Of a stretch of DNA of 64,000 nt, positions 1-64,000 are shown in pieces. Position 1 is the stretch's first letter. Each line of letters begins with the position of its first letter. Origin of the DNA: Pseudodesulfovibrio profundus (GTDB lineage: Bacteria > Desulfobacterota > Desulfovibrionia > Desulfovibrionales > Desulfovibrionaceae); NCBI RefSeq assembly GCF_900217235.1, contig NZ_LT907975.1:744001-808000 (forward strand), given 5' to 3'. The notes below the pieces were generated by a model. The model had not been told where the DNA came from. It saw only the letters and a program-made list of their open reading frames with translations, and did no database searches. A program made the translations under genes and the position numbers.

Positions 1-169
1 GGTTGGCATCATAGAGGGACCCCGGATTGGATGTCGGGTCCTGCTCCTCGTAAACCGGGGGTGTCAAAATCGGCATGGGCTGCTCCACATACCGGGAAGC
101 ACACCCGACCATCAGGACAGTGGAGCCGAGCAATGTTGCCGCCAACGTGGTAAAAATATGATGTCTCAT
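1..169 (-). CDS. flgH: Flagellar L-ring protein FlgH (N-terminal part)
   Basis: FlgH forms the outer-membrane L-ring of the flagellar basal body. Only the first 56 codons lie in the window; the gene runs off the left edge. The start is the ATG at 169, preceded by a GGAGGA ribosome site. The residues form a short lipoprotein signal ending in LMVGC (Cys about residue 20), followed by a Pro/Glu-rich stretch typical of mature FlgH. It begins 15 bases after the flgA stop, so it belongs to the flgF-flgG-flgA-flgH operon. The assignment rests on the lipobox and gene order, since most of the protein is not visible. Confidence 0.85.
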   Translation of the reverse strand, partial: MRHHIFTTLAATLLGSTVLMVGCASRYVEQPMPILTPPVYEEQDPTSNPGSLYDAN

Positions 170-184
170 CAGTTCATCCTCCGA

Positions 185-1189
185 TTATCGAACCAGGACC
201 ATGTTGTCGCCAACAACGGTTCCACGCACAGTACGCTTGCTTTGCAAATTGCGTACTCCGACTTGCTGTCCCATTCCGGCTTCGCCAAGCGCTTCGGCCT
301 TGATGGAAAGTTGTATACGATCATTCTTGTAGACCAGTGTGACCTTTTCCCCCCGCTCGATCAGCGGAACAGGCTCCAGGTGCGTTGCGGTAAACGGCTG
401 GCCTCGGCCAAGAGTTCTTGTCATGCGCCACGGCCCGCCTGTGCCATCCCAAAGTTCCGGCTTGTAAGCGAGGTTAACCCGCATGAATGTTACCTTATCC
501 TTGGTCACGCGCTCATTTCTATTCAACGGTTTGGCCGCCACGGGTACCGCCTTCCATACGTTCAGGAAGACTGTCCCTGCCTTGGATGAGAGAATCTTGC
601 CTTCCGAAGAAACGGCCTTGAGCTGTATCTGATTGCGACCGGGCTTGATGGTGTCGGTCAGGTTGATGCTGAGCTTGTCGTACTCATTGTCGAAAAAGAA
701 ATGCATGGGGAGATTCAAGTCCTTGAAGACCACCTCTCCACCAAGATCTTTTGCCCGAGGCGTCAAAAAAGCGACAACCCTGTTTCGCAGTTCTTCCGCA
801 TCCACGACCTTGCCGCCGGTCTGCACCGTCAATTGGCTCGGCAGCACGAGGTTGTTCACCATGGTGCCCATGTAATGCTTCAGAACCTGATGCAGTTTGT
901 CGCGACTCACGGTCACAGGCCGTCCCCGCTTGTCGGAAGCCTTCCAAAGCTTATGCTTGGAAAGGGTCGCCCAGGTGCGGGCATCCACGCCCGGCAACGG
1001 GTCGGCAATCTCGCCAAGCAAAACTCGGGGACCCTGTACGCAGGCTGCGCTCTTTACCATCAGACGCCAATTCTGGCCCGGCCCCGATGCAGCACCCAAC
1101 ATGGGGGCACTGCCCAGAACCATGATGCCAATCAGCGCCATCATGTACAGTCCGGTCTTCATCCGATTTGTCCCTTTTGCATTTTGCAT
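185..1189 (-). CDS. flgA: Flagellar P-ring assembly chaperone FlgA
   Basis: FlgA is the periplasmic chaperone that assembles the P-ring (FlgI) around the rod. The protein is 334 aa, longer than the enterobacterial form, as is usual in this group. It has a hydrophobic signal segment (about residues 10-34). The C-terminal SAF-like domain (about residues 215-334) includes V-x-K-A-A-type and R-G-T-V-V-G patterns typical of the family. The ATG at 1189 has an AGGAAGG site; a second ATG at 1162 (MKTGLY) also has an AAAGGGA site and would give a cleaner signal peptide. It lies between flgG and flgH, in the usual order for this lineage. Confidence 0.92.
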   Translation of the reverse strand: MQNAKGTNRMKTGLYMMALIGIMVLGSAPMLGAASGPGQNWRLMVKSAACVQGPRVLLGEIADPLPGVDARTWATLSKHKLWKASDKRGRPVTVSRDKLHQVLKHYMGTMVNNLVLPSQLTVQTGGKVVDAEELRNRVVAFLTPRAKDLGGEVVFKDLNLPMHFFFDNEYDKLSINLTDTIKPGRNQIQLKAVSSEGKILSSKAGTVFLNVWKAVPVAAKPLNRNERVTKDKVTFMRVNLAYKPELWDGTGGPWRMTRTLGRGQPFTATHLEPVPLIERGEKVTLVYKNDRIQLSIKAEALGEAGMGQQVGVRNLQSKRTVRGTVVGDNMVLVR

Positions 1190-1223
1190 GGTACCGCCCT
1201 TCCTACTAACGTATTACTCACCG

Positions 1224-2006
1224 TTAACGCTTGATGTTGATAGCCGTCTGCAACATGGCGTCAGAGGTCGTGATCGCCTTGGAGTTGATTTCGTAAGCTC
1301 GCTGTCCCACGATCAGACCGACCATTTCGTCAACCATTTCCACGTTTGATCCTTCGAGAAATCCTTGAGCGAGCGTGCCGTAGTTCTCATCACCGGGAGT
1401 ACCGGCCACAGGAGCACCCGACGCTTCACTTTCACGATAGAAGTTACGCCCAATGGCTGTCAGACCGGCTGGGTTCTGGAATCGATAAATCTGAATTTCC
1501 GCTTCGGCCAATGCCGTACCGTCCTTGTCCAGAGCCGCGATATTGCCGGTTTCGGTCACGACAACGGAAACAGTCTCGGGCGGTACGGTGAACTCAGGCT
1601 GCAGGACATGACCACCAGCGGTAGTAACGCGTCCCTGATCATCGAGCTTGAATGCACCGGCGCGGGTGTAGACATCCTCACCATTCATATCGACAAGGAA
1701 AAACCCCTTGCCTTCGATGGCCATATCGAGGGGGTTGCCGGTGTTCTGGAAATCACCCTGCGAAAAGAACTTGTGCACCGACACAGGCCGAACACCCATA
1801 CCGATCTGCATGCCCACGGGGAGCCTGCCACCGGACTGATTCTGGGTACCGGCGATTTGCAGCGTCTGGTACATGAGGTCTTCAAATTCGGCCCTGGATT
1901 TCTTGAACCCGGTCGTATTTACGTTGGCCAGGTTGTTCGACAGGGTATCGATGTGCGTCTGCATGGCAACCATGCCTGTCGCAGCAGTCCAAAGAGAGCG
2001 CATCAT
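1224..2006 (-). CDS. flgG: Flagellar distal rod protein FlgG
   Basis: FlgG builds the distal rod of the flagellar basal body. The 260 aa length is normal. The N-terminal rod motif (DTLSNNLANVNTTGFKKSRA, about residues 20-40) and the C-terminal helix (GSNVEMVDEMVGLIVGQRAYE, near 218-238) are both intact. A GGAGG site precedes a double ATG, and MMRSLWTAATG is the family's usual beginning. It lies 20 bases downstream of flgF. Confidence 0.97.
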   Translation of the reverse strand: MMRSLWTAATGMVAMQTHIDTLSNNLANVNTTGFKKSRAEFEDLMYQTLQIAGTQNQSGGRLPVGMQIGMGVRPVSVHKFFSQGDFQNTGNPLDMAIEGKGFFLVDMNGEDVYTRAGAFKLDDQGRVTTAGGHVLQPEFTVPPETVSVVVTETGNIAALDKDGTALAEAEIQIYRFQNPAGLTAIGRNFYRESEASGAPVAGTPGDENYGTLAQGFLEGSNVEMVDEMVGLIVGQRAYEINSKAITTSDAMLQTAINIKR

Positions 2007-2026
2007 AACTGCTATCCTCCTGTTAC

Positions 2027-2800
2027 TTATCTAAGTCTGGAAAGTTGTGTGATCATCTTTCTGTCCATCTGATCCGAGTTCTGCATCACCTTGGCGTACA
2101 TGGCGAAGGATCGCTGGCTCTCAATCATGGAGACCATTTCCGTCACTACTTCGACATTGCCCTTCTCCAAGAAGCCCTGCTGTACGGTCAGGTCTTCCGG
2201 TGGCTGCTCGGCAGCGCCTTCGGGTGCACGGAACATGTTCGATCCGACACGCTCCAGCTTGCCGATGGTGTCAAACGTCACCAGATCAAGATTGCCCGCA
2301 GGTTGACCGTCAAGATAGATACCGCCACCGCCGTCGACAGTGACTTCGGCCCCTGCCGGAATATTGAGCTGACCGCCATCAACCATTATGGGATGGCCGT
2401 CCTTGTTGACGAGCGTACCGTTGACATCAACGGCAAAGTTGCCGGCCCGCTGGTACAATATGCCTTCCGGCGCCTGCACGCGGAAAACGCCTTCTCCACT
2501 GAGGGCGAAATCGAGTGGATTGCCGGTCTTTTGCATGCCGCCCTGGGTGAAATCCACAGCCTGTTCCGAAAGCCTCGGCTTGGCCATGATGTTCGGGTCC
2601 GGGAACATATCCTTGTCGCGCAGAAAGGATTTGGTGGTGACTACGTTGTCATGCGCAAAACGCGTGAACACGTCGTGAAACGCCATCGTATCCTTTTTAT
2701 ACGCCGTCGTATTAACATTCGCCAAATTATTGGCGATGGTTGACATCCTCATTTCATTGGACAAAGCCCCGAATAATGCGCTTAAACTACTATCTCGCAT
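2027..2800 (-). CDS. flgF: Flagellar proximal rod protein FlgF
   Basis: FlgF is a proximal rod component. The 257 aa protein starts at an ATG with an AGGAGG site eight bases upstream. It has the shared rod signature (ANNLANVNTTAYKKD, about residues 23-37), the central L-D-F-A-L-S-G-E-G-V-F-R-V segment and the C-terminal GNVEVVTEMVSMIESQRSF helix. It is the first gene of the operon, 30 bases downstream of a sigma-54 promoter. Confidence 0.96.
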   Translation of the reverse strand: MRDSSLSALFGALSNEMRMSTIANNLANVNTTAYKKDTMAFHDVFTRFAHDNVVTTKSFLRDKDMFPDPNIMAKPRLSEQAVDFTQGGMQKTGNPLDFALSGEGVFRVQAPEGILYQRAGNFAVDVNGTLVNKDGHPIMVDGGQLNIPAGAEVTVDGGGGIYLDGQPAGNLDLVTFDTIGKLERVGSNMFRAPEGAAEQPPEDLTVQQGFLEKGNVEVVTEMVSMIESQRSFAMYAKVMQNSDQMDRKMITQLSRLR

Positions 2801-2829
2801 AGTGCTGTCCTCCTGTTGGCAGGAACAAT

Positions 2830-2845
2830 TGCACTAAGCATGCCA
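2830..2845 (-). promoter_or_regulatory. Sigma-54 promoter of the flgFGAH operon
   Basis: On the minus strand the bases read TGGCATG-CTTA-GTGCA. The -24 GG and -12 GC are at the exact sigma-54 spacing of the consensus TGGCACG-N4-TTGCA, with two mismatches at less conserved positions. It lies 30 bases before the flgF ATG. Sigma-54 control of rod genes is common in polarly flagellated proteobacteria. Confidence 0.75.
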
Positions 2846-2973
2846 ACCCCATTTGGAGGATATGGAGGACACGGAAGAGGTCACTCTCCTTCAACCCTGT
2901 GTGCATTTTTCGATTGACTGAAAACCATAGTCGGTATAGTAGATTCGGCTGCCTTCCTCACACCCCCGCACTG

Positions 2974-3002
2974 TTGACATTCATTTTATATGTGTATAAA
3001 TA
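2974..3002 (+). promoter_or_regulatory. Sigma-70 promoter for tRNA-Gly and probably the nusA operon
   Basis: A perfect TTGACA (2974-2979) is followed by TATAAA at 2995 (15-base spacer) or TAAATA at 2997 (17-base spacer), in AT-rich sequence just ahead of the tRNA. No other convincing promoter is visible before rimP. Confidence 0.6.
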
Positions 3003-3015
3003 ACCTCGTTTCCAA

Positions 3016-3091
3016 GCGGGTGTAACTCAATTGGTAGAGTGTCAGCTTCCCAAGCTGAGAGTAGCGGGTTCGACCCCCGTCACCCGCTCCA
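3016..3091 (+). tRNA. tRNA-Gly (anticodon CCC)
   Basis: A full cloverleaf can be folded. The acceptor stem is GCGGGTG/CACCCGC and the anticodon stem is TCAGC/GCTGA around loop TTCCCAA, giving anticodon CCC for GGG codons. The T-arm is GCGGG-TTCGACC-CCCGT with T discriminator, and the CCA end is encoded (3089-3091). Confidence 0.95.
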
Positions 3092-3137
3092 ATGCCTTTC
3101 GCATGACTGGTCTGTACGGTCTTGCGGGGTTCGCGTA

Positions 3138-3161
3138 GGTGAGCTCGGGCTCGCCTTTTTT
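3138..3161 (+). terminator. Intrinsic terminator between tRNA-Gly and rimP
   Basis: GGTGAGC (3138-3144) pairs with GCTCGCC (3149-3155) around a TCGG loop, followed by six T. It lies between the tRNA and rimP, so expression of the downstream operon from the tRNA promoter would need read-through. Confidence 0.75.
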
Positions 3162-3180
3162 ATTTGTATCGGAGAAAACT

Positions 3181-3639
3181 ATGCGCAGAAATTTTGAAGA
3201 AACGCTGACCGAACTCATCCGGCCTGAAGTAGAGGCTCTCGGTTGCAATCTGTGGGGACTTACAGCTCCCAACAAGGGCAAGAAGCGTATAGTAAGGATA
3301 TATATTGAAGATGAGGGAGGCGCTACCATTGACAAATGCGCCAAAGTCAGCCGCCAGGTTGGATTGATGCTCGAAGTCGAAGATATCATTCCCGGCGCTT
3401 TCACTCTCGAGGTATCATCGCCTGGGCTGGATCGTCGCTTCTTCTCGACCGAGCAGATGCACGATTACATGGGCAAGAAAATGACCGCCCAGACCTACGA
3501 TGTATTTGATGGTCGCCGCAAATTCACCGGCGAACTCAAAAGCGTAGAAGATGATGCCTTCACCTTGGAAATTGACGGCGAAGACGTTACCCTTCACTGG
3601 ACAGACATCAAAGATGTTCGTCTTGTGTATGAATTTTAA
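3181..3639 (+). CDS. rimP: Ribosome maturation factor RimP
   Basis: RimP is a cytoplasmic factor that binds the pre-30S particle and helps small-subunit maturation. The 152 aa protein has the RimP N-terminal alpha/beta domain (I-R-P-E-V-E-A-L-G, I-Y-I-E-D-E-G-G) and the S-S-P-G-L-D-R segment (about residues 80-86) that starts the Sm-like C-terminal domain. The ATG at 3181 is preferred because GGAGA lies just upstream; an earlier GTG at 3139 falls inside the terminator stem. It is the first gene of rimP-nusA-ylxR-infB. Confidence 0.95.
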   Translation: MRRNFEETLTELIRPEVEALGCNLWGLTAPNKGKKRIVRIYIEDEGGATIDKCAKVSRQVGLMLEVEDIIPGAFTLEVSSPGLDRRFFSTEQMHDYMGKKMTAQTYDVFDGRRKFTGELKSVEDDAFTLEIDGEDVTLHWTDIKDVRLVYEF

Positions 3640-3726
3640 GTTGTACCACAGGTAACACACCAGAGATATTAAGCTCTCTTCAGCGAATCGGTTTGGGCCG
3701 AGGGAGTGAAGAGCGGAGGTTTGATC

Positions 3727-5094
3727 ATGTCGGAGCTGAAAAAAGCCATCGACCAGATTAGCAAAGACAGGGGCATTGACCGCGATCTTCTCGTCGACAC
3801 TCTCGAAGAAGCCGTGCGTTCTGCCGTGGCTCGCAAATATGGCGAGACCATGGATATCGAGGTCTCCTTCAACGAAGATAACGGAGAGATCGAAGTCTTT
3901 GAATTCAAGGTCGTTGTTGAAGAAGTTCACGATCCCATCAGTGAAATTTCCCTGGAAGACGCACGGGAACATGATCCCAATGCCCGCGTGGACGACGAAA
4001 TGGGCTTCCCGGTCAAAATCGAAGATCTTGGCCGTATCGCTGCTCAGTCCGCCAAGCAGGTCATCATTCAGCGCATGCGTGATGCCGAACAGGAAATTAT
4101 TTACGAAGAATATAAGGACCGCGTGGGCGAAATCTCCAGCGGTATCATCCAGCGCCGTGATCGTACCGGCTGGATCATCAACCTCGGACGCACCGAAGCG
4201 CTGCTGCCCAAGGATGAACAGATCCCCAGGGAACGTTACAAGCGTGGTGACCGCGTCCAGGCTTATATCATCGATGTGCTCAAGGAATCCCGTGGCCCAC
4301 AGGTCGTGGTATCCCGCTCGCACCCGGACTACATGATCGAGCTGTTCAAGCGCGAAGTACCCGAAGTTGCCGACTCCACCGTCAAGATCATGGGTGTTGC
4401 CCGCGACGCTGGCCTGCGTGCCAAAGTTGCTGTCATGTCCCGCGAACGCGACGTCGATCCTGTCGGCGCCTGTGTCGGTATCCGCGGTTCCCGTATCCAG
4501 AACGTGGTTCAGGAACTCAAAGGCGAACGCATTGATATCGTTGTCTGGTCTCCGGACATCGCCATGTACGCCCAGCATGCCCTCTCCCCTGCCGTTATCA
4601 CCCGCATCACCGTTGATGAGGAAGAAGAAACGCTGGAAGTAGTATGCCCCGACGATCAGCTCACTCTGGCCATTGGCCGGAAAGGGCAGAACGTCAAGCT
4701 TGCTGCCAAGCTCCTTGGCTGGAAGATCGACATTTTTACCGAGTCCCGTTATGGCGAACTCAACGCAGCCCGCAAGGGTATGGATCAGATCGCAAGCGTT
4801 GCCGAAGTGTCCATGGACAACTTCTTCAACGCCGGTTTCGAATCCATCGAATCCATCGTCAATGCCACGGATGAAGAGTTGCTCTCCGTCAAGGGATTGA
4901 CCGATACCAAAATCGCGGACATCCGCGTAGCCATCAACATGCTGGCTCCCGGTGACTTCGGCAGCAATGAAACGGAAGAAGTTCCGACAGAACTGCCCGA
5001 GGCAACTGAGGAAAATGATGTAGTCGAGACTGAATCGACTGAGACAACTGAAGAGGAATCCGAGACTCCCGCCGAGGGCGAGGAGACAAAATAG
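3727..5094 (+). CDS. nusA: Transcription termination/antitermination factor NusA
   Basis: NusA binds RNA polymerase and nascent RNA and controls pausing, termination and antitermination. The 455 aa protein has the N-terminal polymerase-binding domain (1-125), S1 (about 130-200) and tandem KH domains, with RDVDPVGACVGIRGSRIQNV near residue 240 and an IGRKGQNVKLA segment near 320. A helix-hairpin-helix-like segment follows (N-A-T-D-E-E-L-L-S-V-K-G-L). The last 35 or so residues are strongly acidic. The ATG at 3727 with GCGGAGG upstream is preferred over an ATG 21 bases earlier. rimP-nusA-ylxR-infB is a widely conserved order. Confidence 0.97.
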   Translation: MSELKKAIDQISKDRGIDRDLLVDTLEEAVRSAVARKYGETMDIEVSFNEDNGEIEVFEFKVVVEEVHDPISEISLEDAREHDPNARVDDEMGFPVKIEDLGRIAAQSAKQVIIQRMRDAEQEIIYEEYKDRVGEISSGIIQRRDRTGWIINLGRTEALLPKDEQIPRERYKRGDRVQAYIIDVLKESRGPQVVVSRSHPDYMIELFKREVPEVADSTVKIMGVARDAGLRAKVAVMSRERDVDPVGACVGIRGSRIQNVVQELKGERIDIVVWSPDIAMYAQHALSPAVITRITVDEEEETLEVVCPDDQLTLAIGRKGQNVKLAAKLLGWKIDIFTESRYGELNAARKGMDQIASVAEVSMDNFFNAGFESIESIVNATDEELLSVKGLTDTKIADIRVAINMLAPGDFGSNETEEVPTELPEATEENDVVETESTETTEEESETPAEGEETK

Positions 5095-5129
5095 ACACCG
5101 TGCCGGTACGGTACGCAGAGAAGACAGGA

Positions 5130-5369
5130 ATGACTCACGAACCTGTTCGTATGTGTATTGTATGTCGTCAACGCTACCCCAAGGGGGAGCTTGACAGGTA
5201 TGTGTGTCCGGATACTGCGAAGGAACTGGAAACGGACGGTCCGGTTCCGGACCCGGGTAAAAACAGACCGGGACGTGGTTTTTACGTATGCGTCCAGGCC
5301 CGTTGCCGGGAACACTTCCCGAAAATGATCAAGGGCCTGATGAAGAAACGCAAGGGGGTTTTTAAATGA
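5130..5369 (+). CDS. ylxR: YlxR family protein (DUF448)
   Basis: This is a small basic YlxR-family protein of 79 aa, probably RNA-binding, almost always encoded between nusA and infB. The family signature is visible: [10 protein letters not shown] near the start and P-G-R-G-F-Y-V-C in the middle. The start at 5130 (MTHEPVRMC) matches the family; an ATG-type start at 5100 would add ten residues unlike the family. Its stop overlaps the infB start (ATGA). Confidence 0.9.
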
Positions 5370-8299
5370 CCGCAAAGGTTCGGGTAGAAGACTTGGCTAC
5401 TGAGCTAGGACTCAGTAACAAGGAAATAATCAAACAACTTCGAGAATTGGGAATTCAGGCGAAAAGCCAGAAAGCCGTTCTCGATGATGAAGATGTTGAC
5501 CGTCTTAAGGCGGAACTGAAGAGCACCGGTAGCAAGAAGAACGAAGTTCGTCGTGTGACCGGGTCTGGCGTCATTGTTCGACGCCGACGCAAAAAATCCA
5601 AGGAAGCCGAGGCGGAAGCCCCGGAGGAAACACCTGTGGAAACGGCAGACGCGCCGTCCGAAGCCGAAGCCGAGCCTCCGCAGGAAACCGCTCCGCAAGC
5701 CGAAGTCGAACCGCCCGCCAAGGAAGAGACCCCCAAAGAGCCAGTGGCGGAAGAGGCCGAAGCAAAACCTGCCAAGAAGCAAAAGGCCAAGAAGGAAGCC
5801 CCCAAGGTACGGGTGATCAAGCCCGCAGTCGAAGAGGCTCCCGAAGAAACTCCCGTGGCAGAAGAGGCAGCGCCCGAACCCGCGCCTGAAGAAGCCGAAG
5901 CTCCTGCAAAAGAGGTCACTCCCGAACCGGAAGCAGTGACGGAAAAGCAGGCCGAGCCTGAAGCTGTTGCCAAGGAAGAAGCCAAATCCGAGGAAGCCAA
6001 AGCCGAGAAAGAAGTCGAAGCGCCGGCTCCCAAGGAAGAAAAGAAGGCCCAGCCTGCGGCAAAAGGCGATAAGCCTGAAAAGAAGAAAAAGAAGAAGAAA
6101 AAGGAGCCTGAAGCTCCCAAAGTTAAAATTATTTCCATGCCCGACCCCAATGAGGTCAAGGCTCGCGAAGAAGCCAAGGCCATGTCTCAGCCTGCGCGCC
6201 GCCCCGGTGGCGGACGTCCAGGTGGAGGTCGCCCCGGTGGTCCCGGAGGCCCTGGTCGCCCTGGTGGAGGTCGTCCGGGTGGTCCCGGCCGTCCTGCTGG
6301 AGGTCGCCCCGGTGCTCCCGGAATGCCTGCTGCCCAACCGCCCATGCCGGACGGTCGCAGCAAAAAGAAGAAAGGCAAAAAGGATCGCCGCGTAGTCGAA
6401 TTCGGCAACAAGGGTCGCGAAGGCGCTCGTTTCGATGACAGCGCATTCCCTCAGGGACGCAAAGGCCGCAAGAAAAAAGGCGGTCGCAGGCAGAATATTC
6501 AACAGAAACTCGAGCAGCATAAGACAGCTCCCATGAAGGCCGCAAAGCGTAAGATCAGATTTGATGAAGCCATCCGTCTTTCCGACATGGCTCACCAGAT
6601 GGGTGTCAAAGCTCAGGATCTGATCAAGGCTCTGTTCGGCATGGGTGTCATGGCGACTATCAACCAGTCTCTGGACCTTGATACCACCACCCTGCTGGCT
6701 GGCGAGTTCGGCTACGAAGTGGAGAACGTTTCTTTTGATGAGCAGGAATTCCTGACTCCCACGGAGGCGGACAAGGATGAAGATCTGCTGCCTCGTCCTC
6801 CTGTGGTTACCATCATGGGTCACGTTGACCATGGTAAGACCTCACTGCTGGATGCCATTCGCCTCTCGAACGTCACAGACGGCGAAGCAGGCGGCATCAC
6901 ACAGCATATCGGTGCGTACCATGTCCAAACGGATCGCGGTGAAGTCGTATTCCTCGATACTCCCGGTCACGAAGCGTTTACCACCATGCGTATGCGTGGC
7001 GCCCAGGTTACGGATATCGTCATCCTGGTCGTAGCAGCGGACGATGGCGTCATGGATCAGACCCGTGAAGCTGTCAGCCACGCCAAGGCTGCCGGAGTTC
7101 CCATCGTTGTTGCCGTGAACAAAATCGATAAGGAAGGCGCGAACCCGGATAACGTCAAGCGTGAGCTTGCCGAACTGGAACTCGTACCTGAAGACTGGGG
7201 CGGAGACACCATCTTTGCCCATGTATCCGCCAAACAGCGTACAGGTCTTGATGAACTGCTCGAAATGGTCCTCCTCCAGGCAGAAGTTCTGGAACTGAAG
7301 GCCAACCCGAACAAACACGCTCGCGGTCATATAGTTGAAGCGCGTCTTGACAAGGGTCGCGGCCCTGTTGGCACCATGCTGATCACCGAAGGTACGATCA
7401 ACCAGGGCGACTCGTTCGTTTCCGGTGTCCACTTCGGTAAGGTCAGAGCGATGTTTGATGATCAGGGTAAGAAGCTGAAAAAGGCCGGACCGGCTATGCC
7501 TGTAGAAATTCAGGGTTTTGACGGTCTGCCGGAAGCTGGTGACGAACTCTTCGTTGTTGATGAGGAAAAGATGGCACGCCGCATTGCTCAGTCCCGAGCA
7601 ATGAAGCAGCGTGAGAAGATTCTGTCGGCCAAAACCAAGGTCACACTGGAATCCTTCCTCGCCTCCAAGCCCAACGATGAAGCCCAGTCCCTTAACCTGG
7701 TGCTCAAGGCTGACGTGCAGGGTTCTCTCGAAGCCGTCACCGAAGCGCTCAACAAGCTCTCCACGGACGAAGTCAAAATCAACGTTGTCCATGGTGGAGC
7801 CGGTGCCATCACCGAATCCGACATCCTGCTGGCCGGCGCGTCCGAAGCTGTTATCATCGGCTTCAACGTACGCCCCAACCTCAAGGTAAAGGAAGTTGCC
7901 GAGCAGGAAGGCGTCGAAGTCCGCTTCTACGACATCATCTACAAGCTGGTGCAGGAAGTGAAGGACGCCATGTCCGGCATGCTCGCCCCGGATATCGAAG
8001 AGGTCTACCTCGGCCAGGCCGAAGTACGTCAGACCTTCTCCGTACCCAAGGCCGGCACCATTGCAGGTTGTTACGTACCCGATGGAAAGATCACCCGCGG
8101 AGCCATGGTTCGCCTGCTTCGTAACGGCGTGGTTATCTACACCGGTACAGTATCCTCCCTGCGCCGCGAAAAGGACGATGTCCGCGAAGTCGCAAAGGGC
8201 TACGAGTGCGGTATCGGACTCGAGAAGTTCAACGACATCAAGGTCGGCGATTCCATCGAAGCATTCGAAAACAAGGAAATCGCCCGTACGATCGACTAG
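5366..8299 (+). CDS. infB: Translation initiation factor IF-2
   Basis: IF-2 is the GTPase that brings initiator tRNA to the 30S subunit and promotes subunit joining. The 977 aa protein starts with the IF2-N fold (V-E-D-L-A-T-E-L-G). A low-complexity Ala/Glu/Pro/Lys linker of about 220 residues and a Gly/Pro/Arg-repeat block (near residues 275-325) follow. A second IF2-N-like domain precedes the G domain, with GHVDHGKT near 485, DTPGHE and NKID all intact, then the beta-barrel and C-terminal tRNA-binding domains. It overlaps ylxR by 4 bases. Confidence 0.98.
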
Positions 8300-8315
8300 T
8301 AATATGCACTATCTG

Positions 8316-8356
8316 ACGGGCGGCTTGTTGCAAAATGAGCCGCCCGTTTTATTTTA
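8316..8356 (+). terminator. Intrinsic terminator after infB
   Basis: ACGGGCGGCT (8316-8325) pairs perfectly with AGCCGCCCGT (8338-8347) and is followed by TTTATTTTAT. It separates infB from ylxP although both are part of the same conserved gene string, so the two halves may be partly uncoupled. Confidence 0.8.
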
Positions 8357-8371
8357 TCAGCTGAATCAGTT

Positions 8372-8665
8372 ATGATCATAGGCGTCCTCACACTCCAGTT
8401 TCATCTCCATGGCAATCGCTCCCTCAAGGGAAAACGCAAGATTGCCCAAAGTCTGAAACAGAAGCTCCGCAACAAGTTCAATGTGGCTGTAGCGGAAGTC
8501 GAGGCCATGGATGTACACGAAAAGTTGGTACTGGGCGTGGTTACCACCGCAAATGAAACCGCCCGGGTTGAAAGCCGGTTGGCAAAGGCTCTCGCAATGG
8601 TCGAAGCCATCTCGCCGGCAGAACTGACGAACTGTAATACCGAGATATTCAGCGACTCGGACTAA
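8372..8665 (+). CDS. YlxP-like DUF503 family protein
   Basis: The 97 aa protein matches the DUF503/YlxP family: it begins M-I-I-G-V-L-T-L-Q-F-H-L, continues with S-L-K-G-K-R and has the V-A-E-V-E-A-M-D core. Family members nearly always sit between infB and rbfA, as here; the molecular role is not established. No strong ribosome site precedes the ATG. rbfA follows after 11 bases. Confidence 0.88.
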   Translation: MIIGVLTLQFHLHGNRSLKGKRKIAQSLKQKLRNKFNVAVAEVEAMDVHEKLVLGVVTTANETARVESRLAKALAMVEAISPAELTNCNTEIFSDSD

Positions 8666-8676
8666 GGATTGATATT

Positions 8677-9018
8677 ATGAAAGCTTCAACATCCCGCCGT
8701 GCCGTAAGCATGGGAAATCAGGTCATGCGCGAAGTGGCGACCTTGCTTGTGGAAGAGGCACACGACCCTCGCCTGCAACTGGTTACGCTGTCCGGTGTTC
8801 GGATGAATGCCAACCTGCGCATAGCCGAAATATTTTACACGGTCTCCGGCGACGAAGCACATCGCAAGGAAGTACAGGCAGGTCTGGAAAAAGCCAGCGG
8901 ATTCCTGCGGTCCCAGATCGGACGCCGCCTGAAATTGCAGTATACTCCGGAACTGCGTTTCATCTTTGACGATTTTCTTGAGGATGTAGTGTATGGAAAG
9001 CCCAATCAAGCAGATTAG
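8677..9018 (+). CDS. rbfA: 30S ribosome-binding factor RbfA
   Basis: RbfA is a cytoplasmic cold-shock and 16S-maturation factor that binds the 30S subunit. The 113 aa protein has the single KH-like fold with the family motifs I-A-E-I-F-Y-T-V-S and L-R-F-I-F-D-D near the C-terminus. AGGA precedes the ATG. Its end overlaps the nrnA start by 26 bases, indicating translational coupling. Confidence 0.95.
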   Translation: MKASTSRRAVSMGNQVMREVATLLVEEAHDPRLQLVTLSGVRMNANLRIAEIFYTVSGDEAHRKEVQAGLEKASGFLRSQIGRRLKLQYTPELRFIFDDFLEDVVYGKPNQAD

Positions 9019-9961
9019 CCGAGTACTGCGCTCAGAAGACGACTTTCTGGTTGTCTCGCACTACAACCCGGACGGCGACGCCCTCGGGTCGACATGTGCC
9101 ATGGGCCACATTCTCAAAGCTTTGGGTAAGCAGTTCACGCTGTACAACACGTCCGGCGTTCCTCAGCGATACGACTTTGTGAACAAGCCTGCCGAGATTC
9201 TTACGGAACTGCCCGAGCGCCTTCCCAAATGGACCATTGTTCTCGATTGCGGAGCAAAGGACCGTATGGGTGACGAGCTGATGAAACGGGTGGACCAAAC
9301 CCGCATCATCGATATTGATCACCATCTGGGTAACGGCGACTATGGCGAAATAAACTGGGTCGATGTCAGGCAACCGGCAGTAGGTTCCATGATCGCGGAA
9401 CTGGCCACTGAGCTGGAAGTCCCGCTGATCGGCGGACTGGCCGAGTGCATTTACCTGGCTGTCGCAACTGATACAGGCTTCTTCTCCTATGGTTCCACCA
9501 CACCGGAATCTCTGGAGCTTGCTGCAACCATGCTCCGCCACGGACTTGACCTTGCCCGTATGAATGAGCGCATCACAAAACAGTGGAGCGAAGAGCGCAT
9601 GCGCCTGTGGTCCGAGGTCATGAGCGACGTCCAACTGTTTGCAGACAAACGCGTTGCCGTCGGCACGATCACACAGGAAATTTTCGAGCGCACCGGCACG
9701 ACTTCGGGCGATACCGAAAACATCATCAATTTCATCCGCCGCCTGAAATCCGTTCGTGTGGCAGCCATCCTTCGCGAAGAAGGAGAGAACTGCTACAAGT
9801 TCAGCCTGCGCTCCTACGGCAACGACAATGTCCAGGAAATAGCCTCCCAATTCGGTGGCGGCGGACATAAAAACGCTTCCGGCGGGACCATCGAGGCACC
9901 GCTGGATGAAGCCCGCGAACTCCTGGTTTCCGCCATAACTGCGGCGTTGGAGTTGGACTAG
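8993..9961 (+). CDS. nrnA: DHH-family oligoribonuclease/PAP phosphatase NrnA
   Basis: NrnA-type enzymes degrade very short RNAs and dephosphorylate pAp. The 322 aa protein has the DHH catalytic motifs (HYNPDGDALGS near residue 23, D-I-D-H-H near 105) and the DHHA1 substrate-binding motif GGGGHKNASGG near residue 287. A GAGGA site precedes the ATG, which lies inside the end of rbfA. Position between rbfA and truB is typical. Recycling of short RNAs here would complement the pnp gene downstream. Confidence 0.93.
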   Translation: MESPIKQISRVLRSEDDFLVVSHYNPDGDALGSTCAMGHILKALGKQFTLYNTSGVPQRYDFVNKPAEILTELPERLPKWTIVLDCGAKDRMGDELMKRVDQTRIIDIDHHLGNGDYGEINWVDVRQPAVGSMIAELATELEVPLIGGLAECIYLAVATDTGFFSYGSTTPESLELAATMLRHGLDLARMNERITKQWSEERMRLWSEVMSDVQLFADKRVAVGTITQEIFERTGTTSGDTENIINFIRRLKSVRVAAILREEGENCYKFSLRSYGNDNVQEIASQFGGGGHKNASGGTIEAPLDEARELLVSAITAALELD

Positions 9962-10900
9962 ATGGGACGTAAAAGAAAGCGCAGCAAAGAGCAGTGCGAT
10001 GGAGTCCTGGTTCTGAACAAACCGTCAGGACCGACTTCTGCTGATTGTCTCAACGACATCAAGCACCAGCTCAAGCAATACAAGATCGGTCATGCCGGAA
10101 CGCTCGACCCCTTGGCTTCAGGTGTTTTGTTGGTCATGCTCGGGCACGGTACAAAGCTTGGTCCGTATCTCACTGGCGCAACAAAAACCTATACCGGAAC
10201 ATTTCGCCTTGGAATGACGACGGATACCCTCGATATTCAAGGGGAAACCGTTTCAGAAAGCGAAGTAAACGTTACTGCCGAAGATGTCGAACGTGAAATT
10301 TTATATTGGAAAGAGTTGACAGAGCAGGAAGTTCCGGCCTATTCCGCAGCCAAACACAAGGGCAAGCCTTTGTATGCCTTAGCCCGTGCGGGCGAAGACG
10401 TACCGGTAAAAATCAAGCCCATAGTTATTTCTCATGTGGAAATGCTGGACGTACGATTGCCAGAGGCATCGTTCAGGGTCAGTTGCTCCGCCGGCACTTA
10501 CATACGCTCCCTGGTCCACAGCTTGGGGAAGCGAATGGGGTGCGGCGCTGTGCTGACCAGCCTGAACCGCGAAGAGAGTGAACCTTTCGGACTCGACAAG
10601 GCTTACGAACTCGCGGACGTTCTGGAGCATCCGGAATCCTTTCCGGACAAGGTGATTCCCTTACGGGATACCCTTCCTCACTGGCCCCGGTTTCAATTGA
10701 CTGAACCACTGTCAGGACTCGTCATGAACGGGACCTGGCTGCCGGTCAACGATGAACCGGGAGAAATGCTGGCAGGAGAACTCGGCGATCAGGCCATGCT
10801 GCTTGATCACGAAGGAAAACCGCTGGCGCTGGTAGAGGCGAAGCTTCAGGACAACAAACCCAAATGGTCCATTTTACGTGGCCTGTGGGGACAGGACTGA
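9962..10900 (+). CDS. truB: tRNA pseudouridine(55) synthase TruB
   Basis: TruB makes pseudouridine 55 in the T-loop of tRNAs. The 312 aa protein has the catalytic motif GHAGTLDPLASG with the nucleophile Asp at residue 49, the LNKPSGPTS motif near 18-26 and the C-S-A-G-T-Y-I-R-S motif in the second half. The ATG follows directly after the nrnA stop. Confidence 0.97.
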   Translation: MGRKRKRSKEQCDGVLVLNKPSGPTSADCLNDIKHQLKQYKIGHAGTLDPLASGVLLVMLGHGTKLGPYLTGATKTYTGTFRLGMTTDTLDIQGETVSESEVNVTAEDVEREILYWKELTEQEVPAYSAAKHKGKPLYALARAGEDVPVKIKPIVISHVEMLDVRLPEASFRVSCSAGTYIRSLVHSLGKRMGCGAVLTSLNREESEPFGLDKAYELADVLEHPESFPDKVIPLRDTLPHWPRFQLTEPLSGLVMNGTWLPVNDEPGEMLAGELGDQAMLLDHEGKPLALVEAKLQDNKPKWSILRGLWGQD

Positions 10901-10963
10901 GCCGCCAAGGAATCGTATGAAAAGCAAACAATACAATAACACTCTAGCTAGGAGGATATCGCT

Positions 10964-11233
10964 GTGGTGATGACTGCTGAAGACAAGCAAAAGATCATTG
11001 ATGAGTACAAGACCTGTGAAGGCGACACCGGTTCCCCGGAAGTGCAGATCGCACTCGTAACCGCCCGCATCCAGTACCTTGCCGAACACTTCAAGACCCA
11101 CAAGAAGGACCACCACTCCCGCACCGGTCTTCTGAAATTGGTCGGCCAGCGCAGGAAAATGCTCAAGTACCTTGCTAACAAGGACATCCAGCGCTACCGT
11201 GACCTCATTGGTCGCCTCGGCCTGCGCAAGTAG
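10964..11233 (+). CDS. rpsO: 30S ribosomal protein S15
   Basis: S15 binds 16S rRNA and nucleates the platform of the small subunit. The 89 aa length and the signatures ([28 protein letters not shown]) are standard. Three start codons occur in a row (GTG, GTG, ATG at 10970); an AGGAGG eight bases before 10964 favours the first GTG, which gives MVMTAEDK. rpsO is followed by a terminator and pnp. Confidence 0.97.
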
Positions 11234-11254
11234 TTCTTTTACAATCGAGTACAA

Positions 11255-11284
11255 GGGGGAGGCTTCGGTCTCCCCCACCCTTTT
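11255..11284 (+). terminator. Intrinsic terminator after rpsO
   Basis: GGGGGAG (11255-11261) pairs with CTCCCCC around an eight-base loop centred on a TTCG; a short CACCC and four T follow. It probably only partly separates rpsO from pnp. Confidence 0.65.
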
Positions 11285-11491
11285 CTGTCACTTTCTGCGA
11301 CGGAGCCGTCTGTAACGTAACAGGCTGATCCGTTTCCCCCCTCAAGCGACGTTTAGTTGGCTGCGGAAGGCGTTTTTGGGCGACACACTGTCTCCCAATT
11401 ACATCCCAAAAGCTCCTCCCCAAGCCGGCTAACCCACACCGAGGGCCTTACGCAGAGAGTGATCCACCTATTACATTGGAGGATTCACTAT

Positions 11492-13744
11492 ATGTTGACC
11501 CCCTTTGATTCGACCAGTGTCACCGCAAATGTCGGCGACATCGACATCACTATTGAAACCGGTAAATACGCCCGACAGGCAAGCGGCGCAGTTACCATTT
11601 CTTCCGGCAATACGACCGTACTGGTCACTGCCGTTACCCAGCCCCTTGCCGTTGATCGCGGCTTCTTCCCGCTGACCTGTAACTATCAGGAAATGGCATA
11701 CGCCGCCGGTCGCGTTCCGGGTAACTACTTCCGTCGTGAAGGACGTCCTTCCGAGCACGAAACCCTGGTTTCCCGCCTCATCGACCGTCCTATTCGTCCG
11801 CTCTTCGCAGAAGGTTTTGCCGACGAAGTACAGATCATTGCAACCGTTCTGTCCGCTGACAAACACGTCAATCCGGACGTTCTGGCGCTGACTGGTGCTT
11901 CCGCAGCCTGCCACATCTCCAAGATGCCCTTCCTCGGCCCCATCGTTGGTGCCCGTGTCGGATACGTGAACAACGAGTTTGTTCTGTATCCTTCTTATAA
12001 AGGTATTGAAGAGCAGTCTTCCCTGAACCTCGTCTTCGCGGCAACCCGCGACGCCATGGTCATGGTAGAAGGTGGCGCTCAGTTCATCTCCGAAGACATC
12101 ATTGCCGATGCTCTGGCCTGGGGCCATGAGCAGGTCATGCCGCTCTTCGACATTCAGGACCAGCTTCGCGAGAAAGTCGGTGTACCCAAGCTCGAAGTCG
12201 CTGCCCCCGAGCAGGATCAGGAAATCGTTGAATTTCTGGGCGACTTCATCACCGAAGACCTTGAGAAAGCACTGACCACCCCTGAGAAGATGGTTCGTTA
12301 TGCTGCCAAGGACGCTGCAAAGAAAAAGGCACAGGAAGCTGTTGCCGAAAAATTCCCCGAAGACGAAGCCAAGCTCAAAGCTGTTGGCGATGTCATCGGC
12401 GATATGACCAAGAAAATCGTTCGCGAGCGCATCGTGAAAGAAGGCAAGCGTATCGATGGCCGCGACACCACCACGGTTCGCCCGCTGTCCATCGAAACCG
12501 GCCTGCTGCAGCAGACCCACGGTTCCGTGCTCTTCCGCCGCGGTGAGACCTCTGCTCTGGCAGTCGCCACCCTCGGCTCCACTCGCGATGAGCAACGCTA
12601 CGACTCCCTGCTGGGCGATGCTACCAAGCGCTTCATGCTCCATTACAACTTCCCCCCATACTGCGTGGGTGAAGCTCGTATGCTGCGCGGCACCTCCCGT
12701 CGTGAAGTCGGCCACGGTGCCCTGGCTGAACGCGCTCTGTCCCCGGTACTCCCGAGCCCCGAGGAATTCCCGTTCACCATCCGTGTTGTCTCCGAGATCA
12801 TGGAGTCCAACGGTTCCTCTTCCATGGCTTCCGTATGCGGCGCCACCCTGTCCCTGATGGACGCTGGTGTCCCCATCACCGAGCCGGTTGCCGGTATCGC
12901 CATGGGCCTGTGCAAGGAGAACGACGAGTACTTCATCCTCACCGACATCCTCGGTGATGAAGACGCACTGGGCGACATGGACTTCAAGGTCGCCGGTACT
13001 CGCGATGGCATCACCGCCATTCAGATGGACATCAAGATCGCCGGTATCCCACAGGACGTTCTGAAGAAGGCCCTGCACCAGGCAAAAGACGCACGTATCC
13101 ACATCCTCGACCACATGGCCGAAGAACTGGAAACCCCGCGTGAGTCCCTGTCCGAGCTGGCTCCGCAGATGGCTGTTGTTCACATTGATCCCGAAAAGAT
13201 CCGTTCTGTCATCGGACCCGGTGGCAAGAACATCAAGGCGATCACTGCTGAGACCGAAGCCGACATCGATATCGAAGATTCCGGTAAAATCTCCATCTTC
13301 GCCCCGACCATGGCATCCATGGAAAAGGCCAAGGAAATGGTCCTCTACTACGACCAGAAGCCCGAACCGGGCAAGAACTACCTCGGCACCGTCCGTAAAG
13401 TTCTCGAAGTGGGCGCCCTTGTCGAGATTCTCCCCGGCCAGGAAGGCATGCTCCACATTTCCCAGCTCGACTTCGAGCGCGTGGAACGTGTGGAAGACGT
13501 GGTCCAGCTCGGCCAGGAAGTATGGGTCAAGTGCATCGCACTGGAACCCGGCGGACGCATCCGTCTCTCCCGCAAGGCATGGCTCATGGAAGAAGCCGGT
13601 CAGGAAGTCAACCTGGACGACTTCAAGCGCCCTGCACCTCGCGGTGGTGACCGTGGTGACCGCGGTGGTCGCCGTGACAATCGCGGTGGACGCGACAATC
13701 GTGGCGGTGGTCGCCGCGACAACCGTGGCGGCGGACGTCGCTAG
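11492..13744 (+). CDS. pnp: Polyribonucleotide nucleotidyltransferase (PNPase)
   Basis: PNPase degrades RNA 3'-5' by phosphorolysis. The 750 aa protein has two RNase PH domains (about 12-140 and 325-470), the helical linker, a KH domain (I-G-P-G-G-K-N-I-K near residue 570) and an S1 domain (about 620-690). It ends in a Gly/Arg/Asp tail of about 40 residues rich in RGG and RRDN repeats. The ATG at 11492 has a GGAGG; an in-frame start 135 bases upstream would add a sequence unlike the family. A 207-base leader separates it from rpsO. Confidence 0.97.
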   Translation: MLTPFDSTSVTANVGDIDITIETGKYARQASGAVTISSGNTTVLVTAVTQPLAVDRGFFPLTCNYQEMAYAAGRVPGNYFRREGRPSEHETLVSRLIDRPIRPLFAEGFADEVQIIATVLSADKHVNPDVLALTGASAACHISKMPFLGPIVGARVGYVNNEFVLYPSYKGIEEQSSLNLVFAATRDAMVMVEGGAQFISEDIIADALAWGHEQVMPLFDIQDQLREKVGVPKLEVAAPEQDQEIVEFLGDFITEDLEKALTTPEKMVRYAAKDAAKKKAQEAVAEKFPEDEAKLKAVGDVIGDMTKKIVRERIVKEGKRIDGRDTTTVRPLSIETGLLQQTHGSVLFRRGETSALAVATLGSTRDEQRYDSLLGDATKRFMLHYNFPPYCVGEARMLRGTSRREVGHGALAERALSPVLPSPEEFPFTIRVVSEIMESNGSSSMASVCGATLSLMDAGVPITEPVAGIAMGLCKENDEYFILTDILGDEDALGDMDFKVAGTRDGITAIQMDIKIAGIPQDVLKKALHQAKDARIHILDHMAEELETPRESLSELAPQMAVVHIDPEKIRSVIGPGGKNIKAITAETEADIDIEDSGKISIFAPTMASMEKAKEMVLYYDQKPEPGKNYLGTVRKVLEVGALVEILPGQEGMLHISQLDFERVERVEDVVQLGQEVWVKCIALEPGGRIRLSRKAWLMEEAGQEVNLDDFKRPAPRGGDRGDRGGRRDNRGGRDNRGGGRRDNRGGGRR

Positions 13745-13767
13745 TCACTCCCGACTATAAACAATCA

Positions 13768-13801
13768 AGCCGTGACTGCTTTTGCAGTCACGGCTTTTTT
13801 T
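13768..13801 (+). terminator. Strong intrinsic terminator after pnp
   Basis: An 11 to 12 base stem (AGCCGTGACTG pairing with CAGTCACGGCT) around a TTTT-containing loop is followed by seven T. It closes the translation block. Confidence 0.9.
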
Positions 13802-13893
13802 CGTTTAAAGCTCCGCGCAACCAAAGTCATGGTCTGTATAGAAATTTTCTGGGGAATCCATTGAAGCAGGCAATAGAAGCAATAAAGACTTCC

Positions 13894-13921
13894 TTGCGAT
13901 GGACACAAAAAACGAAATAAT
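13894..13921 (+). promoter_or_regulatory. Candidate sigma-70 promoter for the selenoprotein gene
   Basis: TTGCGA (13894-13899) and AATAAT (13916-13921) are 16 bases apart, 28 bases before the gene's ATG. This is a weak match judged by eye only. Confidence 0.3.
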
Positions 13922-13949
13922 GATACCGTTAATTACGAAGGAGTATCCT

Positions 13950-14162
13950 ATGACGCAAATCGTGATTTACGGAAAACCGACCTGTCCGCACACAAAGCGC
14001 GCTTTGGAAGCTTACCCTCAGGCCGAATTTGTTGATGTACTGGTTTCTGATGACAACATGAATAAGATGCTGGCTCTCTCGGATGGGAGACGACGAATTC
14101 CTGTCATCGTCGATGGGGATGCTATTTCCCTGGGATTCAATGGTGGTTCATGAAATGTCTGA
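13950..14162 (+). CDS. Glutaredoxin-like UXX-star selenoprotein (UGA at 14151 read as Sec)
   Basis: This is a small thioredoxin-fold protein of the glutaredoxin type. It begins M-T-Q-I-V-I-Y-G-K-P-T-C-P-H-T-K, so its usual redox site is CPHT rather than CPYC, and it has the conserved cis-Pro segment R-R-I-P-V-I-V-D-G. Conventional translation stops at TGA 14151 after G-F-N-G-G-S (67 aa). Two sense codons and a second in-frame TGA (14160-14162) follow, so decoding the first TGA as Sec gives a 70 aa protein ending U-N-V, the arrangement that gives UXX-star selenoproteins their name. A hairpin with an AGGUU loop starts 11 bases after the UGA, as expected for a bacterial SECIS. The ATG has a GAAGGAG site; an upstream ATG at 13899 is not needed. 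Function is probably thiol/selenol redox chemistry; the partner is unknown. Confidence 0.82.
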
Positions 14163-14187
14163 TGCTCGGCAGGTTGTCGAGATGCAT
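14151..14187 (+). promoter_or_regulatory. Candidate bacterial SECIS element
   Basis: After UGA (14151-14153), CTCGGC (14165-14170) pairs with GTCGAG (14176-14181), including one G-U, around loop AGGUU (14171-14175). ATG (14162-14164) can pair with CAT (14185-14187) below a 3-base bulge. The loop begins 17 bases after the UGA and carries the AGGU core recalled from the E. coli fdhF SECIS, at the same distance. Confidence 0.78.
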
Positions 14188-14196
14188 ATTTGAAAA

Positions 14197-14224
14197 AAGC
14201 CTCTCTTTTCAGGGAGGCTTTGTT
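14197..14224. terminator. Bidirectional terminator
   Basis: AAGCCTCTC (14197-14205) pairs with GGGAGGCTT around a TTTTCA loop. A T-rich tail follows on the plus strand and an A-run precedes it, which becomes a T-run on the minus strand. It lies between the selenoprotein gene and the convergent MEMO gene. Confidence 0.75.
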
Positions 14225-14232
14225 AGTTGCAA

Positions 14233-15039
14233 TCAACTGACAAGAACACCGGCGTAACCGACAACCTGATCAAAATCGCCTGAGACTTCACCGGACGTGG
14301 CATATGTCACTAAATCCCCCTTGGTCGCTCCCATTGCGAGAGCAGCAAAAAGCCCGGTTGTCATCGGGAGAACGCCGCACATGGATATTTCATGCTCACG
14401 AACTGTTGAGAACAAGCCCCGCGGGTCCAGGCTCACGGCTGCATCCAGTGCCAGCGTATCCTTTTCCTTGGCCTGATCATGACTGATGTAATGGCTCATG
14501 TCCGAGCTGACAACAATGGACACGGGGCGGCCCAACGATTTAAGTACAGCTCCGATACTCTCCCCGACCTGTTGCAGCGCATCGAACTCGAATGCCGAAA
14601 TGGCTATGGGAACAATCGTGGTCTTGGGATTCAAGCGATGCAGGAAAGGCAGTATGACTTCAAGTGAATGCTCACCCGTATGTGCGGCCGTATCCGCGCT
14701 CAACAACGGAGTGGCTTCCAGAAGTTTGGCTGCCAGTTCCTCATCCACAGAGACGGAACCACCCGGGATATTCCAACTCCCTTCATTCCACACGGAAAAG
14801 CGTTCACCGCGCCCGGTATGATTCGGGCCGAGCAGGACGATGGTGTCGGCCAGATTCGCCTTGGCAAGAGTCTGTCCGCACACCGCGCCAGAAAAGATAT
14901 ATCCCGCATGGGGAACCATGGCCAACAACGTTGAAGCAGCGTCCTGTTGGGATTCGCCCATAAATCTGTCCACCATTTCGTTCAAGCGGGTCGGATTATC
15001 ATCGTAAAACCGACCGGCGACCACAGGTTGCCTTAGCAT
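14233..15039 (-). CDS. amrB: AmmeMemoRadiSam system protein B (MEMO1 family)
   Basis: The 268 aa protein matches the MEMO1/AmrB family, a fold related to class III extradiol dioxygenases. Family hallmarks are M-V-P-H-A-G-Y-I-F-S-G near residue 44, L-G-P-N-H-T-G near 70, T-G-E-H-S-L-E-V-I-L-P-F-L near 119 and V-V-S-S-D-M-S-H-Y near 180. These His and Asp residues form the putative metal site. The family usually occurs with an AMMECR1 domain protein and a radical SAM enzyme, neither of which is in this window. The biochemical role is not established. A GGAGG precedes the ATG. Confidence 0.92.
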   Translation of the reverse strand: MLRQPVVAGRFYDDNPTRLNEMVDRFMGESQQDAASTLLAMVPHAGYIFSGAVCGQTLAKANLADTIVLLGPNHTGRGERFSVWNEGSWNIPGGSVSVDEELAAKLLEATPLLSADTAAHTGEHSLEVILPFLHRLNPKTTIVPIAISAFEFDALQQVGESIGAVLKSLGRPVSIVVSSDMSHYISHDQAKEKDTLALDAAVSLDPRGLFSTVREHEISMCGVLPMTTGLFAALAMGATKGDLVTYATSGEVSGDFDQVVGYAGVLVS

Positions 15040-15149
15040 AGTATACCTCCATTATTGAGCAGGATGGCGTTCAAAGGAATCTATGAGGGTAAACCACCAG
15101 TTGCGCGCTGACAACCAATCAGACGCGCTCAATGGCTAAATAACGCTTT

Positions 15150-18100
15150 CTATCGGGGGCCAGGCTGATACTGCTGTACCTGCTGCTCCAGATCATAGGT
15201 GTCCAGAGCGGATTTTGCCAATTGAGCCTGCAGGCTGTCCGGCTTCTTCTCAATGATATCGGTGAGCAGTTGCTTCCATTCTTCCATGGCACCCGCCTTG
15301 CGGTAGATGCGAGCGAGCTTGAAGCGTGTGGAAGCCCATTCAGGATTATCGACACTGATGTACTCGTCATACTGCTTGGCCCACTTCAACGCCTCTTCAT
15401 AGCGCCCGGAGCGCTCGGTGGCATAGATGGACATCAGCACGGCGTCCTTGATCTTTTCGGGATCACCATCATTTTGCAGCAGCAGAGTCAGCGCTTCCTG
15501 TGCGTACACAAATACTCTGCGCAGGTCCTGCCGCTCCATGGCCGCCTTGGCCATGTAGTACATTGCGTAGGCGCGGAATGCGGGTTCAACATCCATATCC
15601 TTGGCGAGTTCGGCCCACATGGCCTGCGCCTGATTGTCCTGCCCGAGATTCTGCAGGGACATGGCGCGAGCATAATCGAGTTGGCGCAACTGCGCAGGCT
15701 TGAGATCCCAGTTCTTCTTGGCCATTGCCACCAGATCGGCAATCTCCTGCCACGCGAGATCATCTAGATAAATATTAACAGCCAGTCCCAGTGCCTCGTC
15801 GGAAATACCGGGAATCTGCTTGTCCTGCAAAAACGGCTTGATGATTTCCAGCGCCTTTTCCGGCTGACCTACTTTCCAATAGCTTGTGGCGACATTGAGT
15901 CGAGTCTGATCATCGACCTTGGTATCTTCCTGACCGATGAAGTCATATGTTTCCCAGTAGCGAACAATACGCCCATACCGCTCTTCTTCGATCATGCCGG
16001 GAACAGCCAATGCAAACACGGAATCACCCAGCGTACGTGCCCTATCCACCAGTTGGTGCTCGGGATACAGGTCGACAAAGTCCTGTGCAGCGGTCAGCGC
16101 TTCCGGGTACTGCTCGTTAAAAGCGTACCACATGGCGAGCTTGAGCTGGGCTATGGGTGCCAAGGGACTGTCCGGGTGGTTCTCAACAATCTCTTTGTAA
16201 ATATTTTCCGGGCGCTTGTTGTACGGACGATCAAAAACAGAGGCCATCTCAGCCATGGCCGGCTCGTCGTAGATACCTTCCTCTGCCAGACGCATCTTGG
16301 AAATCAGCCCGCCGTCCTTGTCAGGGAAGTCCTTGATCGCTTTCTGATAGACCTGTCGAGCGGCATCATTCTCGCCCTGCCGGACATAAATATCACCGAT
16401 TCGAGCCAGTACAAGATCAGCCCCATCAGCCTCGGGATTGATATTGTAATACGTGAAGAAGTGATTCTTGGCTTGAGGCCATTTTTCCAGCTTCATTTCC
16501 ACGCCACCGGCAAGCCGGAGGAACTGCGGATTTTCCATGTAGTAGTCAGGCCAACGCTTGTCTATGTAGTCGACAATCTGGAACGCCTGCTCGACAAAGC
16601 CGGTCTTGTTCAGGGAGTCCGCCAGATAATAGGCAGCCTGTTTGACCAGCTCGTGCTCGGGATGCGTCTGGATCAGGTATTGGAACTGATCCGCCGCTTT
16701 TTTGTAGTCGCCCTTGTTGTAGTAATATTCACCCCAGTAATAACTGATGGAGGGAATATTCTCATCATCAGGATACTTGTCCTGTAAAATTTTGAAGTAG
16801 GCCTTGGCTTCCGGGAAGTTGCCCATCCGAAGGTTCAGGAGCCCGAGATTAAGCAGCGAACGCGGTACACGATTGGATCGAGGGTTCGCATTCATCGCTT
16901 CAATATAAGCCTGAGTTATCTCACTGAATTTTTCGTCCAGCTGATCCTTGAACATCTCCTTCTTGATGTCCGCCACGGCAAACAGGGTTTCCTCACGGAC
17001 ATCATCAGGGATATTGGGCTGCTTGAGGATATCCTCAAACATGGGCAGGGCATTGTCGAGGGCGCCGCTGAACATCATGGACTGCGCCTCGTACAACTTG
17101 TCACGTATCGCTTGATCAAGCTGTTCCTGCGTCTGCGGCTCACCTTCCTGAGCAGTATCGGCTTCCGCCTGCAACTCTTCTTCGGCAGCCGCAACCGGCT
17201 CTTCAGGAACAGGGGTACCTTCGCCCCCCTCCTGCAATGCTATCTGCTCCTGAACAGAGAGCTGCTCTGTCGGATTCTCCATGGTCTGCTGAACGAGAGC
17301 TTCCTCTTCAGCGGTCGGTTCCGGTGGCGGTGCTCCCTCCACAACACTCGGAGGCGGTGACACGGTCCCACCAGCCTGTCCCTGGCCCGAGACCGTAGGA
17401 GCGGAGGCTGCCGTACTTCCGGGTGGTGGAGCAACGCTGCCTCCTGCCGCCCCCGAACCGGATGCAGGCTCTTGAACTTCGGCTATATCACCATTGTCCA
17501 CAGGCGGCGTCACAGCCCCAACTGTTCCACGCTGCTCAGAGGGAGCCGGAGTCGAATCAAGAATAGATTCTTCAGCAAGTTCGGCAAAACCAGCCTCTTC
17601 CGGCGTACTATCCGAGACTTTGAAACGGAGTTCACTGGAAGGCGGATACGTAACCTCGGGCTCCTGCGGCGCAACCGGTTCAACAGGCTCCTCCTGAACG
17701 GGAGCCGGATCAGCAGTGGCACCGGATACCGGTTCACTTGCCTGCCCCGGGGCCTGCACTTCATTGCGAACGGAATATGGAACGGCAAAAAACGGCTGCC
17801 GCTGGCCTTCCCCATTTCCCTGAGCTTGAGGCTGGGCTGGCTGGGGAGCGGGTTGCACCTGTGGTGCAGTATTCTGCGGAGCAGCAGGCTGCGGCTCAGG
17901 AGCGGTAACCGGTTCAGTCTCAGTAACATTTTCAGCCGGAGTATCGGCTTCTGGCGCGACTGTCTCCTGCCGCTCTACCGGGGCCTTCCAGCGGGCGCCA
18001 ATGGGATCACGAAAAATCTGTAATAAAAATTCGGGTTTTCCCGGAGTCGCGACATTGATGTACCCAAACGCATTGGTTCGTGTGACCAATTCGACCCCAT

Positions 18101-18392
18101 TTTCCGTTGTTCGGAGTGATTCCACGAGCTTGCCCGGGAAATCTTTGCTGGTAGGTTTGGTTTCAGAGTCCCAGATGCCGTTGGGTAAAGAGATGTTCAG
18201 TTCACGCTCGCCGACGCGACTGACCTCAAATTCTGGCAATTGTTTGGAATCAAAAGCGAAAATCAAACGATCCGAATCTCCCTGCGAACTGAAATTCACA
18301 CGAAGAGCCAGAGCCGGGGACGCTGCAAGCATACCCATGATAAGGGCCAACACCCATGGCTGGATCATTTTTATGGCGTTTTTCACTGTCAC
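15150..18392 (-). CDS. Large exported tetratricopeptide-repeat protein
   Basis: The 1080 aa protein has an N-terminal signal segment (W-V-L-A-L-I-M-G-M-L-A-A-S-P-A-L-A, about residues 13-29). An AMIN-like beta domain follows (R-V-N-F-S-S-Q-G-D-S-D-R-L-I-F-A-F, about 31-130), then a Pro/Glu/Gln/Ala-rich disordered region (about 140-415). The second half (about 430-1065) is a long TPR superhelix. It is probably periplasmic and acts as a scaffold; no catalytic motif is seen. The start is uncertain: GTG at 18392, GTG at 18386 or ATG at 18368, none with a good ribosome site. A sigma-54-like site lies just upstream, next to the gene for a sigma-54 activator, which suggests a link to motility or envelope functions. 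Confidence 0.8.
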   Translation of the reverse strand: MTVKNAIKMIQPWVLALIMGMLAASPALALRVNFSSQGDSDRLIFAFDSKQLPEFEVSRVGERELNISLPNGIWDSETKPTSKDFPGKLVESLRTTENGVELVTRTNAFGYINVATPGKPEFLLQIFRDPIGARWKAPVERQETVAPEADTPAENVTETEPVTAPEPQPAAPQNTAPQVQPAPQPAQPQAQGNGEGQRQPFFAVPYSVRNEVQAPGQASEPVSGATADPAPVQEEPVEPVAPQEPEVTYPPSSELRFKVSDSTPEEAGFAELAEESILDSTPAPSEQRGTVGAVTPPVDNGDIAEVQEPASGSGAAGGSVAPPPGSTAASAPTVSGQGQAGGTVSPPPSVVEGAPPPEPTAEEEALVQQTMENPTEQLSVQEQIALQEGGEGTPVPEEPVAAAEEELQAEADTAQEGEPQTQEQLDQAIRDKLYEAQSMMFSGALDNALPMFEDILKQPNIPDDVREETLFAVADIKKEMFKDQLDEKFSEITQAYIEAMNANPRSNRVPRSLLNLGLLNLRMGNFPEAKAYFKILQDKYPDDENIPSISYYWGEYYYNKGDYKKAADQFQYLIQTHPEHELVKQAAYYLADSLNKTGFVEQAFQIVDYIDKRWPDYYMENPQFLRLAGGVEMKLEKWPQAKNHFFTYYNINPEADGADLVLARIGDIYVRQGENDAARQVYQKAIKDFPDKDGGLISKMRLAEEGIYDEPAMAEMASVFDRPYNKRPENIYKEIVENHPDSPLAPIAQLKLAMWYAFNEQYPEALTAAQDFVDLYPEHQLVDRARTLGDSVFALAVPGMIEEERYGRIVRYWETYDFIGQEDTKVDDQTRLNVATSYWKVGQPEKALEIIKPFLQDKQIPGISDEALGLAVNIYLDDLAWQEIADLVAMAKKNWDLKPAQLRQLDYARAMSLQNLGQDNQAQAMWAELAKDMDVEPAFRAYAMYYMAKAAMERQDLRRVFVYAQEALTLLLQNDGDPEKIKDAVLMSIYATERSGRYEEALKWAKQYDEYISVDNPEWASTRFKLARIYRKAGAMEEWKQLLTDIIEKKPDSLQAQLAKSALDTYDLEQQVQQYQPGPR

Positions 18393-18404
18393 GTCGAATG
18401 GTTA

Positions 18405-18420
18405 TGCAAATGCCGTGCAA
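18405..18420 (-). promoter_or_regulatory. Near-consensus sigma-54 site upstream of the TPR gene
   Basis: Minus-strand bases TTGCACG-GCAT-TTGCA match the sigma-54 consensus TGGCACG-N4-TTGCA at every specified position except the first G of the -24 GG pair. The predicted transcription start falls at about 18394, almost on the annotated start codon, so translation would be leaderless or would begin at ATG 18368. Confidence 0.45.
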
Positions 18421-18457
18421 GAATCCCCTTTTCACTCACTCAAATAAACCCAAGCAA

Positions 18458-19474
18458 TTACAACAAGCCCCGTTTTTTCAACTTCTCAATGAGGGTCGTT
18501 CGCTTGATGCCCACCAACTCGGCAGCCTTGTTTTTCACCCCATCGGCCTTTTCGAGGGCCTCCGAAAGAAGCCGCCCCTCGATCGCCTCCAGAAACTCTT
18601 TGAGCTTGAGATCTTTATCGCCCATATCACCAAGAGTCGGCCATACAAAACCGACAGGGCGCAGGGGGATTGTCTCCTCAACCTTTTTGAGTGGTTGCTC
18701 ACCGATATCATGGAAAATTTTATCCGGAAGGTCTTCGGGAGTCACTTCATCACCTTCGCACAGAATGGAAAGACGCTCCATGAAGTTCTCAAGCTCACGG
18801 ACGTTGCCGGGCCATGAATAGGTCAGCAGCATCTGTTTGGCTTTCTCGTCGATAGTCAAGCGTTTCCGGCACTTGGACTTGCAATGATCATTGAGAAAAT
18901 GGTCGGCGAGGAGCAGGATGTCATTTCCCCGCTCGCGCAAAGGCGGCAAGTGAAGCGGAATGACATTCAGGCGATAAAAGAGATCCTCACGGAACCGGCC
19001 GGTCCGAACTTCGTCCTCCAGGTCCCGGTTGGTCGCGGCGACAACACGCACATCAACTTTTTTGATGGTGGTTCCACCGACACGCTCTATCTCCTTTTCC
19101 TGCAAGGCGCGAAGAATCTTGACCTGCAGTGACAGGTCCATCTCGCCGATTTCATCGAGGAAAATGGTACCACCATCTGCAAGCTCAAACCGCCCTGGCC
19201 GCGAACGGACAGCGTGGGTGAAGGCGCCCTTTTCATGGCCGAACAGTTCGGATTCCAGCAATTCCTTGGGGATAGCACCACAGTTGATGGGAACAAAAGC
19301 ACCTGAATGCCGATCACTGTTGCCGTGGAGAGCTCGCACCAACAGTTCCTTACCTGTACCGGATTCTCCGGTCACAAGCACGGTGCTGTCCGTGGGTGCA
19401 ACTTTTTCCAGTACCTTGAAAACGCCGGTCAACGCCGGACTATCGCCAATGATACCTTTCAAATCGAGAGCCAT
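18458..19474 (-). CDS. Sigma-54-dependent transcriptional activator without receiver domain
   Basis: This is an AAA+ enhancer-binding protein that remodels sigma-54 RNA polymerase. The 338 aa protein begins directly with the sigma-54 interaction domain: Walker A GESGTGKE (36-43), the sigma-54 contact loop GAFTHA (83-88, usual form GAFTGA), Walker B I-F-L-D-E (104-108), then sensor and arginine-finger regions to about 235. A linker and a Fis-type helix-turn-helix (about 295-338) follow. No receiver, GAF or PAS domain precedes the AAA+ module. GGAGGA precedes the ATG. Its closest flanking gene has a sigma-54-like promoter; rod genes with a sigma-54 promoter lie 16 kb away, so a FleQ/FlrC-like role is plausible but not proven. 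Confidence 0.9.
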
Positions 19475-19531
19475 TTTTCCTCCAGCGTCAATTCAATGAA
19501 ACGGCAGGCGTCTGGGTTCCTGTCCGCAACT

Positions 19532-19560
19532 ATTTCTTTAATATACATTTCCTCTGTCAA
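19532..19560 (-). promoter_or_regulatory. Candidate sigma-70 promoter for the activator gene
   Basis: Minus-strand TTGACA (19560-19555) is followed after 17 bases by AGAAAT (19537-19532). The -35 is perfect and the -10 is poor. Confidence 0.35.
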
Positions 19561-19795
19561 GAAAATGACGGCATGTCAACGGTTGGCCGACAAATTTTAC
19601 GAAAAATAACACGGGAAACAGAGAGGTTAGAACGATTACTATCACGATCGACGCAAGACCAGTAATCATTGCTTGCGTAGCTCACCCCTTCCCGCTCTAT
19701 CTGAACTGCGATTTTACCTAATTACAACAAGTAGATATACATCTCGATCCATATGTTCCTACATTCACGAACATGGGACAGCGCATTATGGCAAA

Positions 19796-19826
19796 AGAAA
19801 AAGCCCGGACTCGAAAGCCCGGGCCT
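19796..19826 (-). terminator. Terminator of the FAD oxidoreductase gene
   Basis: GCCCGG (19803-19808) pairs with CCGGGC (19819-19824). On the minus strand the stem is followed by a T-rich run. Confidence 0.75.
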
Positions 19827-19847
19827 TATTTTACTCTTTAAACCGGA

Positions 19848-21245
19848 TTAGCTTCTACGGATGATTTCCTTGGCTGGTATCAATGCCGTAGCTGCCGCGC
19901 CTACGATGTTTCCGGCAACACCGGGGCCATCGCCAGCCACGAACAAGCCGTCGACCGAAGTCTCCAGGTGCTCCCTGGTCTCCACCTGCGTGGCAAAGAA
20001 CTTGATTTCGGGAGCATAGAGCAGTGTCTCGTCATTGGAGACACCGGGAACAATGTTGTTCAACTGCTCAAGTCCATCCACCAGGTTGGTGACGATGCGC
20101 TCGGGCAATGCCATGGCGATATCGCCGGGAACAACATTTTTCATGGTCGGCTCGATGTAGCCATTGCCGATGCGATCCCATGTGGAACGACGACCACGAC
20201 GCAAGTCACCGAAGCGTTGAAGGATCGGCTTGCCCCCGCCGATGAGGGTGGCGAGGCGGCCGATGGATTCACCATAAGCCTGGTTATCCTCAACTGGATC
20301 ATTGAGCACAACCTTGGACAGGAACGCGAAGTTGGTGTTCTCGGACTTGGTATTCATCAGCGCGTGTCCGTTGACGCACACGAAATCCTGATAGTTTTCC
20401 AGCGCCACGAAACCACCGTAGTTGGTGCAGAAGGTACGGGTCTGGTCGTCGTACTTGTTGGTGCGCACGAAGAAGGTCGGGTCGTAAATGACAGAACACA
20501 GGTCCTGCATGATCTCGTTATGCACTTCCACGCGAACACCGACTTCGATGCCGCGCTGGGATACTTCGATGCCGTGCTGCTGCACAGCCTGACCAACCCA
20601 CTCTGCCCCGACACGACCGGGAGCCAGAATGACGTTCTTGGCAGAATATTCATTGCGGCTGGTAACGACGCCGGTCACCTTGCCGTTTTCAACCTTCAGG
20701 TCCTTCACGCTCTCGGAAGTGTGGAAGGCAACGCCTTTATCCATGATGTAGTCGGCCATACCGGCGATATGCCCCGGGAGATTATCACTTCCAAGGTGCT
20801 TCTGCTTGATCACCAGCAGATCGATACCGTGCTTGCGGGCATCCTTGCGAATGTCCTTGGCCATATCCATATCCGTGGGAAATACCTGACCGTCCATTCC
20901 GAAACGGTTGAAGATTTCCTCGGTTTCATTGATGAGGGCGCGCGCTTCATTGATGCCGACAAATTGTGTCAGGTCGGTCTTGCCCAACTTGTGAATGAAG
21001 TTCAGTTTGCCATCAGAGAAAAGGCCGGCACCGCCGACACCGCACAAGATATTGCAGGGACGGCATTTGATACATTCCTGGTCGCCGGAAAGCGGACAGT
21101 CCCGTTTGAGGGGACGCTTGCCCTTGTCGATAAGCAGTACATCCAGGTCGGAATGCTCGCCAAGATAATATGCGGCAAACAATCCGGCAGGGCCACCGCC
21201 CACGATAATGACATCGTAATCGGTTTTCACGGTCTTCTGAGTCAT
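19848..21245 (-). CDS. FAD-dependent oxidoreductase (COG2509-like)
   Basis: The 465 aa flavoprotein has an N-terminal Rossmann motif, D-V-I-I-V-G-G-G-P-A-G-L-F-A-A, a distinctive cysteine-rich segment (C-P-L-S-G-D-Q-E-C-I-K-C-R-P-C, about residues 52-66) and G-G-A-G-L-F-S-D-G-K-L. A C-terminal FAD contact, L-F-V-A-G-D-G-P-G-V-A-G, lies near 437. This fits the family of uncharacterised FAD-dependent dehydrogenases, with no known substrate. The ATG at 21245 has AGGAA upstream and gives the family's normal start; the frame stays open 49 codons further upstream but that part is not protein-like. Confidence 0.82.
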   Translation of the reverse strand: MTQKTVKTDYDVIIVGGGPAGLFAAYYLGEHSDLDVLLIDKGKRPLKRDCPLSGDQECIKCRPCNILCGVGGAGLFSDGKLNFIHKLGKTDLTQFVGINEARALINETEEIFNRFGMDGQVFPTDMDMAKDIRKDARKHGIDLLVIKQKHLGSDNLPGHIAGMADYIMDKGVAFHTSESVKDLKVENGKVTGVVTSRNEYSAKNVILAPGRVGAEWVGQAVQQHGIEVSQRGIEVGVRVEVHNEIMQDLCSVIYDPTFFVRTNKYDDQTRTFCTNYGGFVALENYQDFVCVNGHALMNTKSENTNFAFLSKVVLNDPVEDNQAYGESIGRLATLIGGGKPILQRFGDLRRGRRSTWDRIGNGYIEPTMKNVVPGDIAMALPERIVTNLVDGLEQLNNIVPGVSNDETLLYAPEIKFFATQVETREHLETSVDGLFVAGDGPGVAGNIVGAAATALIPAKEIIRRS

Positions 21246-21394
21246 GATTTCCTCTTTTGGGAGACAGTCGCACTGTCGGATTCCCTCCCGACAAGAACCG
21301 CTTCGAGGCGGAACTGAAACGTCTCCAACGATTTTATGTAGCGCATTCGCATGATGTACACGGCACAGGCCGACACTGCATGCAGAACGCAAGT

Positions 21395-21450
21395 ATGGCC
21401 CGTGCTGGGCGTACTCTGCTCCAAATCAGGAGCGCGCGCAGACGGGCCAT
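21395..21450. repeat. Nested inverted repeat in an intergenic region
   Basis: ATGGCCCGT (21395-21403) and ACGGGCCAT (21442-21450) are perfect complements. Inside them GCTCC (21418-21422) and GGAGC (21429-21433) form a second stem with a six-base loop. No T-run flanks it on either strand, so it is not a standard terminator. It lies 150 bases upstream of the FAD oxidoreductase start. Confidence 0.6.
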
Positions 21451-21494
21451 GATAGACCGTAAGACATAAAATCTGAAGTTGTCAACCGATGAAA

Positions 21495-21821
21495 TCAGGC
21501 AACCATATTGAGGAGATGGCCCGTCATCTGTTCGGAGACGCGAATGGCGGCGGTGTTGGCGGAAAACGCTCTACTTGTGGTCATCATATCAACCATTTCC
21601 GTCCCGAGGTCGGTATTGGACAGTTCCACACCATCAATGACCGGTCCCTGTTCCGAAGACTGGTTGATGGACCCGACACGGACCCCCTGCCCCTCCGGGC
21701 CAGTCTCGAGACCGACGGAACTGGGCTGGAAACCATCCGTGTTGACGTTGGCGATATTATTGGCGGATACCTGCTGAACTGTACTCAGCGCAGATAACGC
21801 GGATGCATTGACTTCGGACAT
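21495..21821 (-). CDS. Short flagellar rod/hook-type protein
   Basis: The 108 aa protein has both halves of the flagellar axial signature: Q-V-S-A-N-N-I-A-N-V-N-T-D-G-F (about residues 17-31) and, at the C-terminus, G-V-E-L-S-N-T-D-L-G-T-E-M-V-D-M-M-T-T-S-R-A-F. Only about 35 residues separate them, so it is shorter than FlgB or FlgC (usually 130-150 aa) and has almost no central domain. It stands alone, away from the other rod genes. A strong GGGAGGGAG precedes the ATG. It may be a specialised rod or hook adaptor; the exact role is unknown. Confidence 0.85.
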   Translation of the reverse strand: MSEVNASALSALSTVQQVSANNIANVNTDGFQPSSVGLETGPEGQGVRVGSINQSSEQGPVIDGVELSNTDLGTEMVDMMTTSRAFSANTAAIRVSEQMTGHLLNMVA

Positions 21822-21901
21822 TTTCTAACTCCCTCCCGAGCATTTGGAGGAAACAGCCAGACTCAAGTATACCCGTGTCGTCGCCGCCATGCAAGGGAGG
21901 G

Positions 21902-22672
21902 CTACTCGCCCCCCTCGATGATGGCAAAGGCCGAGTGGTTGTGGATCGACTCGAAGCTTTCGACTTCGACCTTGTACCAGTTGATCTGTTCGTGTTCATC
22001 AAGCCCCTTGGCCGCTTCGCGCACGACATCCTCGACAAAAGTAGGATTGGCGAATGCCGCCTCGGTCACAAACTTTTCGTCTTCACGCTTGAGCAGAGAG
22101 TAGACCTGACACGACCCGGACTTTTCAGCGATTTCGATGAGATCCTCAAGCCAGACAAATCCGTCAAAGCGGGTGCGGATGCGCACTTCGGCGCGCTGGG
22201 AGTGTGCTCCTTCCTCGGAAATGGCCTTGGAGCAAGGACAGACAGTCATCACCGGCACGTCCGCGCCCAAAGTGAACCGCAGTTTGCCTTCCTTGAGGTA
22301 CCCGTCGACTCGACAGGTATAATCCATAAGGCCGTTGGCACCGCTTTTCGGGGAGGGACGGCGCAGGAAAAACGGAAACACGAAACGCACATGGGCGCTG
22401 CGTGCCTGCAGTCGAACAACGACATCATCGAGCAGGGTGCGGAACGAATGATAATCCAGCTCGCCGGACCAATGTTCGAGCGCCTCAATGAAGCGACTCA
22501 TATGCGTCCCTTTGAACTCAGCAGGGAGATCAACGGAAAGGGACACCTGAGCCACGGTATGCTGAATGCCGGACTCTCGGTCACGGACAATGATGGGCAA
22601 ACGCAGCCCTTTTACGCCAACCCGATCAATAGGCATGGCGATGGCCGCCTGATGCTTCTGAACATCTTCCAT
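21902..22672 (-). CDS. folE2: GTP cyclohydrolase FolE2 (type IB)
   Basis: FolE2 converts GTP to 7,8-dihydroneopterin triphosphate, the first step towards folate and queuosine. It is the metal-flexible alternative to zinc-dependent FolE. The 256 aa protein has the family's catalytic motif V-C-P-C-S-K-A-I-S followed by G-A-H-S-Q-R, and the T-x-H-M-S-R-F segment near residue 56. GAGGA precedes the ATG. FolE2 genes are often under metal control; nikR lies upstream in the same orientation. Confidence 0.95.
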
Positions 22673-22737
22673 CTTGGCTTCCTCTTATGAATGTCGTCGT
22701 TCAAGCCACGGACGACTGCAGTGATGTTGCAGCGTGG

Positions 22738-23157
22738 TTAGATCAAATCCCGACCGGTGGTGGTCAGTGCGAGATTGCCGTGCTTGACGCCTTTGGTTGA
22801 AATCAATTTCTGCCCGAGGTCCTTGATTGTGTCCGCATCGCCCTTGAGGATAATCACTTCCAGACAGTTGTGATGATCGAGGTGGACGTGCAGCGAAGAC
22901 TGGATGACGTCATGCGCATCATGCTGAATCTCGGTGAGCCGCTGTGAAAGACCGGATTTATGGTGATCGTAGACCAGAGTCAAGGTCCCGGCGAGATCGC
23001 CTTCCGCCTGTTCCCATTCACGTTGGACCAGCGTATTGCGGATAAGGTCCCTGATGGCCTCGGAACGAGTCTGGTAGCTTCGCTCCTCGCAATGCGTGTC
23101 AAACTTCTCCAGCAGGTCGGAATCAAGTGATACACCGAATCGAATTGTCTTGCCCAT
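22738..23157 (-). CDS. nikR: Nickel-responsive transcriptional regulator NikR
   Basis: NikR is a tetrameric ribbon-helix-helix repressor that binds DNA when loaded with nickel. The 139 aa protein has the N-terminal RHH domain ([16 protein letters not shown]) and the C-terminal ACT-like metal domain with [12 protein letters not shown], which carries the conserved His and Cys nickel ligands. GGAGG precedes the ATG. It is 13 bases downstream of a methyltransferase gene; a candidate NikR operator lies ahead of both, suggesting autoregulation. Confidence 0.95.
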
Positions 23158-23170
23158 AAAACCTCCAGTA

Positions 23171-23866
23171 TTAAGGAATGGTTATTTCCCACAGGTTCAC
23201 TGTGGCATTCTGGCCGCAAAGAGCCACTTTTTCCGTTGTGATTTTTTCCGGCTTGAATCCTTCGTTTCGCAGCTCATCCCATACCGGCCGTGAAACGGTT
23301 CGCACAGGTTCGCCGATCCAGATCGAACCTCCCGGCGCCAGTGCATGTCGAAACAGTCGTATAATCGGATCGAAAAATCGTTTTTCATATAAGATGTCGC
23401 CGCCCCAGATATGCTCGAATGCATTTGGACGAAGAGCCGGATACCGCCAATCCATTAAGGCCCAGACCGGCTGTGGAACATCATTGATGTGTGTATTGTG
23501 GCGAGCAAAGCGGACAGCGGGCCACTCGTAATCAAAAGCAATGACTTCGGCCCCCACGGAACTGGCGATCATGCCGGTCAATCCAAGACCACAACCGAGA
23601 TCAAGACAGGGCTTTCCGCGCAACAGGTCGGCATTGCGCAGGATGTGACGGCCAAGCAGCACACTTGCAGGCCAGACTTCGGCCCAATAAGGAAGCCGCT
23701 CATCTTCATCCAGATCACGCTCATCCATGGCATCCCAGAGAGCTTCCATATCGGCAGCCCGGTCTAAAATCCATGTCTTCCCTTCGACCTCGACCTCAAC
23801 ACGAGACCCTGGGTCCAGGGTGCAAAGCCTGTCTGCTTTTTGTATGTTCATATCCGAATCACTCAT
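23171..23866 (-). CDS. Class I SAM-dependent methyltransferase
   Basis: The 231 aa protein has the SAM-binding motif [12 protein letters not shown] near residue 88 and an acidic loop (V-I-A-F-D-Y-E). The W-G-G-D-I-L-Y-E motif and the preceding [11 protein letters not shown] segment resemble the ETFB/METTL20-type protein lysine methyltransferase group. The substrate cannot be told from sequence. The start is uncertain: neither ATG 23866 nor ATG 23851 has a clear ribosome site. It is cotranscribed with nikR by position. Confidence 0.78.
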
Positions 23867-24181
23867 ATCAATGACACTTTTTACACATCAAAAGTGCCAC
23901 GGTCAACATAAAGCGTAACACAAAAGACACCATCTACATTTCAACAAGACACAACTACCGCACTACTCCATCCATAACCGACGAATATTGCCTGTATTTT
24001 TTCAGTGACCAAACACTCGATCGTCAAAAAACTGACACTTGAAGTGAGTTTTGTTGACTAACAGCCAATCCGCTGGAAAAGCGTCATTTTTTTTACTATT
24101 TCCAACATTTTTTTCCCGTGATATGAATGCCGGATAACGTAGAGAGCACTGCAAAACTTTTCCAATACAAGGAGCAACGCT
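23867..24181. other. Divergent intergenic region between the nikR operon and gcvH
   Basis: The 315 bases hold the candidate NikR operator near the methyltransferase end. An AAGGAG ribosome site lies before gcvH. I looked for a glycine riboswitch ahead of gcvH and saw none. The remainder is AT-rich without a recognised element. Confidence 0.6.
23894..23921. promoter_or_regulatory. Candidate NikR operator
   Basis: GTGCCAC (23894-23900), 14 bases, then GTAACAC (23915-23921). The form recalled for Desulfovibrio NikR sites is GTGTTAC-N13/14-GTAACAC, so one half-site is perfect and the other differs at two bases. It is 28 bases upstream of the methyltransferase-nikR operon and on the far side from gcvH. 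Confidence 0.55.
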
Positions 24182-24559
24182 ATGATCCCCGAAGATTTGA
24201 AGTACGCTAAATCCCACGAGTGGGTGCTGGTCGAAGGTGAAATTGCCACTGTCGGCATCACTCAGTTCGCCCAGGAGCAGCTTGGTGACCTGACGTTCGT
24301 CGAGCTTCCCGAAGTGGGCGACACCTTTGAAGCCGGCTCTGAAATGGGTTCTGTCGAATCCGTCAAGGCCGCCAGCGAAATCTACGCTCCGGTCACCGGC
24401 GAAGTCATCGAGGTGAACGAGGAGCTGGAAGACGCTCCTGAAAAAGTGAACGAAGAGCCTTACGGTTCCGGCTGGCTGCTCAAGTTCAAGATCAAGGGCG
24501 AACCCGAAGGATTGCTTGACGCTGAAGGTTATGCCGGCGTCATCGAGTCCGAAGGTTAA
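24182..24559 (+). CDS. gcvH: Glycine cleavage system H protein
   Basis: GcvH carries the methylamine intermediate on a lipoyl arm between the P, T and L proteins. The 125 aa protein has the lipoylation motif [10 protein letters not shown] with the modified Lys at residue 62. An AAGGAG site precedes the ATG. A terminator-like hairpin lies between it and gcvPA. Confidence 0.97.
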
Positions 24560-24571
24560 GAAGAACTTTCC

Positions 24572-24606
24572 AGGCCGAGACGTCCCGTGTCTCGGCCTTT
24601 TCTTTT
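24572..24606 (+). terminator. Intrinsic terminator or attenuator between gcvH and gcvPA
   Basis: AGGCCGAGAC (24572-24581) pairs perfectly with GTCTCGGCCT (24589-24598), followed by TTTTCTTTT. It would make gcvH mRNA more abundant than the P-protein messages. Confidence 0.82.
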
Positions 24607-24684
24607 CATCAACTTATTATGAGCTGCCGGTAGCAATCTGTTCATTAACGGATGGCGTCATCAGGCAGACGAGAGGGTAACCCC

Positions 24685-26019
24685 ATGCCGTATGTTCCCC
24701 ATACTGAAGATGAAGTAAGGGAAATGCTCGCAACCATCGGCGTTGATTCCATTGATGATCTCTTTGCCGAGATCAAGGAAGAGATGCGCCCACAGAGTTT
24801 CGACTTGCCCGAAGGCCTCAGTGAAATGGAAGTGCTCGCCAAGCTGGAAGGCATGGCGGACAAAAACGTCACCAACCGCGTCAGCTTCCTGGGTGCCGGT
24901 TTCTACGATCACTATATCCCGGCGGCCGTGGATGCGCTGACCATGCGCGGCGAGTTCTACACCGCATACACCCCGTACCAGCCCGAATCTTCCCAGGGCA
25001 CGCTGCAAGCAATTTTCGAATACCAGACCGCTGTCTGCCGCTTGCTGGGCATGGATTGCGCCAACGCATCCGTATACGACGGCGGCACGGCCCTGTACGA
25101 GTCACTGATGATGGCCGTTCGCAAGACGAAACGCCGCAAAATCATTGTCTCCGAAGCTCTGAACCCCATTTACCGGGTCATGCTCGGCTCCTACACTTCC
25201 AACCTTGATCTCGAATTCGTCACAGTCCCCCACAAGGGCGGCATGACCGACATTGAAGGATTGAAAGCAGCCATCGACAATGAAACCGCAGCATTGCTGG
25301 TGCAGAACCCTAACTTCTTCGGGTCCATCAACGACTTCACCGAGCTGTTCAATGCATGTCGCGAAGCCAAGGCCGTATCCATCATCTCAAGCTACCCTGT
25401 ACTACAGAGCCTGCTCAAGACTCCCGGTTCCATGGGGGCCGATATCGCCGTCGCCGAAGGACAGTCCCTTGGACTGCCCCTTTCGTTCGGTGGGCCTTAC
25501 CTCGGCATCATGACCTGCACCAAGAAGATGGTCCGCCAGATGCCCGGACGCATCGCCGGACGTACCGTGGATAGCGAGGGCCGCACCGGCTATGTCCTGA
25601 CCCTTCAGGCTCGTGAGCAGCATATCCGCCGACAGAAGGCGACATCCAACATCTGCTCCAACCAATCCCTCTGCGCCCTGCGCGCACTGGTACACATGTG
25701 CGCTCTGGGCGAACTCGGCATGAAACGCGCCGCCCGCCTTTCCATTGAACGCGCCCATATCTGCGCCGAGCGCCTCACCGCCATTGACGGTGTGGAAATG
25801 CTGACACAGGGACCCTTCGGGAACGAGTTTGCCATCACCCTGCCGGTCAACGCGTTTGATGTCATCGCCAAGCTGACGGATCGCGGCTTTGTTCCCGGCT
25901 TCCCGCTCGGGAAATACTATGACGACTTGGAAAACGGTCTGCTGGTGGCCTGCACGGAAAAGACCAGCGAAGAACAGATCGGTATCTTTGCCGAGATGCT
26001 CAAGGGGGCGCTCAAATGA
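24685..26019 (+). CDS. gcvPA: Glycine dehydrogenase (decarboxylating) subunit 1
   Basis: This is the N-terminal half of the split P-protein, which decarboxylates glycine and passes the aminomethyl group to GcvH. The 444 aa protein starts M-P-Y-V-P-H-T-E-D-E-V, the usual GcvPA beginning, and includes S-F-L-G-A-G-F-Y-D-H-Y-I-P and Y-T-A-Y-T-P-Y-Q-P-E-S-S-Q-G-T. An ATG 33 bases upstream is in frame but lacks a ribosome site. It overlaps gcvPB by four bases. Confidence 0.97.
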   Translation: MPYVPHTEDEVREMLATIGVDSIDDLFAEIKEEMRPQSFDLPEGLSEMEVLAKLEGMADKNVTNRVSFLGAGFYDHYIPAAVDALTMRGEFYTAYTPYQPESSQGTLQAIFEYQTAVCRLLGMDCANASVYDGGTALYESLMMAVRKTKRRKIIVSEALNPIYRVMLGSYTSNLDLEFVTVPHKGGMTDIEGLKAAIDNETAALLVQNPNFFGSINDFTELFNACREAKAVSIISSYPVLQSLLKTPGSMGADIAVAEGQSLGLPLSFGGPYLGIMTCTKKMVRQMPGRIAGRTVDSEGRTGYVLTLQAREQHIRRQKATSNICSNQSLCALRALVHMCALGELGMKRAARLSIERAHICAERLTAIDGVEMLTQGPFGNEFAITLPVNAFDVIAKLTDRGFVPGFPLGKYYDDLENGLLVACTEKTSEEQIGIFAEMLKGALK

Positions 26020-27458
26020 AAACCATCTTTGAAAAATCCGTAGCCGGACGCGAAGGCTGCTGGCCCTGCGAAGGCATGGCCGAAGAAGCATACATTCCTG
26101 CTGACCTGTTGCGCGACGGCGACATCGGACTGCCATCCGCCAGCGAGCTGGATGTGGTTCGCCATTTCACCAAGCTCTCACAGCGCAACTTTGGTGTGGA
26201 TGGCAACTTCTACCCGCTGGGTTCCTGTACCATGAAGTACAATCCCAAGTTCACCGAGTCCGTTGCCGGACTGCCCGGGTTCACCCGCCTGCACCCGGTG
26301 CTGCCGCAGCTTCAGGGAGCCGGAGGCATGTGTCAGGGCGCGCTTGAGGTCATGTACGAAACCGAGAATCTGCTCAGCGAAATCACCGGAATGGCTGCAT
26401 ACACCCTGCATCCCATGGCCGGTGCGCACGGTGAGCTGACCGGTGTCATGCTCATGGCTGCCTACCACAAGGACAAGGGCAACAAGAAAACCAAGATCAT
26501 CGTTCCGGACTCCGCACACGGCACCAACCCCGCATCCGCTGCCATTGCCGGATATGATGTGGTCACGGTCGAATCCGTGGACGGCATTGTCGATCCGGGC
26601 GCCCTCGCGGAAGTGCTGGATGATGAAGTCGCCGGTATGATGATGACCTGTCCCAATACGTTGGGACTGTTCGAGAAGAATCTGCCTGAAGTTGTCCGAA
26701 TGCTGCGAGAAGTCGACGCTCTGCTCTATTACGACGGCGCGAATCTCAACGCCATCATGGGCAAAATGCGAGTCGGCGACGCCGGTTTCGACATCGTACA
26801 CCTGAACCTGCACAAAACCTTTGCCACACCACACGGTGGAGGCGGTCCCGGTTCCGGGCCGGTCGGCGTCAGCGAAAAGCTCGTCGACTTCCTGCCCATC
26901 TCCCGTGTGGCCAAGCAGGAAGACGGACAGTTCTTCCTTGACTACAACTATCCGAAATCCATCGGATATGTTGCACCTTTCTATGGCAACTTCGGCGTCT
27001 ACCTCAAGGCATACGCCTACATCCTGCGTCTTGGCGGCGTTGGCCTGACCCGCGCAACCGAAAACGCGGTTCTGGCTGCCAACTACATGCGGAAACGTTT
27101 GTCTGATCACTTCGATATCCCCTACGACCGCATCTGCATGCACGAATTCGTTGCATCGGCCTCACCACAGGCCAAAAACGGCGTTCGTGCGCTGGATATC
27201 GCCAAAGCGCTTCTGGACAAGGGGCACCACGCCCCCACCGTATACTTCCCGCTGATCGTGCCCGAAGCACTCATGGTGGAGCCGACTGAAACGGAAAACA
27301 AAGAAACGCTGGACGGGTTCATCGACGACCTGATCGCCATCGCGGAGCAGGCCAAGACCGACCCCGAGGCCATCAAGGCGGCCCCTGTAACGCTGCCTGT
27401 CACCCGTCTGGATGAAACACATGCTGCACGCGCAATGGAGTTAACTGATGATTTATGA
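26016..27458 (+). CDS. gcvPB: Glycine dehydrogenase (decarboxylating) subunit 2
   Basis: This is the PLP-binding half of the split P-protein. The 480 aa protein has the PLP lysine in N-L-H-K-T-F-A-T-P-H-G-G-G-G-P-G-S-G-P (Lys about 267) and the D-S-A-H-G-T-N-P-A-S motif. It overlaps gcvPA by 4 bases and lpdA by 11, so the three are likely translated together. Confidence 0.97.
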   Translation: MKTIFEKSVAGREGCWPCEGMAEEAYIPADLLRDGDIGLPSASELDVVRHFTKLSQRNFGVDGNFYPLGSCTMKYNPKFTESVAGLPGFTRLHPVLPQLQGAGGMCQGALEVMYETENLLSEITGMAAYTLHPMAGAHGELTGVMLMAAYHKDKGNKKTKIIVPDSAHGTNPASAAIAGYDVVTVESVDGIVDPGALAEVLDDEVAGMMMTCPNTLGLFEKNLPEVVRMLREVDALLYYDGANLNAIMGKMRVGDAGFDIVHLNLHKTFATPHGGGGPGSGPVGVSEKLVDFLPISRVAKQEDGQFFLDYNYPKSIGYVAPFYGNFGVYLKAYAYILRLGGVGLTRATENAVLAANYMRKRLSDHFDIPYDRICMHEFVASASPQAKNGVRALDIAKALLDKGHHAPTVYFPLIVPEALMVEPTETENKETLDGFIDDLIAIAEQAKTDPEAIKAAPVTLPVTRLDETHAARAMELTDDL

Positions 27459-28812
27459 TCTCGTGGTAATCGGGTCCGGGCCCGGGGGATTTGATGCTGC
27501 CGTTGAAGCAGCAGACCTCGGCCTCTCGGTCGCACTGGTTGAGAAAGACGTCCTCGGAGGCACCTGCCTCAACTGGGGATGCATTCCGACCAAGCTCTGG
27601 CTTGGTGCGACATCAGCCATCGAGGAACTGCATAATCAGGCGAAGATGAAAGTCGCCTCGGGTGAAGTCAACGTCGACTTCCCCGCCCTGCAGGCTCGGG
27701 TGCAAAAACACCTGACCGGCACCCGAAAAGCCATGGCCATGCAGCTCAAAAAAGCTGGCGTGGAACTCGTTGAAGGATTTGGAAAGCTCGGTGGAGACAA
27801 TACAGTTGTCGTTTCCGGCGAAGACGGAGACACAACTCTTGAATACAAGAATCTGATCGTTGCCTCGGGATCAAAACCAATATTCTTCCCCGGCCTGGAG
27901 CCTGATGGAGAGTGTGTTCTTGATTCCAACATGTTCCTGGCCCAGGAAACCATGCCCTCGTCGCTGATCGTGGTCGGCGCAGGTTTCATCGGGCTGGAAA
28001 TGGCTCAGGTAGCCCATCGCATGGGTGCCAAGGTTACGGTCATCGATGCCATGGACCGGGTGGCTCCCCTGGAAGACCCCGCTGTTTCAAAGGCACTCCG
28101 CTCGGTGTTCAAGCGTTGGAAGTGGGATATCCTGCTCGAAAAACGCGTGGCCGGAGTACAGACTGTAGACGGTAAAGGCGTGTTGACACTCGACACCCGC
28201 GACAAACTGGAAGCAGAAAAGATTCTGGTAGCGGTAGGGCGTGGCCCAGTCACAGCTGACATGGGCCTTGAAGAAGCCGGAATCGAACTGGAGTTCAACA
28301 AGATCGTTGTGAACGACAATTTGCAGGCTGCGGATAACATCTATGCCATTGGCGACGTCAACGGCGAGATTCAGTTGGCGCATGCCGCTGCCCATCAGGC
28401 CCACTATGTTGTCTCGCGCATTACGGGCAAGACAGACGCGCCGTACGCATCCGGACATGTGCCAAGTGTGCTCTACGGCTCTCCCGAAGTCATGCGCGTG
28501 GGTATGATGGAAAACGAGGCATTCCTCTCCGACTATGAGAATACGGAAACCTCCACCGCTCAGTTGGCAGCCAATCCCATGGCGCAGGCACACGCCGCGA
28601 CCCAGGGATTTGTCAAGGTGGTATGGTCCGGCGGCAAGGTCGTAGGAATCACGGCAGTGGGTCATGATGTTTCACGCCTCTGCCTCGGAGCAACCATGAT
28701 CGTTGAGCAGGGATGGACCGAAAAAGACGTGCACGGCACCATTTTCGCCCACCCCTCCCTTGACGAATCGCTGCTTGCAGCCCTCAAAGCGGAGCGTAAA
28801 CAAAGCAAATGA
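27448..28812 (+). CDS. lpdA: Dihydrolipoyl dehydrogenase
   Basis: This is the L-protein, a flavoprotein that reoxidises the lipoyl arm of GcvH with NAD+. The 454 aa protein has the FAD motif G-S-G-P-G-G-F-D-A-A, the redox disulfide C-L-N-W-G-C (Cys 40 and 45), an NAD-binding G-A-G-F-I-G-L-E near residue 175 and A-I-G-D-V-N in the FAD C-terminal motif. It follows gcvPB in the operon; gcvT is not present beside it. Confidence 0.95.
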   Translation: MIYDLVVIGSGPGGFDAAVEAADLGLSVALVEKDVLGGTCLNWGCIPTKLWLGATSAIEELHNQAKMKVASGEVNVDFPALQARVQKHLTGTRKAMAMQLKKAGVELVEGFGKLGGDNTVVVSGEDGDTTLEYKNLIVASGSKPIFFPGLEPDGECVLDSNMFLAQETMPSSLIVVGAGFIGLEMAQVAHRMGAKVTVIDAMDRVAPLEDPAVSKALRSVFKRWKWDILLEKRVAGVQTVDGKGVLTLDTRDKLEAEKILVAVGRGPVTADMGLEEAGIELEFNKIVVNDNLQAADNIYAIGDVNGEIQLAHAAAHQAHYVVSRITGKTDAPYASGHVPSVLYGSPEVMRVGMMENEAFLSDYENTETSTAQLAANPMAQAHAATQGFVKVVWSGGKVVGITAVGHDVSRLCLGATMIVEQGWTEKDVHGTIFAHPSLDESLLAALKAERKQSK

Positions 28813-29258
28813 TCATCGACGTATTAACCAATGCGGATTTCTATGCGGGACTCAACCCACATTTGAAAACAGCTTTCGACTTTCTGCGACAGACCGACCT
28901 CAACATACTTGAAGAAGGTCGCCATGAAGTTGATGGCGACAAGGTGTACGCTGTGGTCGCCATGGGCCTCGGCAGGAAACCCGAAGACGCATTGCTTGAA
29001 ACGCACGATAATTACATCGATATTCAATACGTCCTTGAAGGGACTGACAACATAGGGTGGAAAGCGCGCAAAGACCTCGGGCAACCAACCGAGGCATCAG
29101 ATCCGCGCAACGATGTTCAGTTCTATGCCGACCAACCATCAGCATGGACTGCCATCGGTCCTGGCCAGTTCGGGATCTACTTTCCCGAAGACGGACACAT
29201 GCCCATGATTTCGGACGATCAGCTACATAAAGTCATCATGAAAGTGGCTGTAAAGTAA
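28809..29258 (+). CDS. YhcH/YjgK/YiaL family protein
   Basis: The 149 aa protein belongs to the YhcH/YjgK/YiaL (DUF386) cupin-like family, which includes the beta subunit EbgC. Family features are E-T-H-D-N-Y-I-D-I-Q-Y-V-L-E-G, the F-Y-A-D-Q-P segment and F-G-I-Y-F-P-E-D-G-H-M-P. It overlaps lpdA by four bases, an unusual place for a family normally linked to sugar metabolism. Its role in the glycine operon is unknown. Confidence 0.9.
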   Translation: MIIDVLTNADFYAGLNPHLKTAFDFLRQTDLNILEEGRHEVDGDKVYAVVAMGLGRKPEDALLETHDNYIDIQYVLEGTDNIGWKARKDLGQPTEASDPRNDVQFYADQPSAWTAIGPGQFGIYFPEDGHMPMISDDQLHKVIMKVAVK

Positions 29259-29281
29259 CTGCAACCGAAACAAGAAAAAAC

Positions 29282-29325
29282 AACCGGGAAGCCCGCCATA
29301 CGTGGACTTCCCGGTTTTCTTTTTT
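29282..29325. terminator. Bidirectional terminator
   Basis: AACCGGGAAG (29282-29291) pairs perfectly with CTTCCCGGTT (29307-29316), followed by TTCTTTTTT on the plus strand. An AAAAAA run on the other flank could serve the convergent minus-strand gene. Confidence 0.82.
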
Positions 29326-29327
29326 AA

Positions 29328-29876
29328 TCAACCCGTCACCGGAGCCGCAGACGGCTCATAGTCATTGATGCTATCCAGACGAACGGCTGCCAGACGGCGG
29401 TTTTCGAGCATTTTAATGACCGGACCGAGTTGAGGTCCCAACATATACCCCTTGATGGAGATATTGTTGGTGAAGTTCAACCAGGTGATCGCATACAATG
29501 CCCGTGCAACCCCGGACGAAAATCGGGGCTTGGCCGACTTGTTGATTTCGATGCGCAGTGTCCTCATCCCCGGAACACCCCCTTCCCTGAATGCCAGCAC
29601 TTCACCGAAGCGAATCATGACATAGCCGAAAGGTGTGAACACCGAGAACCGGTCATCCAGCACTTTGAGCATGGGCTGCCGCATCATGGCGGCGGCTGCA
29701 TTGACGACGCAAATACAAAAGCCGACCATCAGGACCAGTGAGGCCGATATGCGGATATCCGCCTGCTTGATGTTGAGGAACCCGGCTATGGCCAGGCCCA
29801 GACAAATGGCTGCGAAGACAACACTGCTTCGCACACTCTGTTCGTTTGAGTAGATTTTAATTGGAATGTACAACAT
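29328..29876 (-). CDS. Two-TM membrane protein, possibly STM3941/PH-like
   Basis: The 182 aa protein starts M-L-Y-I-P-I-K-I-Y-S-N with AAGGTG upstream of the ATG. Two hydrophobic segments lie at about residues 22-37 and 46-62. The C-terminal half has the pattern of small PH-like domains: D-D-R-F-S-V-F-T-P-F-G-Y-V-M-I-R-F-G-E-V-L-A-F-R, then a basic I-E-I-N-K-S-A-K-P-R-F. The family call is weak; treat it as a conserved membrane protein of unknown function. Confidence 0.72.
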   Translation of the reverse strand: MLYIPIKIYSNEQSVRSSVVFAAICLGLAIAGFLNIKQADIRISASLVLMVGFCICVVNAAAAMMRQPMLKVLDDRFSVFTPFGYVMIRFGEVLAFREGGVPGMRTLRIEINKSAKPRFSSGVARALYAITWLNFTNNISIKGYMLGPQLGPVIKMLENRRLAAVRLDSINDYEPSAAPVTG

Positions 29877-30202
29877 AGGTGCACCTTGTTTTCGGCAAGA
29901 ATTAAGTGGAAACGATATCCACTCCGGAAACAGGTACTCCTCCCGCAGGCCGTTGGCCCGAGTCCTGAACACAGATCAACGCGAACAATACTCCCCTATT
30001 CGCGCAAATACATGACGCACCCGGGCGGCGCACGATCAATTCGTACGAGGCGTTCTGCAGTGTGGTGTGATGATTCAATAGACATGTCTGCTCCTCCTTT
30101 CGGATTTCTCCAAAGGGGGAAGCAGCCTTGAGCAAGGTGACTCAAGTGTACAACAATGGTTCAGCTAAAGCAACCGGGGGTTTTCAGGGGATATACGGAC
30201 GC
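29877..30202. other. Intergenic region of 326 bases
   Basis: It holds the upstream region of the two-TM protein gene. One minus-strand ribosome site (AAAGGAGG) leads into a 29-codon frame. No terminator was seen; the rest is unexplained. Confidence 0.5.
29996..30085 (-). CDS. Possible 29-codon small ORF
   Basis: ATG at 30085 is preceded by a very good AAAGGAGG site with seven bases between. The frame encodes 29 residues, basic with two His and one Cys, ending at a TAG (29996-29998). The peptide matches nothing I recognise. It lies 120 bases upstream of the two-TM protein gene, so it could be a leader peptide, a small protein or a chance frame. Alternatively it could be the start of a decayed gene. 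Confidence 0.25.
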   Translation of the reverse strand: MSIESSHHTAERLVRIDRAPPGCVMYLRE

Positions 30203-30721
30203 TTAATGGAGAGCGTGTTCGTCGGGTTCCTGTACGAAAAAACCATCATTTTGAGGGATTTCCAAAGCGAGTAACCCTTCAACTGTCAATGCAGGGCCAG
30301 CCCACAGCGTTCCCTGTACATTGAAACCACGCACCAAACGTTTGGCGTGATCGAGCGCCATGCAGACCTGCTCCGTGTAATGAGCTTTGGGAAAACGGAA
30401 CTCTGCGTCATGCGCCCATTCAGGGCGAGGCTCATCGGCAGGCCAGGAAATCGGATTTTTAAGACGCCAGATGACGGTATCGTCGGTATGTGAAACCACA
30501 ACCCCTTCATCGATGCCCTGACATGCAGGATTGCCGCAGTCACAGGTATAGATGAAAAACTCACCGGACATGGTGGATGATGTCACCAGCGCGACAGGAT
30601 CAATGTACACATTGATCTCATGCAGATACTGGCCGTCAACCGAGAGGTTGATGTCGATGTATGCGTCTTCCGGATTCTTCTCATCCAGAGAAAGCGTGGC
30701 GGTGATACGGATGTCATTCAT
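30203..30721 (-). CDS. Conserved hypothetical protein with a CxC-x4-C segment
   Basis: The 172 aa soluble protein starts M-N-D-I-R-I-T-A-T-L-S with AAGGA upstream; an upstream in-frame start adds 18 unlikely residues. A cysteine cluster T-C-D-C-G-N-P-A-C-Q-G-I sits near the middle (about residues 66-77) and could bind metal. The C-terminal third has alternating hydrophobic residues but no known catalytic motif. No function assigned. Confidence 0.7.
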   Translation of the reverse strand: MNDIRITATLSLDEKNPEDAYIDINLSVDGQYLHEINVYIDPVALVTSSTMSGEFFIYTCDCGNPACQGIDEGVVVSHTDDTVIWRLKNPISWPADEPRPEWAHDAEFRFPKAHYTEQVCMALDHAKRLVRGFNVQGTLWAGPALTVEGLLALEIPQNDGFFVQEPDEHALH

Positions 30722-30813
30722 TGCGTTCGTCCTTGCATAAAAATTCGGCAGCAACCGAACCGAGGCAATTAGCACACAACGAAACGCAGTACAACGCCTG
30801 CCATTCGACGCTC

Positions 30814-32571
30814 CTACTTCGAGCTGTCGCTCATGATCTCATGTTTGACGATAGCAGAATTGTAGGCATTATTGATGGCCGATTCCGTCAAGGTACCGGC
30901 CAGTGTCCCGCGCTCTCCCGGTACAAGGACCGGAACCTGTGAGACACCACTGTCCGTAATCCTGTCCAGCGCCGTTTGCAACGTATCTTCGGTGGTCACC
31001 GTCACCAGCTCACGCGTTCCAAGGTCCATGGCAATGATCAACTGCTGCAATCCTTCTTCCTGCAATACAGCTCGGATATCGCGGAAGGAAATGATGCCGG
31101 TCAGTCGCCCTTCTTCATTGACCACATGCAGATACGGGGCATTCTGGGTTTTGAATGTCCAGATGATCTGCTGCAGTGGTAGGGACTCCGGTATGGTCAC
31201 AACATCACGGGTCATGACCTCCTTGACCAGCAGATGCTCCAACAGATGGCGATCCCGCCCAGCCTCGATATCTATGCCACGCCGAAGCAGCTTAGTGGTG
31301 TAAATGGAGGCACGGCGAATGGTCGAGTTCATGACCGTCGCCGTAATGCAGGTCAGCATCAACGGCAGTATGATGGAATACGTCCCCGACATTTCAAAGA
31401 TAATGAGAATGGCGGTGATAGGCGCATACGTTGTACCGGCAACAACGCCTCCCATGGCGACCAGCGCATAGGCGCCGGGGAGTGATGTCTGCCCGGGAAG
31501 CAATGCGTGGAGCACCATGCCGAATGCTCCGCCTGTCATGGCTCCCATGAACAGGGAAGGCGCGAACACACCACCGGACCCGCCGGACCCCAGTGTCAAC
31601 GACGAGGCAAGAATCTTGACAAAAACAAGGACCACCAAAAGGTGCAACTCCATGGAGTTGTTCAGCGCCATATTCATGGCACCATATCCTACGCCAAAGA
31701 CCTGGGGGTAGACGGCGAAAACAACGCCGAGCAATCCGCCACCAATGGCCGGCTTGATCCAGTCCGGTATCGGCATGGCTTCAAACCGATCTTCGAACCA
31801 GTACAAAATCTTAGTGAATGCCAAGGCGACAAGTCCTGTCAGGATGCCAAGGAGTGGATAGAAAAAGAACTCCCACAGGGAGACAATGGAATACGCCGGA
31901 ATACTGAAATGAGGGAAGTTGCCAAAGTAATAACGGGATATGGTCGTGGCCGTAACCGATGCAAGGACCACTGGCGAGAACTGCATGACGCCGAAGTCAC
32001 CGATAATGATCTCAAGGGCAAACAGGACGCCGGCGATGGGGGCATTGAAGGTAGCGGCAATACCGGCGGCAGCACCGCAACCGACCATGGTTCGCATATG
32101 AACACTGGGAATCTTGAAAAGTTGTCCTATGGAAGAGCCGATGGACGATCCTATCTGAACCATTGGCCCTTCTCGACCAACCGACCCACCCGAACCGATG
32201 GTCACGGCCGAGGCAAAAATCTTTGCAGCCGCCACACGTTTTCGGATTCGCCCACCTCGCAATGCGATGGCCTGAATAACTTCGGGAACACCGTGCCCTT
32301 TTGCTTCTTTGGCAAAGAAAGAAATGACCAACCCGACCACCAGTCCACCGACCGCCGGCATGACAATCTTCATCCACAACGGGATGGTGTCATGTATGAA
32401 AATCATGTCCTCAGTGTTCTGATAGAACAGCCACTGCATTGATTTGAGTATGTATTTGAATACCACCGCGCCGTAACCGGCAAGAACACCTATCAGGATG
32501 GCCAAAAAAAGATGTTTCACGTTTGGCCGTGTAAGGCGCTCAAATAATGATTCCCCTCGTTCTCCGGGCAT
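30814..32571 (-). CDS. ClC-type chloride channel/antiporter with CBS domains
   Basis: This inner-membrane ClC protein exchanges or conducts chloride. The family selectivity motifs are present: G-S-G-G-S-V-G-R-E-G-P near residue 125 (with the gating Glu), G-S-G-G-S-G-G-V-F-A-P-S near 335 and about ten hydrophobic helices before residue 430. Two CBS domains follow (about 455-570), normally nucleotide-binding regulators. The ATG at 32571 has a GGAG site; an ATG at 32589 does not. The exact gating mode cannot be told. Confidence 0.93.
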   Translation of the reverse strand: MPGERGESLFERLTRPNVKHLFLAILIGVLAGYGAVVFKYILKSMQWLFYQNTEDMIFIHDTIPLWMKIVMPAVGGLVVGLVISFFAKEAKGHGVPEVIQAIALRGGRIRKRVAAAKIFASAVTIGSGGSVGREGPMVQIGSSIGSSIGQLFKIPSVHMRTMVGCGAAAGIAATFNAPIAGVLFALEIIIGDFGVMQFSPVVLASVTATTISRYYFGNFPHFSIPAYSIVSLWEFFFYPLLGILTGLVALAFTKILYWFEDRFEAMPIPDWIKPAIGGGLLGVVFAVYPQVFGVGYGAMNMALNNSMELHLLVVLVFVKILASSLTLGSGGSGGVFAPSLFMGAMTGGAFGMVLHALLPGQTSLPGAYALVAMGGVVAGTTYAPITAILIIFEMSGTYSIILPLMLTCITATVMNSTIRRASIYTTKLLRRGIDIEAGRDRHLLEHLLVKEVMTRDVVTIPESLPLQQIIWTFKTQNAPYLHVVNEEGRLTGIISFRDIRAVLQEEGLQQLIIAMDLGTRELVTVTTEDTLQTALDRITDSGVSQVPVLVPGERGTLAGTLTESAINNAYNSAIVKHEIMSDSSK

Positions 32572-32755
32572 GGAGTCTCCAGCGTTCATGTTGGCTCGGT
32601 TATTGACAATGAATGCGCCCGATATACTTCACCCTATTGAATATATAGCAGGACTATTGCTCGTAAATCAAGAATCAACGGGAAAGCTTGAGCCGGGAAC
32701 GGAAAAAGGGTACTTGAATCCCTCCCGACAACAATGACCAATGCAGGAGAGCATC

Positions 32756-33277
32756 ATGGCGAAATACGATATTACACCTTTGGAGCCGAAGCCGGAATTC
32801 GACATCATGTATTACATGGAGATCGCTGGCGAATCGCGCATCGATCAGGAAATGATGGATGAGTTCGGTCCTTTCTGGGACAAATGGGCGGCGAATAACC
32901 TGAAGGCATATGAACTGAAAAACCCTGAGGGTGAAGGCAAATTTCTGCTCATCTACCTCGACGAGGAAGTAGACAGCACCATTGACGGCATCTGGCAGGA
33001 CTCCCCCACCCACGGTCTGCTGATCCACGCTCTTGCCATCACCATGGTCATGAGTTCAGCACAGGGATTCATTCCCGAATTGAGCGACGGACAATGTGCA
33101 CCGCTGCCCCGTCCGGGCGAAGGTGTACTCGGCGCATTCAGCGAACTGGGGCTTACCTGGAACCAAGAGGGAAGCGTCAATCGCAAATACGCCGTGTTGA
33201 CCCCCTATCCCTACAATGGTGGCTGTGAAATCTGCTACCTCAGCTCCACCTGCCCCAAGAGCACCACTCAGCAGTAA
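32756..33277 (+). CDS. Conserved hypothetical protein with C-terminal cysteines
   Basis: The 173 aa soluble, acidic protein starts at M-A-K-Y-D-I-T with GGAGA upstream. It ends with a cysteine-rich tail, C-E-I-C-Y-L-S-S-T-C-P-K, which suggests metal or Fe-S binding. No domain is recognised. It is monocistronic, with a terminator directly after it. Confidence 0.7.
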   Translation: MAKYDITPLEPKPEFDIMYYMEIAGESRIDQEMMDEFGPFWDKWAANNLKAYELKNPEGEGKFLLIYLDEEVDSTIDGIWQDSPTHGLLIHALAITMVMSSAQGFIPELSDGQCAPLPRPGEGVLGAFSELGLTWNQEGSVNRKYAVLTPYPYNGGCEICYLSSTCPKSTTQQ

Positions 33278-33302
33278 AAAACCTGCTCACATCACATAAA
33301 GG

Positions 33303-33340
33303 ACGGCCCGACCTGCCAAGTGCAGATCGGGCCGTTTTTC
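33303..33340 (+). terminator. Intrinsic terminator
   Basis: ACGGCCCGA (33303-33311) pairs with TCGGGCCGT (33327-33335), followed by TTTTT. It ends the preceding hypothetical gene. Confidence 0.8.
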
Positions 33341-33384
33341 TATCTGAAAGAAAATTCGCTTTATCAGGCTGTTGGAAGAAGGAA

Positions 33385-33852
33385 TCAGTAATATGCCAAC
33401 TTTTGAGGAGGCGTCTTTCCCTCAAAGAATTCATCGACTTTGGCCTTGTCCGCACCACTGATTTTCAGGTCCGACACATTCAATATCGAGCCGAACTGCC
33501 CGTAGGTTTTGACGGCTCTATCGATGAAATCCGCATCAACAAACGCCGCCTTGACCGTCACGGGTCTGCCGCCCCAGGCTACCGTCAGCGACACTTCAGG
33601 GTCTCGCTCCGGCGCACGGGTGATGAAATTACCTGTTCGGACCAGAGTCTCGGTCACTTGATCGGGAAACAATCCCCCGAGCCTGCCCAGCTTATCCACA
33701 AACCCCGGCATGACAGCCAGATAATAGTACTGATCAATTTTGCAGGCTATGGATCGCCCCGGCATGTTCAGCATCCATGGTTCATCGGCAAACCCTTTGC
33801 CAAGCCCACGTTGCAAACGTTCCACGACTCCCGAATAATCCGTTAATGGCAT
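33385..33852 (-). CDS. Hypothetical protein, 155 aa
   Basis: The protein starts at M-P-L-T-D-Y-S-G-V-V with GAGGA upstream. It is soluble with mixed alpha/beta character, no signal peptide and no motif I recognise. It has I-A-C-K-I-D-Q-Y-Y-Y-L near residue 35. It reads in the same direction as the lipoprotein gene behind it but is separated from it by that gene's terminator region. Confidence 0.62.
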   Translation of the reverse strand: MPLTDYSGVVERLQRGLGKGFADEPWMLNMPGRSIACKIDQYYYLAVMPGFVDKLGRLGGLFPDQVTETLVRTGNFITRAPERDPEVSLTVAWGGRPVTVKAAFVDADFIDRAVKTYGQFGSILNVSDLKISGADKAKVDEFFEGKTPPQKLAYY

Positions 33853-33919
33853 AGCGCGACTCCTCAGTATAGACCTCATCGCCACCGGCTGGACCTTGTC
33901 CCCTCACTCGCTTCACAAA

Positions 33920-33951
33920 AACGCCCCGACATCGCAGGATATCGGGGCGTT
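33920..33951 (-). terminator. Terminator for the minus-strand lipoprotein gene
   Basis: CGCCCCGA and TCGGGGCG form a stem with an internal loop. On the minus strand it is followed by a run of five T. Confidence 0.72.
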
Positions 33952-33986
33952 GATCACTTCATGATTGTCTCTGAATCACCATTTTA

Positions 33987-34433
33987 TCATTTGTTGACGA
34001 CAAATTGCTCAAGATACTTGGCGTGCAGACGGCTATCAACCTGCTGCCTAATGGCTTTTACATCTCCAGCCGACGGCTCCAGTTCCTTGAGCTTGGCCGG
34101 AAGCCCCTCCTGGCAGTACTCACTGCGGGCATATGTATTCAGATTCACATTGGTTTCATGTTCAACCGAATAGCAAGTCACACGCTTGGTTGTATATAAG
34201 TACTCGTATGCTTTGGCCATTTCACCGGCCTTCTCCGCACAACGAGCCTTGAGGAAAAATGCGTACGCTATATCCATCAGGTCATCAGGATTACTGATGG
34301 TTTGATCCAGATAAGGCAACGCTTCAGCGCAATTACCGTCTTTGACAAAGGCATGACCGATATTAAGATCACTCTTTTGGGCACCACAGCCAGCCAGTAC
34401 CAGTACGATAAGCAGGACCATCAATTTCTTCAT
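33987..34433 (-). CDS. Putative lipoprotein with TPR-like helices
   Basis: The 148 aa protein has a type II signal ending in L-V-L-A-G-C, so Cys 16 would be lipidated. The mature part has alternating helices (G-N-C-A-E-A-L-P-Y-L-D-Q, D-I-A-Y-A-F-F-L-K-A-R-C) typical of a TPR-like fold, with four further cysteines. No specific function is known. Confidence 0.75.
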   Translation of the reverse strand: MKKLMVLLIVLVLAGCGAQKSDLNIGHAFVKDGNCAEALPYLDQTISNPDDLMDIAYAFFLKARCAEKAGEMAKAYEYLYTTKRVTCYSVEHETNVNLNTYARSEYCQEGLPAKLKELEPSAGDVKAIRQQVDSRLHAKYLEQFVVNK

Positions 34434-34513
34434 ACGTATTTCCTCGCAAAACGATTCAGTATTAACAGCATGTTCGAATAATTATACCATGGTCTGTTCA
34501 ATGTCCAGCCGGT

Positions 34514-35578
34514 CTAGCGGGTTCGGCCGAGCCGACGGTCTATGAGCAGGAGGTCGGCTATGGTCAGTGCCAACATGGACTTGAGGACCATATTGATACG
34601 GGGAATAGCTGAGATGTCATGTCGGCCACCAATCATCACGAACGTTTCCTGCCCGTCGACTGTAACCGTCCGTTGTTCCTGAAGAATAGAAGGGATAGGC
34701 TTGACGTATGCCCGAGCGACCACATCCTGTCCCGAGGAAATACCGCCAAGTATCCCACCGGCGTTGTTGGAAAGGAAGCCTTCTGGTGTGAGCGGATCAT
34801 TGTTCTCGCTTCCACGCTTGCGAGCCGCTTCCGTTCCTGCGCCGATTTCCACTGCCTTGACTGCACCAACGGACATCAGCGCATGGGCGATACGGGCATC
34901 GAACTTGCCGAATACCGGCTCACCCAGCCCGATGGGAACCGAGGTTGCTCGGACCTCGACAACACCACCGAGGGTGTCTTCCTCGTCTTTAACCTGACTC
35001 ACATACTCATTCCATTTGGCAGGCGCATCCGGGTCCGGGCTGAAATATTCCCTGTCTGTGGAGCCTTCATAGTCAATCACTTCAGCAGGGATTCCGCCCA
35101 GCTCGACCGTGTAGGCGTATACTGAAATCCCTTCCTGCTTGAGCAGCTCCTGAGCAATGGCACCACCGGCTACGCGAGAAACGGTCTCCCGCCCGGACGA
35201 ACGTCCGCCGCCGCGGTAGTCGCGAACGCCATACTTGCCGGTATAGGTGAAATCACCATGTCCCGGGCGAAAAATTTCCTTGATAGTGGAATAGTCATGG
35301 GAACGCTGATTTGTATTCTCCACGAATAAACCGATGGGAGTTCCAGTGGTCACTCCCTCAAACACACCCGACTGAATGCGAACCTGATCCGGCTCCTTTC
35401 GCGTGGTCGACGCCACGCCGCCCTGACCTGGCTTGCGACGGTCCAGCTCTTTTTGAATGATGGATTCATCCAGTGGAATACCCGCAGGGCAACCATCAAC
35501 TACTCCCCCAAGCCCCGCGCCATGGGATTCCCCAAACGTGGTCAGCCTGAACAGTTCTCCAAACGTACTTCCGTACAT
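34514..35578 (-). CDS. aroC: Chorismate synthase
   Basis: AroC makes chorismate from EPSP using reduced FMN. The 354 aa protein has the signature G-E-S-H-G-A-G-L-G near the start, R-R-K-P-G-Q-G-G and G-D-F-T-Y-T-G-K-Y-G in the middle, plus S-S-G-R-E-T and G-R-H-D near the end. GGGAGAG precedes the ATG. It is the last gene of the aroL-trkH-trkA-aroC string. Confidence 0.97.
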   Translation of the reverse strand: MYGSTFGELFRLTTFGESHGAGLGGVVDGCPAGIPLDESIIQKELDRRKPGQGGVASTTRKEPDQVRIQSGVFEGVTTGTPIGLFVENTNQRSHDYSTIKEIFRPGHGDFTYTGKYGVRDYRGGGRSSGRETVSRVAGGAIAQELLKQEGISVYAYTVELGGIPAEVIDYEGSTDREYFSPDPDAPAKWNEYVSQVKDEEDTLGGVVEVRATSVPIGLGEPVFGKFDARIAHALMSVGAVKAVEIGAGTEAARKRGSENNDPLTPEGFLSNNAGGILGGISSGQDVVARAYVKPIPSILQEQRTVTVDGQETFVMIGGRHDISAIPRINMVLKSMLALTIADLLLIDRRLGRTR

Positions 35579-35587
35579 ACTCTCTCC

Positions 35588-36247
35588 CTAGGATTTCTCT
35601 ATGCGCATGACGTCATTGGTCTTGCCTATCAACACAATGACATCTCCTTCTTCAAATACCATATCAGCCTTGGGAACAAAGCTGAATTCTGCTTCCTCCC
35701 GGCGGCGAACGGCTATCACCTGTATATGAAAAGTATTGGTCAAATCCAGTTCACGCAAGGTCTTTCCTGCCCATGACTTGACCAGTATCTCGCGGGTGGC
35801 GACATCCGACCCTAGCCCGAAGTAATCGTGAATCCCGGGTGTGGTCAGGCGCTGGGCCAACTGAAAAGCGACAAAAGCCTCGGGAAAGACAACATGGTGT
35901 ACACCCAGTTTATAAAGCACCCGTTCGTGCTCCTCGCTGATTGCTTTGACCCAGATTTCCTCCACCCCAAGCGACAACAGATTCAGTACCGCAAGAATGG
36001 ACGCCTCCATGGAATCGCCAGTGGAAACGATCACCCGCTCCAGGTCCTTGAAGCCGATCTGCTCCAGCGCTTTTTCATCAGTGGCATCGGCCCTGAAGAC
36101 TTGCGTTAGCTTATCCTGTGCCTTGCGAACATTGTCGCCCTGATTATCTACGCCAACCACGGAATGACCAAGGCCAACCAATGCTTCCGCTAGGGAATAA
36201 CCGAATTTTCCCAACCCGATGACGCCTATTTCCTTTCTGTCTGCCAT
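35588..36247 (-). CDS. trkA: Potassium uptake regulator TrkA/KtrA (RCK domains)
   Basis: This is a cytoplasmic regulator of the TrkH/KtrB pore. The 219 aa protein has an NAD(H)-binding RCK-N domain beginning V-I-G-L-G-K-F-G-Y-S-L (residues 8-18) and an acidic binding residue near D-N-Q-G-D-N. A TrkA-C domain follows (about residues 135-219). It ends ten bases before aroC, and trkH lies upstream. Confidence 0.93.
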   Translation of the reverse strand: MADRKEIGVIGLGKFGYSLAEALVGLGHSVVGVDNQGDNVRKAQDKLTQVFRADATDEKALEQIGFKDLERVIVSTGDSMEASILAVLNLLSLGVEEIWVKAISEEHERVLYKLGVHHVVFPEAFVAFQLAQRLTTPGIHDYFGLGSDVATREILVKSWAGKTLRELDLTNTFHIQVIAVRRREEAEFSFVPKADMVFEEGDVIVLIGKTNDVMRIEKS

Positions 36248-36262
36248 GACGCAACTCCTGCC

Positions 36263-37630
36263 TTACCCCAGCGGCAAATCCGCCGAGGGCAATTCGTACC
36301 GGCGCTCGGACTGCCAGCTATTCAATGCGGACAGCAGCCAGAGAGGCCCCAGCCTGACCACGAACATCAATACGATTACCATACTTTTTTCCGCGCCATT
36401 CAGATCACCGGTGATGCCCGTGGACAAACCGACGGTGGCGAATGCGGAAACTATTTCAAACATGTTGACCATAAATTTATCTCTGCCCATCAAATAGGAA
36501 GCAACATCAGCACTTTCCAGCGAAGTGAGGCAGATGGTACCGACAAATACCAGCAAAACGGACATGGTGAACAGGGTGATTGCCCTATTCATCGCCGCCG
36601 GACTCAAGGCGAAACGCCCGATTCTGACCTGGCTCTCGCCCCGGAACTGGGCAGCTACAAAACTGCACAATGCCCGGAAGGTTGTCGTCTTGATTCCTCC
36701 GGCACACGAACCGGGAGAGCCACCGACAAACATCAAGGCCATCATGAAGACCAGTGAAACATTGGTCATGGTCCCGATATCCACAGTATTGAATCCGGCT
36801 GTCCTACTGGTCACAGACTGGAATAACGATGTAAGGATCCACTCCCCGTAAGAGTCAGGAGCATTCCCTGCAGCTCCCTCAGCGATAAAAAAGATCGCGG
36901 CCCCTGCAAGCGTTAGAAATGCGGATGTTTTCAAAACGATGTAAGAATGCCAACTGAGCAAGGGCATACCCGTCTTGAGCGAATGACGATTGGTCAGCAG
37001 CCGCTTCAACAGGCGGGAGCACTCCAGAATCACATAAAATCCCAGCCCGCCGAGGGTAATCAACGCCATGAATACGATATTGATTCCGGCATCGCCGCTC
37101 CAATTGGACAGTGAATCCGGGTAGAGAGAGAAACCGGCGTTACAAAAGGCTGATATGGAGTGAAACAACGCGGAATACGGATGGAACCCGACAGGGTCCA
37201 GTAGCCATAACGCCACTGCTCCAGACAGCTCAAAGAAAAATGTTGCTCCCACCACAAGAAGAAGAAAACGAAGGAGGCTGAAGGAAGGATCATGCAGCAA
37301 GGTCTGGCCGACAGCAAAACGGTCTTTCAGCGGAACACGCTGTCCCAGAAGGTAGATCAGCAGGGTTGTGAAGGTCATGATCCCCAGGCCGCCAAGCTGG
37401 ATCAGCAGCAGGATGATAGTCTGGCCGAGGAGAGAAAAGTAACTGCCGGTATCAACAACAATCAGACCGGTGACGCACATGGCCGATGTTGCGGTGAACA
37501 AGGCATCCAGAAAGCTCAACGGGCCGCCAGGATGACTGGCATCCAGATATAGAGCCAGTCCTCCCAAAAGAATGGGGCCTGCAAAAAAGAAAATTGGCAG
37601 CCAGTATGGCGAAATCACTTTCGAACGCAT
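36263..37630 (-). CDS. trkH: Potassium uptake membrane subunit TrkH/KtrB
   Basis: This is the membrane pore of potassium uptake, with four M1-P-M2-like repeats. The 455 aa protein has about ten hydrophobic segments and the selectivity-type turns S-A-M-C-V-T-G-L, S-A-F-C-N-A-G-F-S and V-T-S-R-T-A-G-F-N. A S-P-G-S-C-A-G-G-I-K-T-T segment follows near residue 310. It is paired with trkA downstream. Confidence 0.93.
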   Translation of the reverse strand: MRSKVISPYWLPIFFFAGPILLGGLALYLDASHPGGPLSFLDALFTATSAMCVTGLIVVDTGSYFSLLGQTIILLLIQLGGLGIMTFTTLLIYLLGQRVPLKDRFAVGQTLLHDPSFSLLRFLLLVVGATFFFELSGAVALWLLDPVGFHPYSALFHSISAFCNAGFSLYPDSLSNWSGDAGINIVFMALITLGGLGFYVILECSRLLKRLLTNRHSLKTGMPLLSWHSYIVLKTSAFLTLAGAAIFFIAEGAAGNAPDSYGEWILTSLFQSVTSRTAGFNTVDIGTMTNVSLVFMMALMFVGGSPGSCAGGIKTTTFRALCSFVAAQFRGESQVRIGRFALSPAAMNRAITLFTMSVLLVFVGTICLTSLESADVASYLMGRDKFMVNMFEIVSAFATVGLSTGITGDLNGAEKSMVIVLMFVVRLGPLWLLSALNSWQSERRYELPSADLPLG

Positions 37631-37714
37631 GTCATTCCTTGACCGACACCGTGCTACAGATACTTCGAAACATACAACGGGGTGTATGCCTGTCGGGGCG
37701 AACTGTCAAAAAGC

Positions 37715-38236
37715 TCAGGAAATATTGTCCAATTTATACATTGCGTACTGGACGATCTCATCGATTTCCCCTTCCGGCAGGATAATATCGGCACACCTTT
37801 CATACAGAGGCGCACGCTCTGCCAGAATCTCCCGGACCTCTTCATCCAGTGGTTTCCCGGTCAATGATGGGCGTTGCATTTCATTGGGATCCGCCATCAG
37901 CCGTTGGACCAGCGTATCGACAGAAGCTTTCAGGTAAATCACCGTGCCGCCACTCAGCAGAGAACGATTCTGCTCCCGAAGAACGATACCACCGCCACAT
38001 CCGACCACTTTCGGAGAACTGCTGGAAACCGATGACAAGATGTCGCTTTCCTTTTCTCTGAAACCATCCCAACCATTGGCATCGATGTAGTCGGAAATTT
38101 CCATGCCCACACTCTCTACAAGCGCATGGTCAGTATCAATGAAATCGACACCCAACGATGTAGCCAGAGCACGCCCAATACTGGTCTTGCCACAAGCCCG
38201 GGGGCCAATCAGATATATATTCCTTTTCAACTCCAT
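37715..38236 (-). CDS. aroL: Shikimate kinase
   Basis: This kinase phosphorylates shikimate on the path to chorismate. The 173 aa protein has a P-loop G-P-R-A-C-G-K-T-S-I-G near residue 11, the shikimate-binding D-T-D-H near 35 and C-G-G-G-I-V-L near 82. A late R-P-S-L-T segment contributes to the lid. The start at 38236 (M-E-L-K-R-N) matches the family, though its ribosome site is weak. It lies upstream of trkH and aroC; shikimate genes flank potassium uptake genes here. Confidence 0.92.
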   Translation of the reverse strand: MELKRNIYLIGPRACGKTSIGRALATSLGVDFIDTDHALVESVGMEISDYIDANGWDGFREKESDILSSVSSSSPKVVGCGGGIVLREQNRSLLSGGTVIYLKASVDTLVQRLMADPNEMQRPSLTGKPLDEEVREILAERAPLYERCADIILPEGEIDEIVQYAMYKLDNIS

Positions 38237-38391
38237 AACGAGCAACGTAGAGCAAAAATGGCTGAGATTCAACGATTTACATAGCTCAAAAATAAGCATC
38301 CATGATTCGTTGACGCCACAATCCTTTATATTTTAGGGAAATTGTATCAATAGCACTTGTCAAACATAGGAACTATTACTACTATAAAATC

Positions 38392-38610
38392 ATGACAACG
38401 AAAAAGACTTGTACACAACTTCGTGAGGTCGCCATCGAGCTGGGCGATTGCCGCCTGTGCCAGGGCTGTGTCGACTTGAACCCTGATGTTTTTGAATGGG
38501 ACGACAATCTCGATATGCCGTATGTTTGTCGCTCCCAGGTTACGGAAGAAGAAGTGCAGGATATCATGAATTCATGCCCCGAAGGATGCATTGTCTTCGT
38601 GGACTGCTAA
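38392..38610 (+). CDS. [4Fe-4S] ferredoxin
   Basis: The 72 aa protein has the single-cluster ferredoxin pattern C-R-L-C-Q-G-C (residues 20-26), with the fourth cluster ligand supplied by the conserved C-P-E-G-C segment near the C-terminus; a further Cys at 46 also lies between these. This resembles small Desulfovibrio ferredoxins. It is monocistronic with a terminator directly after. Confidence 0.82.
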   Translation: MTTKKTCTQLREVAIELGDCRLCQGCVDLNPDVFEWDDNLDMPYVCRSQVTEEEVQDIMNSCPEGCIVFVDC

Positions 38611-38637
38611 CAACTAGAGTCAGCTTCTTGTGGTGTA

Positions 38638-38679
38638 GCGACCGGTGATTTCTCCTCTATCACCGGTCGCTTATCTTTT
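38638..38679. terminator. Bidirectional terminator
   Basis: GCGACCGGTGAT (38638-38649) pairs perfectly with ATCACCGGTCGC, followed by TTATCTTTT. It separates the ferredoxin gene from the convergent HsdR-N-like gene. Confidence 0.85.
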
Positions 38680-38704
38680 GATTCATGCAAAATGATATCC
38701 TCTG

Positions 38705-39289
38705 CTATTCACTGCCCTTCACACGCTCAGGCATGGGCGGCAAGGAGCAGGATTCACTGCAGCACGTTCCGTATATGAAGCCGCAGTATGTATGAAAAAC
38801 GCGGGTCTGCTTGTCGCGCTGCTCATCGGTCAAAGGCTGAATCTCGGCCTCGTTGACCATCTCCATCAACGCTTCGTAATCAGGTATCGCTTGCATGGAC
38901 TTGCCGATCAGCTCACCTGTTCGGGTATCGAGCAGGGACGCATCCATGGAATCGGAGACAACGGCGAAAGGCACCGGGCCACCCTCAATGAGTCGGGCTG
39001 CACAGACTGTTTCCCGCTCAAAAGTCCCCACCTCTCCGGCACAGAAGATTACCAGAAAGATAGGCTTGTCGTTCTCATCATACAACACCAGATCAATTGG
39101 CCGCTCAAACTCTTCGTCCTCGACACAATATGTCAACGGCAACTTGGCCTTGAGCCGTTCCTTGGGATATCCCTTTTCCTCGACCATGAAGCGCGCCAAC
39201 GCCTGTCGAAACTCCTCAAACGTCGTTTCATCGATCTCTTCACCAGTCAGGTAATCGCGGATCGTTCCGCCCAAACTTGTTTCATGCAT
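38705..39289 (-). CDS. HsdR-N-like (type I restriction enzyme R subunit N-terminal type) protein
   Basis: The 194 aa protein resembles the free-standing HsdR-N nuclease-fold domain: R-P-I-D-L-V-L-Y-D-E-N-D-K-P-I-F-L-V-I-F (about residues 62-81) gives the D-x-V and core beta strands. The usual E-x-K is not clearly kept, so nuclease activity is doubtful. The C-terminal tail has a cysteine group (Y-C-G-F-I-Y-G-T-C-C-S-E-S-C). No restriction or modification genes lie nearby. Confidence 0.68.
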   Translation of the reverse strand: MHETSLGGTIRDYLTGEEIDETTFEEFRQALARFMVEEKGYPKERLKAKLPLTYCVEDEEFERPIDLVLYDENDKPIFLVIFCAGEVGTFERETVCAARLIEGGPVPFAVVSDSMDASLLDTRTGELIGKSMQAIPDYEALMEMVNEAEIQPLTDEQRDKQTRVFHTYCGFIYGTCCSESCSLPPMPERVKGSE

Positions 39290-39390
39290 ATTGTATCTCC
39301 CTTCTTACAAGATAACGCCCCAAAACGGGTGAAGCAAGTGAGAGCAGAAAAAACGCTCATTCTTACAAAACATATTCCTGTTCATTAGAT

Positions 39391-39430
39391 AAAAAAAGCC
39401 CCTGCCTGGTTTTCAGACAGGGGCTTATAT
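39391..39430 (-). terminator. Terminator of the complex I operon
   Basis: AGCCCCTG and CAGGGGCT form an 8-base stem around a 13-base loop. On the minus strand it is followed by seven T, just after the nuoN stop. Confidence 0.82.
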
Positions 39431-39446
39431 TCGTTAATAGGACTAT

Positions 39447-40904
39447 CTAGTGTCCGCCGCCACCAGTAGCGACAGCGATGCCGTAGAGGACCTTGCCAGC
39501 GTCAATGGCGAAGTTGAACAATGGCGCCGGGAGGATTCCCACGACCAACACGGCAGCAGCCAGCATACCGGCTCCAGCCGAAGCAAACCAACCGTTATCC
39601 GGATCAGGGTGATTTCCGGGTACCTTCTCTTCAGTGAAGGCGTGACGGAACAGACTCAGATAATAGTAGATGGCGATGGCGGAGTTCAGCACCAGAATGA
39701 TAACCAGCCAGTTGTATCCATGATCCCATGCAGAGGTGATCAGGAAGAACTTGCCCATGAATCCCATGGTCGGCGGCAGCCCGACAAGAGCAAACGCACC
39801 GGCCGCGAGGGAGAACGCCAGCACCGGCGCCTTCTTGTACAATCCATTCAGGTCACTGTACTCAAGGTTTCGTCCATCCACTGCTACGCGAGAAATGACC
39901 CAGAAGACCAGCAGGTTCATCAACAGGTAGGCCATGGCATAAAACGCCGCAGCACCCAGACCTTCCGGCGTGCCGCTGACCAGACCGACCATGATGTACC
40001 CGGCGTGCGCCACCGAAGAGAAACCAAGCAGTCGCTTGAGGTCCTTCTGTACCAGTGCGCTGAGGTTGCCGAAGGTCATGGAACACGCGCCCAGTATGGC
40101 GAGCAGCGTGGTGATTTCCAGTCCCGGTTCAAGGAAAGTAGCCAAACGAACCAGAACAACGATGGCACCCATCTTGGGCATGGTCGCCACAAAGGCTGCA
40201 GTCTCGTTGCTGGCTCCCTGATAGACATCCGGACACCAGAAGTGGAACGGGAACAATGCCAGCTTGAAGAACATCCCGCCAAGGAACAGACAGAGTCCGA
40301 CCACGGCCATGGGGTTCTCGGCAAAGTGCCAGTTCTTCGTGGCGAGTTCAGCAATATACGTCGTGTGCTGGCTGGCCATGACATAGGACAAACCATACAG
40401 CGCCAGAGCCGTGGCTACGGCGCCGAACAGAATGTACTTCACGCCCGACTCAGCAGCACCCTTGGACTTGGCCCGCAGCGGGATGATCGCATACATGGAG
40501 TAGGAGGCCAGCTCCAACGCCAGGTAGATGGTGATCAGTTCCACACAGGAAGCGAGCATTATCAGGCCAAGGGTGGAGAAGCCGAGCAACATGTAATAAT
40601 CGGCTCGTTTCTCGTCGGCCAGCGTGGGCTGACGCGATGTATTCAGGACGATGACAAAGAAGCCGAACGCAATGGCGATCTTGAAGAACTGTGACATGAG
40701 GTCCACTTTGTAGACATCATAAAACAGTGTGCCATGGGCGCTGTAGGCTGCAATTGTTGTAAACAGGCCAAGACCGGCTCCAAAAGGCAGCCATTTCTCG
40801 ACATCAGGCTTCCACTCCCTGTTGCCGCAGCTTTGAATCATCAAAGCCACCACAAGGAAGAGATAGAAGAGTTCCGGGACGATGAGACTGAGATTGTAGT
40901 TCAC
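39447..40904 (-). CDS. nuoN: Complex I-type antiporter-like subunit N
   Basis: NuoN is one of the proton-pumping antiporter-like membrane subunits. The 485 aa protein has about 14 hydrophobic helices, the conserved E-L-A-S-Y-S in helix 5 and a H-A-G-Y segment (S-S-V-A-H-A-G-Y-I-M-V-G). The start is GTG at 40904, without a strong ribosome site. It is last in the operon, before the terminator. Confidence 0.93.
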   Translation of the reverse strand: MNYNLSLIVPELFYLFLVVALMIQSCGNREWKPDVEKWLPFGAGLGLFTTIAAYSAHGTLFYDVYKVDLMSQFFKIAIAFGFFVIVLNTSRQPTLADEKRADYYMLLGFSTLGLIMLASCVELITIYLALELASYSMYAIIPLRAKSKGAAESGVKYILFGAVATALALYGLSYVMASQHTTYIAELATKNWHFAENPMAVVGLCLFLGGMFFKLALFPFHFWCPDVYQGASNETAAFVATMPKMGAIVVLVRLATFLEPGLEITTLLAILGACSMTFGNLSALVQKDLKRLLGFSSVAHAGYIMVGLVSGTPEGLGAAAFYAMAYLLMNLLVFWVISRVAVDGRNLEYSDLNGLYKKAPVLAFSLAAGAFALVGLPPTMGFMGKFFLITSAWDHGYNWLVIILVLNSAIAIYYYLSLFRHAFTEEKVPGNHPDPDNGWFASAGAGMLAAAVLVVGILPAPLFNFAIDAGKVLYGIAVATGGGGH

Positions 40905-40915
40905 GTCAAGGCCCC

Positions 40916-42448
40916 CTACTTATTGCCCGCAAAGACACTGAGAATGTCATTGGCGGCAGTTTGCATCGGCTGCCCTTCTTCGAGATGCGCGACCTTGCGC
41001 TTGTCGAAGTCGTTGAGCAGCTTGTCAATTGACGGATCGATGATCTTGAAGAACGGCGTGGGTGCCAGACCGATCCAGAGGACGAATACTGCGGGAATGG
41101 TCAGGTAGACCCACTCACGCGCATTCAGATCCTTCCATGTCTTGGCCGTGGAAGGCTTACCCCATGCCATCTTGAGCGATACGCGGAACATGTATGCCGC
41201 GGCCAGCAATGCGCCGGGAACACACAGGAAACCAATCCAGGTGCTCTCCTGGAATGCGCCGACGAAAACGAGAATCTCACCGACGAACCCGTTGGTCCCG
41301 GGGAAGCCGAATGAGGCCAGGGCCATGAGCCCCCAGAAGAACATGAAGGCAGGCAGATACTTGCCCATACCCATGTTATCCTCGATTTCGCGACTATGGC
41401 TGCGCTCGTAAACGCAACCGATCATCATAAAGAGTGCGCCGGTGACGATGCCGTGGTTCAGCATCTGGAACAACGCCCCTTCCACGCCGCGCATATTGAA
41501 GAGGAAGATGCCGAGTGTGACAAATCCCATATGCCCGACTGATGAGTAGGCGATCAGTTTTTTGATGTCCGTTTGTCCCAGCGCGATGGCTCCGCCGTAG
41601 ATGATGGATACAAGTGAAATCACGATCATCATCGGGGCGAAGTATTCGCTGGCAGCCGGGGTGAGCGGCAGGCAGAAGCGCAGGAATCCGTAGGTTCCCA
41701 TCTTCAGCAGAACGGCCGCCAGTATGACGGAACCGGCCGAAGGCGCCTGAACGTGCGCTGCGGGCAGCCATGTATGGAACGGAAACATGGGCACCTTGAT
41801 GGCAAAGGCGAGGGCCATTGCCAGGAATGCCCAGAACTGGAAGCGGAAGCTGAAGTTCATCTGCATCAGATCGGGGATGGAGAAGGTTCCACCGGTGATT
41901 CTGAAGGCAACGATGGCCGCCAGAAGCAGCGTTGAGCCTGCCAGCGTGTAGAGGAAGAACTTCAACGATGCGTACTTGCGATCGTCGCCGCCCCATACTG
42001 CGATCAGCAGATACATGGGGATCAGCATGGCCTCCCAGAACACATAGAACAGGACCAGATCCAACGCGCAGAAAACGCCGAGGACCGATGAGGTCATGAA
42101 CAGCAGACAGAAGTGGAACTCCTTGACCCGCTTGCCGATATAGGTCCAAGAGCACAGAACGCACAGCGGCAGGACCGCTATGGTCAGCAGGACCATGAGG
42201 ATGCTGATTCCATCCACGCCGAGATAATACTGCAGGCCCCACTGGTGGACCCAGTCGATTTTCTCGACAAACTGGAATTCAGCGTTGAGTTTGAAGTTCA
42301 TGAGCGGCACGGCGAGCAGGCACTCGAGGAGTGACACTGCAAGGGTGTAGACCCTCACCACCGGCGCGGCCTTGATGAAGAAGAGACCACATGCCGCCAC
42401 AAGCGGGAATGCGATCAACAGTGTGAGTACCGGATATCCGAAGTCCAA
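40916..42448 (-). CDS. nuoM: Complex I-type antiporter-like subunit M
   Basis: NuoM is a proton-translocating membrane subunit of the complex. The 510 aa protein has the conserved E-A-M-L-I-P-M-Y helix 5 motif, P-M-F-P-F-H-T-W-L-P-A-A-H and the S-S-V-G-H-M-G-F segment. The start codon is TTG (42448) with an AAGGAG site 14 bases upstream. It sits between the L- and N-type subunits. Confidence 0.95.
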   Translation of the reverse strand: MDFGYPVLTLLIAFPLVAACGLFFIKAAPVVRVYTLAVSLLECLLAVPLMNFKLNAEFQFVEKIDWVHQWGLQYYLGVDGISILMVLLTIAVLPLCVLCSWTYIGKRVKEFHFCLLFMTSSVLGVFCALDLVLFYVFWEAMLIPMYLLIAVWGGDDRKYASLKFFLYTLAGSTLLLAAIVAFRITGGTFSIPDLMQMNFSFRFQFWAFLAMALAFAIKVPMFPFHTWLPAAHVQAPSAGSVILAAVLLKMGTYGFLRFCLPLTPAASEYFAPMMIVISLVSIIYGGAIALGQTDIKKLIAYSSVGHMGFVTLGIFLFNMRGVEGALFQMLNHGIVTGALFMMIGCVYERSHSREIEDNMGMGKYLPAFMFFWGLMALASFGFPGTNGFVGEILVFVGAFQESTWIGFLCVPGALLAAAYMFRVSLKMAWGKPSTAKTWKDLNAREWVYLTIPAVFVLWIGLAPTPFFKIIDPSIDKLLNDFDKRKVAHLEEGQPMQTAANDILSVFAGNK

Positions 42449-42474
42449 AATGAGCTCTCCTTAGATTGTCCGGC

Positions 42475-44268
42475 TTAGCCGAAGTACCATACCAGGGCGA
42501 AAATGCCCAAACCAAGAACGGTTGCAAACGCCAGGTAATCCTGCAGATTCGCGGTCTGAACCTTGGCTCCGACCTTGCCCAGATACCTGACGGAATAGGC
42601 GCTTCCGTCCACCACTGTATCAATGCCCTTCTTATCGAAGACACTGGTGCCACTACCCGCCTTGACCAAGGCCTTGAGGCCGACCGTGCGGTAGACCTCG
42701 GTCCAAACATCGTCAATCTTGGATACAGGCCAGCACACCGCACGCATGGTCACGCGACCAATCAGGCGGTAGAACCAGTCAAAGTCCAGATTGAGATAAT
42801 CATGGGGCTTGATGACCGAACGGGTCAGGTAGAATGCCAGGCCGGAGAAGCCGAGCAGCAGACCCGAGTTGATGACCTTGTCGATATGCCAGGGCTCGAA
42901 CTGATGTTCCACGGCCATCGGGAGATAGCGGTAGAGCATGTCCGGATATACACCCTGAGCGATACACAGGAGACCGCAAATGCCCATGCCGACGTACATA
43001 TTGAACGGCAGCGGCTTGATCTCGCCGGTGTATTCCTTCTTGCCACCCCAAAACGCGAAGTATGGGAGCTTGATACCGACCGAGATAAACGTACCAACAG
43101 CGGCGATTTCCATGCCGAGCGCCAGGAACACGCGGTGGGCCTCGGCCGCACCGGTGATTGTCATGGTCTTCGAGATGAAGCCGTTGAAGAGCGGCATACC
43201 CGAGATCGACAGGGCCGCGACCATGTACCAGACCATGACCCATGGCAGTTTGTAGGCCAGACCGCCGAGCTTATCGAGCTTGGCAGTGCCCACTGCGTAG
43301 AGGATGGCACCGGTGCCCATGAAGAGCAGACCCTTATAAAGGATATGGGCATACGCATGAGCCACTGCGCCGTTGAGCGTCATGGCGGTACCTATGCCGA
43401 TTCCGGCGACCATGTATCCGACCTGTGAAACGATGTGGTAGGACAGGATGCGGCGGGCGTTGTTTTCGATACACGCGTACAGTACGCCGAAGACCGCCAT
43501 ACAGGTACCGGCTATAGCCAGCACTTCCCACCCGGCAAAGCCGCGGGCCAGAACGTAGACAGCCGTCTTGGTGGTGAAGGCACACATGTACACCGCACCG
43601 GCGATGGATGCTCTCGGATAGGCATCGGGCAGCCATGCGTGCAGCGGCACCACAGCGGCGTTGACGCAGAATCCGGCGAGGATCAGCCAGTCGTACAAAT
43701 GACCTGCCGTGGGATCAGCCGCCGTAAAGGCGAATGAACCGGTGGCCTTGTACTTGAGCAGCAGACCGGCCAGCAGGAAGAGACCGCCCACCGTGTGGTA
43801 CACGAAGTAGCGGAAACCTGCGCGGACAGACTCTTTGGTCCGTGCCTGCCAGATCAGGAAGGTGGAACCGATGGACATCAGCTCCCAGAACAGGAAGACC
43901 GTCAGCAGATCGCCGGCGAACACGCAGCCGAAGCCACCTGCCACATAGAGCGATCCTGCCACATAATGGCCCCTGTCTTCCACGTGCATGCCGTATATAC
44001 CGCCGATGAAGGCGATAATGGCAAAGACCTGACCGAAAACGAGGGACAATTTGTCCACTCTTCCCAATGTCAGGGTTTGATCAAGATATTCGACGGCTCC
44101 GTACATGCCGGGTTCCACCGACATGACCGAAGCGATAGCCATCAGCGGCGCAACCAATCCGAGGGTGCCGCGAAAGGCCTTGTTCAGCCACAGCCCTTTC
44201 GGGACAAGCGGCACAATGGCCGCCAGCGCCAGAAACGCCATGGAGGGATGGACGAAACTAGTCTCCAT
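42475..44268 (-). CDS. nuoL: Complex I-type antiporter-like subunit L
   Basis: The 597 aa protein has the antiporter core (F-L-F-W-E-L-M-S-I-G, A-V-V-P-L-H-A-W-L-P-D-A, S-Y-H-I-V-S-Q-V-G-Y). An extended C-terminus after residue 475 (W-F-Y-R-L-I-G-R-V and later A-N-L-Q-D-Y) resembles the lateral helix end of NuoL. It is related also to MrpD-type antiporters, so its exact equivalence to NuoL is not certain. It overlaps the small gene before it by 11 bases. Confidence 0.88.
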   Translation of the reverse strand: METSFVHPSMAFLALAAIVPLVPKGLWLNKAFRGTLGLVAPLMAIASVMSVEPGMYGAVEYLDQTLTLGRVDKLSLVFGQVFAIIAFIGGIYGMHVEDRGHYVAGSLYVAGGFGCVFAGDLLTVFLFWELMSIGSTFLIWQARTKESVRAGFRYFVYHTVGGLFLLAGLLLKYKATGSFAFTAADPTAGHLYDWLILAGFCVNAAVVPLHAWLPDAYPRASIAGAVYMCAFTTKTAVYVLARGFAGWEVLAIAGTCMAVFGVLYACIENNARRILSYHIVSQVGYMVAGIGIGTAMTLNGAVAHAYAHILYKGLLFMGTGAILYAVGTAKLDKLGGLAYKLPWVMVWYMVAALSISGMPLFNGFISKTMTITGAAEAHRVFLALGMEIAAVGTFISVGIKLPYFAFWGGKKEYTGEIKPLPFNMYVGMGICGLLCIAQGVYPDMLYRYLPMAVEHQFEPWHIDKVINSGLLLGFSGLAFYLTRSVIKPHDYLNLDFDWFYRLIGRVTMRAVCWPVSKIDDVWTEVYRTVGLKALVKAGSGTSVFDKKGIDTVVDGSAYSVRYLGKVGAKVQTANLQDYLAFATVLGLGIFALVWYFG

Positions 44269-44518
44269 AGTAGTCCTCCTTGCGCTTGATAAAAGGCTGC
44301 ACGATTTTCTTCATGATGATTACCATGCCCAGACCGACAAAGAGTCCGAATCCGGCAAAGAATCCGGGGTACTTGTCGAGACCGAAGTGCGGATGATGGG
44401 AAACAAACGGGACGTTGAGTACCAGCAGCACACCGAGCACTGCAAAGAAGATGTACTTCCACGTCTTTGCGTTGTCTCTCCATTTGGCGAGGAGTTCCCC
44501 TAAACCTTGTTGACTCAT
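44258..44518 (-). CDS. Small two-TM protein inside the complex I operon
   Basis: The 86 aa protein has a charged N-terminus, two hydrophobic segments (about residues 22-38 and 51-69) and a basic end. GGGGG lies ahead of the ATG. It overlaps the L-type subunit gene and is in no canonical complex I operon. An accessory or linker role beside the antiporter subunits is likely but only inferred. Confidence 0.78.
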   Translation of the reverse strand: MSQQGLGELLAKWRDNAKTWKYIFFAVLGVLLVLNVPFVSHHPHFGLDKYPGFFAGFGLFVGLGMVIIMKKIVQPFIKRKEDYYGD

Positions 44519-44527
44519 ATATACCCC

Positions 44528-46075
44528 CTAGAACTTGCCCAGAATGTTGACGAAGTTCAGGAACGTCTGCGGATACAGACCCAGGAACACGGAGATGGTC
44601 GCCGTGATGCACAGCGGCACAACCATGGTCTTGGAAGCCTCGTTATACTGATTGATATTGGCCTCCGGTGCCGGCTCCTTGAAGAAGGCGCGGTATAGGA
44701 TAGGCACAAAGTAACCGGCATTCAGAGCCGTACTGAGCAGCAGCATAACCAACAGCGGCAACTGGTTGGAATCGAGTGTTCCATTGACCAGATACCATTT
44801 GGACACGAACCCGCAGACCGGGGGCATGCCTATCATCGAGAGAGAGGCGATACCGAACGCACCGAAGGTCCAAGGCATTCTCCGTCCCAGTCCGTCCATG
44901 AGCGATATCTTTTTAAGGTGCGTGGCCACATAGATGGCACCGGCACCCATAAAGAGTGTGATCTTGGAGAAGGCGTGGTGCGCGATATGCATCACGCCGC
45001 CCTGCACCGCCGCATCGACCAGCATGGTCACACCGACCACGACATAGGAAAGCTGGGCTACCGTCGAGTAAGCCAGCCGCGCCTTGATGTCGTCTTTGGT
45101 CAGGGCGATGAATGATGCCACCACCAGGGTGAACCCGGCGATGTACGCGGTTCCGTGGGCGATGGAGAGATCACCAAGCCAGGTGCCCGGTGCGCCGACA
45201 AAGAGCTGACTCATGGTCAGCATCCCGGCGGTCTTCGTTCCGAAGGCGGACAGGATGATGCGGCAGACACAGAAGACACCGGCCTTAACAACGGCCACTG
45301 CGTGCAGCAAAGCCGAAACCGGAGTCGGTGCGACCATTGCCGAAGGCAGCCAGTTGTGGAACGGCATGAGCGCCGCTTTACCGATACCGAAGATGAACAG
45401 CCAGTAGGTCAGCGCGACAAGTCGCGGGCTCTCCGCAACCACTTCCGGGGTGAACATGCCGTTGACGATGTCCGCCAGGTGGAAGTCGAGGTTACCGACC
45501 AGCACGTAGGTCAGGACCATCGCGGGCAGGAGGAAGAGCTTCGAGGTACCCATCAAGTAAACGATGTACTTGCGGGCGCCGATCCGTGCTTCCTCATCTT
45601 CGTGATGATAAACAAGCGGATACGTGAAGACCGTGATGATCTCGTAGAAGAGATACAGGGTAAACACGTTGGCCGAGAGGGCAACGCCGATGGCACCGAA
45701 GATGGCAACGGCGAAACAGACATAGTACCGGGTCTGCGCGTGTTCATTGAGACCGCGCATGTAGCCGATGTTGTAGCTGGTTACGAAGAACCAGAGGAAC
45801 GGTGCGATCAGGCCGAAGACCATGGACAAACCGTCTGCGGCAAACGCGATGGTTATCCCGGGCATGATCGTCGTTACATGGTAATACCAGACTTCGCCGT
45901 TCAGGACGGCCGGAGCCATGGACAACACAGTCATAAACGTGGTTGCAGCAGCAATGAAGCTGACAGCCTCACGTTTGTTCTCATCTTTTCTCATGAGCCA
46001 GACAAAGAGCGGTGCGATCAGTGTAATCACCACCGGCAGCAGAATCCGGGCACTTTCTATGGTAACCCCATTCAT
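44528..46075 (-). CDS. Additional MrpD-like antiporter subunit
   Basis: The 515 aa protein belongs to the complex I/Mrp antiporter family (L-Y-L-F-Y-E-I-I-T-V helix, A-L-M-P-F-H-N-W-L-P-S-A-M, L-A-Y-S-T-V-A-Q-L-S-Y). It lacks the lateral C-terminal helix of NuoL and is best called a monovalent cation/proton antiporter subunit D type. With the L-, M- and N-type genes downstream it makes four antiporter-like subunits in the operon. Confidence 0.9.
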   Translation of the reverse strand: MNGVTIESARILLPVVITLIAPLFVWLMRKDENKREAVSFIAAATTFMTVLSMAPAVLNGEVWYYHVTTIMPGITIAFAADGLSMVFGLIAPFLWFFVTSYNIGYMRGLNEHAQTRYYVCFAVAIFGAIGVALSANVFTLYLFYEIITVFTYPLVYHHEDEEARIGARKYIVYLMGTSKLFLLPAMVLTYVLVGNLDFHLADIVNGMFTPEVVAESPRLVALTYWLFIFGIGKAALMPFHNWLPSAMVAPTPVSALLHAVAVVKAGVFCVCRIILSAFGTKTAGMLTMSQLFVGAPGTWLGDLSIAHGTAYIAGFTLVVASFIALTKDDIKARLAYSTVAQLSYVVVGVTMLVDAAVQGGVMHIAHHAFSKITLFMGAGAIYVATHLKKISLMDGLGRRMPWTFGAFGIASLSMIGMPPVCGFVSKWYLVNGTLDSNQLPLLVMLLLSTALNAGYFVPILYRAFFKEPAPEANINQYNEASKTMVVPLCITATISVFLGLYPQTFLNFVNILGKF

Positions 46076-46080
46076 AACAG

Positions 46081-46389
46081 CTAATCCTTCAAGGTAGTGA
46101 TGTCACTGGTTCTCGCGGAACCGAACCGTCTGGCAACGACAATGACGATAGCCAGCACAAGAGTCGCTTCAGCCGCGGCAAGTCCCATGACGAACAGGGT
46201 GCCGAGCTGACCGAGGGCCGCACTGAAATCCGTGAGCTGGGCCGCTGCCACCATGGACAGACCGGCTCCGTTGAGCATCAGCTCCACGCAGATCAGCATA
46301 CCGATTAGGCTTCTTCTCTGCGTGAGGCCAAAAAGCCCGGCACACAGCAGAATCAGCGCTACAATTTGATATAAGGTAAGGGCGCTCAT
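46081..46389 (-). CDS. nuoK: Complex I subunit K
   Basis: NuoK is a small membrane subunit with three hydrophobic helices; its conserved glutamates take part in proton transfer. The 102 aa protein has G-M-L-I-C-V-E-L-M-L-N-G-A near residue 30 and A-A-E-A-T-L-V-L-A near residue 72, matching the two membrane Glu. It starts directly at the nuoJ stop. Confidence 0.95.
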   Translation of the reverse strand: MSALTLYQIVALILLCAGLFGLTQRRSLIGMLICVELMLNGAGLSMVAAAQLTDFSAALGQLGTLFVMGLAAAEATLVLAIVIVVARRFGSARTSDITTLKD

Positions 46390-46899
46390 CTATCTCTTCC
46401 CCCTCTTTTCCCAGGTCAGCAGCACGGCGCCGGACATGGCGACCATGAGGATGACCGATATCAACTCAAAGGGCAGAAAGTAGGAGCCCATAAGCTCAAG
46501 CCCCAGTTGCTTGATCGTGACCTCGGCAGGAACCGCGATGGATTCCACCGGCCGTGTCATGACCAGCCAGCCCAGGACCGCAGCGGGCGCGATAGTGGCC
46601 GCCAATCCGAACACATAGGTCTTCATGGGGGCGGCACCGGATTCATCCCCGCCCTTCTCCGCACGGGTCAGCATGACCGCGAAGAAGATGAGAACCGAAA
46701 CGGCACCCACGTAGATGAGCAGTTGCATGAAAGCCATGAACGGGGTTGCCAGCAGCATGTACATGCCGGCCACACCGATGAGCGTCGTGATAAGGCCCAC
46801 CAGAGCGCGGACCAAACTGGAGCTGGAGACAGCTACGATGGATCCGCCCAGAATGATGAGCGTGTAGACGCTGAATGCGACTTTAGCCATTACTTCCAT
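46390..46899 (-). CDS. nuoJ: Complex I subunit J
   Basis: NuoJ is a membrane subunit with five hydrophobic helices. The 169 aa protein has the family's A-T-P-F-M-A-F-M-Q-L-L-I-Y-V-G-A-V motif (about residues 51-67) and V-L-I-F-F-A-V-M-L-T. GGAGG precedes the ATG; M-A-K-V-A three codons later is an alternative. Confidence 0.95.
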   Translation of the reverse strand: MEVMAKVAFSVYTLIILGGSIVAVSSSSLVRALVGLITTLIGVAGMYMLLATPFMAFMQLLIYVGAVSVLIFFAVMLTRAEKGGDESGAAPMKTYVFGLAATIAPAAVLGWLVMTRPVESIAVPAEVTIKQLGLELMGSYFLPFELISVILMVAMSGAVLLTWEKRGKR

Positions 46900-46902
46900 A
46901 AC

Positions 46903-47490
46903 TTACGCCTCCTTCTCCGCCTCGGCTTTCTGGGCCTTGGCCTTGGGTGCCGATGCAGACACTTGTGTTGCCTGCTCTTTCAGGCGAGCGATGAGGTCGA
47001 TGTTCATCTCTTCTCTGCTCGAGGCGACCCAGTAGATGTTGTTGGAGAACTTCAGCGATTTCACCGGACAGTTGTCGATACAGGTACCGCACAGGCTGCA
47101 CAGGGTGTAATCGTAGGTAAACTTGGCCGGATTCTTCGGCGCCTTTGGCTTGACGACCTTTTCCCCCGCCTCTTCGGCAGCCTTCATGGCTGCTTCTTCT
47201 TCGGGCGTAGGTTTGGGTGCTTTCTGCTTCACCAGCTTGAGGCACTTGCTCGGGCAGTTGGTCACGCACATCATGCAGGAGATGCATTTGGGCATGGCCG
47301 GATCCTTGGGCTTGCCGATAAGTTCCACGTGTCCGCCATAGGTCGACAGATTCTCATCATCGATGACCTGACGCGGGTAGTGGACGGTGACCTGCGGTTT
47401 GCAGAAGTACTTACCGGTGATCTTGAGACCGACCAGCAATGACCAGCAGTCCAATATGGGCTGTATGACGTGTTTTCTGAATGTACTCAT
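46903..47490 (-). CDS. nuoI: Complex I subunit I (two [4Fe-4S] clusters)
   Basis: NuoI passes electrons from the input side to NuoB. The 195 aa protein has two cluster motifs, C-I-S-C-M-M-C-V-T-N-C-P and C-S-L-C-G-T-C-I-D-N-C-P. Between them is an Ala/Glu/Lys/Pro-rich linker of about 35 residues, longer than the short linker usual in NuoI. The C-terminal tail is also Ala/Lys/Glu-rich. It lies between nuoH and nuoJ. Confidence 0.95.
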   Translation of the reverse strand: MSTFRKHVIQPILDCWSLLVGLKITGKYFCKPQVTVHYPRQVIDDENLSTYGGHVELIGKPKDPAMPKCISCMMCVTNCPSKCLKLVKQKAPKPTPEEEAAMKAAEEAGEKVVKPKAPKNPAKFTYDYTLCSLCGTCIDNCPVKSLKFSNNIYWVASSREEMNIDLIARLKEQATQVSASAPKAKAQKAEAEKEA

Positions 47491-47502
47491 ATTCCTACAC
47501 CT

Positions 47503-48477
47503 CTACAGCTTGATGAGCAGCGCCGTGGCGAGCAGGTTTGCGGTAGCCAGCGGCAGGAGCCACTTCCAGTTGATATTCAGCAACTGGTCGAAGCGTACCC
47601 TGGGGAATGTCCAGCGAGCCCAGATCATGACGAAGAGCAGCGCATATGTCTTGATCAGCATCCACCACCACCCTTCCACGCCGGGGAAGGGACCGTTGAA
47701 TCCGCCCAGGAACAGGACCGAACAGACGGAGCACATGACGACCATGTACCCGTATTCAGCCATGAAGAAGAGGCCGAATCCCATGGAGGAGTATTCCGTG
47801 TGGAAACCGGCGGTCAGTTCCGACTCGGCTTCGGCCAGGTCGAAAGGAGCACGGTTCGTTTCACCGAACATGGCGATGATGAAGATCAGGAAGGCCAGCG
47901 GCTGCTTCCAGATAATCCAGTTACCGATATGCCCACCCTGCATCAGCGTGATCTCCGACAGGTTCAGTGTACCTGTCATGAAGGAGACCGTGAGAACGGT
48001 GAGCAGCAGCGGGATTTCGTAGGCAACGGTCTGGGCCACGGCACGAGCCGCGCCGAGAACGCCCCATTTATTGTTGGATGCCCAACCAGCCAGAATGACG
48101 GCCAGCCCATTGAAACTGGAGAAAGCCAGGATCAGAAGCAGACCGAGGTTGACTTCCATTCCGGTCAGAACCGGACCGTAGGGAATGGGCATGAAGAGCA
48201 GGAGCACCGGAATCATGGACAGAATCGGTGCCATCCAAAAGAGGATTGCATCGGAGTTGTCCGGTGTCAGGAGCTGTTTGCTCATGAGTTTCAGGCCGTC
48301 GATGAGCGGCTGTAATGCGCCGTGCGGACCGACCTCGTATGGACCGGGACGTCGCTGGATGTGGCCGGCGAACTTACGTTCACAGTAGACCAGCACCAAT
48401 GCGTTGACTCCCAGCCAGACCATGGCCCCGACAGCGGCTATCAGCAGCGGTACGATGTGTTCAATAAATGCATTCAT
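47503..48477 (-). CDS. nuoH: Complex I subunit H
   Basis: NuoH is the membrane subunit forming part of the quinone chamber. The 324 aa protein has about eight helices, the motif C-E-R-K-F-A-G-H-I-Q-R-R-P-G-P (about 31-45) and F-G-E-T-N-R-A-P-F-D-L-A-E-A-E-S-E-L, both strongly conserved. AGGGTGG precedes the ATG. Confidence 0.97.
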   Translation of the reverse strand: MNAFIEHIVPLLIAAVGAMVWLGVNALVLVYCERKFAGHIQRRPGPYEVGPHGALQPLIDGLKLMSKQLLTPDNSDAILFWMAPILSMIPVLLLFMPIPYGPVLTGMEVNLGLLLILAFSSFNGLAVILAGWASNNKWGVLGAARAVAQTVAYEIPLLLTVLTVSFMTGTLNLSEITLMQGGHIGNWIIWKQPLAFLIFIIAMFGETNRAPFDLAEAESELTAGFHTEYSSMGFGLFFMAEYGYMVVMCSVCSVLFLGGFNGPFPGVEGWWWMLIKTYALLFVMIWARWTFPRVRFDQLLNINWKWLLPLATANLLATALLIKL

Positions 48478-48486
48478 ATTTCCACC

Positions 48487-49659
<1,173 letters not shown>

Positions 49660-49702
49660 ATACTCTCAGTCCGGTGTTTAAATACCGACCGGTTGCCCCG
49701 GC

Positions 49703-50230
49703 CTACGCATCAGAGGCCTCCTCGGCCTCTTCTTCCGCGAACAATGCTTCTATTTCCCTGCCACAGGAAACGATCTCGCCAAGACTCAGAATATCCTTGA
49801 TGGATTTGCGAACCTTGGCGGTTTTGACCAGTGGATGGAAGTCCACATCTTCAGCGGCCAACAGGAGCGGGACAAGATTGGGGTTTCCTTCAAAAACCAC
49901 CCCGTGAAAATCCCGAGTCTCACGCTCATGCCACTCTGCACCATCGAACACGGACGCGATGGACGGCACCGTGGGGTTGTCTTTTCCCACCAGCACACGA
50001 AGCGTCACACGTTCATCCACATCCCAACGGTTGAAATGATAGAGGACCAAAAACCCTTCTTCAAAATCCAGGGCAAGGACATCCTCAAGCGAATACCCGG
50101 CTGCGTAGAGCTGTTTCGCAGCCTTGACCAATTGGCCCGGGGCGAGAAAGACCGACCAGTCATGACCAGTCGTCGCCTTCTCCTGTCGGGCCACGCATTG
50201 TGTGGTTATTCCTTCAAGCGCCTGCAACAT
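49703..50230 (-). CDS. nuoC: Complex I subunit C
   Basis: NuoC is a hydrophilic subunit of the connecting module. The 175 aa protein has the family motif E-R-E-T-R-D-F-H-G-V-V-F-E-G-N-P (about residues 107-122). The start ATG at 50230 has GGAGGG upstream and lies two bases after the nuoB stop; an earlier in-frame start would lie inside nuoB. Confidence 0.93.
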   Translation of the reverse strand: MLQALEGITTQCVARQEKATTGHDWSVFLAPGQLVKAAKQLYAAGYSLEDVLALDFEEGFLVLYHFNRWDVDERVTLRVLVGKDNPTVPSIASVFDGAEWHERETRDFHGVVFEGNPNLVPLLLAAEDVDFHPLVKTAKVRKSIKDILSLGEIVSCGREIEALFAEEEAEEASDA

Positions 50231-50232
50231 GG

Positions 50233-50757
50233 CTAACCCTCCACTTCGGCGGCTACGGGCCACCAACGCTTACCGGTAATCTGGCGCTGCAACTGGAAGA
50301 ATCCTTCCAGCAACCCCTCCGGCCTGGGCGGGCATCCCGGCACGTACACATCCACCGGGATAAGGGTGTCCACCCCTGCAACAACATTGTAGTTGTCCTT
50401 GATTTTGAACGGTCCGCCCGAAATCGCACAGTTCCCCATGGCGATGACCCATTTGGGACCGGGCATCTGTTCGTACAACCGGACAACTGCCGGTGCCATT
50501 TTCTTGGTGACCGTCCCTGCAACGATCATCACGTCCGACTGGCGCGGTGACGGGCGAAAAACCTCCGCACCGAAACGAGCCATGTCGAACCGCGCCATGC
50601 CGGTAGCCATCATTTCGATGGCGCAACAGGCGAGCCCGAATGTCATCGGCCACAAGGACATGGAACGACAGACGTCCAGTATGTCCTGCGCCAGCTGGAT
50701 GTTGACGATGGGCGCATCCATGTGATGTTTGCCCGCCGTCAGGAAATCCTTTTGCAT
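50233..50757 (-). CDS. nuoB: Complex I subunit B
   Basis: NuoB holds the terminal [4Fe-4S] cluster N2. The 174 aa protein has the ligand motifs [17 protein letters not shown] and V-P-G-C-P-P-R-P-E. The start at 50757 (M-Q-K-D-F-L-T) overlaps the nuoA stop by one base and has a CAGGA site. Confidence 0.96.
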
Positions 50758-51134
50758 TACTGAATCCTGCGCGGCCATGTGAAAACCCCTTTCGCCCAGA
50801 AGTAGGCGACGGAAAGAATGAGGAAGAACAGGAAGATGAAGACCTTTACGAAGGGAATCCATCCATCGACGTCTGCGTACGCCGTGGACACCGGAAACAG
50901 GTAAAGGACGTCCACATCAAAGGCGAGAAAGATCAGGGCGTATACATAGTAGGATACACCCCATCTCGCCCATGAGCTGCCGTAAGGGACCATGCCGCAC
51001 TCGTACGGCATCCCCACGTCCCCGCCCCGAGCTTTCGGAGCAAGCAGCATTGCCAGAATCAATGGCCCACAGGCAAAAAGGAAGCCCGCAAGCAAGAACA
51101 ATACGATCGCAAAATGTAGCCAGTTGAAAACCAT
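50757..51134 (-). CDS. nuoA: Complex I subunit A
   Basis: NuoA is a small three-helix membrane subunit. The 125 aa protein has the conserved [10 protein letters not shown] loop near residue 45 and [10 protein letters not shown]. The ATG at 51134 with AAAGGA upstream is preferred over TTG at 51140. It is the first gene of the operon. Confidence 0.95.
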
Positions 51135-51450
51135 ACCCAAGTCCTTTGGCAGTAAATTTGCTAGGAACTCCGAACAAAAACTATTTTCTCAGAGTTACCG
51201 TCCTCAATGCCCCGATAAAAGGGTTTAGTCAAGTACATAGCTCTTTTTTTCGCATATCTCCTACCTCGTAAGTCGTCTATTTTGTTAACTCTGCTCACGA
51301 TCTAAACAAAGTCTAGACTTCGAGAACCCGTGCAGTTCCTCACTCGCCGCGCCATCACAAAATTGCGCTTTTTTTCCCAAGCGGAATAAAAAAAGAAGCG
51401 CTCCGTCAGGACGAAGCGCTTCTTTGAGAGGTCGAATATGTTATAATTTG
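51135..51450. other. Intergenic region upstream of the complex I operon
   Basis: About 316 bases lie between nuoA and the GGDEF remnant. It should contain the nuo promoter; a weak TTGACT at the minus strand near 51225 has no clear -10 partner. A terminator for the GGDEF remnant lies at 51390-51425. No gene was seen. Confidence 0.5.
51390..51425 (-). terminator. Terminator downstream of the GGDEF remnant
   Basis: GAAGCGCT and AGCGCTTC form a stem around a 12-base loop. On the minus strand it is followed by a run of T. Confidence 0.8.
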
Positions 51451-52038
51451 CTACTTGGGGATTCCAAACTCACGAAATGTTCCATACCGGATACCGGTTT
51501 TTCGCTTAGCGCCATACATGGCAGAGTCGGCCCGACTAATGAGGGATACGCAATCCTTTCCATCTTCGGGAAAGAAACTGATACCGATAGTCGCCCCCAC
51601 ATTAACGGATTCTCCATCTATCATGAACGGACGATCAAGTTCCTCAAGCAGACTTCTCGCCACCACTTTGGCAGCTTCTTCGGTTTCGATTTCAGGCAGC
51701 AGTACGCCAAATTCATCGCCACCCAATCGCGCCAGGGTGTCGGATTCGCGGATTCGCCTGATCAGACGAGCCGCCACCTCCCGGAGGAGTTCATCGCCGG
51801 TACGATGACCATAGGTATCGTTCACCAACTTGAAGTTATCGAGATCAATGAAGAGGACAGCCACTTTCTTCTCGTAGCGTTTGGCCTGCTTCAATGCTCT
51901 TTCGGATCGATCAAAGAAAAGATGTCGATTGGGAATTTCGGTCAGGCTGTCTATGGTCGCCAGATGCTTCAGGTCCATTTCCTGCTGCTTGCGGGCAGTA
52001 ACGTCCTCAAGGACACCTTCTATGAGACCTCTGCGCAT
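51451..52038 (-). pseudogene. 5'-truncated GGDEF diguanylate cyclase, fused to an IS end
   Basis: The right part codes for the end of a PAS domain (G-L-I-E-G-V-L-E-D-V-T-A-R-K) and a full GGDEF domain with N-R-H-L-F-F-D-R, the R-L-G-G-D-E-F active site and an R-E-S-D inhibitory site five residues before it. The 5' half is missing: the reading frame crosses the left inverted repeat of an IS element at 52024-52034 and continues into IS sequence. An ATG (52036-52038) inside the IS end, with AAAAGGGG directly before it, would give a 195 aa protein. Whether it is made is unknown. No other part of the gene is found beyond the IS. Confidence 0.8.
52024..52034. repeat. Left terminal inverted repeat of the IS element
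   Basis: GAGACCTCTGC reads inwards here and exactly matches the complement of 53281-53291. The flanking bases (TAT here, TCT on the right) show no target-site duplication. Confidence 0.8.
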
Positions 52039-52169
52039 CCCCTTTTCGCGTCCGTGCCTTGCGCTCCGCACCCAATTTGATGTTCTGACCGCACCCCAGC
52101 TTGGGCTCATTCCCGGCCTTTTCCTGCCATTTCTGGCCGAAATGCCGGATTTTGGACGCACCTCTCCCT

Positions 52170-53204
52170 TCAGGCTCGCGCCAGTCGAACAGCTTTTTTC
52201 AAATTGAACGCCATGGCGAGGATGTGGAACTCTCCCTCCACCTTCTCACGACCCACGTATCGGGACCGAAAGAATGCGTAGCCACGTTTGAGTGTGCCGA
52301 AGGCCCGCTCGACTATTTGCCGAATGCTGCTGATGTCACGGTTGCGGGTCTTTTCGAAGTCTGTCAGCCTGCCGCCACGAGGCGTCTTGTCCATGGTTCC
52401 GTCCTCCAAATCGCGATCAAACAGAATGTCCCGGTTCTTCCCGCTGCAATAGCCCTTGTCCGCATAAACCCGTGCGCCGGGATCAAGGCCGACGCCATTC
52501 ACGAGCCGCTCGAATTCGCCCGTGTCCGAATGGTTCGCGGGAGTGATGTGACCACAGAGCAGAAACCCGTCTCGACTGTCCGTCGCGGCATGGAGCTTGT
52601 AGCCGTAATAGGCCCGATTTCTCTTGCGGAGCCAGGCCGCCTCCTCGTCATCCGAATAGCTGACCCGGCAGTCCACCGGCCCATCCTGTTCTTCGGCGTC
52701 CTCGGAACGGTCCTCAGGCATCACGTCGATAACCTTGCGCGGCCGCCGCTGCGACTCGACTACCGAGGCGTCCACCACGGCTCCCTCACGGACAAGAAGC
52801 CCTTGTCCTTCAAGCTGGCGGTTAAGCATGTCGAGCAAGGAGTCCAGCACCTTCAGGCGGATCAAACCGTTACGGAAACGGCATATGGTGGTCTCGTCCG
52901 GCACGTCGTCCTCGATGGAAAAACCGGTAAATCTGACAAAGGAGAGCCGGTCGAGCAGCGCCTGCTCCACGCCCGGATCACTCAGGTTGTACCAACGCTG
53001 CAAGAGCAGAATCTTGAACATCGCCAGAGGCGGATAGGCGGGATTGCCCACGGCGTTGGCCTTGCGCCTGATCTTCTTGCACAGAAAGGCGTTGATGGGC
53101 TGCCAGTCGATGAGTTCGTTGATCTCATCCAGAAATGTGGTCTTGGTTCTGCGGTGCCCCAGGAAGTAATCACCCAACCGAGGTCCTTTCTGCCGAATAG
53201 CCAT
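52170..53204 (-). CDS. IS5-family transposase
   Basis: The 344 aa DDE transposase has an N-terminal DUF772-type domain (N-P-A-Y-P-P-L-A-M-F-K-I-L-L-L-Q-R-W-Y). The catalytic residues lie in V-V-D-A-S-V-V, Y-A-D-K-G-Y-C and V-E-R-A-F-G-T-L-K-R. The ATG at 53204 has an AAAGGAGG; a start 33 bases earlier is less likely. No frameshift is seen, so it may be active. Confidence 0.93.
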   Translation of the reverse strand: MAIRQKGPRLGDYFLGHRRTKTTFLDEINELIDWQPINAFLCKKIRRKANAVGNPAYPPLAMFKILLLQRWYNLSDPGVEQALLDRLSFVRFTGFSIEDDVPDETTICRFRNGLIRLKVLDSLLDMLNRQLEGQGLLVREGAVVDASVVESQRRPRKVIDVMPEDRSEDAEEQDGPVDCRVSYSDDEEAAWLRKRNRAYYGYKLHAATDSRDGFLLCGHITPANHSDTGEFERLVNGVGLDPGARVYADKGYCSGKNRDILFDRDLEDGTMDKTPRGGRLTDFEKTRNRDISSIRQIVERAFGTLKRGYAFFRSRYVGREKVEGEFHILAMAFNLKKAVRLARA

Positions 53205-53280
53205 GCCTTCCTCCTTTGGATGGAGAAATAATAGCATAATAAATCAAATAGTTAAAGAGTAAAAGTGTGGGATTTGCCGT

Positions 53281-53291
53281 GCAGAGGTCTC
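53281..53291. repeat. Right terminal inverted repeat of the IS element
   Basis: GCAGAGGTCTC is the exact inverse of the left repeat, 67 bases outside the transposase's most upstream possible start codon. Confidence 0.8.
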
Positions 53292-53328
53292 TCTCAGGTA
53301 ATTGCATTAGGAGTGTGGCACGTACTGG

Positions 53329-53511
53329 TCACAGCCCCCGAAAGACATTTGATACAGCCAGTATAATAAAGCCGGTAGAGACCAACCAGAAAGGCCTCAC
53401 CAGGTCTTCCAGTGCGGGTATGGACATGACATCCACCTGAATGAGGATGCCGACAAGGCCGATGATGACGCCGATAATCCACGTCAGAATTTGCGGTGCG
53501 CTCAGGTTCAT
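53329..53511 (-). CDS. Small two-TM membrane protein
   Basis: The 60 aa protein is nearly all hydrophobic: one segment at residues 9-25 and another at 41-55, joined by V-M-S-I-P-A-L-E-D-L. AAGGAGAG precedes the ATG. It follows the REC-GGDEF-EAL gene in the same direction. Function unknown. Confidence 0.72.
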   Translation of the reverse strand: MNLSAPQILTWIIGVIIGLVGILIQVDVMSIPALEDLVRPFWLVSTGFIILAVSNVFRGL

Positions 53512-53548
53512 TCTTCGGGACTCTCCTTGATCAATGTGATTCGAATGG

Positions 53549-55684
53549 TCAGCTCATGCTTTGCAGCAACTCCACCGCGCTCTCTTTGGGCAACGGTTTT
53601 GAGTAGAGATAGCCCTGTCCGTAATCGCATTGCAAGGAATAAAGCAAGTCCCGCTGTCTTTCGGTCTCAATGCCTTCGGCAACAACACGCAACCTGAGGC
53701 TGTGAGCCATGTTTATTATTGCTCTGACTATTTCAATGTTTTCAGTAGATTCTTCCATACGACGGACAAAACTCAAATCAATCTTCAGCTGATCCATCGG
53801 GAATTTCTGCAGATAGCTCATAGAGGAGTAGCCAGTCCCGAAATCATCAATACTCAAAAGAACCCCCAACCCTTTCAACAGATTTAGGCGATTGGTTGAT
53901 TCCACCACGTCTGTCATGACAACAGTCTCTGTGATCTCCAGCTTGAGTTGATTGGGAGGTAAACCTGTCTCTTTGAGTATCGATTCAACTTTCGGAATAA
54001 GTGATGCTTCAACAAACTGCTTTGCAGAAATATTGACCGCAATATTCAAATGATCATACTCGGGGTACTGCTTGTGCCACTCGTTCATTGTAGAGCAAGA
54101 TTGATCAAGAATCTGTTCACCAAGCTCTACAATAAGACCTGTTTCCTCGGCTATGGGGATAAACTCTCCAGGACTGACCATACCCCTTTCCGGGTGATTC
54201 CAACGCGCTAAAGCCTCAAATCCATACAAACTGCCATCAGACAAATTGACTATGGGCTGGAAGTGAGCTTCAAATTCACCGTTGTTCAATCCGCGCTTAA
54301 GGTCTGTCTCTACTGCCACTACATTTATGATACCTTCGCGCATCTTCTTATTGTAAATGAGGCAGCGGTTCTTACCTGTGTTTTTAGCCTTATACATAGC
54401 GAGCTTGGCATTGTGCACCAACTGCTCTCTGTCGGCCCCTCCATTGCGAGCTGTATCCAGACCGTAGCTGGCAGAAATTGGAAATTCCACACCATCAATG
54501 GAAAAAGGCTCTTCAAACGAGGCACGCACCTCTCGCATCATATCGCGAATCTGATCTTTTCTTTCACAGTCTTCAAAGAGGATGACAAATTCGTCCCCGC
54601 CAAATCTGGCAACGGTATTGCTAGAACCAACAACCTGCTTGAGCCTGACCCCGACATTCACAAGCAGCTTGTCCCCCATGCTGTGCCCGTAGTGATCATT
54701 GATGGCGTGAAACCTGTTCAGATTAATGAAAAGTACACCAAAGACTTTGCCCTGCCCCTTGGATCGCTCAATAGCGCGCCCCACGCGATCGAGAAACAAA
54801 GCCCTGTTGGACAAGCCTGTCAAAGGATCATGCAACGAACTGTGCTTCAACAGCTCTTCCATACGTTTTCTATTAGTGACATCTCGAATACTGGTTCGGA
54901 CTCCCAACGGACGGCCACTCTCGGAAATGGAGTGCTTGATCATACTCACCCATCGAACACGGGCATCCTTTCTGTTGATTCGGAAATCGATACCACTGTC
55001 GTCACCAGAGCTTCCGTCATTCATGTAGTTGTGCCAGATGAACAGATCGTCACCATGAACAATTCGCTCGAAAAAGTTCGGGTCGGATAAGAATACGTCA
55101 GGCGGGTAGCCGGAAATCCTTTGACACGACGGCGACACATAAACCGGGTTACCTTCAGGGTCTATCCAACTCTCCCAATCATAGTTATAATCTGCAACCA
55201 TCCGATACCGCTGCTCGGAATCAATGAGCGCTGCTTGGGAGGATTCGAGAGCATTGATAGTCGATTCAAGTCTTTTGGTAGTCTCTTCAAGAGTCCTCTT
55301 GTTCCGATGCAGCTCGGCAAAAGTTCCGACTTTTCCTCTCAGAACGGCCGGCTCAACTGGTTTGAACAAATAGTCCACTGCCCCCAGCTCATATCCACGA
55401 AAGACATGACTCTGCTCTTTGCTGATGGCTGTAATGAAAATGATAGGAAGATGCTTGTTGTTTTCTGTACTTCTGAGTTTATCCGCCAGCTCAAAACCGT
55501 CCATCCCCGGCATCATGACATCAAGTAATGCCACGGCGAAATCGTACTCACGAGCTCGCTCCAACGCTTCGCTACCAGAAGACGCCATTACAACGTTCAA
55601 ATCCGATCCGCGAAGAATTCCCTCAATGAGTTTCAAGTTGATTCGCTCATCATCAACTGCAAGTATATCGACACGTTCAGTCAT
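53549..55684 (-). CDS. Response regulator with PAS, GGDEF and EAL domains
   Basis: This is a cyclic-di-GMP signalling protein of 711 aa. The REC domain (1-120) has D-D-E at 11-13, phospho-acceptor Asp 55 in L-L-D-V-M-M-P-G and a Lys in F-K-P-V. A coiled-coil linker and PAS domain follow (about 150-280). GGDEF is intact (R-F-G-G-D-E-F) but the RxxD inhibitory site is not seen. The EAL domain (about 465-705) has E-A-L-A-R-W, N-I-A-V-N-I-S and D-D-F-G-T-G-Y-S, which are typical of an active phosphodiesterase. Net direction of turnover cannot be told. No histidine kinase is adjacent. Confidence 0.95.
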   Translation of the reverse strand: MTERVDILAVDDERINLKLIEGILRGSDLNVVMASSGSEALERAREYDFAVALLDVMMPGMDGFELADKLRSTENNKHLPIIFITAISKEQSHVFRGYELGAVDYLFKPVEPAVLRGKVGTFAELHRNKRTLEETTKRLESTINALESSQAALIDSEQRYRMVADYNYDWESWIDPEGNPVYVSPSCQRISGYPPDVFLSDPNFFERIVHGDDLFIWHNYMNDGSSGDDSGIDFRINRKDARVRWVSMIKHSISESGRPLGVRTSIRDVTNRKRMEELLKHSSLHDPLTGLSNRALFLDRVGRAIERSKGQGKVFGVLFINLNRFHAINDHYGHSMGDKLLVNVGVRLKQVVGSSNTVARFGGDEFVILFEDCERKDQIRDMMREVRASFEEPFSIDGVEFPISASYGLDTARNGGADREQLVHNAKLAMYKAKNTGKNRCLIYNKKMREGIINVVAVETDLKRGLNNGEFEAHFQPIVNLSDGSLYGFEALARWNHPERGMVSPGEFIPIAEETGLIVELGEQILDQSCSTMNEWHKQYPEYDHLNIAVNISAKQFVEASLIPKVESILKETGLPPNQLKLEITETVVMTDVVESTNRLNLLKGLGVLLSIDDFGTGYSSMSYLQKFPMDQLKIDLSFVRRMEESTENIEIVRAIINMAHSLRLRVVAEGIETERQRDLLYSLQCDYGQGYLYSKPLPKESAVELLQSMS

Positions 55685-55869
55685 TTATATGCTCTTCCGT
55701 TGGGATAGTAATAACAGTTTTCCTTTCAAACAGATGTATCAGATGATTCGATAACCGTATCTTATAATTTTTTTATAGAATATCATTATTCACTTGAAGT
55801 ACACACCAAGTTTGACAAAGCCGTAGAGCAAATATAGACGGCAGTCACGACACAGCAAAGGAGTAAAGC

Positions 55870-56130
55870 ATGTCAGATCAAACCTCCCGCTTTCAGCAGG
55901 TCCTGGATGAATGCCATGATTGGCCTTGCCCATATACCTTCAAATTCATAGTCCCACAGCAAAGTCTTTCTCAGGTCGAGAAACTGTTTCCTGAGCACGA
56001 TATCAAAAAAAGGGAATCCAAAACAGGAAAGTATACAAGTATCACTGTAGAAATTGCTGCGGATTCAAGTGATGTAATTGTCGCCATATACCAAAAAGCC
56101 GCTCTGATCCCCGGAGTTATGGCTTTATAG
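55870..56130 (+). CDS. DUF493 family protein (YbeD-like)
   Basis: The 86 aa protein matches the DUF493/YbeD family: P-C-P-Y-T-F-K-F-I-V-P near residue 19, a K-Y-T-S-I-T-V-E segment and an I-Y-Q-K-A-A-L-I-P-G-V end. These small proteins have an ACT-like ferredoxin fold with no firm function. AAAGGAG precedes the ATG. Confidence 0.85.
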   Translation: MSDQTSRFQQVLDECHDWPCPYTFKFIVPQQSLSQVEKLFPEHDIKKRESKTGKYTSITVEIAADSSDVIVAIYQKAALIPGVMAL

Positions 56131-56157
56131 TTGATTAATTTTCATACGACTTCCATC

Positions 56158-56190
56158 GAAATCCGACTAAAAAAGTCGGATTTCTTCGTT
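56158..56190 (+). terminator. Intrinsic terminator after the DUF493 gene
   Basis: AAATCCGAC and GTCGGATTT pair perfectly over a short A-rich loop, followed by TTTCTTCGTT. Confidence 0.72.
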
Positions 56191-56315
56191 AAACCATCTT
56201 TACACCACGACTAGTAGTACTTACAATTCAATGCTACGATGAAAGTTGACAGTTGAAACCCTTTCTATGAATAGGTTATCAACTATATTGATACTATCTT
56301 TACCAGGAGAACCTC

Positions 56316-57167
56316 ATGTGGGAATACACCGACAAAGTTAAAGAACACTTTTTGAACCCTCGCAATGCGGGCAAAATTGAAGATGCTGATGGCGTCGGGG
56401 AAGTAGGTTCTCTGGCTTGTGGGGATGCCCTGACTCTCTATATCAAGGTGGATGACGGAGTAATAACTGATGCGAAATTCCAGACATTTGGATGTGCCAG
56501 TGCCATTGCTTCCAGCTCTGCCCTCACGGAAATGCTGATTGGAAAGCCCGTCGAGGAAGCAGAAAAGCTGACCAACAAGGATATCGCCGAATACCTGGGT
56601 GGCTTGCCCCGCGAAAAAATGCATTGCTCTGTCATGGGGCAGGAAGCTCTTGAACAAGCCATCAAAAATATGCGTGGTGAAGCACCGCCTCAAGCTGTGC
56701 ACTCTCATGAGGGAGAACTGATTTGTGAGTGCTTCGGTATTTTCGATGAAGAAATTCTTCGCGCCATCAAGGAAAACGACCTGAAAACCGTTGAGGACGT
56801 TACCAACTTCACCAAGGCCGGCGGTGGATGTGGAAAGTGCATCGACGACTTGGAGCGCCTTCTCAAGGAAGCCAAAGGGGAAGGCGTGTGTGAAACACCG
56901 AATGAAGGTGAAACATTTCCTGCTCAGGGAATGACAAACATTCAGCGTATGCACCTCATAGAATCCGTCATTGAAGACGAAATCCGCCCCATTCTCCAGG
57001 CTGATGGAGGCGATATCGTTTTACAGGACATCGATAAGACTGAAGTTATCGTCAAATTTTTGGGTATGTGTTCCAACTGCCCCTCCAGCCAGTTGACATT
57101 GAACAATCTGGTTGAAGGCAAGCTCAAGGAAAAGGTAGACCCATCAATCACCGTTCGCGAGGGATAG
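56316..57167 (+). CDS. nifU: Fe-S cluster scaffold NifU
   Basis: NifU assembles iron-sulfur clusters from sulfide delivered by NifS. The 283 aa protein has all three parts: an IscU-like N-domain with cluster Cys 35, 60 and 104, a central BFD-like [2Fe-2S] domain (C-E-C-F near 137 and G-G-G-C-G-K-C near 170), and the C-terminal Nfu domain with C-S-N-C-P. It lies 2 bases before nifS. In sulfate reducers without nitrogenase in the neighbourhood this pair probably serves general Fe-S assembly. Confidence 0.95.
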   Translation: MWEYTDKVKEHFLNPRNAGKIEDADGVGEVGSLACGDALTLYIKVDDGVITDAKFQTFGCASAIASSSALTEMLIGKPVEEAEKLTNKDIAEYLGGLPREKMHCSVMGQEALEQAIKNMRGEAPPQAVHSHEGELICECFGIFDEEILRAIKENDLKTVEDVTNFTKAGGGCGKCIDDLERLLKEAKGEGVCETPNEGETFPAQGMTNIQRMHLIESVIEDEIRPILQADGGDIVLQDIDKTEVIVKFLGMCSNCPSSQLTLNNLVEGKLKEKVDPSITVREG

Positions 57168-57169
57168 CT

Positions 57170-58351
57170 ATGAAAACCATCTATATGGATAATAATGCCA
57201 CGACACAGGTTGACCCGGCGGTTTTCGAGGAAATGAAGCCTTTCTTTACTGAGCTGTATGGGAACCCTTCTTCGATGCACCGCTTCGGTGGCCAGGTGGG
57301 TGTCAAACTCAAAGAAGCCCGTGAAAGCGTTGCAGCACTGCTTGGTTGCGATGTGGATGAAATCATATTCACCTCATGCGGATCGGAATCGGATAACACG
57401 GCGATCCGTTCTGCTCTCAACGCACAGCCTAATAAAAGACATATCATCACGACTCGCGTTGAACACCCCGCTATCCTGAGCCTTTGCAAATTCCTCGAAA
57501 AGAAAGAAGGGTATGCAGTAACCTATCTGGGAACAGACGAACACGGACGGCTCGACCTTGACGAGTACCGTCAGGCATTCCGCGATGACACTGCGATCGT
57601 TTCTGTAATGTGGGCAAACAATGAAACCGGAAACATCTATCCGGTCGAAGAAATGGCAAAAATCGCCAAAGAACACGGCGTATTCTTCCACACGGACGCC
57701 GTTCAAGCTGTGGGCAAAATCCCCGTTGATCTAAAGAGTTCTGCTATCGACATGCTTTCGCTGTCAGGTCATAAGCTCCACGCCCCTAAGGGCGTAGGCG
57801 CACTGTACGTCCGCAAACGCCTGCCCTTCCGCCCTTTTCTGATTGGTGGTCACCAGGAGCGTAGTCGACGTGCGGGTACCGAAAATACAACCGGTATCAT
57901 CGCTTTGGGCAAAGCCTGCCAGCTAGCTCTGGAAAACATGGAAGCCGAAAACACCATCGTCAAGAATCTTCGAGACAAGCTGGAAAAAGGGTTGCTGGAA
58001 ACCATACCTGATTCAATCCTCAATGGAGACAAAGACAACCGACTCCCGAACACTTCAAACATTTCATTTGGGTATGTTGAAGGTGAAGCTATTCTCCTTA
58101 TGATGGATCAGGTGGGCATATGCGCCAGCTCCGGTTCCGCGTGCACATCTGGCAGCCTGGAACCTTCCCACGTTCTTCGGGCCATGGGAGTTCCGTTTAC
58201 CTTTGCTCATGGCTCCATTCGTTTCAGCCTCAGCCGCTTCAATACGGAAGAGGAGATAGATTTTGTCCTTGAGACCATGCCAAAGCTCATCGAAAATCTG
58301 CGTAAGCTTTCTCCCTTCTCTGCCGAGAAAGAACTGCCGACCCAAAACTAG
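57170..58351 (+). CDS. nifS: Cysteine desulfurase NifS
   Basis: NifS removes sulfur from cysteine for NifU. The 393 aa class V aminotransferase fold has the PLP lysine in S-L-S-G-H-K-L-H-A-P-K-G (Lys 202) and the active-site Cys 325 in S-S-G-S-A-C-T-S-G. N-terminal Y-M-D-N-N-A-T-T is the family start. It is followed within 12 bases by cysK. Confidence 0.96.
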   Translation: MKTIYMDNNATTQVDPAVFEEMKPFFTELYGNPSSMHRFGGQVGVKLKEARESVAALLGCDVDEIIFTSCGSESDNTAIRSALNAQPNKRHIITTRVEHPAILSLCKFLEKKEGYAVTYLGTDEHGRLDLDEYRQAFRDDTAIVSVMWANNETGNIYPVEEMAKIAKEHGVFFHTDAVQAVGKIPVDLKSSAIDMLSLSGHKLHAPKGVGALYVRKRLPFRPFLIGGHQERSRRAGTENTTGIIALGKACQLALENMEAENTIVKNLRDKLEKGLLETIPDSILNGDKDNRLPNTSNISFGYVEGEAILLMMDQVGICASSGSACTSGSLEPSHVLRAMGVPFTFAHGSIRFSLSRFNTEEEIDFVLETMPKLIENLRKLSPFSAEKELPTQN

Positions 58352-58363
58352 TCGGAGAGAATT

Positions 58364-59284
58364 ATGAAAATTGCACAAGACATGACAGAGCTTGTTGGCC
58401 GCACACCTCTGGTCAAGCTGAATAAACTGTCTGAAGGCCTGGAGGCGACACTGGTTGCCAAACTTGAATTCAACAACCCATGTGGGTCTGTTAAAGATCG
58501 CATCGCCAAAAAGATGGTTGAAGAGGCCATGGCGGATGGACGGATCAACAAAGACACAACACTGGTTGAGCCAACGAGCGGTAATACCGGAATTGGACTG
58601 GCTTTCATTTGTGCAGTCAAAGGGTTGCGACTCATACTGACAATGCCGGAATCCATGTCTATCGAGCGCCGCAAACTGCTGAAAGGGTTTGGCGCGGAAC
58701 TCGTCTTGACTCCGGCTGCCAAAGGCATGAAAGGAGCCATTGCCAAAGCTGAATCAATCGTTGCCGAACTTGACAACGCATTCATGCCCATGCAGTTCGA
58801 AAACATCTCCAACCCTGCAGTACACCGCGAAACGACAGCGGTCGAAATATGGGAAGACACAGATGGACAGGTTGACGCATTCGTAGCAGGAGTTGGTACT
58901 GGCGGTACTGTTTCCGGCGTTGGGGCTGTGCTTAAGAATAACAAGCCTTCCGTACACATCGTAGCGGTTGAACCCGAAGCATCCCCTGTCCTTTCAGGTG
59001 GAGAACCTTCTCCCCATATGATTCAGGGAATTGGGGCCGGGTTTGTTCCTGCCACACTCAACCGGGATGTTGTTGATGAAGTCGTCACCATAGACAATGA
59101 AACGGCATTCGAAACGGCGAAACAGTTAATTATGCGTGAAGGCATTCTGTGTGGCATTTCCTCGGGTGCGAACTGTGCTGCAGCCATCGAGCTGGCCAAA
59201 CGTCCCGAGTTTAAAGGCAAAATGATTGTATTCATCATATGCGATACTGGCGAGCGCTACCTGAGCACTCCCCTGTTTGAATAA
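58364..59284 (+). CDS. cysK: Cysteine synthase A
   Basis: This PLP enzyme makes cysteine from O-acetylserine and sulfide. The 306 aa protein has the PLP lysine in G-S-V-K-D-R (Lys 44), the S-G-N-T-G-I-G motif and the G-T-G-G-T-V-S-G phosphate loop. Its position between nifS and epsC couples cysteine synthesis with Fe-S cluster sulfur supply. Confidence 0.96.
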
Positions 59285-59294
59285 GGGCTGAGAG

Positions 59295-60215
59295 ATGACG
59301 GATAGAGATTTAACGCTGGCAGATGTTGTTGCACTTCTTGTCGAGTCTGGAGATTCCGGCCCTGCCTCACATCGGTACTCTGAAGACGTTCCCATGCCTT
59401 CAGTAGAGATATTGACCAGTATCGTTGAAGATTTACGTACTGTATTGTTCCCTGGATATTTTGGAACATCTGAAATAACTCCGGATACGATGCCGTATTA
59501 TATCGGCGCCAAACTTGACAAGATAGAACGCCAACTGGCTGATCAAATAAACCGTGGATACTGCTTTGTCTGCGACAAGACCAAAACAGACCGCTGCACC
59601 AACTGCATTGAAAGATCAAAAGAATTGGCAAGACAATTCATCACCAAACTTCCAATGATCCGACAACTCCTGTTGTCTGATGTCGAGGCCGCCTACGACG
59701 GTGACCCTGCGGCCAAGACGCATGGTGAAACCATCTTCTGCTATCCATCGATTCGCGCAATGACGAATCATCGCATTGCGCATGAGTTGTACAAACTCGA
59801 AGTGGATATCATTCCAAGAATCATTGGGGAGATGGCGCACTCCGACACCGGCATAGATATTCATCCGGGAGCGACCATTGGTAAATCCTTTTTCATGGAC
59901 CATGGAACAGGAACCGTCATAGGTGAAACCTGCGTCATCGGAGATAATGTTCGCGTGTACCAGGGCGTCACCCTGGGAGCAAAAAGTTTCCCCAAAGGGG
60001 ACGACGAGCGACTCATCAAGGGACTGCCGCGGCACCCTATGGTGGAGGACGACGTGATCATTTACGCAGGAGCCACAATACTGGGTAGAATCACAATTGG
60101 CCGAGGCGCTGTCATCGGTGGTAATGTCTGGATTACAAGAGATGTTCCCGCCGGAGCACAGATCGTCCAATCACGAGCGCTACAGCAATCGTTCATCGAT
60201 GGTGGTGGAATCTAA
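59295..60215 (+). CDS. epsC: Serine O-acetyltransferase EpsC
   Basis: This enzyme acetylates serine, the step before CysK. The 306 aa protein is the longer EpsC type. Its N-terminal helical part has a cysteine group (C-F-V-C-D-K-T-K-T-D-R-C-T-N-C near residue 95). The C-terminal left-handed hexapeptide domain carries D-I-H-P-G-A-T-I-G-K-S-F-F-M-D-H-G-T-G-T. It is last in nifU-nifS-cysK-epsC. Confidence 0.93.
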   Translation: MTDRDLTLADVVALLVESGDSGPASHRYSEDVPMPSVEILTSIVEDLRTVLFPGYFGTSEITPDTMPYYIGAKLDKIERQLADQINRGYCFVCDKTKTDRCTNCIERSKELARQFITKLPMIRQLLLSDVEAAYDGDPAAKTHGETIFCYPSIRAMTNHRIAHELYKLEVDIIPRIIGEMAHSDTGIDIHPGATIGKSFFMDHGTGTVIGETCVIGDNVRVYQGVTLGAKSFPKGDDERLIKGLPRHPMVEDDVIIYAGATILGRITIGRGAVIGGNVWITRDVPAGAQIVQSRALQQSFIDGGGI

Positions 60216-60221
60216 AAACAA

Positions 60222-60258
60222 AAACGGCAGCCTTAAAAAAGGCTGCCGTTTTTCATTT
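60222..60258. terminator. Bidirectional terminator
   Basis: ACGGCAGCCTT and AAGGCTGCCGT pair perfectly, flanked by A-rich and T-rich runs. It separates epsC from the convergent TPR gene. Confidence 0.88.
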
Positions 60259-60271
60259 TTAGCTAACTGAA

Positions 60272-60895
60272 TTACAGTCCAAGACCCTTAACCAACTCCG
60301 ATAACGGCTGACCGTTTGGTGCTTTGGCATTCGGATCAAGAGCCAACACTTCTTTCCATGCTTTTGCCGCTGCCTCACGATCATTCAGATCATGAAGATA
60401 GACTATCCCCATATTGAAACGAGAAACGATATGCTTGGGATCAAGTGACGCAGCATGCTGAAAGGCATCAATGGCTTTATCGAACTGATCGGTACGGCGG
60501 TACATTACACCAAGATCAGACCAGACCCCGACATGCATGGGCCGCAACTCAATGGCACGCTTATAGGCAACAATAGCCTTGGCGGGCAGTCCATTATCAA
60601 AACAGTAATGACCAAGTTTCGACCATGCGTCGAAATCGGTAGGATTGGCTGCGGCCTCAGCCTCAAGTTCTGCCAGTCGACTCGCGTCGGCTGTAGGTGC
60701 TGATGACTGCTTTTTCTGAGGCACATTAGCCTGCTGCTGCATTGGGCGCTGTTGTCCCATGTAAAGCATGGTGATTGTGTTTCCAATAAATGCTCCAGCC
60801 AATAAGGCCATAACAACGAGCAGGTAGCACGAGGACTTTTTGATATAATTGTCCTTGCGGTTCTCCTCTTCACGTTGACGCTTATGGACTCCCAT
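60272..60895 (-). CDS. Membrane-anchored TPR protein
   Basis: The 207 aa protein has one N-terminal hydrophobic anchor (about residues 23-45), a Gln/Pro/Ser linker and then about three tetratricopeptide repeats (about 72-185), such as P-T-D-F-D-A-W-S-K-L-G-H-Y-C. It is probably periplasmic with an inner-membrane anchor. AAGGAG precedes the ATG. No partner is suggested by its neighbours. Confidence 0.85.
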   Translation of the reverse strand: MGVHKRQREEENRKDNYIKKSSCYLLVVMALLAGAFIGNTITMLYMGQQRPMQQQANVPQKKQSSAPTADASRLAELEAEAAANPTDFDAWSKLGHYCFDNGLPAKAIVAYKRAIELRPMHVGVWSDLGVMYRRTDQFDKAIDAFQHAASLDPKHIVSRFNMGIVYLHDLNDREAAAKAWKEVLALDPNAKAPNGQPLSELVKGLGL

Positions 60896-61054
60896 AAATT
60901 CTCCTTATCAAAAAAATGTTCTATGTTGAGTTGTTCGGTCGAGATTGTAGCAGGCTCAGATGGTTTAGCCTAGCGCAATCGTAACCAAATCGTGTGCAAA
61001 AATGGCGTGCCTCTTGACTTCCGAGACCTCTTATACCAATGTACACCGATTCAT

Positions 61055-61083
61055 TTGAACCGATTGTATAGTTAAAGATATAT
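61055..61083 (+). promoter_or_regulatory. Candidate promoter for ileS
   Basis: TTGAAC (61055-61060) and ATATAT (61078-61083) are 17 bases apart, just before the ileS ribosome site. Judged by eye only. Confidence 0.3.
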
Positions 61084-61105
61084 CTTGCCGGAGGACCCGA
61101 TAACA

Positions 61106-63922
61106 ATGAGTGACTACAAAAAGACCCTGCTCCTGCCGAAAACCAAATTCCCCATGAAAGCAAACCTCAAGCAGCGCGAGCCTGAGATGCTGAAATTTTG
61201 GGAAGAGAACAAGGCTTATGACAAAATGGTTGCCGCTGGCAGCGATGAAAACGAATACGTGCTGCACGACGGCCCGCCGTATGCCAACGGCCACATTCAC
61301 ATGGGCACCGCCCTGAACAAGGTGCTGAAGGATATCGTAGTCAAATCGCGCAACCTCCAGAACGAGAAAGCGCAATACGTCCCCGGCTGGGATTGTCATG
61401 GTCTTCCTATTGAGCACAAAGTTGAACAAGAACTCAAAAAGAAGAAAAAAGAGCTCGACACACTCACTATCCGTAAGATTTGTCGCTCCTACGCTTCCAA
61501 ATGGCTGGACACCCAGCGGAACGAATTTAAACGCCTTGGCGTTCTTGGAGTATGGGACGAACCGTATCTTACCATGAATCCCGAATATGAAGCAGCTACT
61601 GCTCGCGAACTGGGTCGATTCATGGAACGTGAGGGTGTGGTTCGCGGCAAAAAGCCCATTTACTGGTGCTGTGACTGTCGTACCGCTCTTGCTGAGGCGG
61701 AGGTCGAGTACGAAGACCACTCATCCCCCTCCATTTTTGTTCGCTTCCCCATGGCAGACGACAACGCCGCCAAAATCGCGGACATCGATGTCTCCAAACT
61801 GTATGTCGCCATATGGACCACCACCCCATGGACCATCCCAGACAACATGGCTGTAGCTGTTCATCCCGACTTTGACTATGTGATCGTTGAAGTTGGCGGC
61901 GAGTTCTACGTTCTTGCCGAGGGCCTTCTTGAAGAATGCTCTCAGAAATTTGGGTGGGAAGCTCCGAAGACCGTCGCAACAGTCAAAGGCGCTGAACTTG
62001 AAGGCTTAAAAGCCAAGCACCCGATTTACGACAGAGAATCTCCTGTTGTGTTGGCTGATTACGTAACGCTGGAAAGCGGTACTGGCTGTGTCCACACTGC
62101 GCCGGGTCACGGACGTGAGGACTTTGAGACCGGCCTCAAGTATGGACTGGAAGTTTACTCTCCCATGAACGATCGAGGGGAATTCCTGCCTGAGGTAGAG
62201 CATTTCGCAGGCCTGAATGTTTGGGATGCCAACCCCAAAGTCATTGAGAAGCTCACCGAACTGGGTAACCTGCTTGCATCGGAAGAAATCTCTCACTCCT
62301 ACCCCCACTGCTGGCGCTGTAAGGAGCCTGTCATTTTCCGTGCGACAACCCAATGGTTTGTCGGCATGGACGAAAACGACCTGAGAAAGCGCTCCCTGGA
62401 CGCCATCCGCAACCAGGTTGAGTGGGTACCCGCCTGGGGCGAAGAACGTATTTACAACATGGTCGCCAACAGACCTGACTGGTGTATCTCTCGCCAAAGA
62501 AACTGGGGTGTCCCCATTTCCGCACTCATCTGTGAGGACTGCGATGAAACGTGGTTCGACGCACAGTGGGTCTACGATATTTGTGACAAGTACGCTCAGC
62601 ACGAGACCGGTTGCGACTACTGGTTTGAAGCTCCCATTGAGGAAATCGTTCCGGAAGGACTGACCTGCGCCAAGTGCGGTGGTCAGCACTGGAAACGTGA
62701 AACCGACATCCTTGATGTCTGGTTTGACTCCGGCACCTCCTATGCGGCCGTTGTCGAGCAACGCAAGGAAACCCGATTCCCGGCAGATCTCTACCTTGAA
62801 GGTTCAGATCAGCACAGAGGTTGGTTCCACTCTTCCCTGCTCGCTTCCGTAGGCACCCGAGACATTCCGCCTTACAAAACCGTTCTCACGCATGGATATG
62901 TTGTTGATGCGGAAGGCCGCAAGATGTCCAAGTCCATCGGCAACGTTATTGCTCCGCAAGAGATCATCGACAAATATGGCGCTGAAATCCTCCGCATGTG
63001 GGTATCCGCTTCCAACTATCAGGAAGATATCCGTATCTCGGATGAAACCCTCAATCGCCTGGTTGACGCATATCGCCGCATTCGCAACACCTGTCGCTAC
63101 CTGCTGTCCAATCTGAACGACTTTGATCCTAAAGATCGCGTCAAGCCTGAAGACATGCTGCCCATCGACAAGTACGCACTGGACATGGTCACTCGTCATC
63201 ACAATGTCATCCAGAATGCATACAAAGGTTTTGAATTCCACAAGGTCTACCACACCCTGCACAACCTGTGCGTCGTAGACCTGTCGTCCTTCTACCTGGA
63301 TATCATCAAAGACCGCCTGTACGTGGAAGAAGAGAACGGCCTTAAGCGCCGCTCTGCCCAGACAGTCTTGTGGCAGGTCCTGCTGATGCTCCTTCAGGAT
63401 ATGGCTCCTGTACTTTCCTTTACAGCAGAAGAGGCATTCCAAAACCTGCCGAATACCATCAAGGAAAGCCTTGACCAAAACGATACCGTTTTTGCCCTGC
63501 GCTTCACTCCTGATTCTGTTGAGATGACCAGCGACGAACGCGCCAAATGGGAAACGCTTGCCGCTGTTCGCGGTGTGGTCAACAAGGCCATCGAACCCAA
63601 AAGAAAAGACGGTGTTGTCGGTAAATCCCTTGATGCATCCATCACCCTGTACACAACTGAAAAGATTCGTAAAATGGTCGAATCCAATGAAGTTGACAGC
63701 ATGGAGTTCTTCATTGTTTCTCAAGTAAAGCTTGAAGATTTAGCAAGCGCGCCGGAAGACGCATTTGCCCGTGAAGAAGTCGCAGATGTCAAGGTTGGTG
63801 TTGAACCGGCAACTGGCGAAAAATGCGAACGGTGCTGGCGAATCAGCGAAGAGCTTGGCCCTGATCCTGAATTCGCAGATGCATGCCCCCGTTGCACGGC
63901 GGTTCTGAAGACACTGTCGTAA
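61106..63922 (+). CDS. ileS: Isoleucine--tRNA ligase
   Basis: This enzyme charges tRNA-Ile. The 938 aa protein has the HIGH-type motif G-H-I-H-M-G (62-67), the K-M-S-K-S motif (606-610), the [11 protein letters not shown] editing-domain segment and a C-terminal zinc finger, C-E-R-C-W and C-P-R-C. The start at 61106 with GGAGG upstream fits the family; an in-frame ATG-type start 21 bases before is less likely. Confidence 0.97.
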
Positions 63923-63927
63923 AAACT

Positions 63928-64000
63928 ATGAATCGGTATCTCAAAGCATCCATATGGGCGGTGGCTATGGTCATAATCGACCAGGCCACCAAACTATGGG
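63928..64000 (+). CDS. lspA: Signal peptidase II LspA (N-terminal part)
   Basis: LspA cleaves lipoprotein signal peptides. Only the first 24 codons are inside the window: a short start, a hydrophobic helix and D-Q-A-T-K-L-W, matching the conserved first D-Q-x-T-K motif. ileS-lspA is a common gene pair. The gene runs off the right edge. Confidence 0.85.
   Translation, partial: MNRYLKASIWAVAMVIIDQATKLW

Follow-up and report, generated by a model that had tools for sequence, protein, structure and literature searches.

A UXX-star family 1 gene of Pseudodesulfovibrio profundus with a predicted selenocysteine codon and a SECIS-like hairpin beyond the stop codon

Pseudodesulfovibrio profundus very probably encodes a selenoprotein of UXX-star family 1 at positions 13950–14162 (forward strand, UGA stop codon included) of the window, that is, of the whole stretch of 64,000 nucleotides analysed here (contig NZ_LT907975.1, positions 744,001–808,000). 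The gene consists of 70 codons with an in-frame UGA at 14151–14153, predicted to be decoded as selenocysteine (Sec68), and ends, after AAT and GTC, at a second UGA (14160–14162) located 9 nt 3′ of the first; insertion of Sec at UGA 14151 is suggested by comparison with relatives and by the Sec machinery of the genome. The gene adds a member to an already named family, for which NCBI now has a curated model, and is not a new kind of selenoprotein.

Reading frame and family assignment

In the standard reading, the frame beginning at 13950 has 67 codons and ends at the TGA at 14151; this stop, and the AAT, GTC and TGA behind it, had been described in the initial annotation, and reading of the sequence agrees. 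Translation of 13950–14162 with TGA as U yields 70 residues with the C-terminus GGSUNV, the U being Sec68. The start at 13950 is favoured over an upstream ATG at 13899 because a Shine-Dalgarno-like AAGGAG, recognised by reading of the sequence (13938–13943, forward strand), lies 6 nt 5′ of the ATG at 13950–13952. A weak promoter-like pair, TTGCGA/AATAAT (13894–13921, forward strand; 9 of 12 matches), is not significant, one having been found and 0.7 expected. A possible transcription terminator with the stem AAGCCTCTC/GGGAGGCTT and a short T tail (14197–14220, forward strand) was picked out by eye; it is absent from the output of the terminator/promoter scan.

The protein had been proposed to be a UXX-star selenoprotein, and with its tail (Sec given as Cys) it scores 94.2 bits on NF041114 (“UXX-star selenoprotein family 1”), the cut-off of which is 72; the assignment to family 1 rests on this curated model because that cut-off is passed. 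The tail of the Sec68 form contributes 7.5 bits, and the short form alone also passes with 86.7 bits, a point in favour of the alternative that UGA 14151 terminates a glutaredoxin-like protein of 67 residues, with nothing beyond it translated. On the broader UXX-star subfamily model NF041212, the P. profundus protein (60.4 bits) falls below the cut-off of 66, and so does a close relative (L016; 61.3 bits, with 93 bits on NF041114); three further relatives (L017, L019, L020) pass both models, with 74.5–78.6 bits on NF041212. The models of UXX-star family 2 (NF041211; 50.8 bits, cut-off 100), of UXX-star family 3 (NF047338; 34.5 bits, cut-off 97) and of the HUGP/GUXX-star fusion (NF045501; 29.7 bits, cut-off 325) are missed. 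The proteins of NF041212 and of these three models are nevertheless homologous to the P. profundus protein over nearly its full length and have a similar C-terminal tail. The Pfam Glutaredoxin model is passed with 26.6 bits (cut-off 22.9).

In the available part of a 2026 review (PMC13188914), the entry for NF041114 reads “Distant Grx-like protein 1 (UXX-star selenoprotein family 1)” and gives the motif UxxT and a “2”, which is taken to be the number of Sec residues. “Distant Grx-like protein 1” also appears in the available part of a 2022 review (PMC9312934), and the accessible portions of PMC2398784 and PMC12013277 do not mention UXX-star. The P. profundus protein shares with family 1 the score, the length, the C-terminal U-x-x-stop and the glutaredoxin fold; it differs from the listing in its N-terminal motif, which is CPHT (Cys12–Thr15; 13983–13994, forward strand, from the translation and from relatives), so that it has one Sec. 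The form with Cys is common in its own genus. We read the listed UxxT as an example rather than a rule, because Cys stands there in 47 of the 127 Sec-tailed sequences described below and because the curated score is reached.

Conservation of the selenocysteine codon and of the hairpin

A family-wide profile search found NF041114 above its cut-off in 60 of 288 genomes of the Desulfovibrionaceae and, with these 60 among them, in 73 of 348 genomes of the class; NF041212 exceeds its cut-off in 87 of 395 genomes across the phylum. Of the 91 above-cut-off matches listed for the phylum, 90 were retrieved (G691 was left out), and many of these are not of the CPxT type and stand outside the count that follows. 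Conservation was assessed in relatives of the CPxT or UPxT type, chosen by motif and not by score, which make up 127 distinct rows in 126 loci (drawn from L016–L187, two duplicates skipped). One genome of the same genus (G222) has the same gene and tail as L016.

The C-terminal position is UGA in all 127 rows; homologues ending before this codon had been named as a finding against the Sec reading, and no row is of that kind. A stop follows exactly two codons past the U in 125 of the rows, the exceptions being L145, which ends URVV-stop and thus three codons on, and L074, which has a longer tail and no stop within five codons. Among the 125 true stops, TGA (58), TAG (36) and TAA (31) all occur; if UGA 14151 were an ordinary stop, TAA or TAG would be expected to appear at its place as well, and it is for this reason that it is not regarded as one. 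By simple arithmetic that ignores relatedness, 127 UGA codons out of 127 would arise at the TGA share of true stops with a chance of about 1e-42. The invariant UGA and the second stop at a fixed distance are thus hard to combine with a 67-residue end, which, with the points on hairpin, machinery and fold given below, is considered very improbable.

In three of the rows (L055, L056, L081) the Sec position was set by direct reading, and there the search for a stem started a codon too soon. These three end G-C-U-x-x-stop, with Cys directly before the Sec codon and TAG, TAG and TGA, respectively, as stops. Such ends recall animal thioredoxin reductases, which terminate in GCUG.

The N-terminal motif begins with U in 80 of the 127 rows and with C in the other 47; as translated, both Cys and Sec occur at this N-terminal site, but only Sec at the C-terminal one. 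A C-terminal U tail is also present in relatives of the CPxC type (L098–L101, L105, L158), which were recognised by reading. Other UXX-star-like relatives elsewhere in the phylum have neither Sec nor Cys at the C-terminal position, where Ser (L110 and L150; GGSEF, GGSEV), Thr (L114, GGTAF) or Asp (L161, GADSF) is found, and many of the CPxC-type and other-type relatives retain the full last helix. One CPxC-type protein (L158, with CPFC) carries an insertion ahead of its GGTUSV-stop tail; because of this insertion it would seem that the tail can be moved outwards.

Downstream of the gene, CTCGGC (14165–14170) and GTCGAG (14176–14181) enclose the loop AGGTT (14171–14175), forming a putative SECIS hairpin at 14165–14181 (forward strand). 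The initial annotation had reported this hairpin with the same two arms and had it begin 17 bases past the UGA; that distance is correct for the loop, but the stem starts at 11 nt. It had also likened the element to that of E. coli fdhF, rightly, as AGGU (AGGT in the gene of MG1655) follows the UGA of fdhF at 17 nt as well; the fdhF hairpin, however, lies inside the coding region and the P. profundus hairpin 3′ of the stop codon. According to the part of PMC13188914 that could be consulted, a bacterial SECIS is modelled with a loop of 3–9 nt, an upper stem of 4–16 bp, G in loop positions 1–2, a distance of 16–37 nt from the UGA and an MFE of −7.5 kcal/mol or lower, and its location inside the coding region is typical, not obligatory. 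The P. profundus hairpin has values within these limits (AGGTT loop, 6 bp, G in the second loop position, 17 nt, −9.9 kcal/mol for 14151–14195); as to location, the element departs from the typical case in lying wholly 3′ of the stop codon at 14160–14162. An Rfam scan of 13700–14400 returned matches below the gathering scores alone, none of them to a SECIS family.

Taken alone, the single P. profundus hairpin is weak evidence: its folding has a z of −0.91, with 35 of 200 shuffles folding at least equally well, and its stem score is reached by 5.6% of 2000 mononucleotide shuffles. That the hairpin by itself is not significant counts for the 67-residue end. When in-frame TGAs preceded by 50 or more open codons were scanned across the window, four passed a stem score of 16, with TGA 14151 at the top. 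Comparison among relatives changes the picture, as, judged from the aligned sequences, the hairpin is far more than chance. In an alignment of 28 of the 76 distinct downstream sequences, picked for comparable loop register, both partners vary in five of the six pairs, pairing holds in 92.3% of 168 cells (shuffle mean 79.2%), and 27 cells show a change in both partners (shuffle mean 8.6); slid alignments score far lower. This covariation speaks against an end at UGA 14151. When the loop is required to lie 14–23 nt past the UGA, the best stems of all 127 rows have a mean score of 18.5 vs 8.6 in shuffles; a score of at least 15 is attained by 117 of the 127 relatives vs 127 of 2540 sequences obtained by mononucleotide shuffling of their stretches, and in 123 of the 127 rows a G falls within the first two loop places. 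Stems at the N-terminal site score slightly higher after UGA than after Cys codons (mean 12.8 vs 10.9; at least 13 in 35 of 80 vs 8 of 47; Mann-Whitney p 0.0004, relatedness ignored), which is only a hint at a separate SECIS for the N-terminal Sec.

Two UGA codons would thus have opposite meanings on one mRNA. SelB with Sec-tRNA would bind the hairpin at 14165–14181, UGA 14151 would be decoded as Sec68 and, two codons on, the ribosome would stop at UGA 14160. The latter is presumably not recoded because it is too close to the loop; the distance is 8 nt and thus outside the model range of 16–37 nt (PMC13188914, as far as available). The arrangement recurs in nearly half of the genes, 58 of the 125 having a UGA for Sec and a UGA stop 9 nt later under one SECIS; where the stop is UGA, it lies 8–14 nt from the loop of the best stem found by the script (57 rows), which is likewise under the model range. 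Recoding of UGA 14160 as well, leading to a longer protein, would find a parallel in L074, in which no stop stands two codons past the U, so that the family may include longer tails; however, the short distance to the loop and the presence of TAA or TAG at that place in 67 of 125 relatives leave it practically negligible, and termination at UGA 14160 is the preferred reading. A literature search, of partial coverage, found no report of a SECIS beyond the stop codon, and no priority is claimed.

Selenocysteine machinery and neighbourhood

The genome of P. profundus has matches to the C-terminal domain of SelB (63.4 bits), to selA (615.7 bits), to tRNA-Sec (78.4 bits) and to selD (327.7 bits); selA, selB, selC and selD, for which the initial annotation had recommended a search, are therefore all present, and this full set is a further argument against termination at UGA 14151. 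The selD gene (L011, G000:C1:1718920–1719849) has an in-frame UGA at GUAAK (residue 32, context VKAAGUAAKIAPGDL), and the selenophosphate synthetase of P. profundus thus looks like a selenoprotein itself. In the family, SelB occurs in 230 of 288 genomes and the UXX-star gene in only 60, so that the machinery is far commoner than the gene; of the 60, 55 also have a SelB match (lists compared by hand). The five genomes with the gene and no SelB match (G155, G161, G165, G169, G176), a point against the Sec reading, are all drafts of 30–520 contigs; four of them are 67–84% complete, and G176 is 95% complete in 430 contigs.

In several genomes of the same genus (11 loci; gene names here and below by reading) the UXX-star gene adjoins pnp, in three loci (L017, L019, L020) it adjoins ptsI/ptsH-like genes, and elsewhere it has other neighbours. 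A strong terminator-like hairpin of 13 pairs 3′ of pnp (13767–13796) makes joint transcription of pnp and the selenoprotein gene improbable. In the loci read, the one neighbour that recurs in different genera is a MEMO-like gene, present in three: a MEMO-like protein encoded at 14233–15039 on the reverse strand converges on the P. profundus gene, and a similar neighbour occurs in two loci of other genera (L049, L071). As no shared neighbour points to a substrate, the neighbourhood was dropped as a guide to function.

P. profundus encodes a second glutaredoxin-like protein, with the motif CIHC (L015, G000:C1:854644–854850). A similar CIHC protein is encoded, as far as reading of the genes can tell, beside a gene like that of the catalytic subunit of ferredoxin-thioredoxin reductase (L030), an arrangement that gives a hint of ferredoxin-driven glutaredoxin reduction.

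Predicted fold and function of the selenocysteine tail

The AlphaFold model of the full-length protein has a pLDDT of 94.8, and its best matches among solved structures are the glutaredoxins 3ic4 (E 4e-5) and 4tr0 (E 1.3e-3; 1.5 Å over 66 columns); a sequence search likewise ranks 3ic4 first. A control model cut before Sec68 (67 residues) has a pLDDT of 88.6, and the mean over its last block is 66 vs 93 in the full-length model; the lowered confidence at the end of the truncated model is one more point against the 67-residue protein. Both models were built from alignments of 6 sequences with Cys in place of Sec. DSSP assigns strand or bridge to residues 49–50, 63, 66 and 68–69 of the full-length model, and in the control residues 49–50, 63 and 66 lose this mark. 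Residues 49–50 directly precede Pro51 (codon 14100–14102, forward strand), which by alignment, fold and comparison with glutaredoxins corresponds to the cis-proline of the thioredoxin fold, the cis geometry being predicted.

The body of 67 residues thus folds in the model, and termination at a UGA generally competes with Sec insertion; both would suit partial decoding, in which the 67-residue form is made when selenium is short and the 70-residue form when it is plentiful, the tail acting as a selenium-dependent switch. Against this, conservation of the Sec codon shows that the long form matters and says nothing for the short one; such a switch is regarded as rather improbable, and the 70-residue form is the one considered in what follows.

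In glutaredoxins, glutathione is bound near the cis-proline by backbone pairing, with its Cys towards the active-site Cys. From the models, the Sec tail would seem to turn back towards the cis-proline, into the groove that holds glutathione in ordinary glutaredoxins, where it may pair with residues 49–50 and bring Sec68 close to Cys12. CPHT would be a one-Cys glutaredoxin site without the usual second Cys; in place of the final helix found in ordinary glutaredoxins, the tail G-G-S-U-N-V would bend back near the cis-proline, mimicking glutathione and placing Sec68 by Cys12, so as to attack or resolve bonds formed by Cys12. The C-terminal Sec may then be the reactive residue, for which the structure models lend some support, and Cys12 and Sec68 could form a redox pair linked as a selenenylsulfide, the tail being a built-in substitute for glutathione. 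As a whole, this mechanism is put forward as a serious possibility, somewhat short of probable.

To our knowledge, the glutaredoxins cGrx1 and cGrx2 have no C-terminal Sec tail. They have the glutaredoxin fold in common with the P. profundus protein (PDB 4tr0, 7c10) and, from the reference list of PMC13188914, are taken to be those of Clostridium oremlandii; Sec-containing glutaredoxins are described in the available part of that source as having Sec in an N-terminal U/CxxC/S motif.

Searches of the P. profundus genome with the glutamate-cysteine ligase families PF04107 and PF04262 gave no match, and it is for this reason that a tail serving as internal glutathione fits the genome. A single match to glutathione synthetase (PF02955) was rejected, as it reads like a RimK-type ATP-grasp protein. 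P. profundus would appear to be without glutathione synthesis.

A different role is conceivable for a genuine selenoprotein of this kind, namely that Sec68 is a ligand for a metal or metalloid, for example mercury or arsenic, and not the redox partner of Cys12. The available part of PMC13188914 gives metal binding or contact with unknown substrates as possible roles of the Sec in UXX-star proteins, and a C-terminal selenol beside a thiolate could in principle bind soft metals. However, the glutaredoxin fold is retained, and no metal-resistance gene was recognised, by reading, among the nearest neighbours of 16 loci; a ligand role is held to be less probable than not, though more probable than a selenium-dependent switch, and the redox pair of Cys12 and Sec68 is preferred.

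Extended to the family, these observations lead to a proposal that is made still more tentatively than the tail mechanism itself. UXX-star family 1 may be a glutathione-free glutaredoxin, the Sec tail of which lies permanently in the groove as a covalent “internal glutathione” with a Sec that Cys could not replace, and its mRNA may be a natural ruler, on which one SECIS in the 3′ untranslated region lets a UGA mean Sec and a UGA 9 nt on mean stop. The arrangement of the two UGA codons would offer a ready-made system to measure how far SelB can reach. The view across the family is more useful than the single gene, and both the tail mechanism and the two-UGA arrangement merit experiment; if the idea of the tail is true, it would give a simple account of the working of a one-Cys glutaredoxin where glutathione is lacking.
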